Source: Leptolyngbya sp. CCY15150
Lineage (GTDB): Bacteria > Cyanobacteriota > Cyanobacteriia > RECH01
Length of the DNA: 47,564 nt
Assembly (NCBI RefSeq): GCF_016888135.1
Contig: NZ_JACSWB010000240.1
Coordinates: 1-47,564 of the forward strand
Direction: 5' to 3'
The position numbers were made by a program, and so were the translations under genes. The notes under the pieces were generated by a model. That model made no database searches. It was given only the letters and a program-made list of their open reading frames with translations, and had not been told where the DNA came from. Every line of letters starts with the position of its first letter. Positions within the stretch are counted from its first letter, which is position 1. Positions 1-47,564 of the stretch are shown one piece after another.

Positions 1-504
1 CCCAACTGCTCCCGGGAAATCTCTAGGGCTTGTAGGTAGAGGAGTTCGGCTTCACCATAGTGCCCTTGTGCCTCATACAGCACTGCCAGATTGTTGAGGC
101 TTTGGGCAACATAGAGGTGACGATCGCCCAACTGCTCGCGGACAATCTCTAGAGCCTGTTGATAGAGTGGTTTAGCCTCCTCATAGCGACCTTGTGCATA
201 GTAAAGCACAGCTAGGTTGTTGAGGCTGCTGGCAATATTTGGGTGGCGATCGCCCAACTGCTCACGGGAAATCTCTAGGGCTTGTAGGTAGAGGAGTTCG
301 GCTTCCCCGTAGCGCCCTTGTGTCTCATACAATACTGCCAGATTGTTGAGGCTGGTGGCAACAGAGGGGTGGCGATCGCCCAATTGCCCGCGGACAATCT
401 CCAGGGTTTGTAGGAGGAGAAGTTCAGCCTCGGCATAGCGACCGGCCTGGTGCAGCTCAAGTCCTTGATCATTCAAACGACTAGCCTCTTCGAGTCGTGC
501 TGAT
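1..504. repeat. Four in-frame 126-bp direct repeats inside the TPR gene
   Basis: The string CCCAACTGCTC or a close variant recurs at 1, 127, 253 and 379, a spacing of exactly 126 bp (42 codons). A HIP1 site or a near match sits at each unit boundary. Units at 1 and 253 are much closer to each other than to the unit at 127, so the pattern is A-B-A. The unit at 379 is diverged in its second half. Confidence 0.85.
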
Positions 505-713
505 CCTTCCACATTAGCCGTTGGCCCAGACTGTAATGCCAACTGATCATGGCCAACGCTACTTGGATGAGTAGAGGGTTCTGCCGTCACCTGCGCCCAA
601 GCACTCGGCAACCCTCCCGTCACCATCGCCGTCGCCAGGGCCAAGCTCAACCATCGTCGCGTCCGCCACTTCATAGATTGACTCAGCTTGTGCTGTTTCG
701 CTCGATCGTCCAT
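1..713 (-). CDS. Secreted tetratricopeptide-repeat protein, kinesin-light-chain type (partial, C-terminus outside window)
   Basis: The reading frame is open from an ATG at 711-713 (read on the minus strand) to the left edge, about 237 codons. Residues 1-40 form a signal peptide: a basic stretch (KWRTRRW), a hydrophobic core and an AWA cleavage-like site. From about residue 75 the protein consists of 42-residue TPR units carrying the motif SLNNLAVLYE and ending LGDRHP, the form common in kinesin light chains and in many secreted cyanobacterial TPR proteins. Such repeats are protein-protein interaction scaffolds; a downstream peptidase-like CHAT domain is common in this family but cannot be checked because the gene leaves the window. 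Function is unknown. The start is chosen because it gives a complete signal peptide; an internal ATG 13 codons later would also work. Confidence 0.85.
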   Translation of the reverse strand, partial: MDDRAKQHKLSQSMKWRTRRWLSLALATAMVTGGLPSAWAQVTAEPSTHPSSVGHDQLALQSGPTANVEGSARLEEASRLNDQGLELHQAGRYAEAELLLLQTLEIVRGQLGDRHPSVATSLNNLAVLYETQGRYGEAELLYLQALEISREQLGDRHPNIASSLNNLAVLYYAQGRYEEAKPLYQQALEIVREQLGDRHLYVAQSLNNLAVLYEAQGHYGEAELLYLQALEISREQL

Positions 714-1045
714 GGGTCTTCACCTGCACATATCAGCTATGTCTACCTATGGCTGGGGCAACGCCACCTATGCACGCCGTGTACCCAGATCTCAACCACT
801 CATCTAGACTAATACAGCTCTAAAGATACACTAGATAACATTTCAGGCAAGACCGTCCTATCTGTTGTGCGCAATCTTAAGCACATTTGGCACAGGATGG
901 ACGGTCATACGACGTTGAGGCCGACATGAACCAACCCAAGAGCGATCGCTACTCAAAAGCCCAGCAGATGACGAGATCTACTGGGCCGTTGAACGCAGGC
1001 GTTATGGATTGAGGTTGATGAATCGAGCGCCTAGGTTAACCGAGC
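714..1045. other. Intergenic spacer between TPR gene and pgk
   Basis: This 332-bp stretch lies upstream of the TPR gene and downstream of pgk, both on the minus strand. It holds the likely pgk terminator (955-986) and one HIP1 site. I see no credible gene and no clear promoter hexamers. Confidence 0.6.
955..986 (-). terminator. Probable Rho-independent terminator of pgk
   Basis: Arms GCCCAG-C-AGAT (959-969) and ATCT-A-CTGGGC (976-986) pair with one mismatch around a six-base loop. On the minus strand the hairpin is followed by TTTTGAG. It lies 60 bp past the pgk stop codon. Confidence 0.65.
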
Positions 1046-2251
1046 TTAGGCTTCATCCAAGGCTGCGATACCCGGCAGCACTTTGCCTTCCAGCAGTTCC
1101 AAGCTAGCGCCACCGCCGGTGGAGATATGGCTCATTTGATCGGCCAGTCCCACTTTTTCCACGGCTGCCACAGAGTCGCCGCCGCCGATGATGGTGGTGG
1201 TGCCCTTGGGGGTTAGTTCTGCCAAGGTATGAGCGATCGCTTCTGTCCCAGCGGCAAACTTCTCGAATTCAAACACACCCATGGGGCCATTCCAGATGAC
1301 GCTCTTGCAGTCTGCCAGGGCAGCTTGGAACACCTTGATGGAGTCGGGGCCGATGTCGAGACCCATCCAACCATCGGGGATAGCGTCGATGCTCACGGTT
1401 TGGGCATTGGCATCGGGAGAGAAGTTGTCGGCTACTACAACGTCGGTGGGCAGTAGGAGATCAACGCCTTTTTCCTTGGCTTTGATTTCTAGCGCTTTGG
1501 CGAGTTCCAGCTTGTCTTCTTCTACCAAGGATTTACCAACGCTGAGGCCACGGGCCTTGTAGAAGGTGAAGATCATGCCGCCGCCAATCAGCAGCTTGTC
1601 TACTTTTTCCAGCAGGGTTTCAATGACGCCAATCTTGCTCGATACCTTCGAGCCGCCAACGATCGCTGCTAGGGGAGGCTTAGGATTTTCGATCGCATTC
1701 TGGAGATACTGCAGCTCCTTGTCGATCAAGAAGCCAGCCACGGAGGGACTGAGGTAATGGGTCACCCCTTCCGTAGAAGCATGGGCGCGGTGGGCGGTAC
1801 CGAAGGCGTCATTCACGTAGAGATCGGCAACGGATGCTAGCTTCTTGGAGAAGTCGGCGTCGTTTTTCTCTTCTTCTGCGTAGAAGCGCACGTTTTCTAG
1901 GAGTACAACTTCACCATCTTGCATCCCAGCAACAGCAGCGGCCACGGCATCGCCAATGCAGTCGTCACATTTGAGGACGGGCTTGCCGAGCAGCTCGGAA
2001 AGGCGAGTGGCTACCGGCGTGAGCCGCATACTGTCAACCACCTTGCCCTTGGGACGACCAAAGTGGCTGGTGAGGATGACCTTGGCTCCGTTGTCGCTCA
2101 GGTATTGAATGGTGGGTAGAGCAGCCCGAATGCGGGTGTCGTCGGTGATGCTGCCTTGATCATCGAGGGGTACGTTGAAGTCTGCACGCACCAGCACTCG
2201 CTTGCCAGACAAATCTGCTTTAGATAAAGTCGCTAATGTTTTTTTCGCCAC
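1046..2251 (-). CDS. pgk: Phosphoglycerate kinase
   Basis: Phosphoglycerate kinase interconverts 1,3-bisphosphoglycerate plus ADP with 3-phosphoglycerate plus ATP, in glycolysis and, in the ATP-consuming direction, in the Calvin-Benson cycle. The 401-residue product has the usual family length. The N-terminal substrate-binding signature [10 protein letters not shown] is at 21-30 and HFGRPKG at 63-69. The C-terminal nucleotide-binding region contains [11 protein letters not shown] at about 356-366, followed by STGGGASLE. The start codon is GTG (2249-2251), giving the conserved beginning MAKKT; an alternative start is not apparent. The gene stands alone, with a terminator-like hairpin at 955-986. 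A short palindrome, GACA-TTAT-TGTC, lies about 45 bp upstream of the start; whether it is an operator is unknown. Confidence 0.97.
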
Positions 2252-2677
2252 GGCGAATGAACCCCCTAACTCAATAAGTGTTTTTACCTATGGACATTAT
2301 TGTCTCATGACTGGGTCTGAGAACCGTCCTAGCCCCGGACTTTTCTAGGTACTTTTTTCCATCGTGGTATCTTATGACGCTCTGCTCAACAGACCTCAGC
2401 GGGTTCCTCTGCACTCCTCATCTCAAGGATGGTGGATCTAAGAGTTTAGGTGACAAGGTTGGAGAGCTGCTCTGGTCATCATCTCAACCAGGTGCCCATC
2501 CCTTGGACGGACGCACCAAAATTGACAAGATATTAAACCAGATGGAATAACGGTTCATCTAGGCTTTAGCCTTAGAGAATAGACAGCGATAGATCCCGCT
2601 ATGGGATATCTATTGCTTCATGTCTTATGTTGTATCGTCCATATTGTACCGGAGTCTGCGTTCTAGTAAGGCACCCT
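2252..2677. other. Divergent intergenic region pgk / universal stress protein
   Basis: This 426-bp spacer separates the divergent starts of pgk and the universal stress gene and must hold both promoters. It contains a perfect TTGACA hexamer at 2522-2527, listed separately, and an imperfect hairpin around 2589-2612 (AGATCCC / GGGATATCT arms) in the likely 5' leader of the stress gene. No ORF here looks coding. Confidence 0.55.
2522..2550 (+). promoter_or_regulatory. Candidate sigma-70-type promoter for the universal stress gene
   Basis: TTGACA at 2522-2527 is a perfect -35 hexamer. Seventeen bases later is GAATAA (2545-2550), a poor match to TATAAT. It points toward the stress gene 128 bp downstream. 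The weak -10 makes this tentative. Confidence 0.3.
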
Positions 2678-3076
2678 ATGTTTGAGACTGTTTTGTATCC
2701 CATTGACCAAACCCGTGAGTCGATTGAGGCAGCGGGTATGGTGGCTCAAGTGGTGAATCTTTGCCACAGCCGCCTTGTCATTCTTTCGGTTGTAGATCAG
2801 GAGGCGGAGGAGGAAGCTCAATCTGCTGCCTATGAGGCGATCGCTAAGCTGTTAGATGAAATCAAGACGTTATTTGGAGCGAGAGGAATTACCGCGGAAA
2901 CGATGGAGCGCACCGGCAACCCGGCGTTCATGATTTGTGATGTGGCGGATGAAATTAACGCCAAGGTGATTATTATGGGCTGTCGCGGTTTGGGGCTCAC
3001 GGAAGAGGGCGCGGCGGAGAGTGTCACCAATCGAGTCATCAATCTGGCTCCTTGTCCGGTGTTGATTGTGCCCTAG
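2678..3076 (+). CDS. Universal stress protein (UspA family)
   Basis: A single-domain Usp of 132 residues. It opens with FETVLYPIDQT, the usual first beta strand with its Asp, and ends with the family nucleotide-binding region: GCRGLGL at 101-107, then SVTNRVI and APCPVLIVP. Usp proteins bind ATP or act as stress-responsive dimers; the target is not predictable. The pattern GxRG followed by S-V-x-N resembles ATP-binding members, although the second glycine-rich part is less typical (EEGAAESV). Start ATG 2678 is preferred over an in-frame start 51 bp upstream because TAAGG precedes it at a suitable distance and the product then starts at the conserved strand. A palindromic dispersed repeat begins 40 bp after the stop. 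Confidence 0.9.
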   Translation: MFETVLYPIDQTRESIEAAGMVAQVVNLCHSRLVILSVVDQEAEEEAQSAAYEAIAKLLDEIKTLFGARGITAETMERTGNPAFMICDVADEINAKVIIMGCRGLGLTEEGAAESVTNRVINLAPCPVLIVP

Positions 3077-3116
3077 GTTAGTGCTCGTCCAGTTGGAGAT
3101 GCTGATGCTCCAGTCA

Positions 3117-3190
3117 TAGGGTGCTGCTGCGCAGCCGTAACGCACCATCTCATGAAGCATGGATGCGTTACGCTAGCGCTTCAGCGGATC
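3117..3190. repeat. Palindromic dispersed repeat, copy 1
   Basis: Contains GTAACGCA (3137-3144) and TGCGTTAC (3164-3171), an 8-bp perfect inverted repeat with a 19-base spacer, inside a longer block beginning TAGGGT. A second copy with the same arm and spacer lengths lies at 21095-21165. Both follow a plus-strand stop codon by 19-40 bp. Confidence 0.8.
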
Positions 3191-3209
3191 CATGCCGCCT
3201 GGTTCAAAG

Positions 3210-3416
3210 CTAGTCCACCACCACCACAAATTCTTCACCTTCAACCACGACGCGATCGCCTCCCACCAGTTTCCGCCCGCGTCGGGTTTCTACGGCTCCA
3301 TTCACCAAGACTTGACCGTCTTGAATCATCAGCTTGGCCTGGCCGCCCGTGCGTGCTGTGCCGGTGAGCTTCAAGAACTGGTCGAGTTTAATGGTATCGG
3401 GCTGCAGATCTGACAT
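3210..3416 (-). CDS. S4 domain RNA-binding protein
   Basis: A 68-residue protein that is essentially one S4 RNA-binding domain. The motif LDQFLKLTGTARTGGQAK (residues 11-28) followed by IQDGQVLVNG and RRGRKLVGGD matches small YbcJ/YaaA-type S4 proteins, which are thought to bind structured RNA, probably ribosome-associated. The ATG at 3414-3416 gives the natural start; the frame remains open upstream but that extension overlaps the rodZ 3' end and looks noncoding. It follows the RodZ-like gene on the same strand, after a terminator-like hairpin (3504-3541), so may be separately transcribed. No Shine-Dalgarno sequence is evident, which is common in cyanobacteria. Confidence 0.85.
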   Translation of the reverse strand: MSDLQPDTIKLDQFLKLTGTARTGGQAKLMIQDGQVLVNGAVETRRGRKLVGGDRVVVEGEEFVVVVD

Positions 3417-3503
3417 GGAGGGTCTCGGTACAGGATGGAGGTGAGATGGGGAGGATGGGGGCGCGTGACAGCACTCCTGTCCCGGCGATCGCCCCTGCGA
3501 CTC

Positions 3504-3541
3504 AAAGGGCCCATGAGCTTCTTGTAAGAAACCCATGGGCC
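3504..3541 (-). terminator. Terminator-like hairpin after the RodZ-like gene
   Basis: GGCCCATG (3508-3515) pairs with CATGGGCC (3534-3541), with an inner TTCTT/AAGAA pairing. On the minus strand it is followed only by TTTGAG, so termination may be partial and the S4 gene could be read through. Confidence 0.5.
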
Positions 3542-3564
3542 GTCTCTGTAGGCAAAGGAGAGGA

Positions 3565-4479
3565 TTAATTGGTGCTGGGGCCCGTGGGTGTGTAGGTGAC
3601 TTCTGCGGTTTGGCCGCGATCGCCCATGGAGGTAGCTTCCCCGCCGTTGTAGGACAGGGTGACACCGCCAGCATTGCCGGTGAAGATCACGAGTTCTCGC
3701 TGGGCTTCCCATTGACGCTCGGTGCCGGCGGGCAGGGTGCCTTCGTAGTCTGTAGTGCCATCCACTGTGATGCTCACCCAAGCCGGTTCGCTGGCGGTGA
3801 GGGTGACTGCAATGGGTACGTCAGGCGTCACGGTTGGGGGCGGGGTCGGTTCGGTCGGTTCTTCAACCAGCGGCTCTGCTGCAGTAATCTCTGGCTCTGG
3901 GCTGGGAGCGATCGCTTCGTCATCTGAGGATGAACGATTGGCGACTCCCACGGCAACACCAATGCCGATGATCACCAGCGCCACGGTACCCAGACCTAGC
4001 CAGAGGGGAAATCCAGCCGAGGGCGATCGCCGCGACATGCGTCGAGCCACGAGATCGGCTTCCGGGGTAGGCAAGACGGTTTGCGTTAAGGCAAAGGCAT
4101 CGTCGGGTGCCGTAGCTTCTTCGGCGACCTCATAGTGATCGGGTTGCGGAGGTTGATCCGTCGCCGTCTCGGCGGCAGATGGATTAATGGGAAACTGTTT
4201 GGCAACTGCAATTCCATCAAGACCTAGAGCTTCAGCATGTCGGCGGATGAAACCTTGAACAAAAACGGCTTCTGGCAAAATGTCTACTTGCCCAGACTCT
4301 ATGGCCCGCAGCATTCTCAGGGGCACGTAGGTGGTTGCCGTTACTTGCTCCAATGAAATTCCCTGCTCTTCTCGCACTTGGCATAGAAAAGCCCCGATTT
4401 CAATGAGGTGTTGAACTTGAATTGGAGTTAGCTTGCCCACACGCGTCCTCAAATTCCCTGGCACAATGTTTGCTTTCAT
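3565..4479 (-). CDS. rodZ: RodZ-like membrane protein with N-terminal helix-turn-helix
   Basis: A 304-residue protein with the RodZ architecture. Residues about 25-95 form a Xre-like helix-turn-helix (IGAFLCQVREEQGISLEQVT, then VPLRMLRAIESG and VFVQGFIRRHAEALG). A single membrane span follows at about 157-180 (PLWLGLGTVALVIIGIGVAV), preceded by a basic MSRRSPS segment. An acidic, proline-rich linker (about 185-222) leads to a C-terminal DUF4115 domain (about 223-300). RodZ proteins link the MreB cytoskeleton to the cell-wall elongation machinery. The N-terminal 20 residues (MKANIVPGNLRTRVGKLTP) are longer than in many homologues, but no better start is available. Regulation is not evident. 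Confidence 0.85.
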   Translation of the reverse strand: MKANIVPGNLRTRVGKLTPIQVQHLIEIGAFLCQVREEQGISLEQVTATTYVPLRMLRAIESGQVDILPEAVFVQGFIRRHAEALGLDGIAVAKQFPINPSAAETATDQPPQPDHYEVAEEATAPDDAFALTQTVLPTPEADLVARRMSRRSPSAGFPLWLGLGTVALVIIGIGVAVGVANRSSSDDEAIAPSPEPEITAAEPLVEEPTEPTPPPTVTPDVPIAVTLTASEPAWVSITVDGTTDYEGTLPAGTERQWEAQRELVIFTGNAGGVTLSYNGGEATSMGDRGQTAEVTYTPTGPSTN

Positions 4480-4776
4480 CTTCTGACGTTACAGTACACC
4501 AATCTGCTGGACTGTGGGCGACGCATCGCCCATATTAACCACTATCGGAGCAATTCCTGCTGCTCAAAGAATATCGCGAATGGCGTTGTCTGAATACTAC
4601 CTTTAGAAAGACATCGAGAGAGACGTCAGCACTTGATAGGATTACCGCCGGTTATTGGGTAGGAGGCAAGCAACAAAAAATTATCAACTTTAGGCAGTCT
4701 TGATAGCAAGAAGCCATAGATGTGCGACTAGACTGGTGGTAGAAACCATATTAGTGGCTTAAGGAGCCTGCCTCCT

Positions 4777-5106
4777 ATGGTGACCAAACAGACATTTTCT
4801 AGCTTTGATGATATGTTAGCCACCTCCGAACAGCCGGTGCTGATCGACTTTTATGCGCCTTGGTGTGGGCCCTGCCAACTGATGGCAACGATTCTCAAGG
4901 AGGTGAATGCTCAGCTTGGGGAGCGGCTGCGCATTGTGAAAATCAACACGGACAACTATCCAGCGATCGCCTCCCAGCATGACATTCAAGCCCTACCCAC
5001 CCTGGTGTTGTTTAAAAACGGGCAGCCGATCGAACGCATTGAGGGGGTGGTGCGCAGCCATCAACTGATTCCCCATCTTACGAGCTTGCTCGACGACGCG
5101 TCTTGA
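4777..5106 (+). CDS. trxY: Thioredoxin, y-type
   Basis: A 109-residue thioredoxin with active site WCGPC at 29-33 and the cis-proline segment ALPTLVLFKNG. The context FYAPWCGPCQLM and IVKINTDNYPAIA resembles plant chloroplast TrxY and the cyanobacterial y-type enzyme called TrxQ in Synechocystis, rather than the m-type TrxA. Such thioredoxins reduce target disulfides and peroxiredoxins in the cytosol with electrons from ferredoxin- or NADPH-thioredoxin reductase. AAGGAG lies upstream of the ATG with a spacer of about 12 bases, slightly long. The 297 bp before it (4480-4776) separates it from the divergent RodZ-like gene and has no other gene. The y-type assignment is by memory of family patterns, not alignment. 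Confidence 0.93.
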   Translation: MVTKQTFSSFDDMLATSEQPVLIDFYAPWCGPCQLMATILKEVNAQLGERLRIVKINTDNYPAIASQHDIQALPTLVLFKNGQPIERIEGVVRSHQLIPHLTSLLDDAS

Positions 5107-5160
5107 ACCCCTGTCTAGCTAATGCCTAGCTAATTGTCTATCTAACCTCTCTTTTTTCCT

Positions 5161-5241
5161 ATGCTGAGAAATTTAGTTGCCTTCGCGACCCTGTTCATTT
5201 CCATTGGAATTTTTATCTATTTCTCGAAGGAGATTCGCTAG
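5161..5241 (+). CDS. Possible 26-residue single-span membrane protein
   Basis: An ATG at 5161 opens a 26-codon frame ending TAG at 5239-5241. The product begins MLRNLVAFATLF, continues with a hydrophobic run rich in I, F and Y (about residues 5-21), and ends FSKEIR. This is the layout of the very small membrane subunits of cyanobacterial photosynthetic and respiratory complexes, but it does not match PetG, PetL, PetN, PsbT, PsbM, PsaM or PsbX as I know them. It starts 54 bp after the thioredoxin stop codon, in the same direction, so it could be cotranscribed. An in-frame stop at 5143-5145 limits the N-terminus. There is no clear Shine-Dalgarno sequence; the 5' flank is pyrimidine-rich. It may be chance. 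Confidence 0.4.
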   Translation: MLRNLVAFATLFISIGIFIYFSKEIR

Positions 5242-5267
5242 GGCGATCGGACTGAGAAGCTGCTGGT

Positions 5268-6347
5268 TCACTCAAACAATCTGCCCCAGCCGTTTTTACG
5301 CCGATGGGTGAGCCAGCGCGCATTCAGCAGTTCGCGGCTGTATTTTTCAAACTGTCCACCCCTCCCCGAATAGCCGTCATGGACGGAGCCGTAGGGATCG
5401 TGGCAGACATAGCCAGCGTCATACTGACCCACGACTACAATCATGTGGCCACCTGAGGGAGCTGTGATCGGCCCACGATGCAGGATGCCAATGACAATGG
5501 GTTTTCCTTGATCGAGGCTGCGATCGAGATCCTCATAGTCTAGGTTGTAGTGAAAGGCTGAGCGGATGCCGTAGGACTGCAGCACTCGCGTTTGCACAGC
5601 GTGGTCGGTGGTGTCACCTAGGGCAACCACTTTGCGCAGGTAGTCGTTATCGTTGGCGATCGCTGCTCCGAGAAACCGAGCTGCCATGGCGCAGGCTGAG
5701 CTATTGCAGGTGCGCCACGATTCAATATAGTTGTCCCGCTGGCTGAAGTAGGGTACGGCTAGAGGCTTCTTGTCGGCCCGTTTTGCTACAACCGGGTAGA
5801 CCATTTTGCCATCTTGCTCCACCCGCGCATGGGGAGTGTAGACGTACCACGTATTGCGCCCCCGCAGGAACTGATTTTTCAGCGAGATGCGGATGTGGTT
5901 ATCAAAGTTTTGTCCTGCACTAGCATAGGCATAGGACTGGATTTCAAACTGCGTGCCGATGGGAATTTGGCAGCACTCTGTATCGGCGAGCTGGCTGGCC
6001 TGCAAGGGGCGCAGCTTGAACATGGTGTTTTGGGTGACGACTAACACCTGCCCTTTGCGCAGGGGGGCATGTTTATCGGGCGGTGGATAAACCGCCTTGC
6101 CGTCGTAGAAGATTTGGGCGTGGCGATCGTAGATATACCAGGTGTTAAAGCCGTTGAGGGTTTGCCCGTCTAACGCAACTTTGACATGGCCGTTAAAATC
6201 CATGCCGCCGCTGGCGTAGGCATAGGACGCGATGGGAAATTCTTGACCAGCGATCGCTCGGTATTGCTCTTGTTCTGGTAGATTAGACGACTGCTCGGTG
6301 CGCCGCTTGAGAACTGTATCGACCGTGACCCGTAAAAGCTTAACCAT
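5268..6347 (-). CDS. C39-like cysteine peptidase with two N-terminal repeated domains
   Basis: A 359-residue protein. Residues about 37-90 and 134-186 are two copies of one module (SYAYASGG...GHVKVAL...NTWYIYDRHA and SYAYASAG...NHIRISL...NTWYVYTPHA), probably a beta-rich SH3-like fold. Residues about 195-345 form a C39-like peptidase domain (Peptidase_C39_2): Cys214 in TCNSSACAMA aligns with the family nucleophile, His301 in GGHMIVVVG and Asp317 in CHDPYG complete the expected triad. No signal peptide or membrane segment is seen, so it may act in the cytosol or leave by a non-classical route. Substrate is unknown; relatives may cleave peptides or peptidoglycan crossbridges. It ends 26 bp from the small ORF, on the opposite strand. 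Confidence 0.75.
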   Translation of the reverse strand: MVKLLRVTVDTVLKRRTEQSSNLPEQEQYRAIAGQEFPIASYAYASGGMDFNGHVKVALDGQTLNGFNTWYIYDRHAQIFYDGKAVYPPPDKHAPLRKGQVLVVTQNTMFKLRPLQASQLADTECCQIPIGTQFEIQSYAYASAGQNFDNHIRISLKNQFLRGRNTWYVYTPHARVEQDGKMVYPVVAKRADKKPLAVPYFSQRDNYIESWRTCNSSACAMAARFLGAAIANDNDYLRKVVALGDTTDHAVQTRVLQSYGIRSAFHYNLDYEDLDRSLDQGKPIVIGILHRGPITAPSGGHMIVVVGQYDAGYVCHDPYGSVHDGYSGRGGQFEKYSRELLNARWLTHRRKNGWGRLFE

Positions 6348-6454
6348 ATGCTGTCTACGCCCACTAAAGACCCTAGTTGCATCATGCCATCATGGCACCA
6401 CAATACCAAGCAAATCCTCTGATTAGCTGACGTATGTTTCCCTTCATGCCCCAG

Positions 6455-6545
6455 CCCCTTCCCCCACAAGGGTAAGAAGGGGAGTAAGAAGGTACAAGTG
6501 CTCTCAAAGCCCCTCTACCGACCTGGGAGAGGGGTTTGGGGTGAG
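6455..6545. repeat. Pair of CCCC/GGGG inverted repeats (dispersed-repeat-like)
   Basis: CCCCTTC (6455-6461) pairs with GAAGGGG (6476-6482), and CCCCTCT (6510-6516) pairs with AGAGGGG (6528-6534), followed by TTTGGGGTGAGGG. This wording is typical of palindromic intergenic repeats scattered through cyanobacterial genomes; I see only one copy here. Confidence 0.55.
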
Positions 6546-6593
6546 GGTCTTCGAGTTGTATTCATCAACCTCTGTTGGCTAACCTCACGCCAT

Positions 6594-6621
6594 AAAAAAC
6601 GGTGCAGAGGTCTGCACCGTT
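6594..6621 (-). terminator. Strong Rho-independent terminator of the peroxiredoxin gene
   Basis: AACGGTGCAGA (6598-6608) and TCTGCACCGTT (6611-6621) form a perfect 11-bp stem. On the minus strand the stem runs directly into six T residues. Confidence 0.92.
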
Positions 6622-6667
6622 CCCAAACATCATAAAACCCAAGTCGCTAGAAGCGATCGCGCCCCGC

Positions 6668-7303
6668 TTACTTGTTGGGTTGGGGGGTCATGCGCAGGTA
6701 GGGCTTGACTTCGGTCACACCCTTAGGGAACTGCTTCTTGGCATCTTCGGTGGAGATGGAAGGTACCACGACGCAGTCGCCGCCGTCAGTCCAGTTGGCT
6801 GGGGTGGCTACCTTGTGGTAGTCGGTCAACTGGAGAGAATCAATCACCCGCAGGATTTCATCAAAGTTACGACCGGTGCTGGCGGGGTAGGTGAGGGACA
6901 ACCGCAGCTTTTTGTTGGGGTCGATGATGAACACCGTACGCACGGTCAGCGTATTGCTGGCGTTGGGGTGGATCATGTCGTACAGGTCAGACACGGTGCG
7001 ATCGGGGTCTGCCAAGATCGGGTAGTTGAGGGCAGTGCTTTGGGTTTCTTCAATGTCGCATACCCAACCCTTGTGAGAATCAACGTCATCGACGCTGAGG
7101 GCGATGGTTTTGACGTTACGCTTGTCAAATTCTGGCTTGAGCTTGGCAACCGTTCCCAACTCGGTGGTGCACACCGGAGTGTAGTCAGCGGGGTGGGAGA
7201 AGAGAACAACCCAGCTATCGCCAGCCCAATCGTAAAAGTTAATCTCGCCTTCGGTTGAGGCTTGGGTAAAGTTTGGAACAGTATCACCGAGTCGAAGCGC
7301 CAT
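6668..7303 (-). CDS. 1-Cys peroxiredoxin (Prx6 type)
   Basis: A 211-residue peroxiredoxin. The peroxidatic cysteine is Cys45 in PVCTTE (43-48), inside HPADYTPVCTTELG, the Prx6 signature. The long C-terminal part with TGRNFDEILRVIDSLQL and PANWTDGGDCVV is diagnostic of the 1-Cys class, which reduces H2O2 and alkyl hydroperoxides in the cytosol. Additional cysteines (WVCDIEE and GDCVVV) exist but the typical C-terminal resolving VCP motif of 2-Cys enzymes is missing. The gene is monocistronic with a strong terminator at 6594-6621. The y-type thioredoxin gene 1.5 kb away may be a reductant, but they are not in an operon. Confidence 0.95.
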   Translation of the reverse strand: MALRLGDTVPNFTQASTEGEINFYDWAGDSWVVLFSHPADYTPVCTTELGTVAKLKPEFDKRNVKTIALSVDDVDSHKGWVCDIEETQSTALNYPILADPDRTVSDLYDMIHPNASNTLTVRTVFIIDPNKKLRLSLTYPASTGRNFDEILRVIDSLQLTDYHKVATPANWTDGGDCVVVPSISTEDAKKQFPKGVTEVKPYLRMTPQPNK

Positions 7304-7700
7304 AATTCCTTAGTCCTGTGAATCGAAACTGTAGTACATGCATGACTAACATCACCAATGCCTAAATCCTGGGAAACTCTGCAAGCGATCGCGCCTTTAG
7401 CTCCTGATTTAAGACATTTATGTGAACCTATATGCCATGATGCCATAAAACCCCGGTTTTCCGGTCGGAGTTTAGATCTTTTTATATTTTCTTCTGATGA
7501 CAACCCAGGAGCGATCGCAGTTAAGACTTGCCCTGCGGTCTGTTGAGACCATTCCCTATTCCCCGGTGAGGCGGTGATCATTCGGGTTTTGGTGGAATGC
7601 TGGTGCCTAGGGAAGCGATCGCCTAGGGGAGATTGTCCGGCCGGTTGCGGAATCGATAGCATAATGAAAGAGTGTGTTACATAGGTTCACAAACGGCATC
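7304..7700. other. Divergent spacer between peroxiredoxin and UbiD-type gene
   Basis: This 397-bp region must hold both divergent promoters. It includes an AT-rich stretch near 7483-7496 and a small AAAACC/GGTTTT hairpin near 7447-7460. Several HIP1 sites occur. No gene and no certain promoter hexamers are seen. Confidence 0.5.
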
Positions 7701-9212
7701 ATGGCGAGAGACTTACGGGGATTTCTCAATCTCATTGAAGAACGGGGGCAACTGCGCCGCATTAAGGCCCTGGTGGATCCAGACTTGGAAATTGCAGAAA
7801 TCTCAAATCGGATGCTGCAGTGTGGCGGCCCAGCGTTGCTGTTTGAGAATGTCAAGGGCTCTCCCCATCCAGTGGCTGTGAACACCATGGGGACGGTGGA
7901 ACGCATCTGCTGGGCCATGAAGATGGAAGCGCCCGAGGAACTGGAAACCCTAGGCAAAAAGCTAGGGATGCTGCAACAGCCAAAGCCACCGAAGAAAATT
8001 TCCCAGGCGGTGGATTTTGGCAAGGTGCTGTTTGATGTGGTACGAGCCAAGCCATCTCGGGATCTCTTGCCCGCTTGTCATCAGGTGGTGGTGCAGGGTG
8101 ACGATCTCGATCTCAACCAAATTCCCATGATTCGCCCCTATGCCGGGGATGCGGGCAAAATCATCACCCTAGGGCTGGTAATTACCAAAGATTGCGAAAC
8201 CGGCATTCCCAATGTGGGGGTCTACCGGCTGCAGCTTCAGTCAAAAACCACGATGACCGTGCATTGGCTATCGGTGCGGGGCGGTGCTCGGCATCTGCGC
8301 AAGGCAGCGGAGCGGGGCAAGAAGCTGGAGGTGGCGATCGCCCTGGGGGTCGATCCGTTGATCATCATGGCGGCGGCGACGCCCATCCCGGTGGACTTAT
8401 CCGAATGGCTGTTTGCCGGTCTCTATGGCGGTTCGGGTGTGCATCTGGCGAAGTGTAAAACCGTGGACTTGGAAGTTCCTGCGGATTCAGAGTTTGTCCT
8501 AGAAGGCACGATCACCCCCGGCGAAATGCTGCCCGATGGCCCCTTTGGCGACCACATGGGCTACTACGGCGGCGTAGAAGACTCGCCCCTCGTGCGCTTT
8601 CAATGCATGACCCATCGCCGCAATCCGGTCTATCTCACCACCTTTAGCGGCCGTCCTCCCAAGGAAGAGGCAATGATGGCGATCGCGCTTAACCGTATCT
8701 ATACCCCGATCCTGCGGCAGCAAGTCTCGGAAATTGTAGACTTTTTCCTGCCCATGGAAGCCCTCAGCTACAAAGCTGCGATTATTTCCATCGACAAGGC
8801 CTATCCGGGGCAAGCTCGCCGCGCCGCCCTAGCCTTTTGGAGCGCCCTACCCCAGTTCACCTACACCAAGTTTGTGATTGTGGTAGACAAGGAGATTAAT
8901 ATCCGCGATCCGCGTCAAGTGGTATGGGCGATCACCTCGAAGGTGGATCCCAGTCGAGACGTGTTCATTTTGCCGGATACGCCCTTTGATACCCTCGATT
9001 TTGCCAGCGAGCGCATTGGTCTGGGCGGCCGCATGGGGATCGATGCCACCACCAAAATGCCCCCGGAAACCGATCACGCTTGGGGTGAACCGCTCATGTC
9101 GGATCCGGAGGTGGCGGCCTTGGTCGATCGCCGTTGGGCCGACTATGGCCTGGGAGATGTGCAGTTTGGCTCGGTGGATCCCAACCTCTTCGGCTACGAT
9201 ATGCCTCGGTGA
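7701..9212 (+). CDS. UbiD-family prenylated-FMN decarboxylase
   Basis: A 503-residue UbiD-family protein. UbiD enzymes use prenylated FMN made by UbiX to decarboxylate aromatic or unsaturated acids. In cyanobacteria a UbiD homologue is thought to remove the carboxyl group of a prenylated hydroxybenzoate in plastoquinone synthesis, so that role is inferred. Family motifs include MARDLRGFLNLIEERGQLRR at the N-terminus, PVDLSEW, the PDGPFGDHMGYYGG block, and the conserved C-terminal DATTKMP segment. ATG 7701 is chosen because it starts at the conserved MARDLR; a GTG 27 bp upstream would extend it without family support. No ubiX gene is visible in this window, so the cofactor supply is elsewhere. 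Confidence 0.9.
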   Translation: MARDLRGFLNLIEERGQLRRIKALVDPDLEIAEISNRMLQCGGPALLFENVKGSPHPVAVNTMGTVERICWAMKMEAPEELETLGKKLGMLQQPKPPKKISQAVDFGKVLFDVVRAKPSRDLLPACHQVVVQGDDLDLNQIPMIRPYAGDAGKIITLGLVITKDCETGIPNVGVYRLQLQSKTTMTVHWLSVRGGARHLRKAAERGKKLEVAIALGVDPLIIMAAATPIPVDLSEWLFAGLYGGSGVHLAKCKTVDLEVPADSEFVLEGTITPGEMLPDGPFGDHMGYYGGVEDSPLVRFQCMTHRRNPVYLTTFSGRPPKEEAMMAIALNRIYTPILRQQVSEIVDFFLPMEALSYKAAIISIDKAYPGQARRAALAFWSALPQFTYTKFVIVVDKEINIRDPRQVVWAITSKVDPSRDVFILPDTPFDTLDFASERIGLGGRMGIDATTKMPPETDHAWGEPLMSDPEVAALVDRRWADYGLGDVQFGSVDPNLFGYDMPR

Positions 9213-9296
9213 TGGTTGCCCCAGTCGGTGAAGTGGTCAACATCCCGTCGGTTGATGCGCGGAATCGAAGCCGACGGAATGCTTGCCTACGAGATG

Positions 9297-10889
9297 CTAG
9301 ATGTAGCGCAGAATCGGCACTAGCTTGAGGCTATAGGCCGATTCAAAGCTGCTCTTTTTGTTGCCCAAGCTCCACAGTTCTAGGGCACAGTCATCGCCAG
9401 ATTGGGTCGGGGTGAGCAAGAGGTGCAGGGTTTTGATTTCCGGGTGATATTGACATTCCACTTTCTTAATCGCGCCAATTTGGCGGCGATCTAGGGCAAC
9501 GGCGATGCGCAGCAGGGGGCTGAGTTGCTCGACAATCTGCCGGTAGGTCTTACTGCCAAGGTTGCGATAGTTGTCGTGCTTTTTCTTGGGGTCGCTCTTG
9601 CGGTGGTAGCGGGCTAGGTTAGCGATCGCTTCAATTTCCAACTCGGTGTAGCCCAGCAGTTCTCCGTGGCGAATCAGGTAGTAGGAATGCTTATGGTGGG
9701 CCGCGTGGCTAATGAAGTGGCCGCTGTTGTGCAAAATTGCCGCAGCCCAGAGCAGTTCCCGTTCGCCTGCGCCCCAGTCATGGAGGCGTCCCTGGGTTTG
9801 GTCAAATAAATTGACGGCAAAGTCGGCCACCCGTTCAGCATAGGCCAGATTGACCTGATACTTTTGGGCCGACCGAAAGACACTGCGCTGTCGTACGGAA
9901 CTTTGAAAGCGCAGCCGATCTTCAATCAAGCCATGGGTGAGCATCCAATCGACAATCACGCCCTCCCGCAGCGATCGCTCGCAGAGGGTCATGTGATCTT
10001 GCTTCAACAGGGTCATGGCTTCCTGGAGAATCACCGCCCCCGGCAGGATGATTTCTGCCCGCCGATCGGACAAGCCTGGAATTTTGAGGCGATCGCTGTA
10101 GCTGAGCTTACGCAGGCGCTCTACGATATCCCGCAAGTCTTCTAGGCTAAACTCATAGCCCTGGAGTGGATCGGGCGCTGTGCCGAGATGTTCGCAGGCG
10201 TGCATGGTGGCGAGGGCTTCAATGGTGCCCGATGTGCCGACCATGATGGGATGGCTGTTGGGTGAAACGTGGGACTGCAGTTCCTCGGTGGATCGTTCCA
10301 ACATGCCGCGCACGAAGGCTTTAAGGCGATAGAAGTCTTCATCTTCAATCGGGTCAGACGTCACGAATTCTGACGTTAACCGGACAGCGCCGACTTTAGT
10401 ACTGCTCAAAAATGCCGCTTCGTGGCCGTCCCCTAGAACCAGCTCTGTCGAACCACCGCCAATGTCAATGATGATGTGGGGATGTTGGTTAAACTCCATC
10501 GCCGACAGCACGCCTAGGTAGATGCGTCGGGCTTCTTCGGGGCCAGAGATGAGATCGATAGACAACCCCAGCTCAGCTTCGACGCGATCGAGAAATTCTC
10601 GACCATTGGGTGCTTCACGGACGGCGCTGGTGGCCACGGCCACAATGTCTTCTGCATGACGGCTTTTGGCGATCGCCATACAGCGCTTGAAGGTTTTCAT
10701 CGCCCGATCCATGGCCTCTGGCGTGAGGTTGCCCGTTTTGGGATCACGCTCTCCCAGACGCACCATATCTTTTTCGCGGTCGATGATCGTAAACGACGGC
10801 AGGTCGGGCTGAATGCGAACCACTGCCATATGAATCGAGTTGGTACCAACATCGATCGCAGCAAGGATGCGGTCTTGCTCAATGACCAT
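9297..10889 (-). CDS. ppx: Ppx/GppA family exopolyphosphatase / guanosine pentaphosphatase
   Basis: A 530-residue member of the Ppx/GppA ASKHA phosphatases, which shorten polyphosphate or hydrolyse pppGpp. Residues 11-27 (AIDVGTNSIHMAVVRI) are the first phosphate-binding loop, SGPEEARR is at 115-122 and IDIGGGSTEL at 141-150 is the second loop. The C-terminal half (from about 320) has an HD-like domain with HNSGHFISHAAHHKHS, as in full-length Ppx enzymes. Cyanobacteria use polyphosphate as a phosphate reserve, so Ppx activity is the best guess; the sequence cannot separate it from GppA activity. It is transcribed toward the UbiD-type gene, with 84 bp between their stop codons. Confidence 0.92.
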   Translation of the reverse strand: MVIEQDRILAAIDVGTNSIHMAVVRIQPDLPSFTIIDREKDMVRLGERDPKTGNLTPEAMDRAMKTFKRCMAIAKSRHAEDIVAVATSAVREAPNGREFLDRVEAELGLSIDLISGPEEARRIYLGVLSAMEFNQHPHIIIDIGGGSTELVLGDGHEAAFLSSTKVGAVRLTSEFVTSDPIEDEDFYRLKAFVRGMLERSTEELQSHVSPNSHPIMVGTSGTIEALATMHACEHLGTAPDPLQGYEFSLEDLRDIVERLRKLSYSDRLKIPGLSDRRAEIILPGAVILQEAMTLLKQDHMTLCERSLREGVIVDWMLTHGLIEDRLRFQSSVRQRSVFRSAQKYQVNLAYAERVADFAVNLFDQTQGRLHDWGAGERELLWAAAILHNSGHFISHAAHHKHSYYLIRHGELLGYTELEIEAIANLARYHRKSDPKKKHDNYRNLGSKTYRQIVEQLSPLLRIAVALDRRQIGAIKKVECQYHPEIKTLHLLLTPTQSGDDCALELWSLGNKKSSFESAYSLKLVPILRYI

Positions 10890-11106
10890 AGTGAATGATG
10901 AATGAAGGAATGTATATCAGCGGCATGGTTAGTGGGAAGGAGCAACAAGGGTGGGGTACTCGGTTCATAGCCCATCGCTGTTGGACATCAGCGTTGCTGG
11001 TCTCACTCCCGTAGACCACCCCAATGTGGGATGAAGTGCCATCATCTTATCGTGCCATGTGAACCGATTCGGGGCGATCGCTGGGAATGCCTCCCTAGCT
11101 CTAGCC

Positions 11107-11703
11107 CTAATCTGGATCTTGCTTATAGCGGCGGGGATGGTGGCGATCGCCCGGTGAGGACTGCCGTTGATACCAGCGCTGCCATTCTTTTGAGCTGCGG
11201 ATAGCAAACCATAGGAGCAGCAAGGCAATGATGCCGCCCTGTTCAGGTGCATCAAAGGCCAAGAGCACAAGGGTGATGCAGAGAAAATCTTGGGCAAAGA
11301 TCAGCCAGATGGGCGTCCGCCGTAGGCGATAAAACCAGCCGACTTGCACAAGCTGTAGAACTAAGGCCAACAGACCACCGACCATCCCCAAAACGCCGGT
11401 GAGGAGGCTAGGTAATTGGGCCGAGCGGGCCACGGCAATGCCAGCGATCGCGCCCACGATCGGACTAAACAAAAGCTGCACAATTTGGATGCCCCGTTGA
11501 CCTACAGGCTCCTTCGACAGCAGCAGCTCAATGAGGGACCAGCTTACCAACACGCCCAGCACTAAGGAGGGATGAAACTGAGACAGGATAGGAACATCTG
11601 CCCATAAATTGTCGCTGTAGAGCAAACCAATGATCAGGAGAGGGAGCCCAATTCTGACGCCAGCCGCCGCAGAAACCGATAGAGCAGCGAGAATCTCAAT
11701 CAT
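11107..11703 (-). CDS. DUF4126 integral membrane protein
   Basis: A 198-residue hydrophobic protein with about five or six membrane spans and a charged C-terminal tail (RWYQRQSSPGDRHHPRRYKQ). The N-terminus, MIEILAALSVSAAAGVRIGL, and the later TGVLGMVGG segment match the pattern of DUF4126 membrane proteins. Function is unknown. It lies upstream of ppx on the same strand, but the 217-bp gap makes an operon uncertain. The start ATG (11701-11703) fits a membrane protein beginning directly with its first span. No signal peptide distinct from the first span is visible. Confidence 0.75.
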   Translation of the reverse strand: MIEILAALSVSAAAGVRIGLPLLIIGLLYSDNLWADVPILSQFHPSLVLGVLVSWSLIELLLSKEPVGQRGIQIVQLLFSPIVGAIAGIAVARSAQLPSLLTGVLGMVGGLLALVLQLVQVGWFYRLRRTPIWLIFAQDFLCITLVLLAFDAPEQGGIIALLLLWFAIRSSKEWQRWYQRQSSPGDRHHPRRYKQDPD

Positions 11704-12015
11704 AATGATGCCGCCGACTCACCCTAAAATCTAATGCCATACATTGAGCCCAAGGAACGAGTCCAGCCCGGTTCTGCTGCCAGATCCCATAGCTGACTTG
11801 GCATGAACGTTGGTTGTGATCATGAAGCAACTGAATCATCCTTCCTGGGCCGTAGAACAGGGGTAATGCCTGGTTGTTGTATCGGGCGATGAATGAGGCA
11901 TCTCTCGCCCCAGCGTCTTACCCTATGTCCTATCATGAGACATTTGAGCATGAACTTGTTAGGAGAAGCGATCGCCGCTATCCTACCAGACATCCATGGA
12001 TTTGTACTGTTCCTA
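11704..12015. other. Spacer between DUF4126 gene and tRNA-Arg
   Basis: This 312-bp region is upstream of the DUF4126 gene and downstream of the tRNA. It has an imperfect inverted repeat centred on a HIP1 site near 11960-11989 (TAGGA / TCCTA outer arms), which may be a weak processing or termination structure. No ORF is credible. Confidence 0.5.
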
Positions 12016-12088
12016 CGCCCCAGGTAGGATTCGAACCTACGGCCGTCTGCTTAGAAGGCAGATGCTCTATCCACTGAGCTACTGGAGC
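12016..12088 (-). tRNA. tRNA-Arg (anticodon UCU)
   Basis: The minus strand folds into a complete 73-nt cloverleaf. The acceptor stem GCTCCAG pairs with CTGGGGC (one G-U pair), the D arm contains GCTC/GAGC, and the anticodon arm is TCTGC-CTTCTAA-GCAGA with anticodon TCT. The T arm is GTAGG-TTCGAAT-CCTAC, with discriminator G. The 3' CCA is not encoded, so it must be added after transcription; a CCA-adding enzyme family gene lies at 18768-20072. Its 5' flank carries a triple 15-bp repeat. Confidence 0.97.
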
Positions 12089-12806
12089 AAATCTTACGAC
12101 AATCGGTAGTTTTTTCCGCCCTTCAACCTGTCTAGCTTCAACCTGTTTAGTTCAACCTGTCTAGACAGATGTCCTAGGGGCTGAGCCACGGGATAATGGT
12201 ACTGAAAACCTTCGACCCAGGGTTTGACGGTACAACAGATCCTGAAGCAGCTAGAACCAGCGTAACCCTTGATCAAGGTCGATAGACCAGGGTTGATAAA
12301 CCCGGTTCGATAGATCGGAGGTGGTCATAAACCTAGGGGTGAGCTGGACGAGCGCGGGCAGGCATGACAGGAACTGTCAACCATGCGATCGCCTCCGTCA
12401 GTATAGTACCAAAATCAACCCCAGACTGCGAGGGCTCATCGAACCATGACTCAGCCTGACTAGGGGCGATCGCCTCCCTATCGCCAGAAAAAGGATGGAG
12501 ATTCAACCAATGCAGCGAGCAATGCTGAAGTAGCGTAATATCATTTATAAACTGATGACTCGGCTAGATTCTAGATGCACGTGTGATCCACGATGCACTA
12601 GGAGCATTGCTTCTAGTCGTTCTAGCGATCGCTAAGCCAGTCTGTTGTCACCTCTATCTACCATCGGATCGTGGAAAATCGCTTCATCGGCGATCGCCAA
12701 GCGTTACTCGTGAGTTGTTACCGTTCTTTGATGCTACCCATTCGTGCCGATCTAAGACATCTGCACCGCCGATCCCCGTCCCTGACAGGAGCTAACTGAG
12801 CACGTC
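12089..12806. other. Long spacer between tRNA-Arg and an unknown cyanobacterial gene
   Basis: This 718-bp region has no convincing gene on either strand. It contains the triple 15-bp repeat at 12121-12164 with a perfect 12-bp palindrome at its end, a small TGACA-N5-TGTCA inverted repeat at 12365-12379, three similar GATAGA/GATAAA words near 12280-12317, and several HIP1 sites. Its length and repeats suggest a degraded or regulatory region, but this is not proven. Confidence 0.5.
12121..12169. repeat. Triple 15-bp tandem repeat and 12-bp palindrome upstream of tRNA-Arg
   Basis: CTTCAACCTGTCTAG (12121-12135), CTTCAACCTGTTTAG (12136-12150) and TTCAACCTGTCTAG (12151-12164) are consecutive. The last unit overlaps a perfect palindrome, CTGTCTAGACAG (12158-12169). 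It lies 33-81 bp upstream of the tRNA 5' end. Confidence 0.9.
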
Positions 12807-13478
12807 ATGTTTATCTTAAAGAGACAGGATGTTGAAATTTCTGCCATTCAGCACCCCAAGCGGGATCAAAAAATTCCCATCCTTAGCTATCAAGGACAGA
12901 CGTTTCGGCTCATTAGCGTCTTTAGTGCGGCTCAGGAGGAAGAAGCCAAAGCTTTTTGGCGAGATCTGACGGATAATCGCGGTAAAGCCTGTGTTTTGCT
13001 AGAGGAGCCCGATCGCTACAGCGTATGGGGAAAAGTCCGTCTAGAAAGCCTGGGGAGCGATGCCGGTGGCGGGGATGCTGATACAGACATTGCTCCGGCA
13101 ATGACCCAAGCCTGTTTGCTCTTGCTGCAAGCGGTTTATATCGATATTGAAGATTTGCTGGGCGATCGCCAAATTGCCTTGTTCCAGAAGGAAATCTCCG
13201 CCGTCTTTCAGCAGTGGCGCTTTCCCCAGTCGGAGACCCCAGCGGAGATCAATCAACTTTTGACGGTTGATCCCCTAGCGTCTCTGCAAATTCCCCCATG
13301 GCAAGAACATCACCTCAATACCCTGTTGCAAGAGCTCTATCGCATCGCCAAAGACCACTTTGGTAATGCAACCTTCACGGCCCGTGTGTTAGACGCGTTG
13401 CAAGACATGCCCGACGACGATCGCCGTCGATTTTTAGACTGGCTCAAGCAATCGCCTACAGGACGAGTGTGGCAATAG
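12807..13478 (+). CDS. Conserved cyanobacterial protein of unknown function
   Basis: A 223-residue soluble protein that I cannot assign to a function. It starts MFILKRQDVEISAIQHPKR and has a basic beta-rich N-terminal part (to about 85), then a helical, acidic part with ALFQKEISAVFQQW and ending WLKQSPTGRVWQ. The wording recalls a cyanobacteria-restricted family that I believe is named after Nostoc Npun_F0813, but that is from memory. There is no signal peptide, membrane span or recognisable catalytic motif. Upstream, GACAGGAGCTAA near 12783-12794 includes AGGAG, but it is too far from the start (about 16 bases) to act as a normal ribosome site. The gene stands alone with long spacers on both sides. 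Confidence 0.75.
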   Translation: MFILKRQDVEISAIQHPKRDQKIPILSYQGQTFRLISVFSAAQEEEAKAFWRDLTDNRGKACVLLEEPDRYSVWGKVRLESLGSDAGGGDADTDIAPAMTQACLLLLQAVYIDIEDLLGDRQIALFQKEISAVFQQWRFPQSETPAEINQLLTVDPLASLQIPPWQEHHLNTLLQELYRIAKDHFGNATFTARVLDALQDMPDDDRRRFLDWLKQSPTGRVWQ

Positions 13479-13811
13479 CTGCAAAAAAACCGGGTCGATG
13501 GCCCCTGAGTCGTTTATGATTCAGGCAACTATGATTCAGGCAACTCCTTCATGGGCAAGAACCTAGCCAGACATGTGTCTGCCTCGCCGAGCGATCGTCA
13601 CCGCATGGTTGACCCACGGCTGCCCAAGAGGACGTTGTTTCCACTACCTTTTTCTGTGATGTCGGTTCATGATCTGCAAGAACAGCCTGATGATGAGACG
13701 ATATGATTCGACATTGGGACATAACATGCTACGGTTTGTCCTTTTACCTCACCGATCCCAGAGGATGGTAGATCATAACCCCGATACCCGCACTGATTGA
13801 GGAGCAGTCTG
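13479..13811. other. Spacer between two unknown cyanobacterial genes
   Basis: This 333-bp region contains a perfect 15-bp tandem duplication at 13516-13530 and 13531-13545 (ATGATTCAGGCAACT), a run of seven A residues shortly after the upstream stop codon, and the ribosome site of the next gene (13799-13804). No other gene is seen. Confidence 0.6.
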
Positions 13812-14840
13812 TTGACTAGAAAAACCCCTGGCTCGAAGTCCATACTTTCTGCCCAGGTCGTCGTACTAGCGGCGATTGGGTGGGCCTTTATATCATTGCT
13901 ATTTTTTCTGCTATTCAGCGACTTCATTCCCACCGAAGGATTTCCCACGTGGTATGGCATTGTCACCTATATCTTAGAAAATGTAGCCTTCTTGGGAGCT
14001 ACGCTACTGTGTTTTCGCAACTGGCGTAGCTCTCAGATTGTCAGCGGACGTACCGTGTGGCTCATGCTAGGGCTGGGCATGCTGTCGTTTTTTATTGGGA
14101 ATTTAATTTTGTTCTACTGGGAGATCGTGCTGGGCAAAGATGCGGATGTATCGCCCGGTGATATTTTCTTCCTGTTGAACTATTTCTTCTTAGGGATCGG
14201 GATGTTTTTGGCGGTGATGACCCGTCGCCTGAATCTTTCGATTGCCCAGTGGGGAACGGTGGCAGCGATTGGGGTAGCAGGTATCGTCATTGCTTACTAC
14301 ACCTCTGTTGCGGTACCCGAGGAACTGGTGGGCGATCGCCCCAGTCTTCCCACATCTGCCCAGGTGAGTTGGGTGGCTCCCGTCTATGCCACGGCCCCGC
14401 CTGCGGAGCCAGCGCCCGCCGTGCCAGATGCTGCGCCTCCAGCCGATGCACCCGCCGTGGAGGAAGGTGCGCCAGCCAGTGATGGGGATGCTCCAGGCTG
14501 GGCGATCGCTGCAGAATCCTTCCTAGCTCCCTATGCTGAGTGGATTGCCCTGCTTTATATCGTGGGCGATATTTTACTGCTGATTATGGCGACGATGCTG
14601 CTTCTAGCCTTTTGGGGCGGGCGGTTTTCCACCTCTTGGCGGTTCATCGCGGCGGCAGCCTTCTCCTTTTATATCGCTGATATTTGGTTTAACTTTGCCA
14701 TTAGCTATATCCCCAACTACCAAACCGGCGCACTGCTAGAAGTCTTTTGGATTTTTAGCGCGGTCTTGGTCAGCATTGGCGCTGCTTTGGAGTACGACTT
14801 ATCCACCCGTTCTCGCCGCACGACCCGTCGCCGCATGTAA
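13812..14840 (+). CDS. Multi-span membrane protein resembling a sensory domain without output domain
   Basis: A 342-residue integral membrane protein, function unknown. The proposed start is TTG at 13812, because GAGGAG (13799-13804) sits seven bases upstream; an upstream TTG at 13797 overlaps that site. About eight spans are visible: five before residue 170 and three after 235, separated by an alanine-proline-rich, acidic loop (about 180-228: repeated PAPA, PPAD, PAVEE). The segment GRTVWLMLGLGMLSFFIGN and then SPGDIFFLLNYFFLGIGM resembles the membrane sensor region seen before GGDEF or kinase domains, but here no output domain follows; the protein ends in a basic tail SRRTTRRRM. It could be a solitary sensor or an unrelated membrane protein. 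Confidence 0.7.
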   Translation: MTRKTPGSKSILSAQVVVLAAIGWAFISLLFFLLFSDFIPTEGFPTWYGIVTYILENVAFLGATLLCFRNWRSSQIVSGRTVWLMLGLGMLSFFIGNLILFYWEIVLGKDADVSPGDIFFLLNYFFLGIGMFLAVMTRRLNLSIAQWGTVAAIGVAGIVIAYYTSVAVPEELVGDRPSLPTSAQVSWVAPVYATAPPAEPAPAVPDAAPPADAPAVEEGAPASDGDAPGWAIAAESFLAPYAEWIALLYIVGDILLLIMATMLLLAFWGGRFSTSWRFIAAAAFSFYIADIWFNFAISYIPNYQTGALLEVFWIFSAVLVSIGAALEYDLSTRSRRTTRRRM

Positions 14841-15018
14841 AGCACCTGTATCCCCCACCCAAGGGTGAGTTTCTTTCAAGAATCCCGTACGGATTGAGCA
14901 AAGACGCGTTATTCTAGGAAAGCCTCGGCTGTACTAAACGATCCATGCTCGGATCTGTATTGGTAGGGAGCTGCGCAAAGGGCGAATTGCTTGGGAACTG
15001 CGGGAGGACGGCAACAAC

Positions 15019-15996
15019 ATGGCTCCTAAAAAACTATCGGATGCGGACAAGCAGACCATTATTGAGCTGTATCGCCATCCAGATGAATCAACCTCAACGC
15101 TGGCCAACCGATTTGGCGTCAGCAGCAGCACCATTAGCCGCATTGTTAAGCAAGGTCTGCCCAGCGCTGAATATGAAGACCTAGTGCAGCAAAAGCGCAG
15201 TGGGCCACGATCGGTGATCCAATTTGAGCTATCACCTCCCATGGATTTTACGCCAGAGGTTGAGCCAACCTCTGATGCGATTGAGTCGCCCCCCGAACCG
15301 ATTCCTGATCCAACGCCGGAACCGGTTGCCAAGCCTGAGATTCCTCGACCTCGACGGGTACGGCCGCGTCCAGAGCCGGCTGTAGCATCTGAGCCTGAAG
15401 AGCCTCAGGACGAAAAGGAGACGCTCGACAAGCCGGTTAAAGATCGCTTAATTTTGCCAAAAATTCGTTCATCTGCGCCTACTCCGTCGGTAGATCGGCT
15501 GGATGAGGAGGATGAGAAGAGCGATCGCAAGCTGTCAGCCGATCTGGAGGATGACGACGACGAGGACGATGACGACCTTGATGACCTCGACAATGCTGAC
15601 TACAGCGACGACGACGAGGATGACGATGACGATGACGACGATGGCAATGCGTTTCAAGGGCTATCTACGGGGGGCGATCGCTTCTCGCCGCTAGAAGTCC
15701 GTCCGCTGATTGAAGCATCGCTCACCCGGAGTTACTATGTGGTCGTCGATCGCTCGGCGAATTTAATTACCCGTCCCCTGAAAGACTTTGCCGACCTTGG
15801 GCAAATTGACGAAGCCGAAACTCGGGAGCGGACGCTGCCGGTGTTTGACAATCATCGTATTGCCCGCCGCTTTTCTCGTCGCACCCAGCGCATTGTCAAG
15901 GTGCCCGATGGCAAGGTGTTGCACAAGGTCAGCCGCTATCTCAATGCCAAGGGCATTACCCGCCTCTTTGTAGATGGGCATATCTACGAGGTTTAA
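15019..15996 (+). CDS. Helix-turn-helix protein with long acidic tract
   Basis: A 325-residue protein of unknown role. Residues about 4-45 are a transposase/Hin-type helix-turn-helix (LSDADKQTIIELYR, then STLANRFGVSSSTISRIVK). A proline- and charge-rich linker follows, then a very acidic tract at about 174-213 (runs of D and E). The C-terminal domain (about 230-325) ends with RRTQRIVKVPDGKVLH and GITRLFVDGHIYEV and looks conserved. Homologues are often labelled transposase because of the HTH, but no DDE catalytic domain exists, so a DNA-binding or nucleoid role is likelier. ATG 15019 is taken as start with GGGAGGA upstream at 15002-15008. The frame is open 27 codons further upstream with no ATG, GTG or TTG. 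Confidence 0.75.
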   Translation: MAPKKLSDADKQTIIELYRHPDESTSTLANRFGVSSSTISRIVKQGLPSAEYEDLVQQKRSGPRSVIQFELSPPMDFTPEVEPTSDAIESPPEPIPDPTPEPVAKPEIPRPRRVRPRPEPAVASEPEEPQDEKETLDKPVKDRLILPKIRSSAPTPSVDRLDEEDEKSDRKLSADLEDDDDEDDDDLDDLDNADYSDDDEDDDDDDDDGNAFQGLSTGGDRFSPLEVRPLIEASLTRSYYVVVDRSANLITRPLKDFADLGQIDEAETRERTLPVFDNHRIARRFSRRTQRIVKVPDGKVLHKVSRYLNAKGITRLFVDGHIYEV

Positions 15997-16002
15997 TGAC
16001 AT

Positions 16003-16049
16003 TGTTACGGGAATCACAGCTACAAGGGAAGCACTGTTACGGGAATCAC
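16003..16049. repeat. 15-bp direct repeat just before thiE
   Basis: TGTTACGGGAATCAC occurs at 16003-16017 and again at 16035-16049, separated by 17 bp. The second copy ends one base before the thiE start codon, so the duplication would lie in the leader. Confidence 0.85.
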
Positions 16050-16050
16050 C

Positions 16051-17148
16051 ATGGGCGCAATGGATGACCATTCTGTTGGCAATCAGCCAGACGTCAGTCG
16101 ATCGGCGGTGCATCGGATTCTTGATGCCAACCTAGACCGAGCAAGGGAAGGCCTACGTACCATCGAAGAATGGTGCCGGTTTGGCCTGAATGAAGGGACG
16201 CTGACGGACGAGTGCAAGCAACTGCGGCAGGAGCTAGCCCGCTGGCACACCCCAGATATTCGGGCCGCCCGCGACACCTTGGCAGATGTGGGCACTGATC
16301 TGACCCATGCCCAAGAAGAGCAGCGCCAGAGTATTACCCATCTGCTCCAGGCTAACTTCAGCCGCATCCAGGAAGCCCTGCGGGTGCTGGAAGAATATGG
16401 CAAGCTCTACTCCAGCGAGATGGGGGCAGCCTGCAAGAAAATGCGCTACCGGGTGTATACGCTGGATAGCCAACTCACCGGCCAGCAGCGCCATCAGCGC
16501 CTAGGGCGATCGCCTCTCTATTTGGTCACCTCTCCCCAAGAGAATCTGCTATCAGCGGTGGAAGCGGCCCTGCAGGGCGGTTTGTCTCTGGTGCAATATC
16601 GGGATAAAACGGCCGACGATACGACTCGCCTACAGCGAGGTAAAGACCTATGTGAGCTGTGCCATCGCTATAACGCTCTGTTTATCATGAACGACCGGGT
16701 AGATTTAGCCCTAGCGGTGAATGCCGACGGCGTACACCTAGGTCAACAGGATATTCCCATTGCCCTGGCGCGACAGATTCTGGGGACAAACCGAATTATT
16801 GGTCGGTCTACCACAAATCCTGACGAGCTGCACCAGGCCATCCAGGACGGTGCCGACTATGTGGGCGTTGGCCCGGTGTATGAAACGCCTACCAAGGCCG
16901 GCAAGGCGGCGGCGGGTCTGGGCTATGTGCGCTATGCTGCCGAGCATTGCCCGATTCCCTGGTATGCCATCGGCGGTATTGATGCCGACAATCTTACCCA
17001 TGTGTTGGGGGCTCAGGCTGAGCGGGTGGCCATTGTTCGCGCCATTATGCAGGCGGAGCAACCGACGCTGATCACCCAGTATGTCCTATCCCAACTGCAT
17101 CGAGTGCAGATGATGCGGGCGAGTCAGACCCCGGCTGTATCGCCCTAG
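16051..17148 (+). CDS. thiE: Thiamine-phosphate synthase with N-terminal extension
   Basis: A 365-residue protein in which residues from about 156 form the ThiE TIM barrel. ThiE joins hydroxymethylpyrimidine pyrophosphate with thiazole phosphate to give thiamine phosphate. Motifs seen are LYLVTSPQ, LVQYRDK, LFIMNDRVDLALAVNADGVH, LGQQDIP, IGRSTTNPDE, YVGVGPVYETPTKAG and YAIGGIDADN, all characteristic. Residues about 15-145 are an additional helical domain (ILDANLDRAREGLRTIEEWCR and SRIQEALRVLEEYGKL), found in cyanobacterial and some other ThiE proteins; its two halves look alike in their RARE/RIQEALR...LEE motifs, and its role is unclear. ATG 16051 is used; ATG 16060 is possible. thiS follows 62 bp downstream in the same direction. 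Confidence 0.95.
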   Translation: MGAMDDHSVGNQPDVSRSAVHRILDANLDRAREGLRTIEEWCRFGLNEGTLTDECKQLRQELARWHTPDIRAARDTLADVGTDLTHAQEEQRQSITHLLQANFSRIQEALRVLEEYGKLYSSEMGAACKKMRYRVYTLDSQLTGQQRHQRLGRSPLYLVTSPQENLLSAVEAALQGGLSLVQYRDKTADDTTRLQRGKDLCELCHRYNALFIMNDRVDLALAVNADGVHLGQQDIPIALARQILGTNRIIGRSTTNPDELHQAIQDGADYVGVGPVYETPTKAGKAAAGLGYVRYAAEHCPIPWYAIGGIDADNLTHVLGAQAERVAIVRAIMQAEQPTLITQYVLSQLHRVQMMRASQTPAVSP

Positions 17149-17210
17149 AGATGCCCTCTCGATGCCTCGCTGCGACCGACTGCATCCCTTAGACGTTCCT
17201 ACGCTACTTT

Positions 17211-17426
17211 ATGACTTCTGCTTCTGTAACCTTGACGGTGAATGGGGAGACCCAAACCTGTCCACCCCAAACGTCGCTACCCCAGTTTTTAACCCTAATT
17301 GGCATGAATCCTCGCCTAGTGGCGGTGGAATATAACGGCGAAATTCTCCATCGTCAGTTTTGGGAGCAGACGCTGATCCAAGAGGGCGATCGCCTCGAAG
17401 TGGTCACAATTGTGGGCGGCGGCTAG
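17211..17426 (+). CDS. thiS: Sulfur carrier protein ThiS
   Basis: A 71-residue ubiquitin-like protein ending in VGGG, which gives the required C-terminal Gly-Gly. ThiS is adenylated and then thiocarboxylated at this terminus and delivers sulfur for the thiazole ring of thiamine. The VTLTVNGETQT start, NPRLVAVEYNGEIL and EGDRLEVVTIVGGG are typical. It lies 62 bp after thiE and is probably cotranscribed, so the window carries both the sulfur donor and the coupling enzyme; thiF, thiG and thiC are not in this window. The sulfur may come from a cysteine desulfurase such as the iscS-like gene at 45185-46348, which is inference. Confidence 0.95.
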   Translation: MTSASVTLTVNGETQTCPPQTSLPQFLTLIGMNPRLVAVEYNGEILHRQFWEQTLIQEGDRLEVVTIVGGG

Positions 17427-17450
17427 GTGACTAGTACTCCTACGCGGACG

Positions 17451-17545
17451 TAACCCGCCTAGGTGCTAAGGCAGGAACCCTTGTGTGTCTTGGACTTCCT
17501 TTTCGTTTTTCTGTCTTCATTCTTCTATCTTGCGGTATTAGTTCG
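17451..17545 (+). repeat. 95-bp dispersed repeat, copy 1
   Basis: This block aligns without gaps to 31922-32016, same orientation and length, at roughly three-quarters identity by eye. It includes CCGCCTA, AACCCTTGTG, CTTTTCGTT-like and TAGTTCG words and a tandem pair of 14-bp pyrimidine-rich units (TTTTTCTGTCTTC / ATTCTTCTATCTT). It lies in the thiS to DUF1517 spacer. Confidence 0.8.
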
Positions 17546-17624
17546 GATATTCCCCATAAATTCCTCCTTAAGCTCGCCTCGGTTCTGAAGAACAAGACAG
17601 TACAGTAATAAGTAGGGAGCGTAG

Positions 17625-17658
17625 GATGCTCAACGCCATCAACCCAACCTTGAGCATC
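17625..17658. promoter_or_regulatory. 9-bp inverted repeat upstream of DUF1517 gene
   Basis: GATGCTCAA (17625-17633) and TTGAGCATC (17650-17658) are perfect inverted arms around a 16-base loop, 65 bp before the start codon. It could be a 5' leader hairpin or a protein-binding site; no U-tract follows. Confidence 0.4.
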
Positions 17659-17723
17659 AACGATCGCTCTAGATGAAGCGATCGCCATCCCTGGTCTTGG
17701 TTTGCTGGAATAACACAAACACT

Positions 17724-18674
17724 ATGCACAACACACGAATTAAACGCTTCAAGTCCCTAGTTAAGCCCCTGTTAGCCCTTGCCCTCATGGTTGCCTTGGT
17801 CTTTGGCCAAGCCGATAGCGCCTTAGCGGCCCGTGGTGGACGCATGGGAGGCGGTAGCTTCCGGTCAGCGCCCAGTCGCACCTACACTTCTCCAGCACGG
17901 CCGGCTCCAGGGGGCGGCTATTATGGTGGCGGTGGGTTCGGCTTTCCCTTCTTGATCCCCTTCTTCGGCTTTGGCGGTGGCTTTGGCGGTCTGTTCACCA
18001 TTTTTATGGTGATTGCCGTGGGCAACTTCCTGATGTCGGCGGTGCGGCGATCGCAGGAGAATGGGACGATGGAGGAAACCTACAACCCCACCATGTCGGT
18101 GAACAAACTGCAGGTGGCGCTGTTGGCTGATGCCCGCACCCTACAGGATGACCTAAACCGCATTGCGGAATCCGCTGATACAGGTTCCACTGCTGGGCTA
18201 GCCCAAGTGCTGCAAGAAACCAGCCTATCGCTGCTGCGGCACCCGGAATATTGGGTCTACGGCAGCAGCAGCAGCCAACAGGCCAAGATGGATTCTGCGG
18301 AACTGCAGTTTAACCGGCTGGCGTTGACGGAGCGCAGTAAGTTCAGCGAAGAAACGCTGTCTAATGTGAATAACCAACTGCGTCAAGCCAGCGATCGCTT
18401 GGCCCTAGGTTCCAAAGGTGAAATTGATCCCGCTAAGCTACCGGATCAACCTGGCGAATACATTGTGGTCACGCTGATTACGGCCAACCAAGGCAAGCTG
18501 GATCTGCCGACCATTCAAAGCTCTCAAGATCTGCGCCGGGCGCTAAGCCAGATGGGCGCGATCGCTGGGGATAAACTTGCGGCTCTGGAGGTGCTATGGA
18601 CCCCCCAAGCCGAGGGTGATACCCTATCGGCGGATGAGCTGCTGGCGGAATATCCTGACCTACGACTGGTCTAG
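17724..18674 (+). CDS. DUF1517 exported or membrane protein
   Basis: A 316-residue protein. A signal peptide covers residues 1-36 (basic start, hydrophobic LLALALMVALVFG, and SALAA cleavage-like site). A glycine-rich segment (about 37-75, with GGRMGGGSFRSAPSR and PGGGYYGGGG) follows, then a membrane span (about 80-108) and a soluble DUF1517 domain with TYNPTMSVNKLQVALLADAR, LLRHPEYWVYG, and PGEYIVVTLITA. DUF1517 proteins occur in cyanobacteria and chloroplasts; their function is not established. ATG 17724 is preferred over an in-frame start 51 bp upstream because the signal peptide then starts at the protein end. A good terminator follows at 18719-18753. Confidence 0.88.
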   Translation: MHNTRIKRFKSLVKPLLALALMVALVFGQADSALAARGGRMGGGSFRSAPSRTYTSPARPAPGGGYYGGGGFGFPFLIPFFGFGGGFGGLFTIFMVIAVGNFLMSAVRRSQENGTMEETYNPTMSVNKLQVALLADARTLQDDLNRIAESADTGSTAGLAQVLQETSLSLLRHPEYWVYGSSSSQQAKMDSAELQFNRLALTERSKFSEETLSNVNNQLRQASDRLALGSKGEIDPAKLPDQPGEYIVVTLITANQGKLDLPTIQSSQDLRRALSQMGAIAGDKLAALEVLWTPQAEGDTLSADELLAEYPDLRLV

Positions 18675-18718
18675 ATGAGCCTCGGCGAGCCTCGCTTGGC
18701 TCGCTGAAACATAATAAG

Positions 18719-18753
18719 ACGGGTGGGTCTACCAACAAGACTCACCCGTTTTT
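18719..18753 (+). terminator. Rho-independent terminator of the DUF1517 gene
   Basis: ACGGGTGGGTCT (18719-18730) pairs with AGACTCACCCGT (18738-18749), with a single G-U pair and a seven-base loop, and ends in five T residues. It sits between convergent genes, 15 bp from the other stop codon, and could weakly serve both. Confidence 0.9.
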
Positions 18754-18767
18754 GCTGTGGAATGACG

Positions 18768-20072
18768 CTAGGCCAGGTTGTTTTCCACCAGCGATCGCGC
18801 CCAGGCCATGGCCTCCGAGGCCGTGTGAAGTTGGCCTTCGGCATGGGCCAGTTGAATGGCTTCCAGCAGTTGACCAATGCGGGGGCTGGGGCGGATTTGC
18901 AGATGCTGGATTAAATCTCGACCGCTGACTAAGGGAACAGGATGGGCGATCGCATCCTGAGGATCTAGGAACCGCTCAATCAGGGGGGCGATCGCGCCTA
19001 GGGCAACGCCTTGGCCTAGAGCCAGCACCACCAGCGCCGGCAGCGCCGCTCCTATATGGCGGAAGGCGTAGTATTGCTCACGGGCTGATAGACCACGCTC
19101 AGCAAAGTCAGCAAAAACATGGCTGTGGTTGAGGGCGGTGACCACCGACTGCACCTCGGCGCGGCTATATTTCAACTGCCACAGTTCTGCCTCTGCCTGG
19201 GCCGGCACCGACGAGACGAGGCAGGCTAGCTTAGCGATGCGTAGCCAACTGCGCCCCACTCCAGAGGCATGTTGCTGATCGCGCATCCAGGTGGTGAGTT
19301 CGGCGGCAAGGGCAGGATAGTGTTCGTCAAGGGCGATAGCAGCCCGGTCAATCTGGGCAATGCAGTCCATGGATGCGGCTGTGGCGTGGCTCAGCCAATG
19401 GCGAAAGAGCCCATCCTGCCAGGCCATGGTCAAAAATGCCGTACCGCTGGGGGCGCTGAGCAAATAATTTAGCTCCGACTGCACCCGCTCGGCGGCAATG
19501 TGCTGCAAGAGCGGTGTTAGCCCCTGAATCGTCTGCCGGGTATCAGCATCGAGCCAGAAGCCGAGCTGGGCCGCCTGGCGGTAGGCCCGCAGCAGTCGCA
19601 GGGGATCATCCTGGAGGTTGCAGGGGGCAATCATGCGGATTTGTCGTTGCTGCAGGTCAGCGTAGCCATGGAGCGGATCAAAGAGCGTCTGACTGGCTGG
19701 ATGGTAAGCGATCGCATTCACCGTAAAGTCGCGCTGCTTGAGATCGGCGTCAATGGTTTCACCGACCTGCTGGGCAAAGTCTGCCGTGGCTTGGTGGAAG
19801 ACAACGCGAGCAATTTGGCGTTCTGCATCAAGCACCACAAAGCCAGCTCGGTAATGTTTAGCGATCGCTTTCGCGGTTTCCACCGCATGATGGGGCAGCA
19901 CAAAGTCTAGATCCAGATAGTCGGCGTGCCGTTCTAGTAAGGCATCGCGAACATTGCCACCCACCAAATAGGCATCGGATGGTAGCCAATTGACGCTGAA
20001 TGGCCACGTCTCTGGGGATAAGACCGATGCGGATTTAGACACCTGTTGTAAAGAAATCAAGGGATAGAACAC
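18768..20072 (-). CDS. cca: tRNA nucleotidyltransferase / poly(A) polymerase family (CCA-adding)
   Basis: A 434-residue class II nucleotidyltransferase. GGNVRDALL at 38-46 and DLDFV at 54-58 are the catalytic head with its metal-binding carboxylates; RDFTVNA at 114-120 and DPLRLLRAYR at 156-165 are the nucleotide-selecting motifs. These enzymes add or repair the 3' CCA of tRNAs, which is needed here because tRNA-Arg in this window has no encoded CCA. In some bacteria CC-adding and A-adding activities are split between two paralogues, and sequence alone does not say which this is. No HD phosphohydrolase domain is obvious. It reads convergently to the DUF1517 gene. Confidence 0.93.
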   Translation of the reverse strand: MFYPLISLQQVSKSASVLSPETWPFSVNWLPSDAYLVGGNVRDALLERHADYLDLDFVLPHHAVETAKAIAKHYRAGFVVLDAERQIARVVFHQATADFAQQVGETIDADLKQRDFTVNAIAYHPASQTLFDPLHGYADLQQRQIRMIAPCNLQDDPLRLLRAYRQAAQLGFWLDADTRQTIQGLTPLLQHIAAERVQSELNYLLSAPSGTAFLTMAWQDGLFRHWLSHATAASMDCIAQIDRAAIALDEHYPALAAELTTWMRDQQHASGVGRSWLRIAKLACLVSSVPAQAEAELWQLKYSRAEVQSVVTALNHSHVFADFAERGLSAREQYYAFRHIGAALPALVVLALGQGVALGAIAPLIERFLDPQDAIAHPVPLVSGRDLIQHLQIRPSPRIGQLLEAIQLAHAEGQLHTASEAMAWARSLVENNLA

Positions 20073-20302
20073 AGCCTCCCAGAGGGGAGGGTACGACAGT
20101 AAGTGGGACAGTTATGGGGATAGTCATGGGGACATGAATCTGCCGAGCCAATGCCTACACCGGGGAAGCTGAATGGGGCGATCGGGGAATCGTTGCATTT
20201 TGCAACATCTACCCAACGACAGCCCAGATTCGGCAAAACATGAGTTAGATTAACAAAAAACGGTCATTGGTTGGTCATTTTTACCCAGGGGGAGGCTTTG
20301 AG

Positions 20303-20551
20303 ATGTGTATTTGCGTCAACTGCCGCTATGTCGATCGCTGTATTACCTATCATGAGGTCGAGCACCAGCATCAGCAACCCCATCTCACAGAATCTCCAGA
20401 TTTCGAAGCGGTTGAACCAACGATTAATGTCAATATCCGCCACCATGATCAAGAAATTGAGATGGAGTGGGATGTGGTTGGGTGCGAAAGTTTTACCGCT
20501 GATCAAGGCAAATGGTCGCGGTTGCGTCCGGGAGAACTGGTTCCGACCTAA
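20303..20551 (+). CDS. ycf34: Ycf34 family iron-sulfur protein
   Basis: An 82-residue protein starting MCICVNCRYVDRC, with cysteines at 2, 4, 7 and 13 in the C-x-C-x2-C-x5-C arrangement of Ycf34, followed by TYHEVE and PHL. Ycf34 is conserved in cyanobacteria and red-algal plastids; the Synechocystis protein has been reported to bind an Fe-S cluster and to affect photosynthetic electron transport. The start is set by this motif and by GGGGGAGG at 20288-20295, eight bases or so upstream. An in-frame start at 20267 would add residues not in the family. The next gene starts 5 bp after the stop codon, so the two probably form an operon. Confidence 0.95.
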   Translation: MCICVNCRYVDRCITYHEVEHQHQQPHLTESPDFEAVEPTINVNIRHHDQEIEMEWDVVGCESFTADQGKWSRLRPGELVPT

Positions 20552-20556
20552 TCACC

Positions 20557-21075
20557 ATGCAAATTCTTGAGCAAACTCCTCAGCGACTAGTCATTCGATA
20601 TAATCCTGTGCATCGCTGGCTGATGGCAGCAGGGGCGATCGTTTACATTTTTGTGGCGGGTGTGTCGGGCACTGCTGCGGCCCGAGCCATATATGCACTA
20701 TTCCTGCTAAGTTTTGCCCTGATCTTGTTGCTCTGGCGGGGAGATCAGGTGACCTGCGCGTTTGATAAGCAAAAGGGCCGCCTCACCTATCAACGCAGTG
20801 GTCTGCGGGGTACCACCACGACGGTCGTGCCTTTGCCTACCGTGTCCCATATCACCCTGCAAGAGCGGCGGTATCGCAAGCGTTCGTGGCGAGAGGGACG
20901 GGTGTATTGGGTGTACCTAGAGCTGCGCTCATCGCGGGAGCGGCTTGCCCTGTCGTCTGATACGTTCTTTAACTTAGAGAAAGCCCAGAATGCTGCCTGG
21001 CTGGTGTCCGATTTTCTTGGCCTGCCGCCGTTCAGTTTTATTGAAGCTCCTCCTCTATCCCTATTTTCATTTTGA
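20557..21075 (+). CDS. Small membrane protein of unknown function, likely cotranscribed with ycf34
   Basis: A 172-residue protein, not assigned to a function. Two adjacent membrane spans are visible at about 24-42 and 45-64 (LMAAGAIVYIFVAGVSG and IYALFLLSFALILLLW), followed by a beta-rich cytosolic domain: VTCAFDKQKGRLTYQRSG, HITLQERRY, YWVYLELRSSRERLAL. This arrangement resembles bPH-like membrane proteins that carry a pleckstrin-like sheet after two spans. The start ATG 20557 is 5 bp after the ycf34 stop codon; a longer frame overlapping ycf34 is open but less likely. A palindromic dispersed repeat begins 19 bp after the stop. The link with Ycf34 is by position only. Confidence 0.75.
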   Translation: MQILEQTPQRLVIRYNPVHRWLMAAGAIVYIFVAGVSGTAAARAIYALFLLSFALILLLWRGDQVTCAFDKQKGRLTYQRSGLRGTTTTVVPLPTVSHITLQERRYRKRSWREGRVYWVYLELRSSRERLALSSDTFFNLEKAQNAAWLVSDFLGLPPFSFIEAPPLSLFSF

Positions 21076-21094
21076 TAGAACCTGAGCCTAGGAG

Positions 21095-21165
21095 TAGGGT
21101 ACCGTTAGAGCCGTAACGCACTATCTCATAAGGCTTTGATGCGTTACGCTGTCGCTCATGCATCC
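21095..21165. repeat. Palindromic dispersed repeat, copy 2
   Basis: GTAACGCA (21113-21120) and TGCGTTAC (21140-21147) flank a 19-base spacer, as in copy 1 at 3117-3190. The neighbouring TAGGGT, AGCC, CATCTCAT-like and ATGCGTTACGCT words also match. It lies between convergent genes. Confidence 0.8.
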
Positions 21166-21235
21166 TGCCTGTATAGAGTTTTCTACTCAGAACGTCATCG
21201 AACTCAGGTACAAGGAGGACAGGGCTGAACGATGG

Positions 21236-21838
21236 TCACGTGAGTTTTTCGCCACTCAGAATAAAAATGGGATCCACGGCGGCAAAGACCTGGTTGTTGC
21301 CCCGCGACTCTAGGCGGTTGACGGCAGATTGGATGACTTCCACGTTGCGCGCCTGCAGTTCTGCCAAGGTTTCTGATAGGGCATAGAGGCTGGTGAGATC
21401 GGTGGCGGTGGCGACGATGCGGCCTGGCGCTTTGAGGCAGGCCCAGGCAGTTTGGGCGATCGCTTTCACAGACCGTCCACCTTCAATGAAAACACAATCG
21501 GGCAAGGGCTTGAGATCCGTCAGACAGTCGGGCGCATTCCCTTCAACCACCTGCACATTGGTGACGCCAAAGCGATCGCAGTTGCGGCGAATTAGGCCAG
21601 CCACCTCTTCATCGCGCTCAATGGCCATAATTTTCCCCTTAGGACAGAGCAGACCCACTTCAACGGGAATGGTGCCAGTGCCAGCGCCAATGTCCCACAG
21701 TACGGCATCAGGGCGCAGGTACATATGGGAAATGAGCAAGACACGCACCTCGCGCTTACTCATGGGAATGCCGGGCAACCGTTCAAACAGGCGATCGGGG
21801 ATGCCGGGGGTTTGGTAGGGCCAAAGTTCAGAAACCAT
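21236..21838 (-). CDS. cbiT: Cobalt-precorrin / precorrin-6B C15-methyltransferase (decarboxylating)
   Basis: A 200-residue SAM-dependent methyltransferase of the CbiT type, which methylates C15 and decarboxylates the acetate side chain during cobalamin ring synthesis. Key parts are PGIPDRLFE and MSKREVR at the N-terminus, the SAM-binding loop WDIGAGTGTIPVE (48-60), IERDEE, and DCVFIEGG. The stand-alone form, separate from CbiE, is shown by the length; in some organisms the two are fused as CobL. ATG 21838 gives the conserved PYQTPGIPD start; a longer frame overlaps the upstream gene. It follows the decarboxylase-family gene with a gap of 40 bp on the same strand and is probably in its transcription unit, although no pathway connects them. 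Confidence 0.9.
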   Translation of the reverse strand: MVSELWPYQTPGIPDRLFERLPGIPMSKREVRVLLISHMYLRPDAVLWDIGAGTGTIPVEVGLLCPKGKIMAIERDEEVAGLIRRNCDRFGVTNVQVVEGNAPDCLTDLKPLPDCVFIEGGRSVKAIAQTAWACLKAPGRIVATATDLTSLYALSETLAELQARNVEVIQSAVNRLESRGNNQVFAAVDPIFILSGEKLT

Positions 21839-21878
21839 AGAATCAGGATGATGAGGTTGTGGGCAGTGCTGGGGGAGC

Positions 21879-23345
21879 TTAGGGAAGGGCGATCGCCTCT
21901 TCCACAATAGTCAAGGTTTGTAAGGTGGGATCGGCACAGCCGGTGATCGTGCCTCCCATCGTACAGATCTGGGTGAGGTAGGCGATCGCTTCGATGGTAA
22001 TCGGTTCGCCGGGCATGAGGACGGGAATGCCGGGGGGATAGGGACAGATGAGTTCAGCGCAGACCTGACCGATGGCGTCTGAGGCCGGTACGGTACGGCG
22101 GCGACTGAAAAAGGCCTGGCGCGGGGAGAGGATCGGCACCTGCAGCGGCGGCAGGGGAAGGCTGGGCAGAGACAGGGGCGATCGCTTGTCCTGCGCCAGG
22201 GTTTGAATGCCTTGTACGAGATGCCGCAGATCCTCGCGGGTATTGCCTAGGCTGATGATCAACGTGAGATGGTGCAGGCTGGGCAGTTCTGCCGTCACCC
22301 CTAAGGTTTGGTGCAGGTGCTCGTCGGCTGCAAACCCTGTCCATCCCAAACCGCTCACATCGACGGTCAGGCGGGTGCGATCCCAGGGGGTACCAGTGGG
22401 AGGCGTCCAAACGCGGACACCGGGAATCTTGGATAGCTCTAGCCTAGCCCAATCGGCCAGATCTAAGGTTTGCGCCATCAACCTTTCGCCATCGATCGCC
22501 ATCTGATGCCGCGCTGCATCTAAGGACGCCAAGAGTAGGTAGCTGGGACTGCTGGACTGCACGAGGGCCAAGCTATCAACCAAGCGATCGCGATCCATGC
22601 GGCTGTGGAGGTGGCTATGTACCATGGCGGCTTGGGTCATAGCGCCTAGGGTCTTGTGGATAGACTGCACGGCTAGGTCTGCCCCGGCGGCGATCGCGGT
22701 CTGAGGAAACTGGGGATGGAAGGCGAAGTGGGCCCCGTGGGCTTCATCAACGATCAGGGGAAGGTGGCGGTCATGGACAAGGGCGGCGATCGCCTGTAGG
22801 TCACTACTGACGCCGTGGTAGGTGGGCGACACCAGCAGCACAGCGGCGGCAGGATGCTGCTCTAGCGCCTGGGCGATCGCCGTTGGGGAGACACCTAGGG
22901 GAATCTGTCCTTGGCTATCCAGTTCCGGCGACACAAAGACCGGCATGGCTCCCGAGAGAATCAAGGCGGCGATCGCACAGCGATGGGCATTGCGCGGCAG
23001 GATTAGGGAATCACCCGGCGAACAGGTGGCCAACACCGCTGCCTGAATGCCACAGGTGGAACCGTTGGCTAAGAACCAGGTTTCCCCGGTACCAAACGCG
23101 ATCGCAGCCAAATCCTGGGCGGCACGAATCACGCCTTCGGGGGCAAACAAGTTATCAAGATCGGGCAATTCTGGCAGGTCGGCGCGAAAGACCTCGGTTC
23201 CGAAGAGGGCTGCTAGACGCGGAGAGATTCCCTGCCCTTGTTTATGGCCGGGGGTGTAGAAGGGCGCATGGGGACGCGTGGCGGCGGCCCGCAGGGCGTC
23301 GAGCAAGGGCGTTTGGTGGGCGTCGAGGTGGTTGAACTGGGCCAT
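21879..23345 (-). CDS. Orn/Lys/Arg decarboxylase family PLP enzyme
   Basis: A 488-residue fold-type I PLP enzyme of the Orn/Lys/Arg decarboxylase family. APFYTPGHKQGQG near the N-terminus and PLIVDEAHGAH (about 195-206) are family signatures, and SIHKTLGAMTQAA contains the PLP lysine at about 231. The relatively short length and lack of the response-regulator-like wing domain place it with the cyanobacterial/Bacillus type, so arginine, lysine or another basic amino acid could be the substrate; arginine decarboxylation to agmatine is plausible. The C-terminal domain (IPVLMPGEPIT) is also typical. ATG 23345 matches the usual family start; an ATG at 23372 is an alternative. It lies between the NfeD-like and cbiT genes on the same strand. 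Confidence 0.88.
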   Translation of the reverse strand: MAQFNHLDAHQTPLLDALRAAATRPHAPFYTPGHKQGQGISPRLAALFGTEVFRADLPELPDLDNLFAPEGVIRAAQDLAAIAFGTGETWFLANGSTCGIQAAVLATCSPGDSLILPRNAHRCAIAALILSGAMPVFVSPELDSQGQIPLGVSPTAIAQALEQHPAAAVLLVSPTYHGVSSDLQAIAALVHDRHLPLIVDEAHGAHFAFHPQFPQTAIAAGADLAVQSIHKTLGAMTQAAMVHSHLHSRMDRDRLVDSLALVQSSSPSYLLLASLDAARHQMAIDGERLMAQTLDLADWARLELSKIPGVRVWTPPTGTPWDRTRLTVDVSGLGWTGFAADEHLHQTLGVTAELPSLHHLTLIISLGNTREDLRHLVQGIQTLAQDKRSPLSLPSLPLPPLQVPILSPRQAFFSRRRTVPASDAIGQVCAELICPYPPGIPVLMPGEPITIEAIAYLTQICTMGGTITGCADPTLQTLTIVEEAIALP

Positions 23346-23433
23346 GGAGAGCGATCGCGCTACAGGAGTCATTATCCTGCATGGCCCTGCCTTCGCGAGA
23401 TGGAGAGAGATCAGGTGCTGAGGGGGGCAAGGG

Positions 23434-23640
23434 TTAGAGCGTGACAAGTAAGGTCAGGCCTTGTCGGCCAATCACACGCACTTGCTGCCCTAACTCTAAG
23501 GGACTGTTGATGGGCATCACCAGGCTGGCGGGCCAGGTTGATGCTGAATAGGTGACGCGCAAGCGAGGTTCTACCCATTCCACCGTGGCGATCGCAGGTA
23601 TGTCTGAAAAATCGAAGGGGTCAATAGTGTTCCAAGTCAT
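23434..23640 (-). CDS. Small protein resembling the NfeD C-terminal OB-fold domain
   Basis: A 68-residue protein beginning MTWNTIDPFDFSDIP. The rest, with RLRVTYSASTWPASLV, PLELGQQVRVIGRQGLTLLV, follows the pattern of the OB-fold domain found at the C-terminus of NfeD proteins, here without membrane spans. NfeD partners SPFH proteins at membranes, but this small version could do something else. The ATG at 23638-23640 is chosen; the frame continues upstream without family similarity. The decarboxylase-family gene begins 61-88 bp downstream, so a joint transcript is likely. It is short, and the assignment rests on a pattern match only. Confidence 0.6.
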   Translation of the reverse strand: MTWNTIDPFDFSDIPAIATVEWVEPRLRVTYSASTWPASLVMPINSPLELGQQVRVIGRQGLTLLVTL

Positions 23641-24131
23641 GATCACGGCCTCCGGGCATCCTGATAGTGGACCATTACCTCTATGTCGGATGACTAGGGA
23701 ACCAACTATGCAGTGCCACAACCAATTGAGAAACTGTCCTAGGGCGATTGCTTCCGATGGAACATGAAATTCAGCCTGGAATGCAGCTATTCAAAGGAAA
23801 ACCTAGTCAGGATCATTGCAAACTAGTCTTATTACGATTTCTCATTCAAGTTTAATTGCAAATTAAAGCCAGCTTTCGAGAAATTCGCTACAGTGAATAT
23901 GAGCTGAATAGGCTCATCCACGCCACGCTTTTGCCTTCAACCTTCCATTCATAACACCCCCCTACTAGCAGCCCATCCTAGGTCGCAATTGCCGGTTCTT
24001 TAGCCCCAACTCCGGTGCGATCGCTCTGATGGTTTGCCCTTCATATGAAAACCATATCTCTATTCCCATTGCTTTAGGTATTGATAGAAGGCGATCGCTG
24101 TGGTGCCATAGACAAACTCAGGGATTTCAAT
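23641..24131. other. Divergent spacer upstream of peptide deformylase
   Basis: This 491-bp region must contain the promoters for the minus-strand cluster and for def. An AT-rich perfect inverted repeat, TTTAATT-GCA-AATTAAA (23851-23867), and a second, ATGAGC/GCTCAT (23899-23917), lie near the middle. The surrounding 23800-23900 stretch is notably AT-rich for this window. No credible gene is seen. Confidence 0.55.
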
Positions 24132-24677
24132 ATGGCCGACAAACGACCGATTTCGCAATTGGGTGATCCCGTCCTGCGGCAAACTGCCCGCCCTATCTCC
24201 AATGTGCAGGATGATTGGGTGCAGCCGCTGATTGATGATCTGATTCTGACGTTGATCCAATCTCAGGGAGTGGGCATCTCGGCTCCCCAGGTGGGTAGTC
24301 CCCATCGGATTGTGGTGATGGCCTCCCATCCCAACGAGCGCTATCCCGATGCGCCGATGATGGAACCAACCGTGTTGATCAACCCTCGGATGATTGATCA
24401 CTCGGAGGCTTATGTGACCGATTGGGAAGGCTGTCTGAGCATTCCCAATATTCGTGGTCGAGTGCCCCGCTACCAGGCCGTTGAGGTGGAATATACCACC
24501 CCGGCTGGCAAACTGCAGCGGCAGGTGTTCACCGATTTCATTGCCCGGATTTTCCAGCATGAATTTGATCATCTGGAAGGCATGGTATTTCTCGATCGCC
24601 TGCAACAGCCCCAAGAGCTGATGACCGAACAGGAATACCGCCAACGGGTGCTGACACCTGTGCTGGCTGGTCGATAG
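24132..24677 (+). CDS. def: Peptide deformylase
   Basis: A 181-residue deformylase, which removes the formyl group from the N-terminal methionine of new proteins. All three motifs are present: GVGISAPQVG at 46-55, EGCLS at 99-103 and HEFDH at 143-147. Cys101, His143 and His147 bind the metal, and Glu144 is catalytic. It starts MADKRPISQLGDPVLR, a usual opening, so ATG 24132 is taken; an in-frame start 51 bp upstream is less likely. Motif 2 has EGCLS, the common bacterial form. The gene converges with argS, with only 2 bp between the stop codons, so no ordinary terminator fits between them. Confidence 0.96.
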   Translation: MADKRPISQLGDPVLRQTARPISNVQDDWVQPLIDDLILTLIQSQGVGISAPQVGSPHRIVVMASHPNERYPDAPMMEPTVLINPRMIDHSEAYVTDWEGCLSIPNIRGRVPRYQAVEVEYTTPAGKLQRQVFTDFIARIFQHEFDHLEGMVFLDRLQQPQELMTEQEYRQRVLTPVLAGR

Positions 24678-24679
24678 GG

Positions 24680-26437
24680 CTACATGCGCTCTAGGACAGA
24701 AATGCCTAGCAGCGATAGTCCTAGCTGAATAGTACGGGCAGTCAGATCTGCTAAGACGAGTCGAGACGTACGTTTCGGCTCGTCTGCTTGTAAAATCGGG
24801 CAGCGATCGTAGAACTGGTTAAACTTTTGGCTCAGTTCAAATAAGTATTGACAGAGGCGGTTGGGCAATAGGTCTGCCTCCACCGCCAGAATCACCTCAT
24901 CCAGTTGCAGCAGATGGCGCGCTAGGGCAAATTCGGTCTCGTCGTCTAGATCCACCGGCACGGTTTGCTGAAGCTGGCTCCAGTCAATATCGCCCTTGCG
25001 GCTAATCCCCTGCACCCGCACGTAGGCATAGAGCATGTAGGGAGCTGTGTTGCCCTGCAGAGCCAACATGCGATCGTAGTTGAAAATGTAGTCACTGGTG
25101 CGGTTTTGGCTGAGGTCGGCATACTTCACCGCGGCCATGCCGATGGTTTCCGCAGCATGGCGGATGAACTCTGGTGACTCTTGCCGCTCTTCTTGCTGTA
25201 GGCGGTTTTCCACATCGGACTGGGCCCGGCGCACTGCTTCATCCAGCAAATCTTTCAGCCGTACCGTATCCCCCGATCGCGTCTTAAATTTCTTGCCGTC
25301 ATCACCCTTGACCACGCCAAAGGGCACGTGAATCAGTTCGACGCCTTCCGGCACCCAACCGGCCCGGCGGGCCACCTGAAAGACCTGGGTGAAGTGGTTG
25401 GCCTGGCCCGCATCGACGACATAGATCACCCGCTCTGCCCGATCCTGCTGGGTGCGGTAGCGAATGGCGGCTAGGTCGGTGGTGGCGTAGTTGTAGGCGC
25501 CGTCGGACTTTTGAATAATCAGCGGCAGGGGATTACCCTCTTTGTTGGTAAATCCTTCGAGGAACACGCATTGGGCACCCTGGTCTTCCACGAGGAGCCC
25601 CGATGCTTTTAGATCGGCCACCACGTCGGCCAGCAGGGGATTGTAAAACGACTCGCCCCGCTCGGTGATGCGAATGTCCATGCGATCGTAGAGCTGCTGG
25701 AACTCGCGGCGCGACTGGTCGCAGAGCACTTGCCAAGCTTTCCGGGCAGATTCATCACCAGCCTGCAGTTCCACTACAGCTTGGCGCGATCGCTCCTTGA
25801 AATCATCTTCGGCATCAAAACGCTGCTTGGCCTGGCGATAGAAGGCTACCAAGTCACCAATATCGACCGTGCTGGCATCGGTGATCGCCTCGGGGCAAAC
25901 GTCTCGCAGGTGGGTGATCAACATGCCAAATTGAGTCCCCCAGTCGCCAACATGATTGAGCCGCAGCACGTCATGACCGCGAAATTCTAGCAGCCGCGCT
26001 AGGGAGTCGCCAATGATCGTGGTGCGCAGGTGGCCCACATGCATCTCTTTGGCAATGTTGGGGCTGGAAAAGTCTACAATCACCCGCTGGGGCGCTGAGG
26101 TGGGGGCTACGCCAAGGCGATCGCTTTGGTGCATCTGCCGCAGTTGGTCTTGTAGATAATCGGTGCGCAATTTTAGGTTAATGAACCCTGGGCCAGCGAT
26201 CGCCGGTGGTTCGCAACAGTCGCTAACCTCTAGCTTGGCGACTAAAGCTTCGGCGATCGCCCGAGGTTTATCCTGGAGACGCTTGGCCAAGGACAAAGCT
26301 ACGTTGGCCTGGTAGTCGCCAAATTTAGGATTGGTGGTGGGTACCAAGACCGGATCGGTGCCGGCTAGGTCGGGGCCAAAGGCGGCAACGAGGGCAGCTT
26401 CAAGTTGAGTCGTAAGGTAGGCGATCGTGGAGTTCAT
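24680..26437 (-). CDS. argS: Arginyl-tRNA synthetase
   Basis: A 585-residue class Ia synthetase that charges tRNA-Arg. The N-terminal Add-1 domain occupies about 1-110, with [16 protein letters not shown]. The HIGH motif appears as HVGH at 133-136 in [15 protein letters not shown], and the KMSKS loop is degenerate ([10 protein letters not shown]), which is normal for most bacterial ArgRS. The C-terminal anticodon-binding DALR-like domain ends [20 protein letters not shown]. The gene encodes the enzyme for the tRNA-Arg(UCU) found at 12016-12088. It overlaps nothing and lies convergent to def with a 2-bp gap. Promoter elements in the 65-bp gap to mscS were not found. Confidence 0.97.
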
Positions 26438-26502
26438 GAACCTAGGAATGTTCGAGGATAAACGTGAGTTGGATGACGTTACTGTTCCACGATACCCCGA
26501 AC

Positions 26503-28212
26503 TTAGATCGTTGATTCGGCTGAGGGCGTATGGGTCGCGTCGGCTGGTGGATAGGCCATGGGCGGAGGAGCCATCTCTACTTCGGTATCATGGAGCCACA
26601 GCTCTTGCTGGGATAGCATCAGCGGAATTTTAGCGCGGTCGAAGGCTACTTTAATGCGCCGACGATATTCCCGGGCCGCATTCCATTGCTCTAACGGCTG
26701 GGTACGAATCCAGACGCGGATCACCATGCCGCGATCGCCAAATTCATCCAGCCCTAGGGTCAGCGGTTTGGCTAAAATCCTGCCCATCCATTCTTCGTCT
26801 AGGGCCAACTCTTCTCCCACCTGCCGCACAAGATCTAACGCCTGGTCAATATTGGCGCTATAGGCCACGGGGATGCGGATATCGGCCTGGGAATGGCGGC
26901 TGGATAGGTTGGAGACGACCTTGACCTCACTGTTGGGAATAGTAATCAAGCGCTCTTCCGGATCGCGGAGCTGGGTGATGCGCAGGGTGATGTTTTCCAC
27001 CATGCCAAAGACAGTGCCCACGGCGATCACGTCGCCTACCGCATACTGATCTTCCACCAAGATTAGGAAACCATTAATCGCATCTCGAATCAGGTTTTGG
27101 GAGGCTAGGGAAATGGCCACACCAATTAAACCAGCACCGGCAATTAGGGGGGCAATATCCACCCCGAAGTTAATCAGCACAATAAAGATGCCGATCAGCA
27201 CCAAGAGGAGCACCGTGACGCCTTTGATCACCCGAGAAATGGTTGAGACCCGCTGCTGCAAGCGCTGGTTGCGGTTGGGGGTGAGCAATCCACCATCGAC
27301 AAGGGTGTCGATAAACCAGTCAATGGTGACAAAACTGAGGCGAACGCTGATGTAGATGCCGAGGGCAATCAGCGGCATGGATAGATAGGTGGGTAGATGG
27401 GTCAAAACCCATACCTGCAGCCAGCGGGTTTGGGGAAATAACCGCAGGATCAATAGAGTTCCTCCTGACCACACCAATGCTTGGCTCAACTGGAAGGCTA
27501 AAACCTGGATAGCACTAAGGTTCTCCCGGCGGCGTTGGCTAATGTGTGATGTGGAGGGAGACTGATTGGCTGCCGCGGCCCGCCGTCGCGATCGCCACTG
27601 ATGCTGGGCTACGGAGATGCCAAAACTGCAAACACACATGCCCAAGAGGATGGCGATCGCCCATTTGGATTGATCGGCCAAGGCTGACGACTGTCGCTCC
27701 CGGGCCGATTCTCGCAAGGCCCGGGGAATGGTATCCCTCAGACGTTCAGCATGGGCCGTGGGGGTGGTCATCTCAAGCTGGGCATCCAGATGAGTGACGG
27801 TCATCACGTAGCGATCGTTGATATAAATGGTGGGAAGATCGGCAGATCCCCGCAACTCTAGGTTCAGCTCTGACGTTTCGCTTTCGCGATAGGCCCGACT
27901 GACGGCAGCTAGGTTGCGTTGAATGTCTTGAACCCGCTGGCTAAGCTCTGAGGTTGGAGCTGCTACCCGAAAGAGCGGCCGGCCATCCAGCCGCACCCAA
28001 CCACTTTCGATCTCATCTTGGGCCAACGTGGACTTAAATATCGGTAGCGGATCGGTAAAGTCCGCAGGACTCGGAAGCTGGGCAGAGACGGAGACGATAT
28101 GGAGGCCGCTGATCAGCACGAACAACAGCAGCATACATGCTAGCCATTTCAGCCAAAGATGCTTGGCTTTTACCAGCAGCGATCGCCGCCATCGAGTTCT
28201 AGATCGTTTCAT
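26503..28212 (-). CDS. MscS-family mechanosensitive channel
   Basis: A 569-residue inner-membrane protein. It has a signal peptide or first span at about 22-43, a periplasmic region (about 45-175), then four spans between about 180 and 375. The MscS pore helix and beta domain are marked by [19 protein letters not shown], followed by [16 protein letters not shown] and TIPNSEV; a C-terminal alpha-beta domain follows. The family releases solutes under hypo-osmotic stress, although some members respond to other cues. The start ATG 28212 has GAGG seven bases upstream (GTGAGGTACGTGATG). Size and layout resemble cyanobacterial long MscS proteins. The stop is 65 bp before the argS start on the same strand. 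Confidence 0.92.
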
Positions 28213-28579
28213 CACGTACCTCACACCAGATGGGCAGAACTAGGACGTCAACTATCAAGATGGATCACGGTGGATATCCATTATGAAGCGTTCGCTGACG
28301 ATTTGATTCATGTTGTCATGGCCAGGCTAGGGCGCGATCGCTTCATCGCCCTCCACCGATCAGATGAATTTTGACTGGACTTTCTAAGAACGGAAGGAAG
28401 GGACAGTCCCCGCGATTTTAGATCGGGACGGGCCCCTATTGACTGCGTTGGATCTAGGGAAAACGGAGCGGGGCTCGAAAATCCGCACCAAATCGACCCA
28501 TAATGGAAGCAGGATTGGGGGTGCCTCTGTGCATCCTCCCTGTCCACCCACTGTCGAGTTTTCAGCCGTTTTACCCTTC
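28213..28579. other. Divergent spacer between mscS and trpC
   Basis: This 367-bp region contains the two divergent promoters. A short GGGAC-A-GTCCC inverted repeat occurs near 28402-28412, and TTGACT words occur near 28371 and 28439, without convincing -10 partners. The trpC frame is open through part of it but begins later. No other gene is seen. Confidence 0.5.
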
Positions 28580-29461
28580 ATGCAGATTCGTCGCCGTCCG
28601 CCTAGCCCTGCCATCCAAGTTAGCTATCTTCAGTATCAGGTCGCTGCGCCTGGTGCCGAACCGCTTCATCTCCTCGAAAAAATTGTGTGGCATAAGGAAA
28701 ATGAGGTGGATGCGTTGCGCGATCGCCTTCCCTTACTCGATCTACGCAAGCAGCTCCCGGATGCAGCACCGCCCCTCGACGCCCTCGCTGCCCTGCGCCA
28801 AGGTCGCACTACTCCGGCCCTGATTGCCGAAGTGAAGAAGGCATCGCCCAGCAAAGGCGTCATCCGCCCTGATTTCGATCCAGTGGCGATCGCCCAGACC
28901 TACGCTGAGCACGGCGCAACCTGTATCTCGGTGTTAACCGATGAGGAATTTTTCCAAGGCAGCTTTGACTACCTCAAAGCCATTCGCGCCGCTGTGGACA
29001 TTCCCCTGCTCTGCAAAGACTTCATCATCTACCCCTACCAAATCTATAAAGCCCGCACCTGTGGAGCCGATCTGATCCTGCTCATCGCGGCCATTTTGTC
29101 GGACGCGGATCTGCAATACTTCCTGAAGATTGTGCGCACGGTTGGCATGACGGCCCTCGTGGAAGTGCATACCCTAGAAGAACTGGATCGCGTTTTGGCG
29201 CTCGATGGCGTGCAGTTGGTGGGCATCAACAATCGCGACCTCGAAACCTTTCATGTTGACCTGCAAACCACCTGTCAAATCATGGCGGAGCGGCGGCAGA
29301 CCCTGCAAGAGCGCGATATTATCGTGGTGAGTGAGTCGGGTATTCACACCGTCGCTGATGTGCAAACGGTGACCCAGGCAGGGGTGAATGCCATCTTGGT
29401 GGGAGAATCCTTGATGCGGCAAGACGATCCTGGGGCAGCGATCGCCTCCCTGTTGTCCTAA
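28580..29461 (+). CDS. trpC: Indole-3-glycerol-phosphate synthase
   Basis: A 293-residue TIM-barrel enzyme that closes the indole ring in tryptophan synthesis. Motifs are [22 protein letters not shown], with the catalytic Lys, [63 protein letters not shown], and SESGI. The start [10 protein letters not shown] fits cyanobacterial TrpC, which has an N-terminal extension, so the ATG at 28580 is preferred over the longer frame. This is a stand-alone trpC, as expected in cyanobacteria where trp genes are scattered. No leader peptide or attenuator is evident. Confidence 0.97.
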
Positions 29462-29657
29462 CCCTTCCCTAGCCGTGCTCATCGATGGCAGCGATCGCCC
29501 GGCCGCCATTGATGCCATCGATGATAGATCTTCTAAGTCTGCGTCAGCAGCAGTCCATGTCCTAGCTGTTCTACCCCGAAAACCGGGCATGTTAACCCCA
29601 TGGGGCTATCTGCCTAGTCTGGTTCCACTATCGTTACGGCTGAATTAGCTTACCCCT

Positions 29658-29921
29658 ATGGATCGCATCCCCCTACCCTCTCATATTCACTATGAACTAC
29701 TGCTGCAATTGCTAGAGCGCCAAACCTCCCACGCGGTTGGCAATCAGCCCCAGTTGCGAGAACAGTTGAATGAACTGATCATTACCCTACGCAAAGCCCG
29801 TAGTCAGCAGCGACATCTAGAAGAAAGCTGCCAACGCGCTCACATTGACATTGATTTTCACTGGTCTCTCAACGACGCCACCTCAGAGCCATCTCCCTCG
29901 GAGCGATCGCTCCCTTCCTAA
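29658..29921 (+). CDS. Small cyanobacterial protein (DUF5340-like)
   Basis: An 87-residue soluble protein, starting MDRIPLPSHIHYELLLQLL. A long amphipathic helix region includes QPQLREQLNELIITLRKA and QRHLEESCQRAH, with FHWSLND near the C-terminus. This wording matches what I remember of DUF5340, a small cyanobacteria-specific family of unknown function. The EamA transporter gene begins 6 bp after the stop codon, on the same strand, so the two are likely cotranscribed. The C-terminal 14 residues are serine- and proline-rich and probably disordered. Confidence 0.75.
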   Translation: MDRIPLPSHIHYELLLQLLERQTSHAVGNQPQLREQLNELIITLRKARSQQRHLEESCQRAHIDIDFHWSLNDATSEPSPSERSLPS

Positions 29922-29927
29922 CCATCC

Positions 29928-30875
29928 ATGACGCTACATCAAACCTCTGGACGGTGGCAGTATGGGATGATCCTCGCTGCCACGACTATGCTGCTATGGG
30001 GAATTCTGCCCATTGCCCTAGCCGTTGTGCTGAATGTTTTAGACGTATACACGATCACCTGTGTACGATTTGTGATCGCCTTCAGCGTCCTGGCTTTCTA
30101 TCTCAAACAGCAGGGACAATTTCCCCAAGGCAAACAGCTTCGCAGTGCCTCCTTTAAGCTGATGGCGATCGCCATTGTGTTTTTAGGGCTGAACTATTTA
30201 CTGTTCCTGATGGGTTTGAAACTCACATCTCCCACCAATGTGGAAGTTTTGATGCAGCTTGCGCCGGTCACCTTTGGTCTTGCTGCCCTCGTGATTTTTA
30301 AGGAACGCTACAGTCGCCTGCAGTGGACGGGTCTGGGCGTGATGACCTTGGGGCTGGCGCTGTTTTTCCATGAGCAACTACAGGTGCTGCTGCAGTCTAC
30401 TGCTACCTATCTCTTGGGGAACGGCCTAACGGTCTTAGCCTGTCTTACATGGACGATCTACGCGTTGGCCCAAAAGCAACTGTTGAGGGTGCTTCCCTCC
30501 CCCGCTATCATGCTGGTGATCTACGGCGGCTGTGCCCTGCTGTTTTTACCCCTGTCCCAATTACCGGATCTGCTAGAGCTGTCGCTGTTTCAATGGGGCA
30601 TGTTGATCTTCTGCGGCATCAACACCCTCCTAGCCTATGGTGCCTTTAGCGAATCCTTGGAACACCTAGAAGCCTCGCGGGTCAGCGCCATTATTTCTCT
30701 GACGCCCCTGGTGACGATCGCTTCCATGCAGGTGGCGGCGCGCTGGTTTCCGGGATTGATAGCGCCAGAACATATTAGCGCCCTGGGCTTTGTGGGAGCC
30801 CTGCTGGTGGTGGGTGGTTCGGTGGCGATCGCCCTCAGCAAACGTATGGGGAAGCCTGAGCAACTGCAGAGCTAA
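29928..30875 (+). CDS. EamA/DMT family transporter
   Basis: A 315-residue membrane protein with ten hydrophobic segments in two similar halves, the pattern of EamA drug/metabolite transporters. GLNYLLFLMGLKLTSPTNVEVLMQL in the first half and YGAFSESLEHLEASRVSAI in the second are typical EamA repeats, including the conserved tail of each half. These carriers export or import small metabolites such as amino acids; no substrate can be given. The ATG at 29928 lies 6 bp after the upstream small gene. A terminator is not obvious in the 220 bp before the next gene. Confidence 0.9.
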   Translation: MTLHQTSGRWQYGMILAATTMLLWGILPIALAVVLNVLDVYTITCVRFVIAFSVLAFYLKQQGQFPQGKQLRSASFKLMAIAIVFLGLNYLLFLMGLKLTSPTNVEVLMQLAPVTFGLAALVIFKERYSRLQWTGLGVMTLGLALFFHEQLQVLLQSTATYLLGNGLTVLACLTWTIYALAQKQLLRVLPSPAIMLVIYGGCALLFLPLSQLPDLLELSLFQWGMLIFCGINTLLAYGAFSESLEHLEASRVSAIISLTPLVTIASMQVAARWFPGLIAPEHISALGFVGALLVVGGSVAIALSKRMGKPEQLQS

Positions 30876-31095
30876 CTTCAAGAATCTGCATAAAGAATGA
30901 TGAACAACCTAGCGATTATCGGTATATTTCATTAGATGCTAAAGGACAGCCGTCAATTCTTCACGGCTTTTCAGCAAAACTCAGCGACTCCTCAGTTCAA
31001 ACCCTGAGAAAGTTGTTAAGTTTAATGAAGAACGTCCGCCGATAGATTTTAATCTGTCCCCTGGTGGTCTCGCTCGGTTGATCGCATGGTTTGCT

Positions 31096-31680
31096 ATGAA
31101 TGTTCAATTTAACGCCTCCCAATCGGTCTGCTTGGCTGTCCCTGAGCAATCGGTACCCATCCAGCACTATCTCCGCCAGCCCCAGCGCTTAATTCGGGCC
31201 TTGGTGGATCCTAAGCGCACGGAACAACTGAGCCCAGAAGTCTTTCGTCTCAAGATGCGATCGCTCAGTTTCATGATGATTAGCGTGCAGCCCACAGTGG
31301 ATTTGCGTCTGTGGGGTAGTTCAGATGGCACCATTCACCTGCGATCGGTGGGGTGTGAAATTCGCGGCAATGACTATATCAACCAGCGGTTTAGCTTAGA
31401 TTTACTGGGCAAACTCCGCCCCCAGATCCATGATGACAAACCCCACTTGGTGGGGCAAGCAGATCTTGCCGTTGGCGTCGATCTACCACCGCCGCTTTGG
31501 CTAACGCCGCGCCCTATTCTGGAAGCCACCGGTAATGGACTGCTGCAAAGCGTTTTGCTGACGATCAAGCAGCGTTTGATGCATCAATTATTGTCAGACT
31601 ATGCGGTTTGGGCCACGGATCCAGAGCAGCAGTCGGCACCCCAGGGTATGGTATTGGGCAATAGTCCTATTAGTTCTTAG
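31096..31680 (+). CDS. DUF1997 family protein
   Basis: A 194-residue soluble protein of the DUF1997 type, found in cyanobacteria and plant chloroplasts, with no established function. Parts that match are FNASQSVCLAVPEQSVPIQHYLRQPQRLI near the start, VFRLKMRSLSFMMISVQPTV, IRGNDYINQRFSL, DLPPPLWLTPRPILEATGNGLLQ. ATG 31096 is the preferred start; an upstream TTG at 31078 in frame is possible but adds an atypical segment. No signal peptide or membrane span is seen. A hairpin at 31864-31894 lies 183 bp after the stop codon and may be its terminator. Confidence 0.85.
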   Translation: MNVQFNASQSVCLAVPEQSVPIQHYLRQPQRLIRALVDPKRTEQLSPEVFRLKMRSLSFMMISVQPTVDLRLWGSSDGTIHLRSVGCEIRGNDYINQRFSLDLLGKLRPQIHDDKPHLVGQADLAVGVDLPPPLWLTPRPILEATGNGLLQSVLLTIKQRLMHQLLSDYAVWATDPEQQSAPQGMVLGNSPISS

Positions 31681-31863
31681 CTTGTCTTAGCCTGATTGAT
31701 CGACAAAACTTCTGTCATCCTGATTCTCACCTAGGTTGAGTCAGCGTCAGCGTAACCCAACGGACTCTGAGCTGGTGCTGGCTTTTCCATTGCTCGACCC
31801 AGCCTACGGAACACAATTGGTCAGTTATCCAGGTTCTTAGCGAGTTACCATCGACCGACAGAA

Positions 31864-31900
31864 AATCCCCAGTTGCTTTCAGCCGCTGGGGATTATTTAG
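31864..31900 (+). terminator. Terminator-like hairpin, possibly bidirectional
   Basis: AATCCCCAG (31864-31872) and CTGGGGATT (31886-31894) form a perfect 9-bp stem, followed on the plus strand by ATTTAG. On the minus strand the stem is followed by TTTTC. The distance from the upstream stop codon is 183 bp. Confidence 0.7.
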
Positions 31901-31921
31901 TATGGCTAGTCCTCTGAGAAG

Positions 31922-32016
31922 TAAACCGCCTATTGACTCAAGCGGAAACCCTTGTGCGTCCTGACATCTCTTTTCGTTCTTCTATCTTCGTTCTTCTGTC
32001 TTGCAATACTAGTTCG
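31922..32016 (+). repeat. 95-bp dispersed repeat, copy 2
   Basis: Same length and orientation as 17451-17545. Includes AACCCTTGTG, TTTTCGTTCTTC and a tandem pair of 14-bp units (GTTCTTCTATCTTC, GTTCTTCTGTCTT), ending TAGTTCG. It ends 85 bp before the DUF1565 start. Confidence 0.8.
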
Positions 32017-32101
32017 CTGATCAACCAGGTGCCATTCTTGCCGAGCGCTACTACAATTGTGCATCCTTTGGTGTCATCGTTCTGTTGCTCCTAGAACTGC
32101 T

Positions 32102-33616
32102 ATGTTGTCTACTCGTTTGCGCCGTTGCTCCACTGCCTCACCTCGCCCCCGACGACCGATCCTGCAGCATCTTAGCTGGGCTCTCCTGCCAATCGCGGCT
32201 GGACTTTTGGGGTCTGGGGGGGCGATCGCTCAACCCTTGCCGGAAACTGCCCCTGCGACCCTAGCGCAAGCTTCATCCTCCGCCAGCACCCATCTTCTCT
32301 TCGTGGATCCTCGTCTGGGGCAGGATAGCCAGGATGGTAGTAGCGGGCGATCGCCCCTGCGGACAATCACCCGCGCTCTGGAATTGGCTGAACCCAATAG
32401 CGTGATTATGCTCGCGCCGGGGGTCTACAGCGCCGACAGTGGTGAAACCTTTCCCCTAGAAGTCGATCGCCAGATCACGCTGCAAGGCAATCCCGGGCTC
32501 TATGGTCAGGGCATTGTCATTCAAGGATCGGCCCAAGGGTCGGCTACCGTCATGTTGTCGGGGCAGGCCGCCTTGGTGGGGGTGAGTGTGACCCAGCCTC
32601 AGGCTGATGGCTATAGCGTTTGGGTGGCCGATGGAACGCCGCTTTTGATGAACAACAGCCTATCGCCGGCCCAATCGCTGCACGTCGCCCAATCCAGCCA
32701 GCCCACCCTGCAAAATAACCGCATGGTGGCAGCGACTAGGACTGCTGATCCGACCCCAGCGGCAGATCCAGCCAGTCAAACGGCAAATCAAGCAGCCAGT
32801 CAAACGGCCCAGGCATCACCGGCATCACCCATGCCATCGGTGCCTGTGCAGCCAGCGCCGCCCGCTGCCCGTCCTGTGGAAACAACCTCTCCCCTGCCCC
32901 GCGTGGAGCCTAATCATTCCATTGCCACCGCCATTCCTCCTGTGGCCACTTCAGCTAGACCCACGGCTGCACCAGAGATCCCCATTCCCGTGCAATCTCC
33001 GCCAGCAGGACGTTCCCCATGGGATACCCCTTCCATTCAGCTCAATGGCATTCTGAACCAGGGCTCGACCATTGGCTACCAGCTAGAGGAGCCTGCCGAG
33101 AATGCGGTTGAGATTCCGGTGATCCTGCCGCAGTCAGGGTCAGCCGTTTCCAGCTTGGTGAGCCGTCAAGAGCCTAGTTGGACGATTTCTCCAGGATTGC
33201 TAGACTCAGGGGCTCAGCAAACCCCCATTGAAATTCCGGTGTCGCCGCCACCTGTGCAGACAACCGTCCCTAGCCAAGCTGCTGCGCCAACGCGATCGCC
33301 GGATGTGTTACCCGTTCCTAGCATGGAGATCCCTGTTGGCAACGTGGGTGGTCTGGCGCGGGTGCCTGTCTCTGGCGGTACATCCTATGCGGTTGCGTCA
33401 TCTAGTCGATCGATGGCCCAATACCGGGTTCTTGTGGAGACCAGCCAGGCGACGACCCGCACCCGCATTCAGTCGTTGGTGCCGGGCGCATTTTCCACGG
33501 TGGTCAATGGACAGACGATGATGCAGGCCGGGGCGTTCAGCGATCGCGCCAATGCGCAAGAGTTAGTGGATCTACTAACCAGCTATGGGTTTCAGGCCAG
33601 TCTAGAATCCCGATAG
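32102..33616 (+). CDS. Exported DUF1565 protein with C-terminal SPOR domain
   Basis: A 504-residue protein. A signal peptide lies at about 15-45 (PILQHLSWALLPIAAGLLGSGG). Residues about 60-190 form a DUF1565-like right-handed helix start: FVDPRLGQDSQDGSSGRSPL, RTITRALELAEPNSVIMLAPGVY. The centre (about 210-415) is a proline-, alanine- and threonine-rich low-complexity linker. The end, from about 435, with YRVLVETSQ and GAFSDRANAQELVDLLTSYGFQA, is a SPOR-like domain that in other proteins binds denuded peptidoglycan. A cell-envelope role is therefore inferred. The ATG at 32102 starts the signal peptide; the frame continues upstream without need. Linker composition is more repetitive than in its neighbours. 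Confidence 0.85.
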   Translation: MLSTRLRRCSTASPRPRRPILQHLSWALLPIAAGLLGSGGAIAQPLPETAPATLAQASSSASTHLLFVDPRLGQDSQDGSSGRSPLRTITRALELAEPNSVIMLAPGVYSADSGETFPLEVDRQITLQGNPGLYGQGIVIQGSAQGSATVMLSGQAALVGVSVTQPQADGYSVWVADGTPLLMNNSLSPAQSLHVAQSSQPTLQNNRMVAATRTADPTPAADPASQTANQAASQTAQASPASPMPSVPVQPAPPAARPVETTSPLPRVEPNHSIATAIPPVATSARPTAAPEIPIPVQSPPAGRSPWDTPSIQLNGILNQGSTIGYQLEEPAENAVEIPVILPQSGSAVSSLVSRQEPSWTISPGLLDSGAQQTPIEIPVSPPPVQTTVPSQAAAPTRSPDVLPVPSMEIPVGNVGGLARVPVSGGTSYAVASSSRSMAQYRVLVETSQATTRTRIQSLVPGAFSTVVNGQTMMQAGAFSDRANAQELVDLLTSYGFQASLESR

Positions 33617-33624
33617 AAACGGTT

Positions 33625-33736
33625 GACGCTGGATAGAGGTAGATATCGATAAGTATCGGTAGGTATCGGTAGGTATCGGTGACGCTGGATAGAGGTAGAT
33701 ATCGATAAGTATCGGTAGGTATCGGTAGGTATCGGT
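33625..33736. repeat. Two perfect 56-bp tandem copies with inner 10-bp repeats
   Basis: The 56-bp unit starting GACGCTGGATAGAGG covers 33625-33680 and is repeated exactly at 33681-33736. Each unit ends with several ATCGGTAGGT or ATCGATAAGT decamers. It lies between the DUF1565/SPOR gene stop and the adenylate kinase gene start. Confidence 0.95.
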
Positions 33737-33842
33737 AGGGACATCTCCTCTCGACCCGCGATCGCCCTTAGCGCTACCCTAGGCAAGAGGGCCTCGGTCA
33801 GGGGCTATGGTGGTGTCCGTTTATAAGGGCGTAGGAGTCAGT

Positions 33843-34409
33843 GTGAAATTAATTATTCTGGGTGGGCCCGGAGCCGGCAAGGGCACGCAGGCCAGTCAGC
33901 TATGCCAATTTTTAAGCATTCCCCATATTTCTACGGGGACGATTTTGCGGGAGGCGATCGCTGCCCATAGTGACTTGGGGAAACAGGTGCAGGCTTATGT
34001 GGCACAGGGCGAATTTGTTCCCGATAAGATCATGATTGAGCTGATTCGTCAGCGATTGCAGCAGCCCGATAGTCAGCAGGGGTGGTTGCTGGACGGCTAT
34101 CCCCTGACGGCGTTTCAGGCGGAGGAACTAGACTTTTTGCTGGACTCCTTAGAGCAGCGCATTGACTGGGCCATCTGGTTAGAGGTGCCCAATGCGGTGT
34201 TGGTGGAGCGATCGTTGGAGCGATCGCGATCGGATGATCAGCCGGATGTGGTGCATCGTCGCCTGGAATTAATCCAAGAACGGACGGTGCCCATTTTGGA
34301 CTACTACGGCTACCGCAAACGGCTGCTGAAGATTGATGGCAACCAATCCATGGAGCAGGTACAGCAGGCGATTCGCCAAGCTCTTGGCCAGGGAAGTACC
34401 GAAGCCTAG
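33843..34409 (+). CDS. adk: Divergent adenylate kinase paralogue
   Basis: A 188-residue short-LID adenylate kinase-like protein. The P-loop GGPGAGKGTQ is at 7-16. Other parts align with Adk: HISTGT, LREAIAAHSDLGKQV, GEFVPDKIMIELIRQRL, GWLLDGYPLT, and RSDDQPDVVHRRL. Two normally conserved residues differ: STGD is STGT (Thr33), and DGFPRT is DGYPLT, so the Arg that contacts AMP is Leu88. AMP recognition may be altered, or the protein may prefer another nucleoside monophosphate. The start is GTG at 33843, with AGGAG (33833-33837) five bases upstream; an ATG 36 bp earlier is out of favour. It lies outside the ribosomal-protein operon that usually holds adk, so a second adk probably exists elsewhere. 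Confidence 0.85.
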   Translation: MKLIILGGPGAGKGTQASQLCQFLSIPHISTGTILREAIAAHSDLGKQVQAYVAQGEFVPDKIMIELIRQRLQQPDSQQGWLLDGYPLTAFQAEELDFLLDSLEQRIDWAIWLEVPNAVLVERSLERSRSDDQPDVVHRRLELIQERTVPILDYYGYRKRLLKIDGNQSMEQVQQAIRQALGQGSTEA

Positions 34410-35497
34410 GGTATCTTGAGCGATCGCTGATGTTGCTCCCGAATCAGGCGCTGCACGCTCACCAAGGCACGGTTTAGTTCATGGGGGCGAGCCTGGGGGG
34501 TGGCCAGATAGGCCTGCTGCTCTTGCTCAATCATCACCACATCTTGGCGCACTAAGCCATCTAGAAGCGATTGAGCTGCACCAAAGAGACGCTGTTTCAA
34601 AAATCGGCGGAAGGCGATCGGCAGTTTATGCAGTCGCGAGAAGGCTTGGAGGGAGGTGAAGTGAATCAGGTAAGCGCGGGTCTGGGTAGGGCCGATGGGA
34701 CAAAAGAGGCAGTAGATTTTGAAGTCTTGCCCTAGGGTCGAAACCCAGTTGGGATACACATAGCTGACGTCTAAGGGCTCGGGGTGTAATCGCCGCAGGC
34801 TGGGAAAGAAGAGTTGGGAAATCGACCAGATCTTATCAATGCGGTAGTAGCTTTGGGCTTCGTAGTGAACATCGACGCGATCGCTTGTTTCCTCTAAAGC
34901 CTGCAGTTTCGCCTCTGTCCAGGCTTGATAATCAGCATGGAGATGCCCGTGGTACATGTCCATGAGGTTTTCGATCAGGTAGGAATAGTGGGCTTGACAG
35001 TCGATGATCGAGACGGTGGCGATGTAGTTGAGATGCTCCCACTCGGGAATGCTGAGGGGATTCACCTGCTCGGCTAGGGCCGCATCCCCTGGAAAGACCC
35101 AGATAAAGCCATCCTGCTCTCGCACCGGGTAGAGCCGTACCCGACAGGAGGGCAGCCGCTGATCCTCGGCTAGGTAGGGCACCGCTGTACAATGTCCATC
35201 GCCAGCAATCCGCCAGCCATGGTAGGCGCATTCCAAGTCATCGCCCACCACCTGCCCCTCACTGAGTTTGACAAAGCGATGGGGGCAGCGATCGGCTAAC
35301 GCCTGCACCTGGCCGTGACTGTCTCGATAAAGAGCGATCGCCTCTCCCCAGATCGTCACCCCCCGGGGCGTAGTCGTCACCTCGTCACTGCGCGCCGCAA
35401 CGTACCAATGGTTGGGGTTGATGCCAGCTTGGCGCACATCAAAGGATCCTGGCTGAGAGGCAGGAGATTCGACAGGATCGCTAAAGGTTTGGGTCAT
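34406..35497 (-). CDS. cruH: Rieske non-heme iron oxygenase, CruH-like
   Basis: A 363-residue oxygenase of the pheophorbide-a-oxygenase-like type. The Rieske cluster ligands are in CPHR (Cys71, His73) and CAYHGW (Cys90, His93). The mononuclear iron site is ENLMDMYHGHLH (about 176-187). CruH of Synechococcus PCC 7002 is a Rieske oxygenase that oxidises the ring methyl groups in synechoxanthin synthesis, acting after CruE. The assignment here depends on the neighbour: the gene lies 185 bp downstream of a CruE/CrtU-type gene on the same strand. Without it, any PaO-like oxygenase would fit. ATG 35497 starts MTQTFSDP; an ATG 21 bp upstream is possible. The stop overlaps the adk stop in a shared CTAG. 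Confidence 0.65.
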   Translation of the reverse strand: MTQTFSDPVESPASQPGSFDVRQAGINPNHWYVAARSDEVTTTPRGVTIWGEAIALYRDSHGQVQALADRCPHRFVKLSEGQVVGDDLECAYHGWRIAGDGHCTAVPYLAEDQRLPSCRVRLYPVREQDGFIWVFPGDAALAEQVNPLSIPEWEHLNYIATVSIIDCQAHYSYLIENLMDMYHGHLHADYQAWTEAKLQALEETSDRVDVHYEAQSYYRIDKIWSISQLFFPSLRRLHPEPLDVSYVYPNWVSTLGQDFKIYCLFCPIGPTQTRAYLIHFTSLQAFSRLHKLPIAFRRFLKQRLFGAAQSLLDGLVRQDVVMIEQEQQAYLATPQARPHELNRALVSVQRLIREQHQRSLKIP

Positions 35498-35682
35498 CGC
35501 AGTGAGTACCAAATGCAATGGAAAGGGGATGGCTCATCAAGTCCTTAGGATTGGGGAGAACTGAGGAGGAGGTTCAGGATCTGGCGGGACGACTAGGGGA
35601 ATACGCAACACCTCGACATTTCCCCTGATGCCTTGACCTGAGAGACGTGAGTCGTTCTCCCAGGTTTGCTTATGAACCAGCG

Positions 35683-37635
35683 TTAAGCGAGGATGGAAAA
35701 TACGCCTTGAGGACGCACCGTGAGTAAGGTGCGACGCTGTAGACCCTCTTGGTGTAGAACCGCATTGGCTGCCAGCAGACCGCTACTCACCGCCCGCTCC
35801 ATCAAGCCGCAGGGGAAGGGCATTTTCACCCAGTCGCCAGCGAAGAGGAGGTTGGGAGCCAGAGACTGGGTTTCGGGACGGTTGGGGTAGCTGCCGGGGG
35901 GGAAGCCGGAGAAGTTTTTCTGGTTGACCAGTTCTCGATGCAGCATAGAAGCATCCTTGAGGGCTGGAACAATGTCGTAAAGTTCTTCCTCAAAGGTGGT
36001 CAGGATGGCTTGCTGGGTGGGAAAGTCCCGCTCTTTGTAGCAGTAGGCATGGAGTTCCACAACGCTGCCGCCGCTTTTCTTAGCCCACTCGATATAGTCG
36101 TCCTGAATGCGATGGTAGAGGGTGATGCTATCGGTGAGGCGATAGCCTGACAGGGAGGTGAAGTCGCTGAACTCCCAGTCAAAGTCTTGGTCAAACCAGA
36201 ATCTGGCTACAGCAAAGGGATCAGCGATCGCTAACTGACCAATTTGCTCTTGGATCTGGGGATGAACGTCTCCCTGGGATTGATCCAGCAGGTAGCGAAC
36301 GCCGGGCACGTCGGTGGCGAAGACAAAGTAGTCGGCATCTAGAGTTTGGGCCAGGCTGGGGGTTGGATCCGCGCTGGCGAGCTGGATGCGATCGCCCTCG
36401 GTTTGTACCACCTGATAGCGGTCTAGATCACGGCGGGCAGGGCCGCTGACCACGCGCCCTTGGGCATCGTAGACAGCGCCATGGCAGGGGCAGTGAAATT
36501 CGCCGTTGGCGGCGGGCTGAACGGTACAGCCTTGATGGGTGCAGGTGAGGGATAGGGCTTCGGTGTGGTTTTGGGTAGCATAGACGCGATCGCCTGCGCC
36601 GTAGAACTGGGTTGCACCTTCGGTGGGGATCACGTCATTTTTCGCCACCCAGAAGGGAGCTGGCGAGGTGGCGCTACCGTCCACATAGTCCACAGAAGCA
36701 ACTTGGCTATCGGCCCAGTTCACCTGAGTGACCGAGACCCCGGTGAGCACCTTGCCGCCCTTGCTCTGAATGGCCGCCACAATTGGATCGACTAAGCTGC
36801 GACCCATATCCTGGCGGGTGCCGCGAAAGGCTAGCCCCTCGGGATTGCCAAAGAAGTAAAAGTGGAAAAACTGCATCAGTTCTCCCGCACTTAAAACATC
36901 CGGGGCATTGAGGCTGGATTTGGCAAAGGGTAAAAAGTACAGGTCATAGAGACCTTGGGGAAAGTCATTCTTCACCCACTCGGTCACCGACATGTTATCC
37001 AAGCGGCCATAGCTGCGCTGGGGATGGAAGCCGGTAATTTCGCGAAACACCTGCCAATGGGAAAACTTCAGCAGGTTCAGCCCCCAGTTCAACCGATTAT
37101 CGGAGGCGATCGCTAGATCGACGATGTTCCAGGGAAAAGCTGAACTGCTTGGTCGGAAGCGTTCTGGCGCATAGGCTTGCTTATCGCCTTTATAGACGAC
37201 GGCGTAAAACGGCAGGGAGGTGAAGTTCTCTTGGGCTTCTAGCTCATCCACTAAGCTCCACAAGTTGTAGTACTGGGGGAAGAAGCCGTGGAAGCCGTGC
37301 TCCATGCGCAGGGGTTCTCCACCGACTTCAATATCCCAACTGGCGATTTTGCCGCCCAACTGGGGTGATTTTTCCAGCAACGTCACCTCAACACCGCGTT
37401 GGCTGAGTTCGTAGGCTGCTGCCAAGCCCGCTAAGCCGCCCCCGACGACCACCGCTCGTCGAGGCTGGCTGAGGTGAGTCGGCAGAGCGATCGCATCTTC
37501 TTGGTACGTAGAAGGCTGGGGCTTAGAAAACCGAGAGTAGCCCAGGGCTCCCCCTACCGTACTCACGCCCGCCAGCTTGAGCACCGTACGCCGAGAAACC
37601 TGGGTAGACAATAGCGATTGAAGCTTTGGATTCAT
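35683..37635 (-). CDS. cruE: CruE/CrtU-type carotenoid desaturase-methyltransferase with inserted Rieske domain
   Basis: A 650-residue FAD-dependent protein of the phytoene-desaturase superfamily. The dinucleotide loop VVGGGLAGLAAAYELSQRG is at about 63-81. MEHGFHGFFPQYYNL (111-125) matches CrtU isorenieratene synthases, and the C-terminal NLLFAGDWVKMPFPCGLMERAVSSG closes the FAD site. CrtU/CruE turn beta rings into aromatic chi or phi rings by desaturation and methyl migration. Residues about 325-415 are a Rieske insert: CTHQGC (365-370) and CPCHG (382-386), the b6f-type pattern with cluster ligands and a disulfide pair. The N-terminus, SRRTVLKLAGVSTVGGALG, is a Tat-type signal. Together with the cruH-like gene downstream it suggests an aromatic carotenoid pathway. 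Confidence 0.8.
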   Translation of the reverse strand: MNPKLQSLLSTQVSRRTVLKLAGVSTVGGALGYSRFSKPQPSTYQEDAIALPTHLSQPRRAVVVGGGLAGLAAAYELSQRGVEVTLLEKSPQLGGKIASWDIEVGGEPLRMEHGFHGFFPQYYNLWSLVDELEAQENFTSLPFYAVVYKGDKQAYAPERFRPSSSAFPWNIVDLAIASDNRLNWGLNLLKFSHWQVFREITGFHPQRSYGRLDNMSVTEWVKNDFPQGLYDLYFLPFAKSSLNAPDVLSAGELMQFFHFYFFGNPEGLAFRGTRQDMGRSLVDPIVAAIQSKGGKVLTGVSVTQVNWADSQVASVDYVDGSATSPAPFWVAKNDVIPTEGATQFYGAGDRVYATQNHTEALSLTCTHQGCTVQPAANGEFHCPCHGAVYDAQGRVVSGPARRDLDRYQVVQTEGDRIQLASADPTPSLAQTLDADYFVFATDVPGVRYLLDQSQGDVHPQIQEQIGQLAIADPFAVARFWFDQDFDWEFSDFTSLSGYRLTDSITLYHRIQDDYIEWAKKSGGSVVELHAYCYKERDFPTQQAILTTFEEELYDIVPALKDASMLHRELVNQKNFSGFPPGSYPNRPETQSLAPNLLFAGDWVKMPFPCGLMERAVSSGLLAANAVLHQEGLQRRTLLTVRPQGVFSILA

Positions 37636-38194
37636 GAACGATGCAGTTAAAAGATGCCGTTAAACAAAAACAGTCAATAATCAGCAAAGGTAATCCCGTG
37701 GAGCGATCGCATGGATGTGGATGATGATAGCTGAGTTTCTAGCATCACTGCATCTTATGTCAGATGTCTAGCGGGATGCTCCCTGTGTAGTTCTAGGATG
37801 TCTAGTCCTAGTCGTTCTAGTCCTAGTAGCCCTAGTGTTCAAGATGCTGCATCTGGAACCGTGTTGCTGACACTACACATACGCCCAAATGCGGAAAATT
37901 CAACGATACTTCGGAATCTCTTTAGCTCCACCCAGGGTGAGGTACGCCCTAGCTGGGACGTTTGGCGGTGTGGGAAACATCTTGCGAAATATGAACATCT
38001 CCTGAAACTCTAGCCGTAGAGTCTCTCTAGTGACGTAGTATCGTAAAACTTATGGGGACATGCCTTGAGGGTCATCTGAGTTGCCTTTTCATCGCTTAGC
38101 CTCAGCGAGTTGGGTGCTGGCTGATGACGGGCTAGCGCTTTTTCACCGCGAATCTTCATCAATGGCTGGTTAGAGAGACAGGATTTTTTGCATC
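37636..38194. other. Divergent spacer between cruE-like gene and aminotransferase
   Basis: This 559-bp region must contain the cruE-like and aminotransferase promoters. From 37768 to 37835 there are seven CTAG tetranucleotides in 68 bp, with TCTAGTCCTAG words repeated. A 71-codon frame from 37798 lies within this and is serine-rich at its start; I do not accept it as a gene. Nothing else is recognisable. Confidence 0.5.
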
Positions 38195-39358
38195 ATGGAA
38201 TTTGCAGCACGAGTCGGAAGCGTTCAGCCCTCTGTGACCCTAGCCATTACGGCAAAGGCGAAGGCCATGAAAGCTGATGGGGTAGATGTCTGTAGCTTTA
38301 CGGCAGGCGAACCCGACTTTGATACGCCGATTCATATTCGCGAAGCAGCTAAGCAAGCTCTTGACCAAGGCAAGACCCGCTACGGCCCAGCCGCCGGTGA
38401 ACCCAAACTTCGGGAAGCGATCGCCGCCCGTCTGCAGCAGGATGATGATCTTTGCTACGGGCCCGAAAATATTATCGTCACCAACGGTGGCAAGCATTCC
38501 CTGTTCAACCTGATGCTGGCGATGATCCAAGAAGGGGATGAGGTGATTATTCCTGCGCCCTACTGGGTGAGCTATCCAGAAATGGTGAAGCTGGCCGGTG
38601 GCACGCCGGTGATTGTTCCCACAGATACCAGCACGGGGCTACGCATCACCCCCGAAGCTCTCCAGCAGGCGATCACGCCGCGCACGAAGCTGTTTGTGCT
38701 CAACTCCCCTGCCAATCCTACCGGCATGGTCTACACACCGGAGGAAATTCGCGCCCTAGCCAAGGTGGTGGACGACCATGATATCTGGGTGGTGTCGGAT
38801 GAAATCTACAGCAAGATTCTGTACGATGGCGCAACCCATTTGAGCATTGGCGCGGTCAGTCCGGCGGCCTTTAGCCGCACGATCATCAGCAGCGGCTTTG
38901 CCAAGGCCTACGCCATGACCGGCTGGCGGATTGGCTTTCTGGCTGGGCCGGCTGAGCTGATTAAAACCGCTGCCACCATTCAAGGGCACAGCACCTCCAA
39001 TGTTTGCACCTTTGCCCAATATGGAGCGATCGCTGCCTGTGAGGGCCCTCAAGACTGCGTGCAGGAGATGGTCAGCGCTTTTGCCGAACGCCGCCGATTT
39101 TTGCTGGATGCGATCGCGTCCATTCCTGGTCTCTCTTGCCCAACGCCCAACGGTGCTTTCTATAGTTTTCTGAATATTAGTAAAACTGGATTAACGTCTC
39201 TGGAATTTTGCGATCAGTTGCTGGAGGAACAGCAAGTGGCGGTGATCCCAGGGGGTGCCTTCGGTGCCGATGACCACGTGCGCATCTCCTATGCCACAGA
39301 CCTAGCCACCCTGAAAACCGGGTTCGATCGCATTGCCGCATTTGTTGCATCTCGATAG
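38195..39358 (+). CDS. aspC: Class I aminotransferase, aspartate aminotransferase type
   Basis: A 387-residue PLP aminotransferase of the AspC Ib type that transfers amino groups between aspartate/glutamate and 2-oxo acids. [11 protein letters not shown] at about 34-44, [29 protein letters not shown] and the PLP-lysine region [17 protein letters not shown] are conserved. In cyanobacteria related enzymes may also serve as prephenate or other transaminases, so the exact substrate is inferred. ATG 38195 yields [13 protein letters not shown], similar to usual starts (LARRVSAVPPS). It is separately transcribed; the next gene starts 125 bp downstream on the same strand. Confidence 0.93.
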
Positions 39359-39483
39359 CCCGCGGCTCTTGACGCTCGATGCATGATCCCGAACCGCTAT
39401 CCAGACATCTCCTCTGTCTGCGATCGCCAACAAGCGGCTAGGCTAGGGTAAGAGATTGGTTCAAGCGTTCAAGGCGGTATCGT

Positions 39484-40914
39484 ATGTCCCAGAAAAATGA
39501 AGCTCCCATCCTAATTCTGTCGCTGTTTATTACCCTGGCCGCTATTGGCTTTGGTGCCTATTGGCTGGTGGGAAATCTTGGGTTGCTAGGGGGCGATCCG
39601 GCGGCAACTAGCACAACGTCTGGCTCTAGCGATGGCTCTAGCGATCCCGCTGCTCCTGGTTCATCCTCCCCAACGGGTGGCCAACTCAGCCAAGGCGATC
39701 GCCTGCTGGTCTCCAGCAATACCTCGCCGCAGAAGCAAGCCGGCATTCAAGCGATCGCCGCTGGGAACTACAGCGAAGCCGTGCAGCAACTAGAAGCCGC
39801 TATAGCCGCCAACCGCAATGATCCCGAAGCGTTGATCTACCTGAACAACGCTCGGATTGCCGATCGCCCTGCCTATACCGTGGCGATCGCCGTTCCTGCC
39901 AGCAGCGCCAGTGATTCCACAGAAGAACTGCTGCGGGGGATCGCCCAAGCGCAAAACGAAGTCAACCAAGCTGGCGGCATTCAGGGCACGCCCCTCAAAG
40001 TGGTGATCGCGGATGATGGCAATAGCCCAGACACGGCGGCCCAACTTGCCCAAACCCTAGCGGGTGAGTCAGACATTCTCGGCGTCATTGGTCACTTCAG
40101 CAGTGATGCCACCCTGGCTGCTGGCGAGGTCTATCAACAGCAAAGTCTACCGGTGATCTCCCCCACCAGCACCTCCGTCCGCATTTCAGGACTAGGCGAT
40201 TATGTATTTCGCACCGTCCAGAGCGATCGCTTCACCGCCGATAGCTTGGCCCGCTACATGCTAGACAACAATCTGCAGCAGGCGGCGGTCGTCTACGACT
40301 CCAGCAGCGACTACAGCAGTTCGCTCAAAGATGCCTTTACATCGGCGGTGTTCTCAGGGGGTGGGCAAATTACCGCTGAAGTGGATGTCAGCTCGGGGTT
40401 TGATGCCAACGCTGCCGTGGAGCAAGCCATTCAGCAAGGCACTCAGGTTTTAATGCTGGCCACCAATACCCAAACTCGCCCCCAGGCTCTACAGGTGATC
40501 GCCGCCAATCGCCAGCGCTTGCAGCTCCTAGGGGGCGACAGCTTGTTTACGGCGGAACTGCTGCAAACGGGACAGGCTGATGCTGTGGGTATGGTGGTGG
40601 CAGCTCCGTGGCATCGGGATGCTGACCCATCGGCCACCTTTCCCCAAGCGGCCCGTCAACTCTGGGGCGGGGATGTGAGCTGGCGGTCTGCCATGACCTA
40701 CGATGCAGCTCAGGTTTTTATTGCCGCCATGGCCCAAAACCCAACGCGCTCAGGTATCCATCAAGCGCTTAATACGCCCAACTTTTCGGCAAATGGCGCA
40801 TCTGGGACAATTCAGTTTTTGCCTTCAGGCGATCGCAACCGCGCGGCACAGCTCGTGGTGGTGCAGCCTGGATCCCAGTCGGGCTATGGGTATGATTTCA
40901 CACCCCTACCCTAG
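39484..40914 (+). CDS. ABC-transporter-type periplasmic binding protein with TPR-like N-terminal part
   Basis: A 476-residue protein. Residues about 8-31 are a signal anchor (ILILSLFITLAAIGFGAYWLV). A serine- and glycine-rich spacer follows (about 38-70), then a TPR-like pair of helices (about 80-120: QAGIQAIAAGNYSEAVQQLEAAI and PEALIYLNNA). From about 130 onward it is a Peripla_BP_6 (LivJ-type) ligand-binding domain: VAIAVPASS, LLRGIAQAQNEVNQAGGIQGTPL, VIGHFSSDATLAAG, LPVISPTSTS, VFRTVQSD. Such proteins bind amino acids or amides. The absence of permease or ATPase genes nearby, and the TPR part, suggest a sensory or scaffold role is possible. The ligand is unknown. Confidence 0.87.
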   Translation: MSQKNEAPILILSLFITLAAIGFGAYWLVGNLGLLGGDPAATSTTSGSSDGSSDPAAPGSSSPTGGQLSQGDRLLVSSNTSPQKQAGIQAIAAGNYSEAVQQLEAAIAANRNDPEALIYLNNARIADRPAYTVAIAVPASSASDSTEELLRGIAQAQNEVNQAGGIQGTPLKVVIADDGNSPDTAAQLAQTLAGESDILGVIGHFSSDATLAAGEVYQQQSLPVISPTSTSVRISGLGDYVFRTVQSDRFTADSLARYMLDNNLQQAAVVYDSSSDYSSSLKDAFTSAVFSGGGQITAEVDVSSGFDANAAVEQAIQQGTQVLMLATNTQTRPQALQVIAANRQRLQLLGGDSLFTAELLQTGQADAVGMVVAAPWHRDADPSATFPQAARQLWGGDVSWRSAMTYDAAQVFIAAMAQNPTRSGIHQALNTPNFSANGASGTIQFLPSGDRNRAAQLVVVQPGSQSGYGYDFTPLP

Positions 40915-41641
40915 GGGATACTTGGCGGTGCGGGGGAGCTCTGGCATCGATGGTCTAGATCGATAGACTGGTCGGGAGTATACCGAATGGTGTTGATAGT
41001 AATGATAGGGCTATTCAATGACAGTGATAGGGTTCCCTAATCAGTCTGAAACTAGACGTCCATGTCTGTAGAAACTCTTAAAACCTGTCGATTTTTTGCA
41101 ACTGTGCTGCACACTAAACATAGTGCAAATACGTCATCAATTCTTGACCCGTTGCTGTTCTGTCCAACCCTTTACTCAATGCTGCTGAAGCGGTTGTCTT
41201 GAGGCTATGAGATCCCTTGATCGACCCAAGACAATCTACTCTATGGCATGGGCAAACCATGAACTTCCCCTAGCTATTGAGGGAGATTCAGATTTAAGAA
41301 CCCTACTAGCAAAACAACCTTGGTTTATCCCTCTGATGTCTTCCCTGGGCTCAATGTAACTCGTCTTAAGTCTTCTATATCAATGTTTTCTGCGACATCC
41401 TGAAAGGCTTAATCTCCCGCGCCGTGAGTTTGGGTGACCGACTCAGGGTTCCTATCGATACCTGACGTCCTGCACAGCCACCCATCCTAGGTCAAGCCCT
41501 AAATCAATCAGAGTATTCAGAGATTTTACTGAATGCGTTCCGCATTTTTCTTGGAAAATATCGGGCTAAAGACGCAATTATAAGAACCTCAAGTATGATT
41601 GAATTCTAGTGCGATAGTATTTTTAAAACTCTAACGACTCA
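40915..41641. other. Long spacer between binding protein gene and metG
   Basis: This 727-bp region is the longest without a recognised gene. Its base composition is more AT-rich toward metG. It holds a terminator-like hairpin at 41532-41550 on the plus strand, implying a transcript ending there. A 50-codon frame at 41207-41359 exists but lacks family similarity that I recognise. A candidate small RNA would lie upstream of 41550. Confidence 0.5.
41532..41550 (+). terminator. Short terminator-like hairpin upstream of metG
   Basis: AATGCG (41532-41537) pairs with CGCATT (41541-41546) around a three-base loop and is followed by TTTCTT, giving five T residues at 41545-41549. It lies 92 bp before the metG start, so any transcript ending here does not include metG. 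Confidence 0.6.
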
Positions 41642-43249
41642 ATGGATTCTACATTTTCAAATACAGAAGTCTTCTCAATTACAACACCGCTTTATTATGT
41701 AAACGATTTGCCTCACATTGGTAGCGCCTACACGACGATGGCGGCGGATGCGATCGCCCGGTTTTATCGATTACAGGGGCGGCCCGTTTTAATGATTACG
41801 GGGACGGATGAACATGGGCAAAAGATTCAGCGCACGGCGGAGGCGGCAGGGCGATCGCCCCAGGATCACTGCGACCAAGTGGCGGCTGGGTTTGACCGGC
41901 TCTGGAAACAGTTGAATATCCACTACGATCGCTTCAGCCGCACCACTGCGCCTCGCCATGAAGCTATTGTGCGGGAATTTTTCCAACGGGTTTGGGATAA
42001 TGGAGATATCTACCTGGGGCAGCAGCAAGGATGGTACTGCGTCTCCTGTGAGGAGTTTAAGGAGGAGCGAGACCTTCTAGACGATCACTATTGCCCCATT
42101 CACACCAATCGCCAAGCCGAATGGCGAGACGAGTCTAACTATTTCTTTCGGCTGTCTAAATACCAGCCAGCTCTAGAACAGCTCTACCGCGATCGCCCTG
42201 ACTTTATTCAGCCCACTAGTCGGCGCAACGAGGTTTTGAGCTTTGTAGAACAGGGGCTGCAAGACTTCTCCGTCTCGCGCGTCAACCTAGACTGGGGCTT
42301 TCCAGTACCCACGGATCCAGGACATACCCTTTACGTCTGGTTTGATGCCCTCCTGGGGTATGTCACCGCCCTGCTGGATCCGGAGGATGAGCCCACCCTA
42401 GACAATGCCCTGAAGCGCTGGTGGCCCATCAACATCCATCTGATTGGCAAAGATATCCTGCGCTTCCATGCCGTCTATTGGCCCGCCATGCAAATGTCGG
42501 CGGGGGTGCCCGTATCCGGTCAGGTGTTTGGCCATGGATTTCTCACCAAAGATGGGCAGAAAATGGGTAAAAGCCTAGGCAATACCCTGGATCCTGTTGA
42601 TTTGGTAACCCGTTATGGAGCGGACGCCGTTCGTTACTATTTCTTGCGGGCTATTGAGTTTGGTAAAGATGGAGACTTTAGCGAAACCCGCTTCGTCGAT
42701 GTCCTCAACGCAGATCTTGCCAAAAATATGGGAAATCTGCTGAATCGTACCCTGAAAATGGCTAAGAAGTATTGTGATGGGGCGGTTCCGGGGATTGATG
42801 TGGGGGCGATCGCTGACGATCATCCACTCAAATCCAAGGGGAGCGATCTGGCCGAGCAGGTGTCCCAAGCCTACAGCCGTCTAAGTTTCAGTCACGTTTG
42901 TGAGCTAGTCCTGTCGTTGACCCGTGCTAGCAACAAGCTGATTGATGATCAAGCTCCTTGGGCATTGTTTAAAGCAGGGAAGCAGGCCGACGTTGATGAA
43001 CTCATTTACAGTGTCTTGGAATCGACTCGGCTAGCGGCCTATCTTCTATCTCCCATCATTCCTGATATTAGCAATGCCGTTTACCAGCAGCTTGGCTACA
43101 CCCTTGACTTCAACCAGCCAGAGGCCGGGGCGATCGCTCCCTTCCCCCTCCACACCGTTTGGGGCTGCCTCCCTCCCGAACAACCCCTCGGAGAGCCCCA
43201 GCCCATCTTCCAACAGCTAGCTGTGCCCGAACTATCTACCCCGTCTTAA
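41642..43249 (+). CDS. metG: Methionyl-tRNA synthetase
   Basis: A 535-residue class Ia synthetase that charges initiator and elongator tRNA-Met. The HIGH motif is HIGS at 25-28, in YVNDLPHIGSAYTT, and the KMSKS loop is QKMGKSLGN at about 301-309. The zinc-knuckle region is partly visible in YCVSCEEFK and HYCPIH. The C-terminal anticodon domain is present (RLSFSHVCELVLSLTRASNKLIDDQAPW), but there is no fused tRNA-binding or dimerisation domain as in E. coli, common for cyanobacteria. The gene starts at ATG 41642 after a long spacer. The next gene starts 106 bp downstream. Confidence 0.97.
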   Translation: MDSTFSNTEVFSITTPLYYVNDLPHIGSAYTTMAADAIARFYRLQGRPVLMITGTDEHGQKIQRTAEAAGRSPQDHCDQVAAGFDRLWKQLNIHYDRFSRTTAPRHEAIVREFFQRVWDNGDIYLGQQQGWYCVSCEEFKEERDLLDDHYCPIHTNRQAEWRDESNYFFRLSKYQPALEQLYRDRPDFIQPTSRRNEVLSFVEQGLQDFSVSRVNLDWGFPVPTDPGHTLYVWFDALLGYVTALLDPEDEPTLDNALKRWWPINIHLIGKDILRFHAVYWPAMQMSAGVPVSGQVFGHGFLTKDGQKMGKSLGNTLDPVDLVTRYGADAVRYYFLRAIEFGKDGDFSETRFVDVLNADLAKNMGNLLNRTLKMAKKYCDGAVPGIDVGAIADDHPLKSKGSDLAEQVSQAYSRLSFSHVCELVLSLTRASNKLIDDQAPWALFKAGKQADVDELIYSVLESTRLAAYLLSPIIPDISNAVYQQLGYTLDFNQPEAGAIAPFPLHTVWGCLPPEQPLGEPQPIFQQLAVPELSTPS

Positions 43250-43355
43250 GGGCGTGCATCGTTGGAATCTATCCTGATCGTGAGTTTTTCTAATCTGCTG
43301 TTTTATTAACCCTTGAGCAACTCTGCTCTTCTTCATAAAAACCGAGGCATAACAA

Positions 43356-43961
43356 ATGTTTGATCATATTGAGAAAGACTCTGTATTCACACCAGAGCAA
43401 GTTTTAGAAAATAGGGGTCGGGTAGCGATTTTCATTGATGGCTCCAACCTGTTTTATGCCGCATTGCAACTGGGCATTGAAATCGACTATACGAAGCTCC
43501 TTTGCCGCTTGACCGCCGGGTCTCGCCTGCTGCGCTCCTTCTTTTATACCGGTGTCGATCGCACCAATGAAAAGCAGCAGGGCTTTTTGCTGTGGATGCG
43601 GCGCAATGGCTATCGCGTCATCTCCAAGGATCTGGTACAGCTTCCCGATGGTTCCAAGAAAGCTAATCTAGACGTGGAAATCGCTGTAGACATGATGGCA
43701 TTGGTGGGAGCCTATGACACTGCTGTGTTGGTGAGTGGCGACGGGGATCTGGCCTACGCCGTCGATGCCGTCAGCTATCGGGGAGTGCGCGTGGAAGTCG
43801 TCAGCCTGCGATCGATGACCAGTGACAGCCTCATCAACGTGGCCGATCGCTACATCGACCTCGATGGCATCAAGGAAGACATCCAAAAAACACCGCGCCA
43901 CAACTACACCTATCGCCCTCTCTCGGGCATTGGTTTTGTAGATGATCCCGATGAAGAATAA
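43356..43961 (+). CDS. labA: NYN domain protein, LabA-like
   Basis: A 201-residue protein of the NYN (DUF88) family, a PIN-like nuclease fold. RVAIFIDGSNLFYAA (22-36) carries the first acidic residue (Asp28), KKANLDVEIAVDMM and VLVSGDGDLAYAV carry the others needed for metal binding. LabA of Synechococcus elongatus takes part in negative feedback on KaiC-linked circadian expression; this protein has similar size and layout, so a regulatory or RNA-processing role is inferred. LalA and LabA are paralogues in some species, and sequence alone does not separate them. It follows metG by 106 bp on the same strand, and converges with vipp1. Confidence 0.85.
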   Translation: MFDHIEKDSVFTPEQVLENRGRVAIFIDGSNLFYAALQLGIEIDYTKLLCRLTAGSRLLRSFFYTGVDRTNEKQQGFLLWMRRNGYRVISKDLVQLPDGSKKANLDVEIAVDMMALVGAYDTAVLVSGDGDLAYAVDAVSYRGVRVEVVSLRSMTSDSLINVADRYIDLDGIKEDIQKTPRHNYTYRPLSGIGFVDDPDEE

Positions 43962-44202
43962 CGAGACGATCCCCTAGATCTGTAGATAGGAATCTGTGCA
44001 TAGGAACGTAGGGTAGCCTCACGGCTACCCTGCAAGTGCGGGCGCTGTACAGGCGCTCTATCTTTCCATACTCAAAATCCCCCGTTATTCGGAGGATCTA
44101 GAAGGGTGGCCATCCATCAACGAGCGGGAATGTTAACCCCGTTAGCTGTTGATGGAAGACCTAACGTGACACAGACTTAGAGTTGCACGGACTTAGAGAG
44201 AC
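43962..44202. other. Spacer between convergent labA-like and vipp1 genes
   Basis: Contains a perfect 9-bp stem hairpin, AGGGTAGCC-TCAC-GGCTACCCT (44010-44031), without a T-tract, and an 8-bp inverted repeat CCATCAAC/GTTGATGG (44114-44121 and 44148-44155). ACTTAGAG occurs three times at 44175-44208, the last overlapping the vipp1 stop. The hairpins may help to end transcripts from both sides. Confidence 0.65.
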
Positions 44203-44973
44203 TTAGAGTTGATCCAGTTGCGTTTTCAGCGCTTCTAGCTCTGCATCCACGGCTTGATCTTGGGGAGCAGCAGCCTCCGTGGTTCCCGCAGGTAGTTGAC
44301 CTTGGCTAGGCGCAGCGCCAGTGAGCTGGGCTTTCATGGCTGCCAATTCATCATCCACATCACTGCCCGATTCCAAGGCCGCAAACTGATTTTCTAGATC
44401 ATTGCTACCTAGCTCATAGGCCGCCTGGGAACGAGCTTCCATTTGCATCACCTTGTCTTCCATGCGCTCAAACGCAGCCATTGCGCCGCTGGTGCCCATG
44501 GAATTCATCGTGCTTTGCAGCTTCTCATTGGCCTTGGCCGCACTGGCCCGAGCCTTGAGCATATCCTTCTTGGTTTTGGCTTCCGAAATCTTGCCTTCTA
44601 GGGCAATCAAGTTTCGCTTGAGCTGATCAACATTGGTGAGCTGTTGATCCAACTGCGTCTTGAGCGACCCAGCTGCATCCGCTAACGACTTACGGCGACT
44701 GAGGGCTTCGCGAGCCAGATTTTCATCCCCTTTTTGGATCGCCAATTGAGCCCGTTGATACCAGGTATTGGCTTCAGACTGAGACTTGTCGTACTGCTGT
44801 TGGGTGCGTTTTTGGCTAGCGATCGCTCCCGCAACGGCCTGGCGCATTTGCACCAAGTCTTCTTGCATATCAATGATTGCTTGATCCAAGATTTTTTCTG
44901 GATCTTCGGCTGAACTGACAGCCGCGTTTAGGTTAGCCCGAACGAGCCGGTTAACACGGTCAAATAACCCCAT
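44203..44973 (-). CDS. vipp1: Vipp1/IM30 (PspA family membrane-remodelling protein)
   Basis: A 256-residue ESCRT-III-like protein. The amphipathic helix H0 is MGLFDRVNRLVRANLNA (1-17). The long coiled coils follow, with DPEKILDQAIIDMQEDLVQMRQAVA, and AKANEKLQSTMNSMGTSGAMAAFERMEDKV. Residues after about 218, with a proline/glutamine linker and DAELEALKTQLDQL at the end, form the C-terminal helix that distinguishes Vipp1 from PspA. Vipp1 forms rings and rods on thylakoid and plasma membranes and is needed for thylakoid maintenance. The ATG start gives H0 directly. It is monocistronic, convergent with the labA-like gene. Confidence 0.95.
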   Translation of the reverse strand: MGLFDRVNRLVRANLNAAVSSAEDPEKILDQAIIDMQEDLVQMRQAVAGAIASQKRTQQQYDKSQSEANTWYQRAQLAIQKGDENLAREALSRRKSLADAAGSLKTQLDQQLTNVDQLKRNLIALEGKISEAKTKKDMLKARASAAKANEKLQSTMNSMGTSGAMAAFERMEDKVMQMEARSQAAYELGSNDLENQFAALESGSDVDDELAAMKAQLTGAAPSQGQLPAGTTEAAAPQDQAVDAELEALKTQLDQL

Positions 44974-45184
44974 GACTCTATGCTTTCCTTAAGCGTGGTG
45001 TACGACGGTAAGCAGCAATGTGGGTACAGGCTTGCCACAGCTACCGTTCCAAATCTAGCTTAGCCCACATACCTTCAGTGACGCCTTGCCAATAGTCTTA
45101 ACACATCTCTTTCTGAGCAGAGCGGTTTGCCTATTGATTCACCTATTGATTCGCCCATGGATTCAGTAGACCCTGAGTACCAGC

Positions 45185-46348
45185 TTAGTCCACGGCCATC
45201 CCTCGTAGGGACTGAATCGTGGCGATCGCTACCTGAATGGTCTGATCGATCTCGGCGTCGGTGGTAAAGCGTCCTAAACCAAAACGTAGGGACGCTTGGG
45301 CTAGGGCATCCGATCGCCCCAAGGCTTTGAGGACGTGGGACGCGGACGGTTTGGCAGCCGTGCAGGCTGACCCAGAGGACACCGCCACGTGGGGCTGCAA
45401 CCCCCGCAGCAATGCTCGCCCATCCATACCTTCAAGGCTGATATTCAGATTTCCGGGCAGGCGCTGGGTGGGATGTCCGTTTAAGTGAACTCCCCCCAGA
45501 TCCCTGAGTGATGTCCAAAGGCGATCGCGTAGATGGCAGAGACGTTGAGTTTCCGACTCCAACTCAGCTAGACCAATCTCGACGGCCTTCGCAAAACCAA
45601 CAATTTGGGGAGGGTAGAGGGTGCCCGATCGCCGCCCTTGTTCATGACCACCGCCGTGCATCTGGGGAGCAAGCTGCACTCGGGGATCGCGCCGTCGCAC
45701 GTAGAGCGCTCCAATGCCTTTGGGCCCGTAGACCTTATGGGCGGTGATCGACAGCAGGTCAATCTGCATAGTTTGCACATTCAGCGGCATCTTGGCGATC
45801 GCTTGGGCCGCATCCGTATGGAACAAGACGCCGCGATCGTGGCAGAGGCGGCCAATTGCTTCTAGGGGCTGAATCACGCCAATTTCGTTATTGGCCGCCA
45901 TCACCGACACCAGACGAGTATCTGGACGCAGGGCCGCTGCCAGTTGCCCAAGATCAATAAACCCATCGGGCTGCACCGGCAGATAGGTGATCTCAAAGCC
46001 CAAGGTTTCGAGATACTGACAAGGATCGAGCACCGCCCGATGCTCGGTTTGCACGGTCACCATATGCTTGCCCTGGGCAAAATAGGCTTCGGCAACCCCT
46101 TTAATGGCTAGATTATTCGCTTCCGTTGCGCCGCTTGTGAACACCAGTTCCTCCGGTGTGGCCCCGATCGCTTCCGCTAGAATCCGTCGCGATCGCTCCA
46201 CCGCCGCCTCGGCTTCCCAGCCATATTGATGGGTGGCACTGGCGGGATTGCCGTAGTACTCGGTGAAATAGGGCAGCATGGCCTGCAGCACCCGTTCATC
46301 CAAGGGCGTGGTGGCATGGGCATCGAGGTAAATAGGACGGTGGGGCAT
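45185..46348 (-). CDS. iscS: Cysteine desulfurase (IscS/NifS type)
   Basis: A 387-residue PLP enzyme that takes sulfur from cysteine for Fe-S clusters and thiolated cofactors. YLDAHATTPLD opens the protein (normal form YLDNxATTP), TEHRAVLDP (His103) and HTDAAQA follow, ITAHKVYGPKGIGALY carries the PLP lysine Lys205, and SSGSACTA has the catalytic Cys329 on the mobile loop. This is the NifS/IscS class I pattern. No iscU or iscA gene is next to it. A TPR gene ends 8 bp upstream on the same strand, and the two probably form one transcript. It may also supply sulfur for ThiS. Confidence 0.94.
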   Translation of the reverse strand: MPHRPIYLDAHATTPLDERVLQAMLPYFTEYYGNPASATHQYGWEAEAAVERSRRILAEAIGATPEELVFTSGATEANNLAIKGVAEAYFAQGKHMVTVQTEHRAVLDPCQYLETLGFEITYLPVQPDGFIDLGQLAAALRPDTRLVSVMAANNEIGVIQPLEAIGRLCHDRGVLFHTDAAQAIAKMPLNVQTMQIDLLSITAHKVYGPKGIGALYVRRRDPRVQLAPQMHGGGHEQGRRSGTLYPPQIVGFAKAVEIGLAELESETQRLCHLRDRLWTSLRDLGGVHLNGHPTQRLPGNLNISLEGMDGRALLRGLQPHVAVSSGSACTAAKPSASHVLKALGRSDALAQASLRFGLGRFTTDAEIDQTIQVAIATIQSLRGMAVD

Positions 46349-46356
46349 GGCGATCG

Positions 46357-47301
46357 CTAGAGCTGACTCTGGGCCTGTTGCATTAACCGTTCAGCATTGG
46401 CAGCCCATTCAGGATTGCCTTGGGCAGAAAACAAATCCCGCGCATATTCCAGCACCTGGCGAGCATCGGCATACTTGCCCTGCTGCATAAACGCTAGACC
46501 GGCTCCGTAGTAGGCATTGGGATAGTTGGAATTGGACTCCGCGGCTTGCCGAAAGGCCCCGATCGCCGCCTCCAATTGCCCCTGCTGTAGATAGATGGTG
46601 CCCAGGCTGTAGTGGGCCTCGGTGTAGTTAGGGTTGAGGGCGATCGCCTGCTGGAAGGCTTGAATGGCGTCCTCTAACCGCTGTTCCTGCAGATAGCTCA
46701 TGCCCAGATAGTAGGGCGGCTCTGGCACATTGGGGCTGAGTTCTAGGGTGCGTTCAAAGGCGGCGATCGCCTCGGGCCAACGTCCTTGCTGTTGCCGCAC
46801 TAGTCCTAGGTTGTAGTAGGCCAGACCCATCGTCGGATCCAAGGCAATGGCATAGTCTAGATAGTCGGAGGCTTGATCATAATTAAAGCCCTCCAGCAAC
46901 GCTGCGCCAAGATTGGCATAGGCCAGAGCAAACTGCGGATCGGCCACTGTGGCATTGTAAAACGCATCGGCCGCTGGCTGCAGTTGCCCCTGTTGGCGTA
47001 GGGCTAGACCGAGATTGTAGTGAGCCGGAGCCATGGACGGGTTGAGCTGCGTGGCTTGTCGGAAGGCGGCGATCGCTGCCTCAAGCTGCCCTTGCTGAAT
47101 CGCCTCTAGACCAAGATTGAACTGTTCCTCTGCTGTACCTAAATTGGATGTTTGGGCTATTTGCCCATGGGGCAGATCCTGAGCATAGATTTCTGGACCA
47201 TGGACACATACGCTCCCCAACGCCAGCGCTAGCCCCCCCATGCAGCCCACCCAACGCCATGATTTATGTTGTCTCATCTGCGATCGCCCCGCTCTGCTCA
47301 T
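46357..47301 (-). CDS. Exported tetratricopeptide-repeat protein
   Basis: A 314-residue protein. A signal peptide is present at about 15-40 (WRWVGCMGGLALALGSV, then AQ). From about 55 it consists of seven 34-residue TPR units, for example AAIAAFRQATQLNPSMAPAH, with classic W/L-G-Y-A-F-A-P positions. The TPR stack would act as a docking surface in the periplasm or lumen. Its stop codon is 8 bp before the iscS start, so it is likely cotranscribed with iscS, although one is exported and the other cytosolic; no functional link is clear. An internal ATG 24 bp downstream (47277) also makes a good signal peptide start. The 42-bp gap to the TnpB-like gene has no clear promoter. Confidence 0.9.
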   Translation of the reverse strand: MSRAGRSQMRQHKSWRWVGCMGGLALALGSVCVHGPEIYAQDLPHGQIAQTSNLGTAEEQFNLGLEAIQQGQLEAAIAAFRQATQLNPSMAPAHYNLGLALRQQGQLQPAADAFYNATVADPQFALAYANLGAALLEGFNYDQASDYLDYAIALDPTMGLAYYNLGLVRQQQGRWPEAIAAFERTLELSPNVPEPPYYLGMSYLQEQRLEDAIQAFQQAIALNPNYTEAHYSLGTIYLQQGQLEAAIGAFRQAAESNSNYPNAYYGAGLAFMQQGKYADARQVLEYARDLFSAQGNPEWAANAERLMQQAQSQL

Positions 47302-47343
47302 TTACGTCTAACACATCTAGATAACCCTATCTATGTTCCATGC

Positions 47344-47564
47344 CTACTTTATGTTCTCCAGCTTGACATCCTCTCCACCCATATCGCCTAGCGATTGGGT
47401 GGAGATTCCTTGGGTCGCCCCAAAGAGTTCCTGCTTCACAGCCAGCCAGCTAGACTGAGTGACCCCAGCCCCCGCCGCATCGACTCCACAGGCATTTTCT
47501 ATTCCCCGTTGCCCACGGGTACGAATGACTTGAGCTGCCGCCACATCACGGGGTTTGATTGACC
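47344..47564 (-). CDS. TnpB-like RNA-guided nuclease/transposase protein, C-terminal part
   Basis: The frame is open from the right edge of the window to a TAG at 47344-47346, about 72 codons. It starts SIKPRDVAAAQVIRTRG, followed by ENACGVDAAG and SWLAVKQELF. PRDVAAA occupies the place of the D-R-D-x-N-A-A block of TnpB, where the Asp is the third RuvC carboxylate, and ENACG followed by MKQE-like words is the usual TnpB tail. TnpB proteins belong to IS200/IS605 or IS607 elements and are guided by an omega-RNA overlapping the gene 3' end. The rest of the gene, and the element ends, are outside the window. Whether it is intact cannot be judged. Confidence 0.65.
   Translation of the reverse strand, partial: SIKPRDVAAAQVIRTRGQRGIENACGVDAAGAGVTQSSWLAVKQELFGATQGISTQSLGDMGGEDVKLENIK

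Follow-up and report, generated by a model that had tools for sequence, protein, structure and literature searches.

A second adenylate kinase of Leptolyngbya sp. CCY15150 with leucine in place of the AMP-phosphate arginine

The window gene and the canonical copy

Adenylate kinase is a standard model for arginine-driven phosphoryl transfer, and a gene of Leptolyngbya sp. CCY15150 raises the question of what such an enzyme can still do when Arg88, at the AMP phosphate, has been replaced by leucine. The gene lies on the forward strand at 33843-34409 of the window (the whole 47,564-nt stretch of DNA analysed) and, judged by sequence and profiles, encodes a complete adenylate kinase of 188 aa with a short LID, an adk2-type paralogue. 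It begins with GTG at 33843 and ends with a stop codon at 34407-34409, and an AGGAG ribosome-binding site (33833-33837, forward strand) lies 5 nt before the GTG and is identical in two sister genomes; an earlier note, made from the letters alone, had reported the same start and site. An alternative in-frame ATG upstream (33807) would give a longer protein, and at the column of the window GTG, 55 of 56 related paralogues (see below) have GTG or ATG. Just upstream of the gene is a tandem block of 57 bases in two identical copies (33624-33680 and 33680-33736), which consists internally of short GGTAGGTATC-like repeats.

The P-loop GGPGAGKGT (residues 7-15; 33861-33887, forward strand, as are all motifs that follow) is intact, including Lys13, and had rightly been called perfect. 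STGD is read as STGT (residues 30-33; 33930-33941), with Thr33 in place of the usual Asp/Glu, and DGFPRT as DGYPLT (residues 84-89; 34092-34109), with Leu88 in the place of Arg88, both as described in the earlier note. The loss of Asp33 is real, but the motif in ordinary enzymes is STG[D/E], and Asp33 is less strict than the note implied: among 73 canonical-side sequences, residue 33 is Asp in 56, Glu in 16 and Tyr in one. Arg36 (33948-33950) is kept, so that of the two AMP-phosphate arginines expected together in an adenylate kinase only one is present. The LID/catalytic segment (34209-34262) retains R123, R127, R129, D131, D132 and R140, the equivalents of E. coli R119, R123, R156, D158, D159 and R167; E. 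coli numbering is used for these residues from here on. An AlphaFold model built from a 40-sequence alignment has a mean pLDDT of 90.3, with weaker values in the LID blocks (71-79) and at the C-terminus (66), and all 50 of the PDB matches listed for it are adenylate kinases.

Profile scores place the protein above the adenylate kinase cut-offs of PF00406 (155.1 vs 26.8), TIGR01351 (181.5 vs 168) and NF001381 (200.5 vs 187). Against NF002700, which describes the canonical cyanobacterial enzyme, it scores 230.9, below the 262-bit cut-off. A UMP/CMP kinase identity was rejected (TIGR01359, 122.6 against a cut-off of 207.6). The window gene is not the only adk of the genome: a second copy, on contig C164, scores 292.6 with NF002700, is 42% identical to the window protein, and lies among genes recognised from their sequences as those for SecY, InfA, RpmJ, ribosomal proteins S13 and S11, and RpoA. 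The earlier proposal of a paralogue outside the ribosomal operon, with a canonical adk to be searched for elsewhere in the genome, is thereby borne out. In Synechocystis, a second adk is sll1059. The gene named adk in PMC7242066 is sll1815.

Phosphate-site arginines in the paralogue clade

A table in a survey of P-loop NTPases (PMC9599734) has the phosphate acceptor of structure 3SR0 coordinated by Arg150, Arg85 and Arg36. Aquifex R36, R85 and R150 correspond to R36, R88 and R156 of E. coli and to R36, L88 and R129 of the window protein, a matching that rests on the D+4 position and on the next arginine of the LID lying 11 residues away. The three are not an exclusive acceptor-clamp set, since R150 is also listed at the ATP gamma-phosphate (PMC9599734), Arg156 is grouped with the ATP-phosphate arginines in PMC3369945, and Aquifex R161 (E. 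coli R167) also touches the AMP phosphate (PMC11835391). In passages of PMC3369945, Arg88 hydrogen-bonds the AMP phosphate and is called strictly conserved, in agreement with the contact named in the earlier note, while Gln92 reads adenine N6 and the Lys57 backbone touches the AMP ribose. In the closed state, Arg36 pairs with Asp33, and Arg88 with Asp61 and Thr175 (PMC4325324). The Aquifex mutants R36K, R85K and R150K still turn over, at an observed 0.3-14 per second; by the authors' estimate, the wild type exceeds the rate of this step by over three orders of magnitude (PMC11835391).

From the residues that it keeps and those that it has lost, the window protein is read here as a maintained second adenylate kinase, still directed to adenine, in which the acceptor clamp would be weakened and which would be slower and/or of lower affinity for AMP; the probability given to this reading is about 0.48.

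The protein belongs to a clade of cyanobacterial paralogues marked by the signature TAFQAEE (56 distinct sequences). The clade was delimited by a split for which 35 canonical sequences served as the anchor and which placed 62 sequences on the paralogue side and 73 on the canonical side; a midpoint-rooted split (45 vs 90) proved to be misrooted and was replaced by it. Six of the 62 that lack the signature were dropped, namely L016, L019, L029, L030 and L157, which have all three arginines, and L159, a fragment of a thioredoxin fusion that has Cys88 and Gly156, while L094 (TLAQAEE) was counted among the paralogues because of where it falls in the tree. Length excluded L158 and L160, and fragments shorter than 166 aa were filtered. 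Fifty-two of the 56 sequences come from 51 of the 291 genomes of the class and four from another search; the paralogue is thus present in at least 51 of 291, a lower bound as some matches were not fetched. The loci are best matches rather than a random sample, paralogues being chosen by similarity to the window protein and canonical loci largely with canonical profiles, a choice biased towards those that are well conserved. Support for the split is moderate to good, at 1.0 (canonical side) and 0.74 (paralogue side) in a first tree, 0.79 in a larger one, and 70 by ultrafast bootstrap. Among the matches listed from the open-licence literature, taken by titles and the starts of abstracts, no paper has the paralogue as its subject, although it may be published elsewhere; none was found in that literature on sll1059 as an adenylate kinase, on adenylate kinase R36, R88 and R156 together, or on adk with RNase PH in cyanobacteria.

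Losses among these arginines are widespread in the clade, a point missed in the earlier note: exactly one of R36, R88 and R156 is gone in 31 of the 56 paralogues, none in 25 and two in none, whereas all three are kept in 73 of 73 canonical-side sequences. R36 is replaced in seven (His in five, Gln and Tyr in one each), R88 in four (Leu in three, Cys in one) and R156 in 20 (Leu in 14, Ala in four, Glu and Asn in one each). By parsimony these are about six events in all: one for R36, in a group supported at 99, two for R88, in adjacent lineages with weak support (41-75) for their order of branching, and three for R156. Under independence, double losses would be expected in about four of the 56 against none observed, but the comparison cannot stand as a test and is not put forward as significant; with only about six tree events, the absence of double losses is not statistically secure. 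Since about half of the second copies examined lack one of the three arginines and the main enzymes examined keep them all, the second copy of the window may have been retuned, either to work more slowly or to regulate. That the repeated, lineage-dependent loss of exactly one acceptor-phosphate arginine represents a selected kinetic or sensory retuning and not decay is possible, if doubtful. Were it true, the paralogues would form a naturally occurring series of mutants in which a textbook enzyme lacks a single arginine.

The columns typical of the paralogues include Gly8 (53 of 56), Tyr86, Ala90, Phe91 (55), Glu95 (56), Phe98 (55) and Ser124 (55), and that five of these (Gly8, Phe91, Glu95, Phe98 and Ser124) are better conserved than R36, R88 and R156 would suit a pseudo-enzyme or nucleotide sensor, one that would bind ATP/AMP or ADP and report the energy charge via protein contacts, with the TAFQAEE helix as the contact surface and catalysis irrelevant. 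The cost of an Arg to Lys change in a normal enzyme, about three orders of magnitude in rate (PMC11835391), points the same way. Yet the paralogues keep R119, R167 and D159 in 56 of 56, D158 in 55, R123 in 54 and Lys13 in 52, which is stricter than a pure sensor would need, and a sensor is considered unlikely. The changes reach beyond the acceptor side, since D84 is Glu in 28 of 56 paralogues and Lys13 is Arg in four. The latter are L037, from the lineage neighbouring the genus, which also carries Cys88, and L043, L057 and L074.

The Thr33/Leu88 pair and the gene neighbourhood

Four genomes of the window's order were examined, three of them of the same genus; the fourth, a draft from another genus, has no match to the window protein or to NF002700. 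Among the 56 paralogues, Thr33 and Leu88 occur together only in the window's genus, in three of three genomes. Outside it, Thr33 is found once (L094, which has Arg88) and Arg88 is lost once (L037, Cys). As far as these sequences go, the pair is a genus-level trait, so that the Thr/Leu pair, whose conservation among cyanobacterial paralogues the earlier note had put forward as a check, is constant within one genus but not across the paralogues. Columns 58 and 88 are the sole internal ones at which the genus departs from a residue that 85% or more of the remaining 53 paralogues have in common: position 58 is Phe in the genus (34014-34016 in the window, forward strand) and Leu in 50 of these 53 and in 73 of 73 canonical-side sequences, and Arg88 is present in 52 of the 53 and again in all 73.

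The two changes are no sequencing accident, since three genomes carry both and one of them (G312) encodes them by synonymous codons, ACA rather than ACG for Thr33 and TTG rather than CTG for Leu88. The G312 draft, in 1230 contigs, yielded the paralogue alone, and no canonical copy was seen in it. A contig search with the window protein gave a single named relative, Leptolyngbya sp. DLM2.Bin15, with a protein identical to that of genome G292. The nine variable positions among the three genus sequences all lie outside the active-site motifs, and dN/dS of the paralogue within the genus is 0.05-0.09 (three genome pairs), which places it under purifying selection.

These values bear on whether the second copy is a redundant duplicate that drifts under relaxed constraint while the canonical enzyme bears the load. 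The lineage-specific losses of catalytic arginines would fit such drift, as would the higher dN/dS of the paralogue than of the canonical adk for the same pair of genomes (0.08 vs 0.03, G000 and G292). However, dN/dS remains low throughout the genus, Leu88 and Thr33 persist in G312 despite the synonymous codon changes, and the paralogue is found in genomes sampled across the class; that all 56 are open frames of 181-202 aa counts in the same direction, but weakly, as shorter fragments had been filtered beforehand. Drift is accordingly judged quite unlikely, and a maintained, weakened kinase remains the preferred reading. As a separate observation, synonymous divergence between G000 and G292 is lower in the paralogue (0.23) than in the canonical adk (0.64), which may indicate that members of the genus have exchanged the region of the paralogue.

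Neighbouring genes were compared at 38 paralogue loci, the window and 37 of 40 fetched (the other three being canonical), several of which end at contig ends; one representative per cluster was named by Pfam and the remainder by BLAST clustering. In 19 of the 38, the paralogue is closely followed by a co-directional RNase PH gene; 16 have a divergent CobO-like gene (PF02572) upstream, and ten a dCTP deaminase gene. None of these three occurs beside the paralogue in the genus of the window. There adk2 is followed by a convergent Rieske oxygenase gene, and a conserved operon partner for the window gene was ruled out in the genus. The CobO-like gene, at L066:4909-5457 and at 15 other loci, encodes a protein that seems, in the one sequence read, to lack the usual P-loop glycine-lysine motif. 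RNase PH yields nucleoside diphosphates, and from this product and the position of its gene, a link between the paralogue and nucleotide salvage is possible. That the protein phosphorylates a different acceptor (a nucleoside monophosphate other than AMP, or an adenine compound whose phosphate group differs) appears distinctly improbable, for although the phosphate-site arginines are altered in the paralogues, Phe58, changed in the genus, adjoins Lys57 with its backbone at the AMP ribose (PMC3369945), and RNase PH and dCTP deaminase genes adjoin the paralogue in some other clades, 55 of 56 paralogues retain the adenine-reading Gln92 and 45 of 56 Thr31, and the window protein falls far short of the UMP/CMP kinase cut-off.

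A third family of Adk-like genes was also noticed (L158 and L161-L168, with L159 partial), with open frames of about 300-330 aa in which an Adk domain, with neither the LID Asp pair nor a Lys where P-loop residue 13 aligns, is followed by a thioredoxin with WCG[SP]CK in most. Pfam reports ADK and Thioredoxin on the L163 protein, and the family looks like a fusion of a pseudo-adenylate kinase with thioredoxin. At E 1e-40 or better, it was found in eight of 116 class genomes, two of them via the thioredoxin part only, and was absent from the window's genome at E 1e-40; no paper on such a fusion was found in the open-licence literature.

Proposed role and comparison with known enzymes

In the preferred reading, that of a maintained adenylate kinase with a weakened acceptor clamp, ATP and the acceptor adenine would be bound as usual, and the change of Arg88 to Leu would loosen the hold on the acceptor phosphate. 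That the acceptor base is still adenine is argued from the retention of Gln92 and Thr31 in most paralogues. Since Arg36 contacts Asp33 when the enzyme is closed (PMC4325324), Thr33 would remove its partner, and Arg36, thus freed, may do part of the work of Arg88. The enzyme is predicted to be active, with its handling of AMP weakened, and would probably act as a slow and/or low-AMP-affinity kinase beside the canonical one. The replacement of Arg88 by Leu is harsher than the published Arg to Lys changes, so the kinase activity of the window protein may be almost nil. Reduced AMP affinity eases the AMP inhibition of E. coli Adk at intermediate AMP, and weaker AMP binding costs activity at low AMP (PMC11770808). 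The second copy could perhaps serve as a kinase that resists AMP inhibition, or as one that acts only at high AMP or ADP.

Of the interpretation in the earlier note, the paralogue, the Arg88 contact and the canonical adk elsewhere stand; the strictness of Asp33 does not, and the residue pair is conserved in one genus only. The other substrate or regulatory role that the note suggested would be a mere possibility. Neither of the findings that it named as refuting it came up, as the genome has another adk and no kinetics of such family members were found. A maintained natural adenylate kinase protein without Arg88 has been found, and its clade, in which different lineages lack different members of the arginine trio, provides a ready-made collection with which to ask what role the cyanobacterial second Adk plays and how far the grip on the acceptor can be weakened. 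Automatic 'adenylate kinase' labels on such copies may mislead metabolic models.

The canonical cyanobacterial Adk (NF002700 / PRK02496, in the order secY-adk-infA) has the fold, short LID, P-loop and LID residues in common with the window protein, but unlike the paralogues, the 73 canonical-side sequences all keep R36, R88 and R156 and lack the TAFQAEE signature. Among known structures, the short-LID bacterial enzymes of Thermus (3cm0) and M. tuberculosis (1p4s/2cdn) resemble the window protein in length and fold, and we take them to have retained the AMP-site arginine. The closest counterparts to the altered sites are the Aquifex mutants R36K, R85K and R150K, which concern the same three positions that the natural paralogues change one at a time; these are laboratory exchanges to Lys, whereas the paralogues carry Leu or Cys at R88, His, Tyr or Gln at R36, and Leu, Ala, Glu or Asn at R156.
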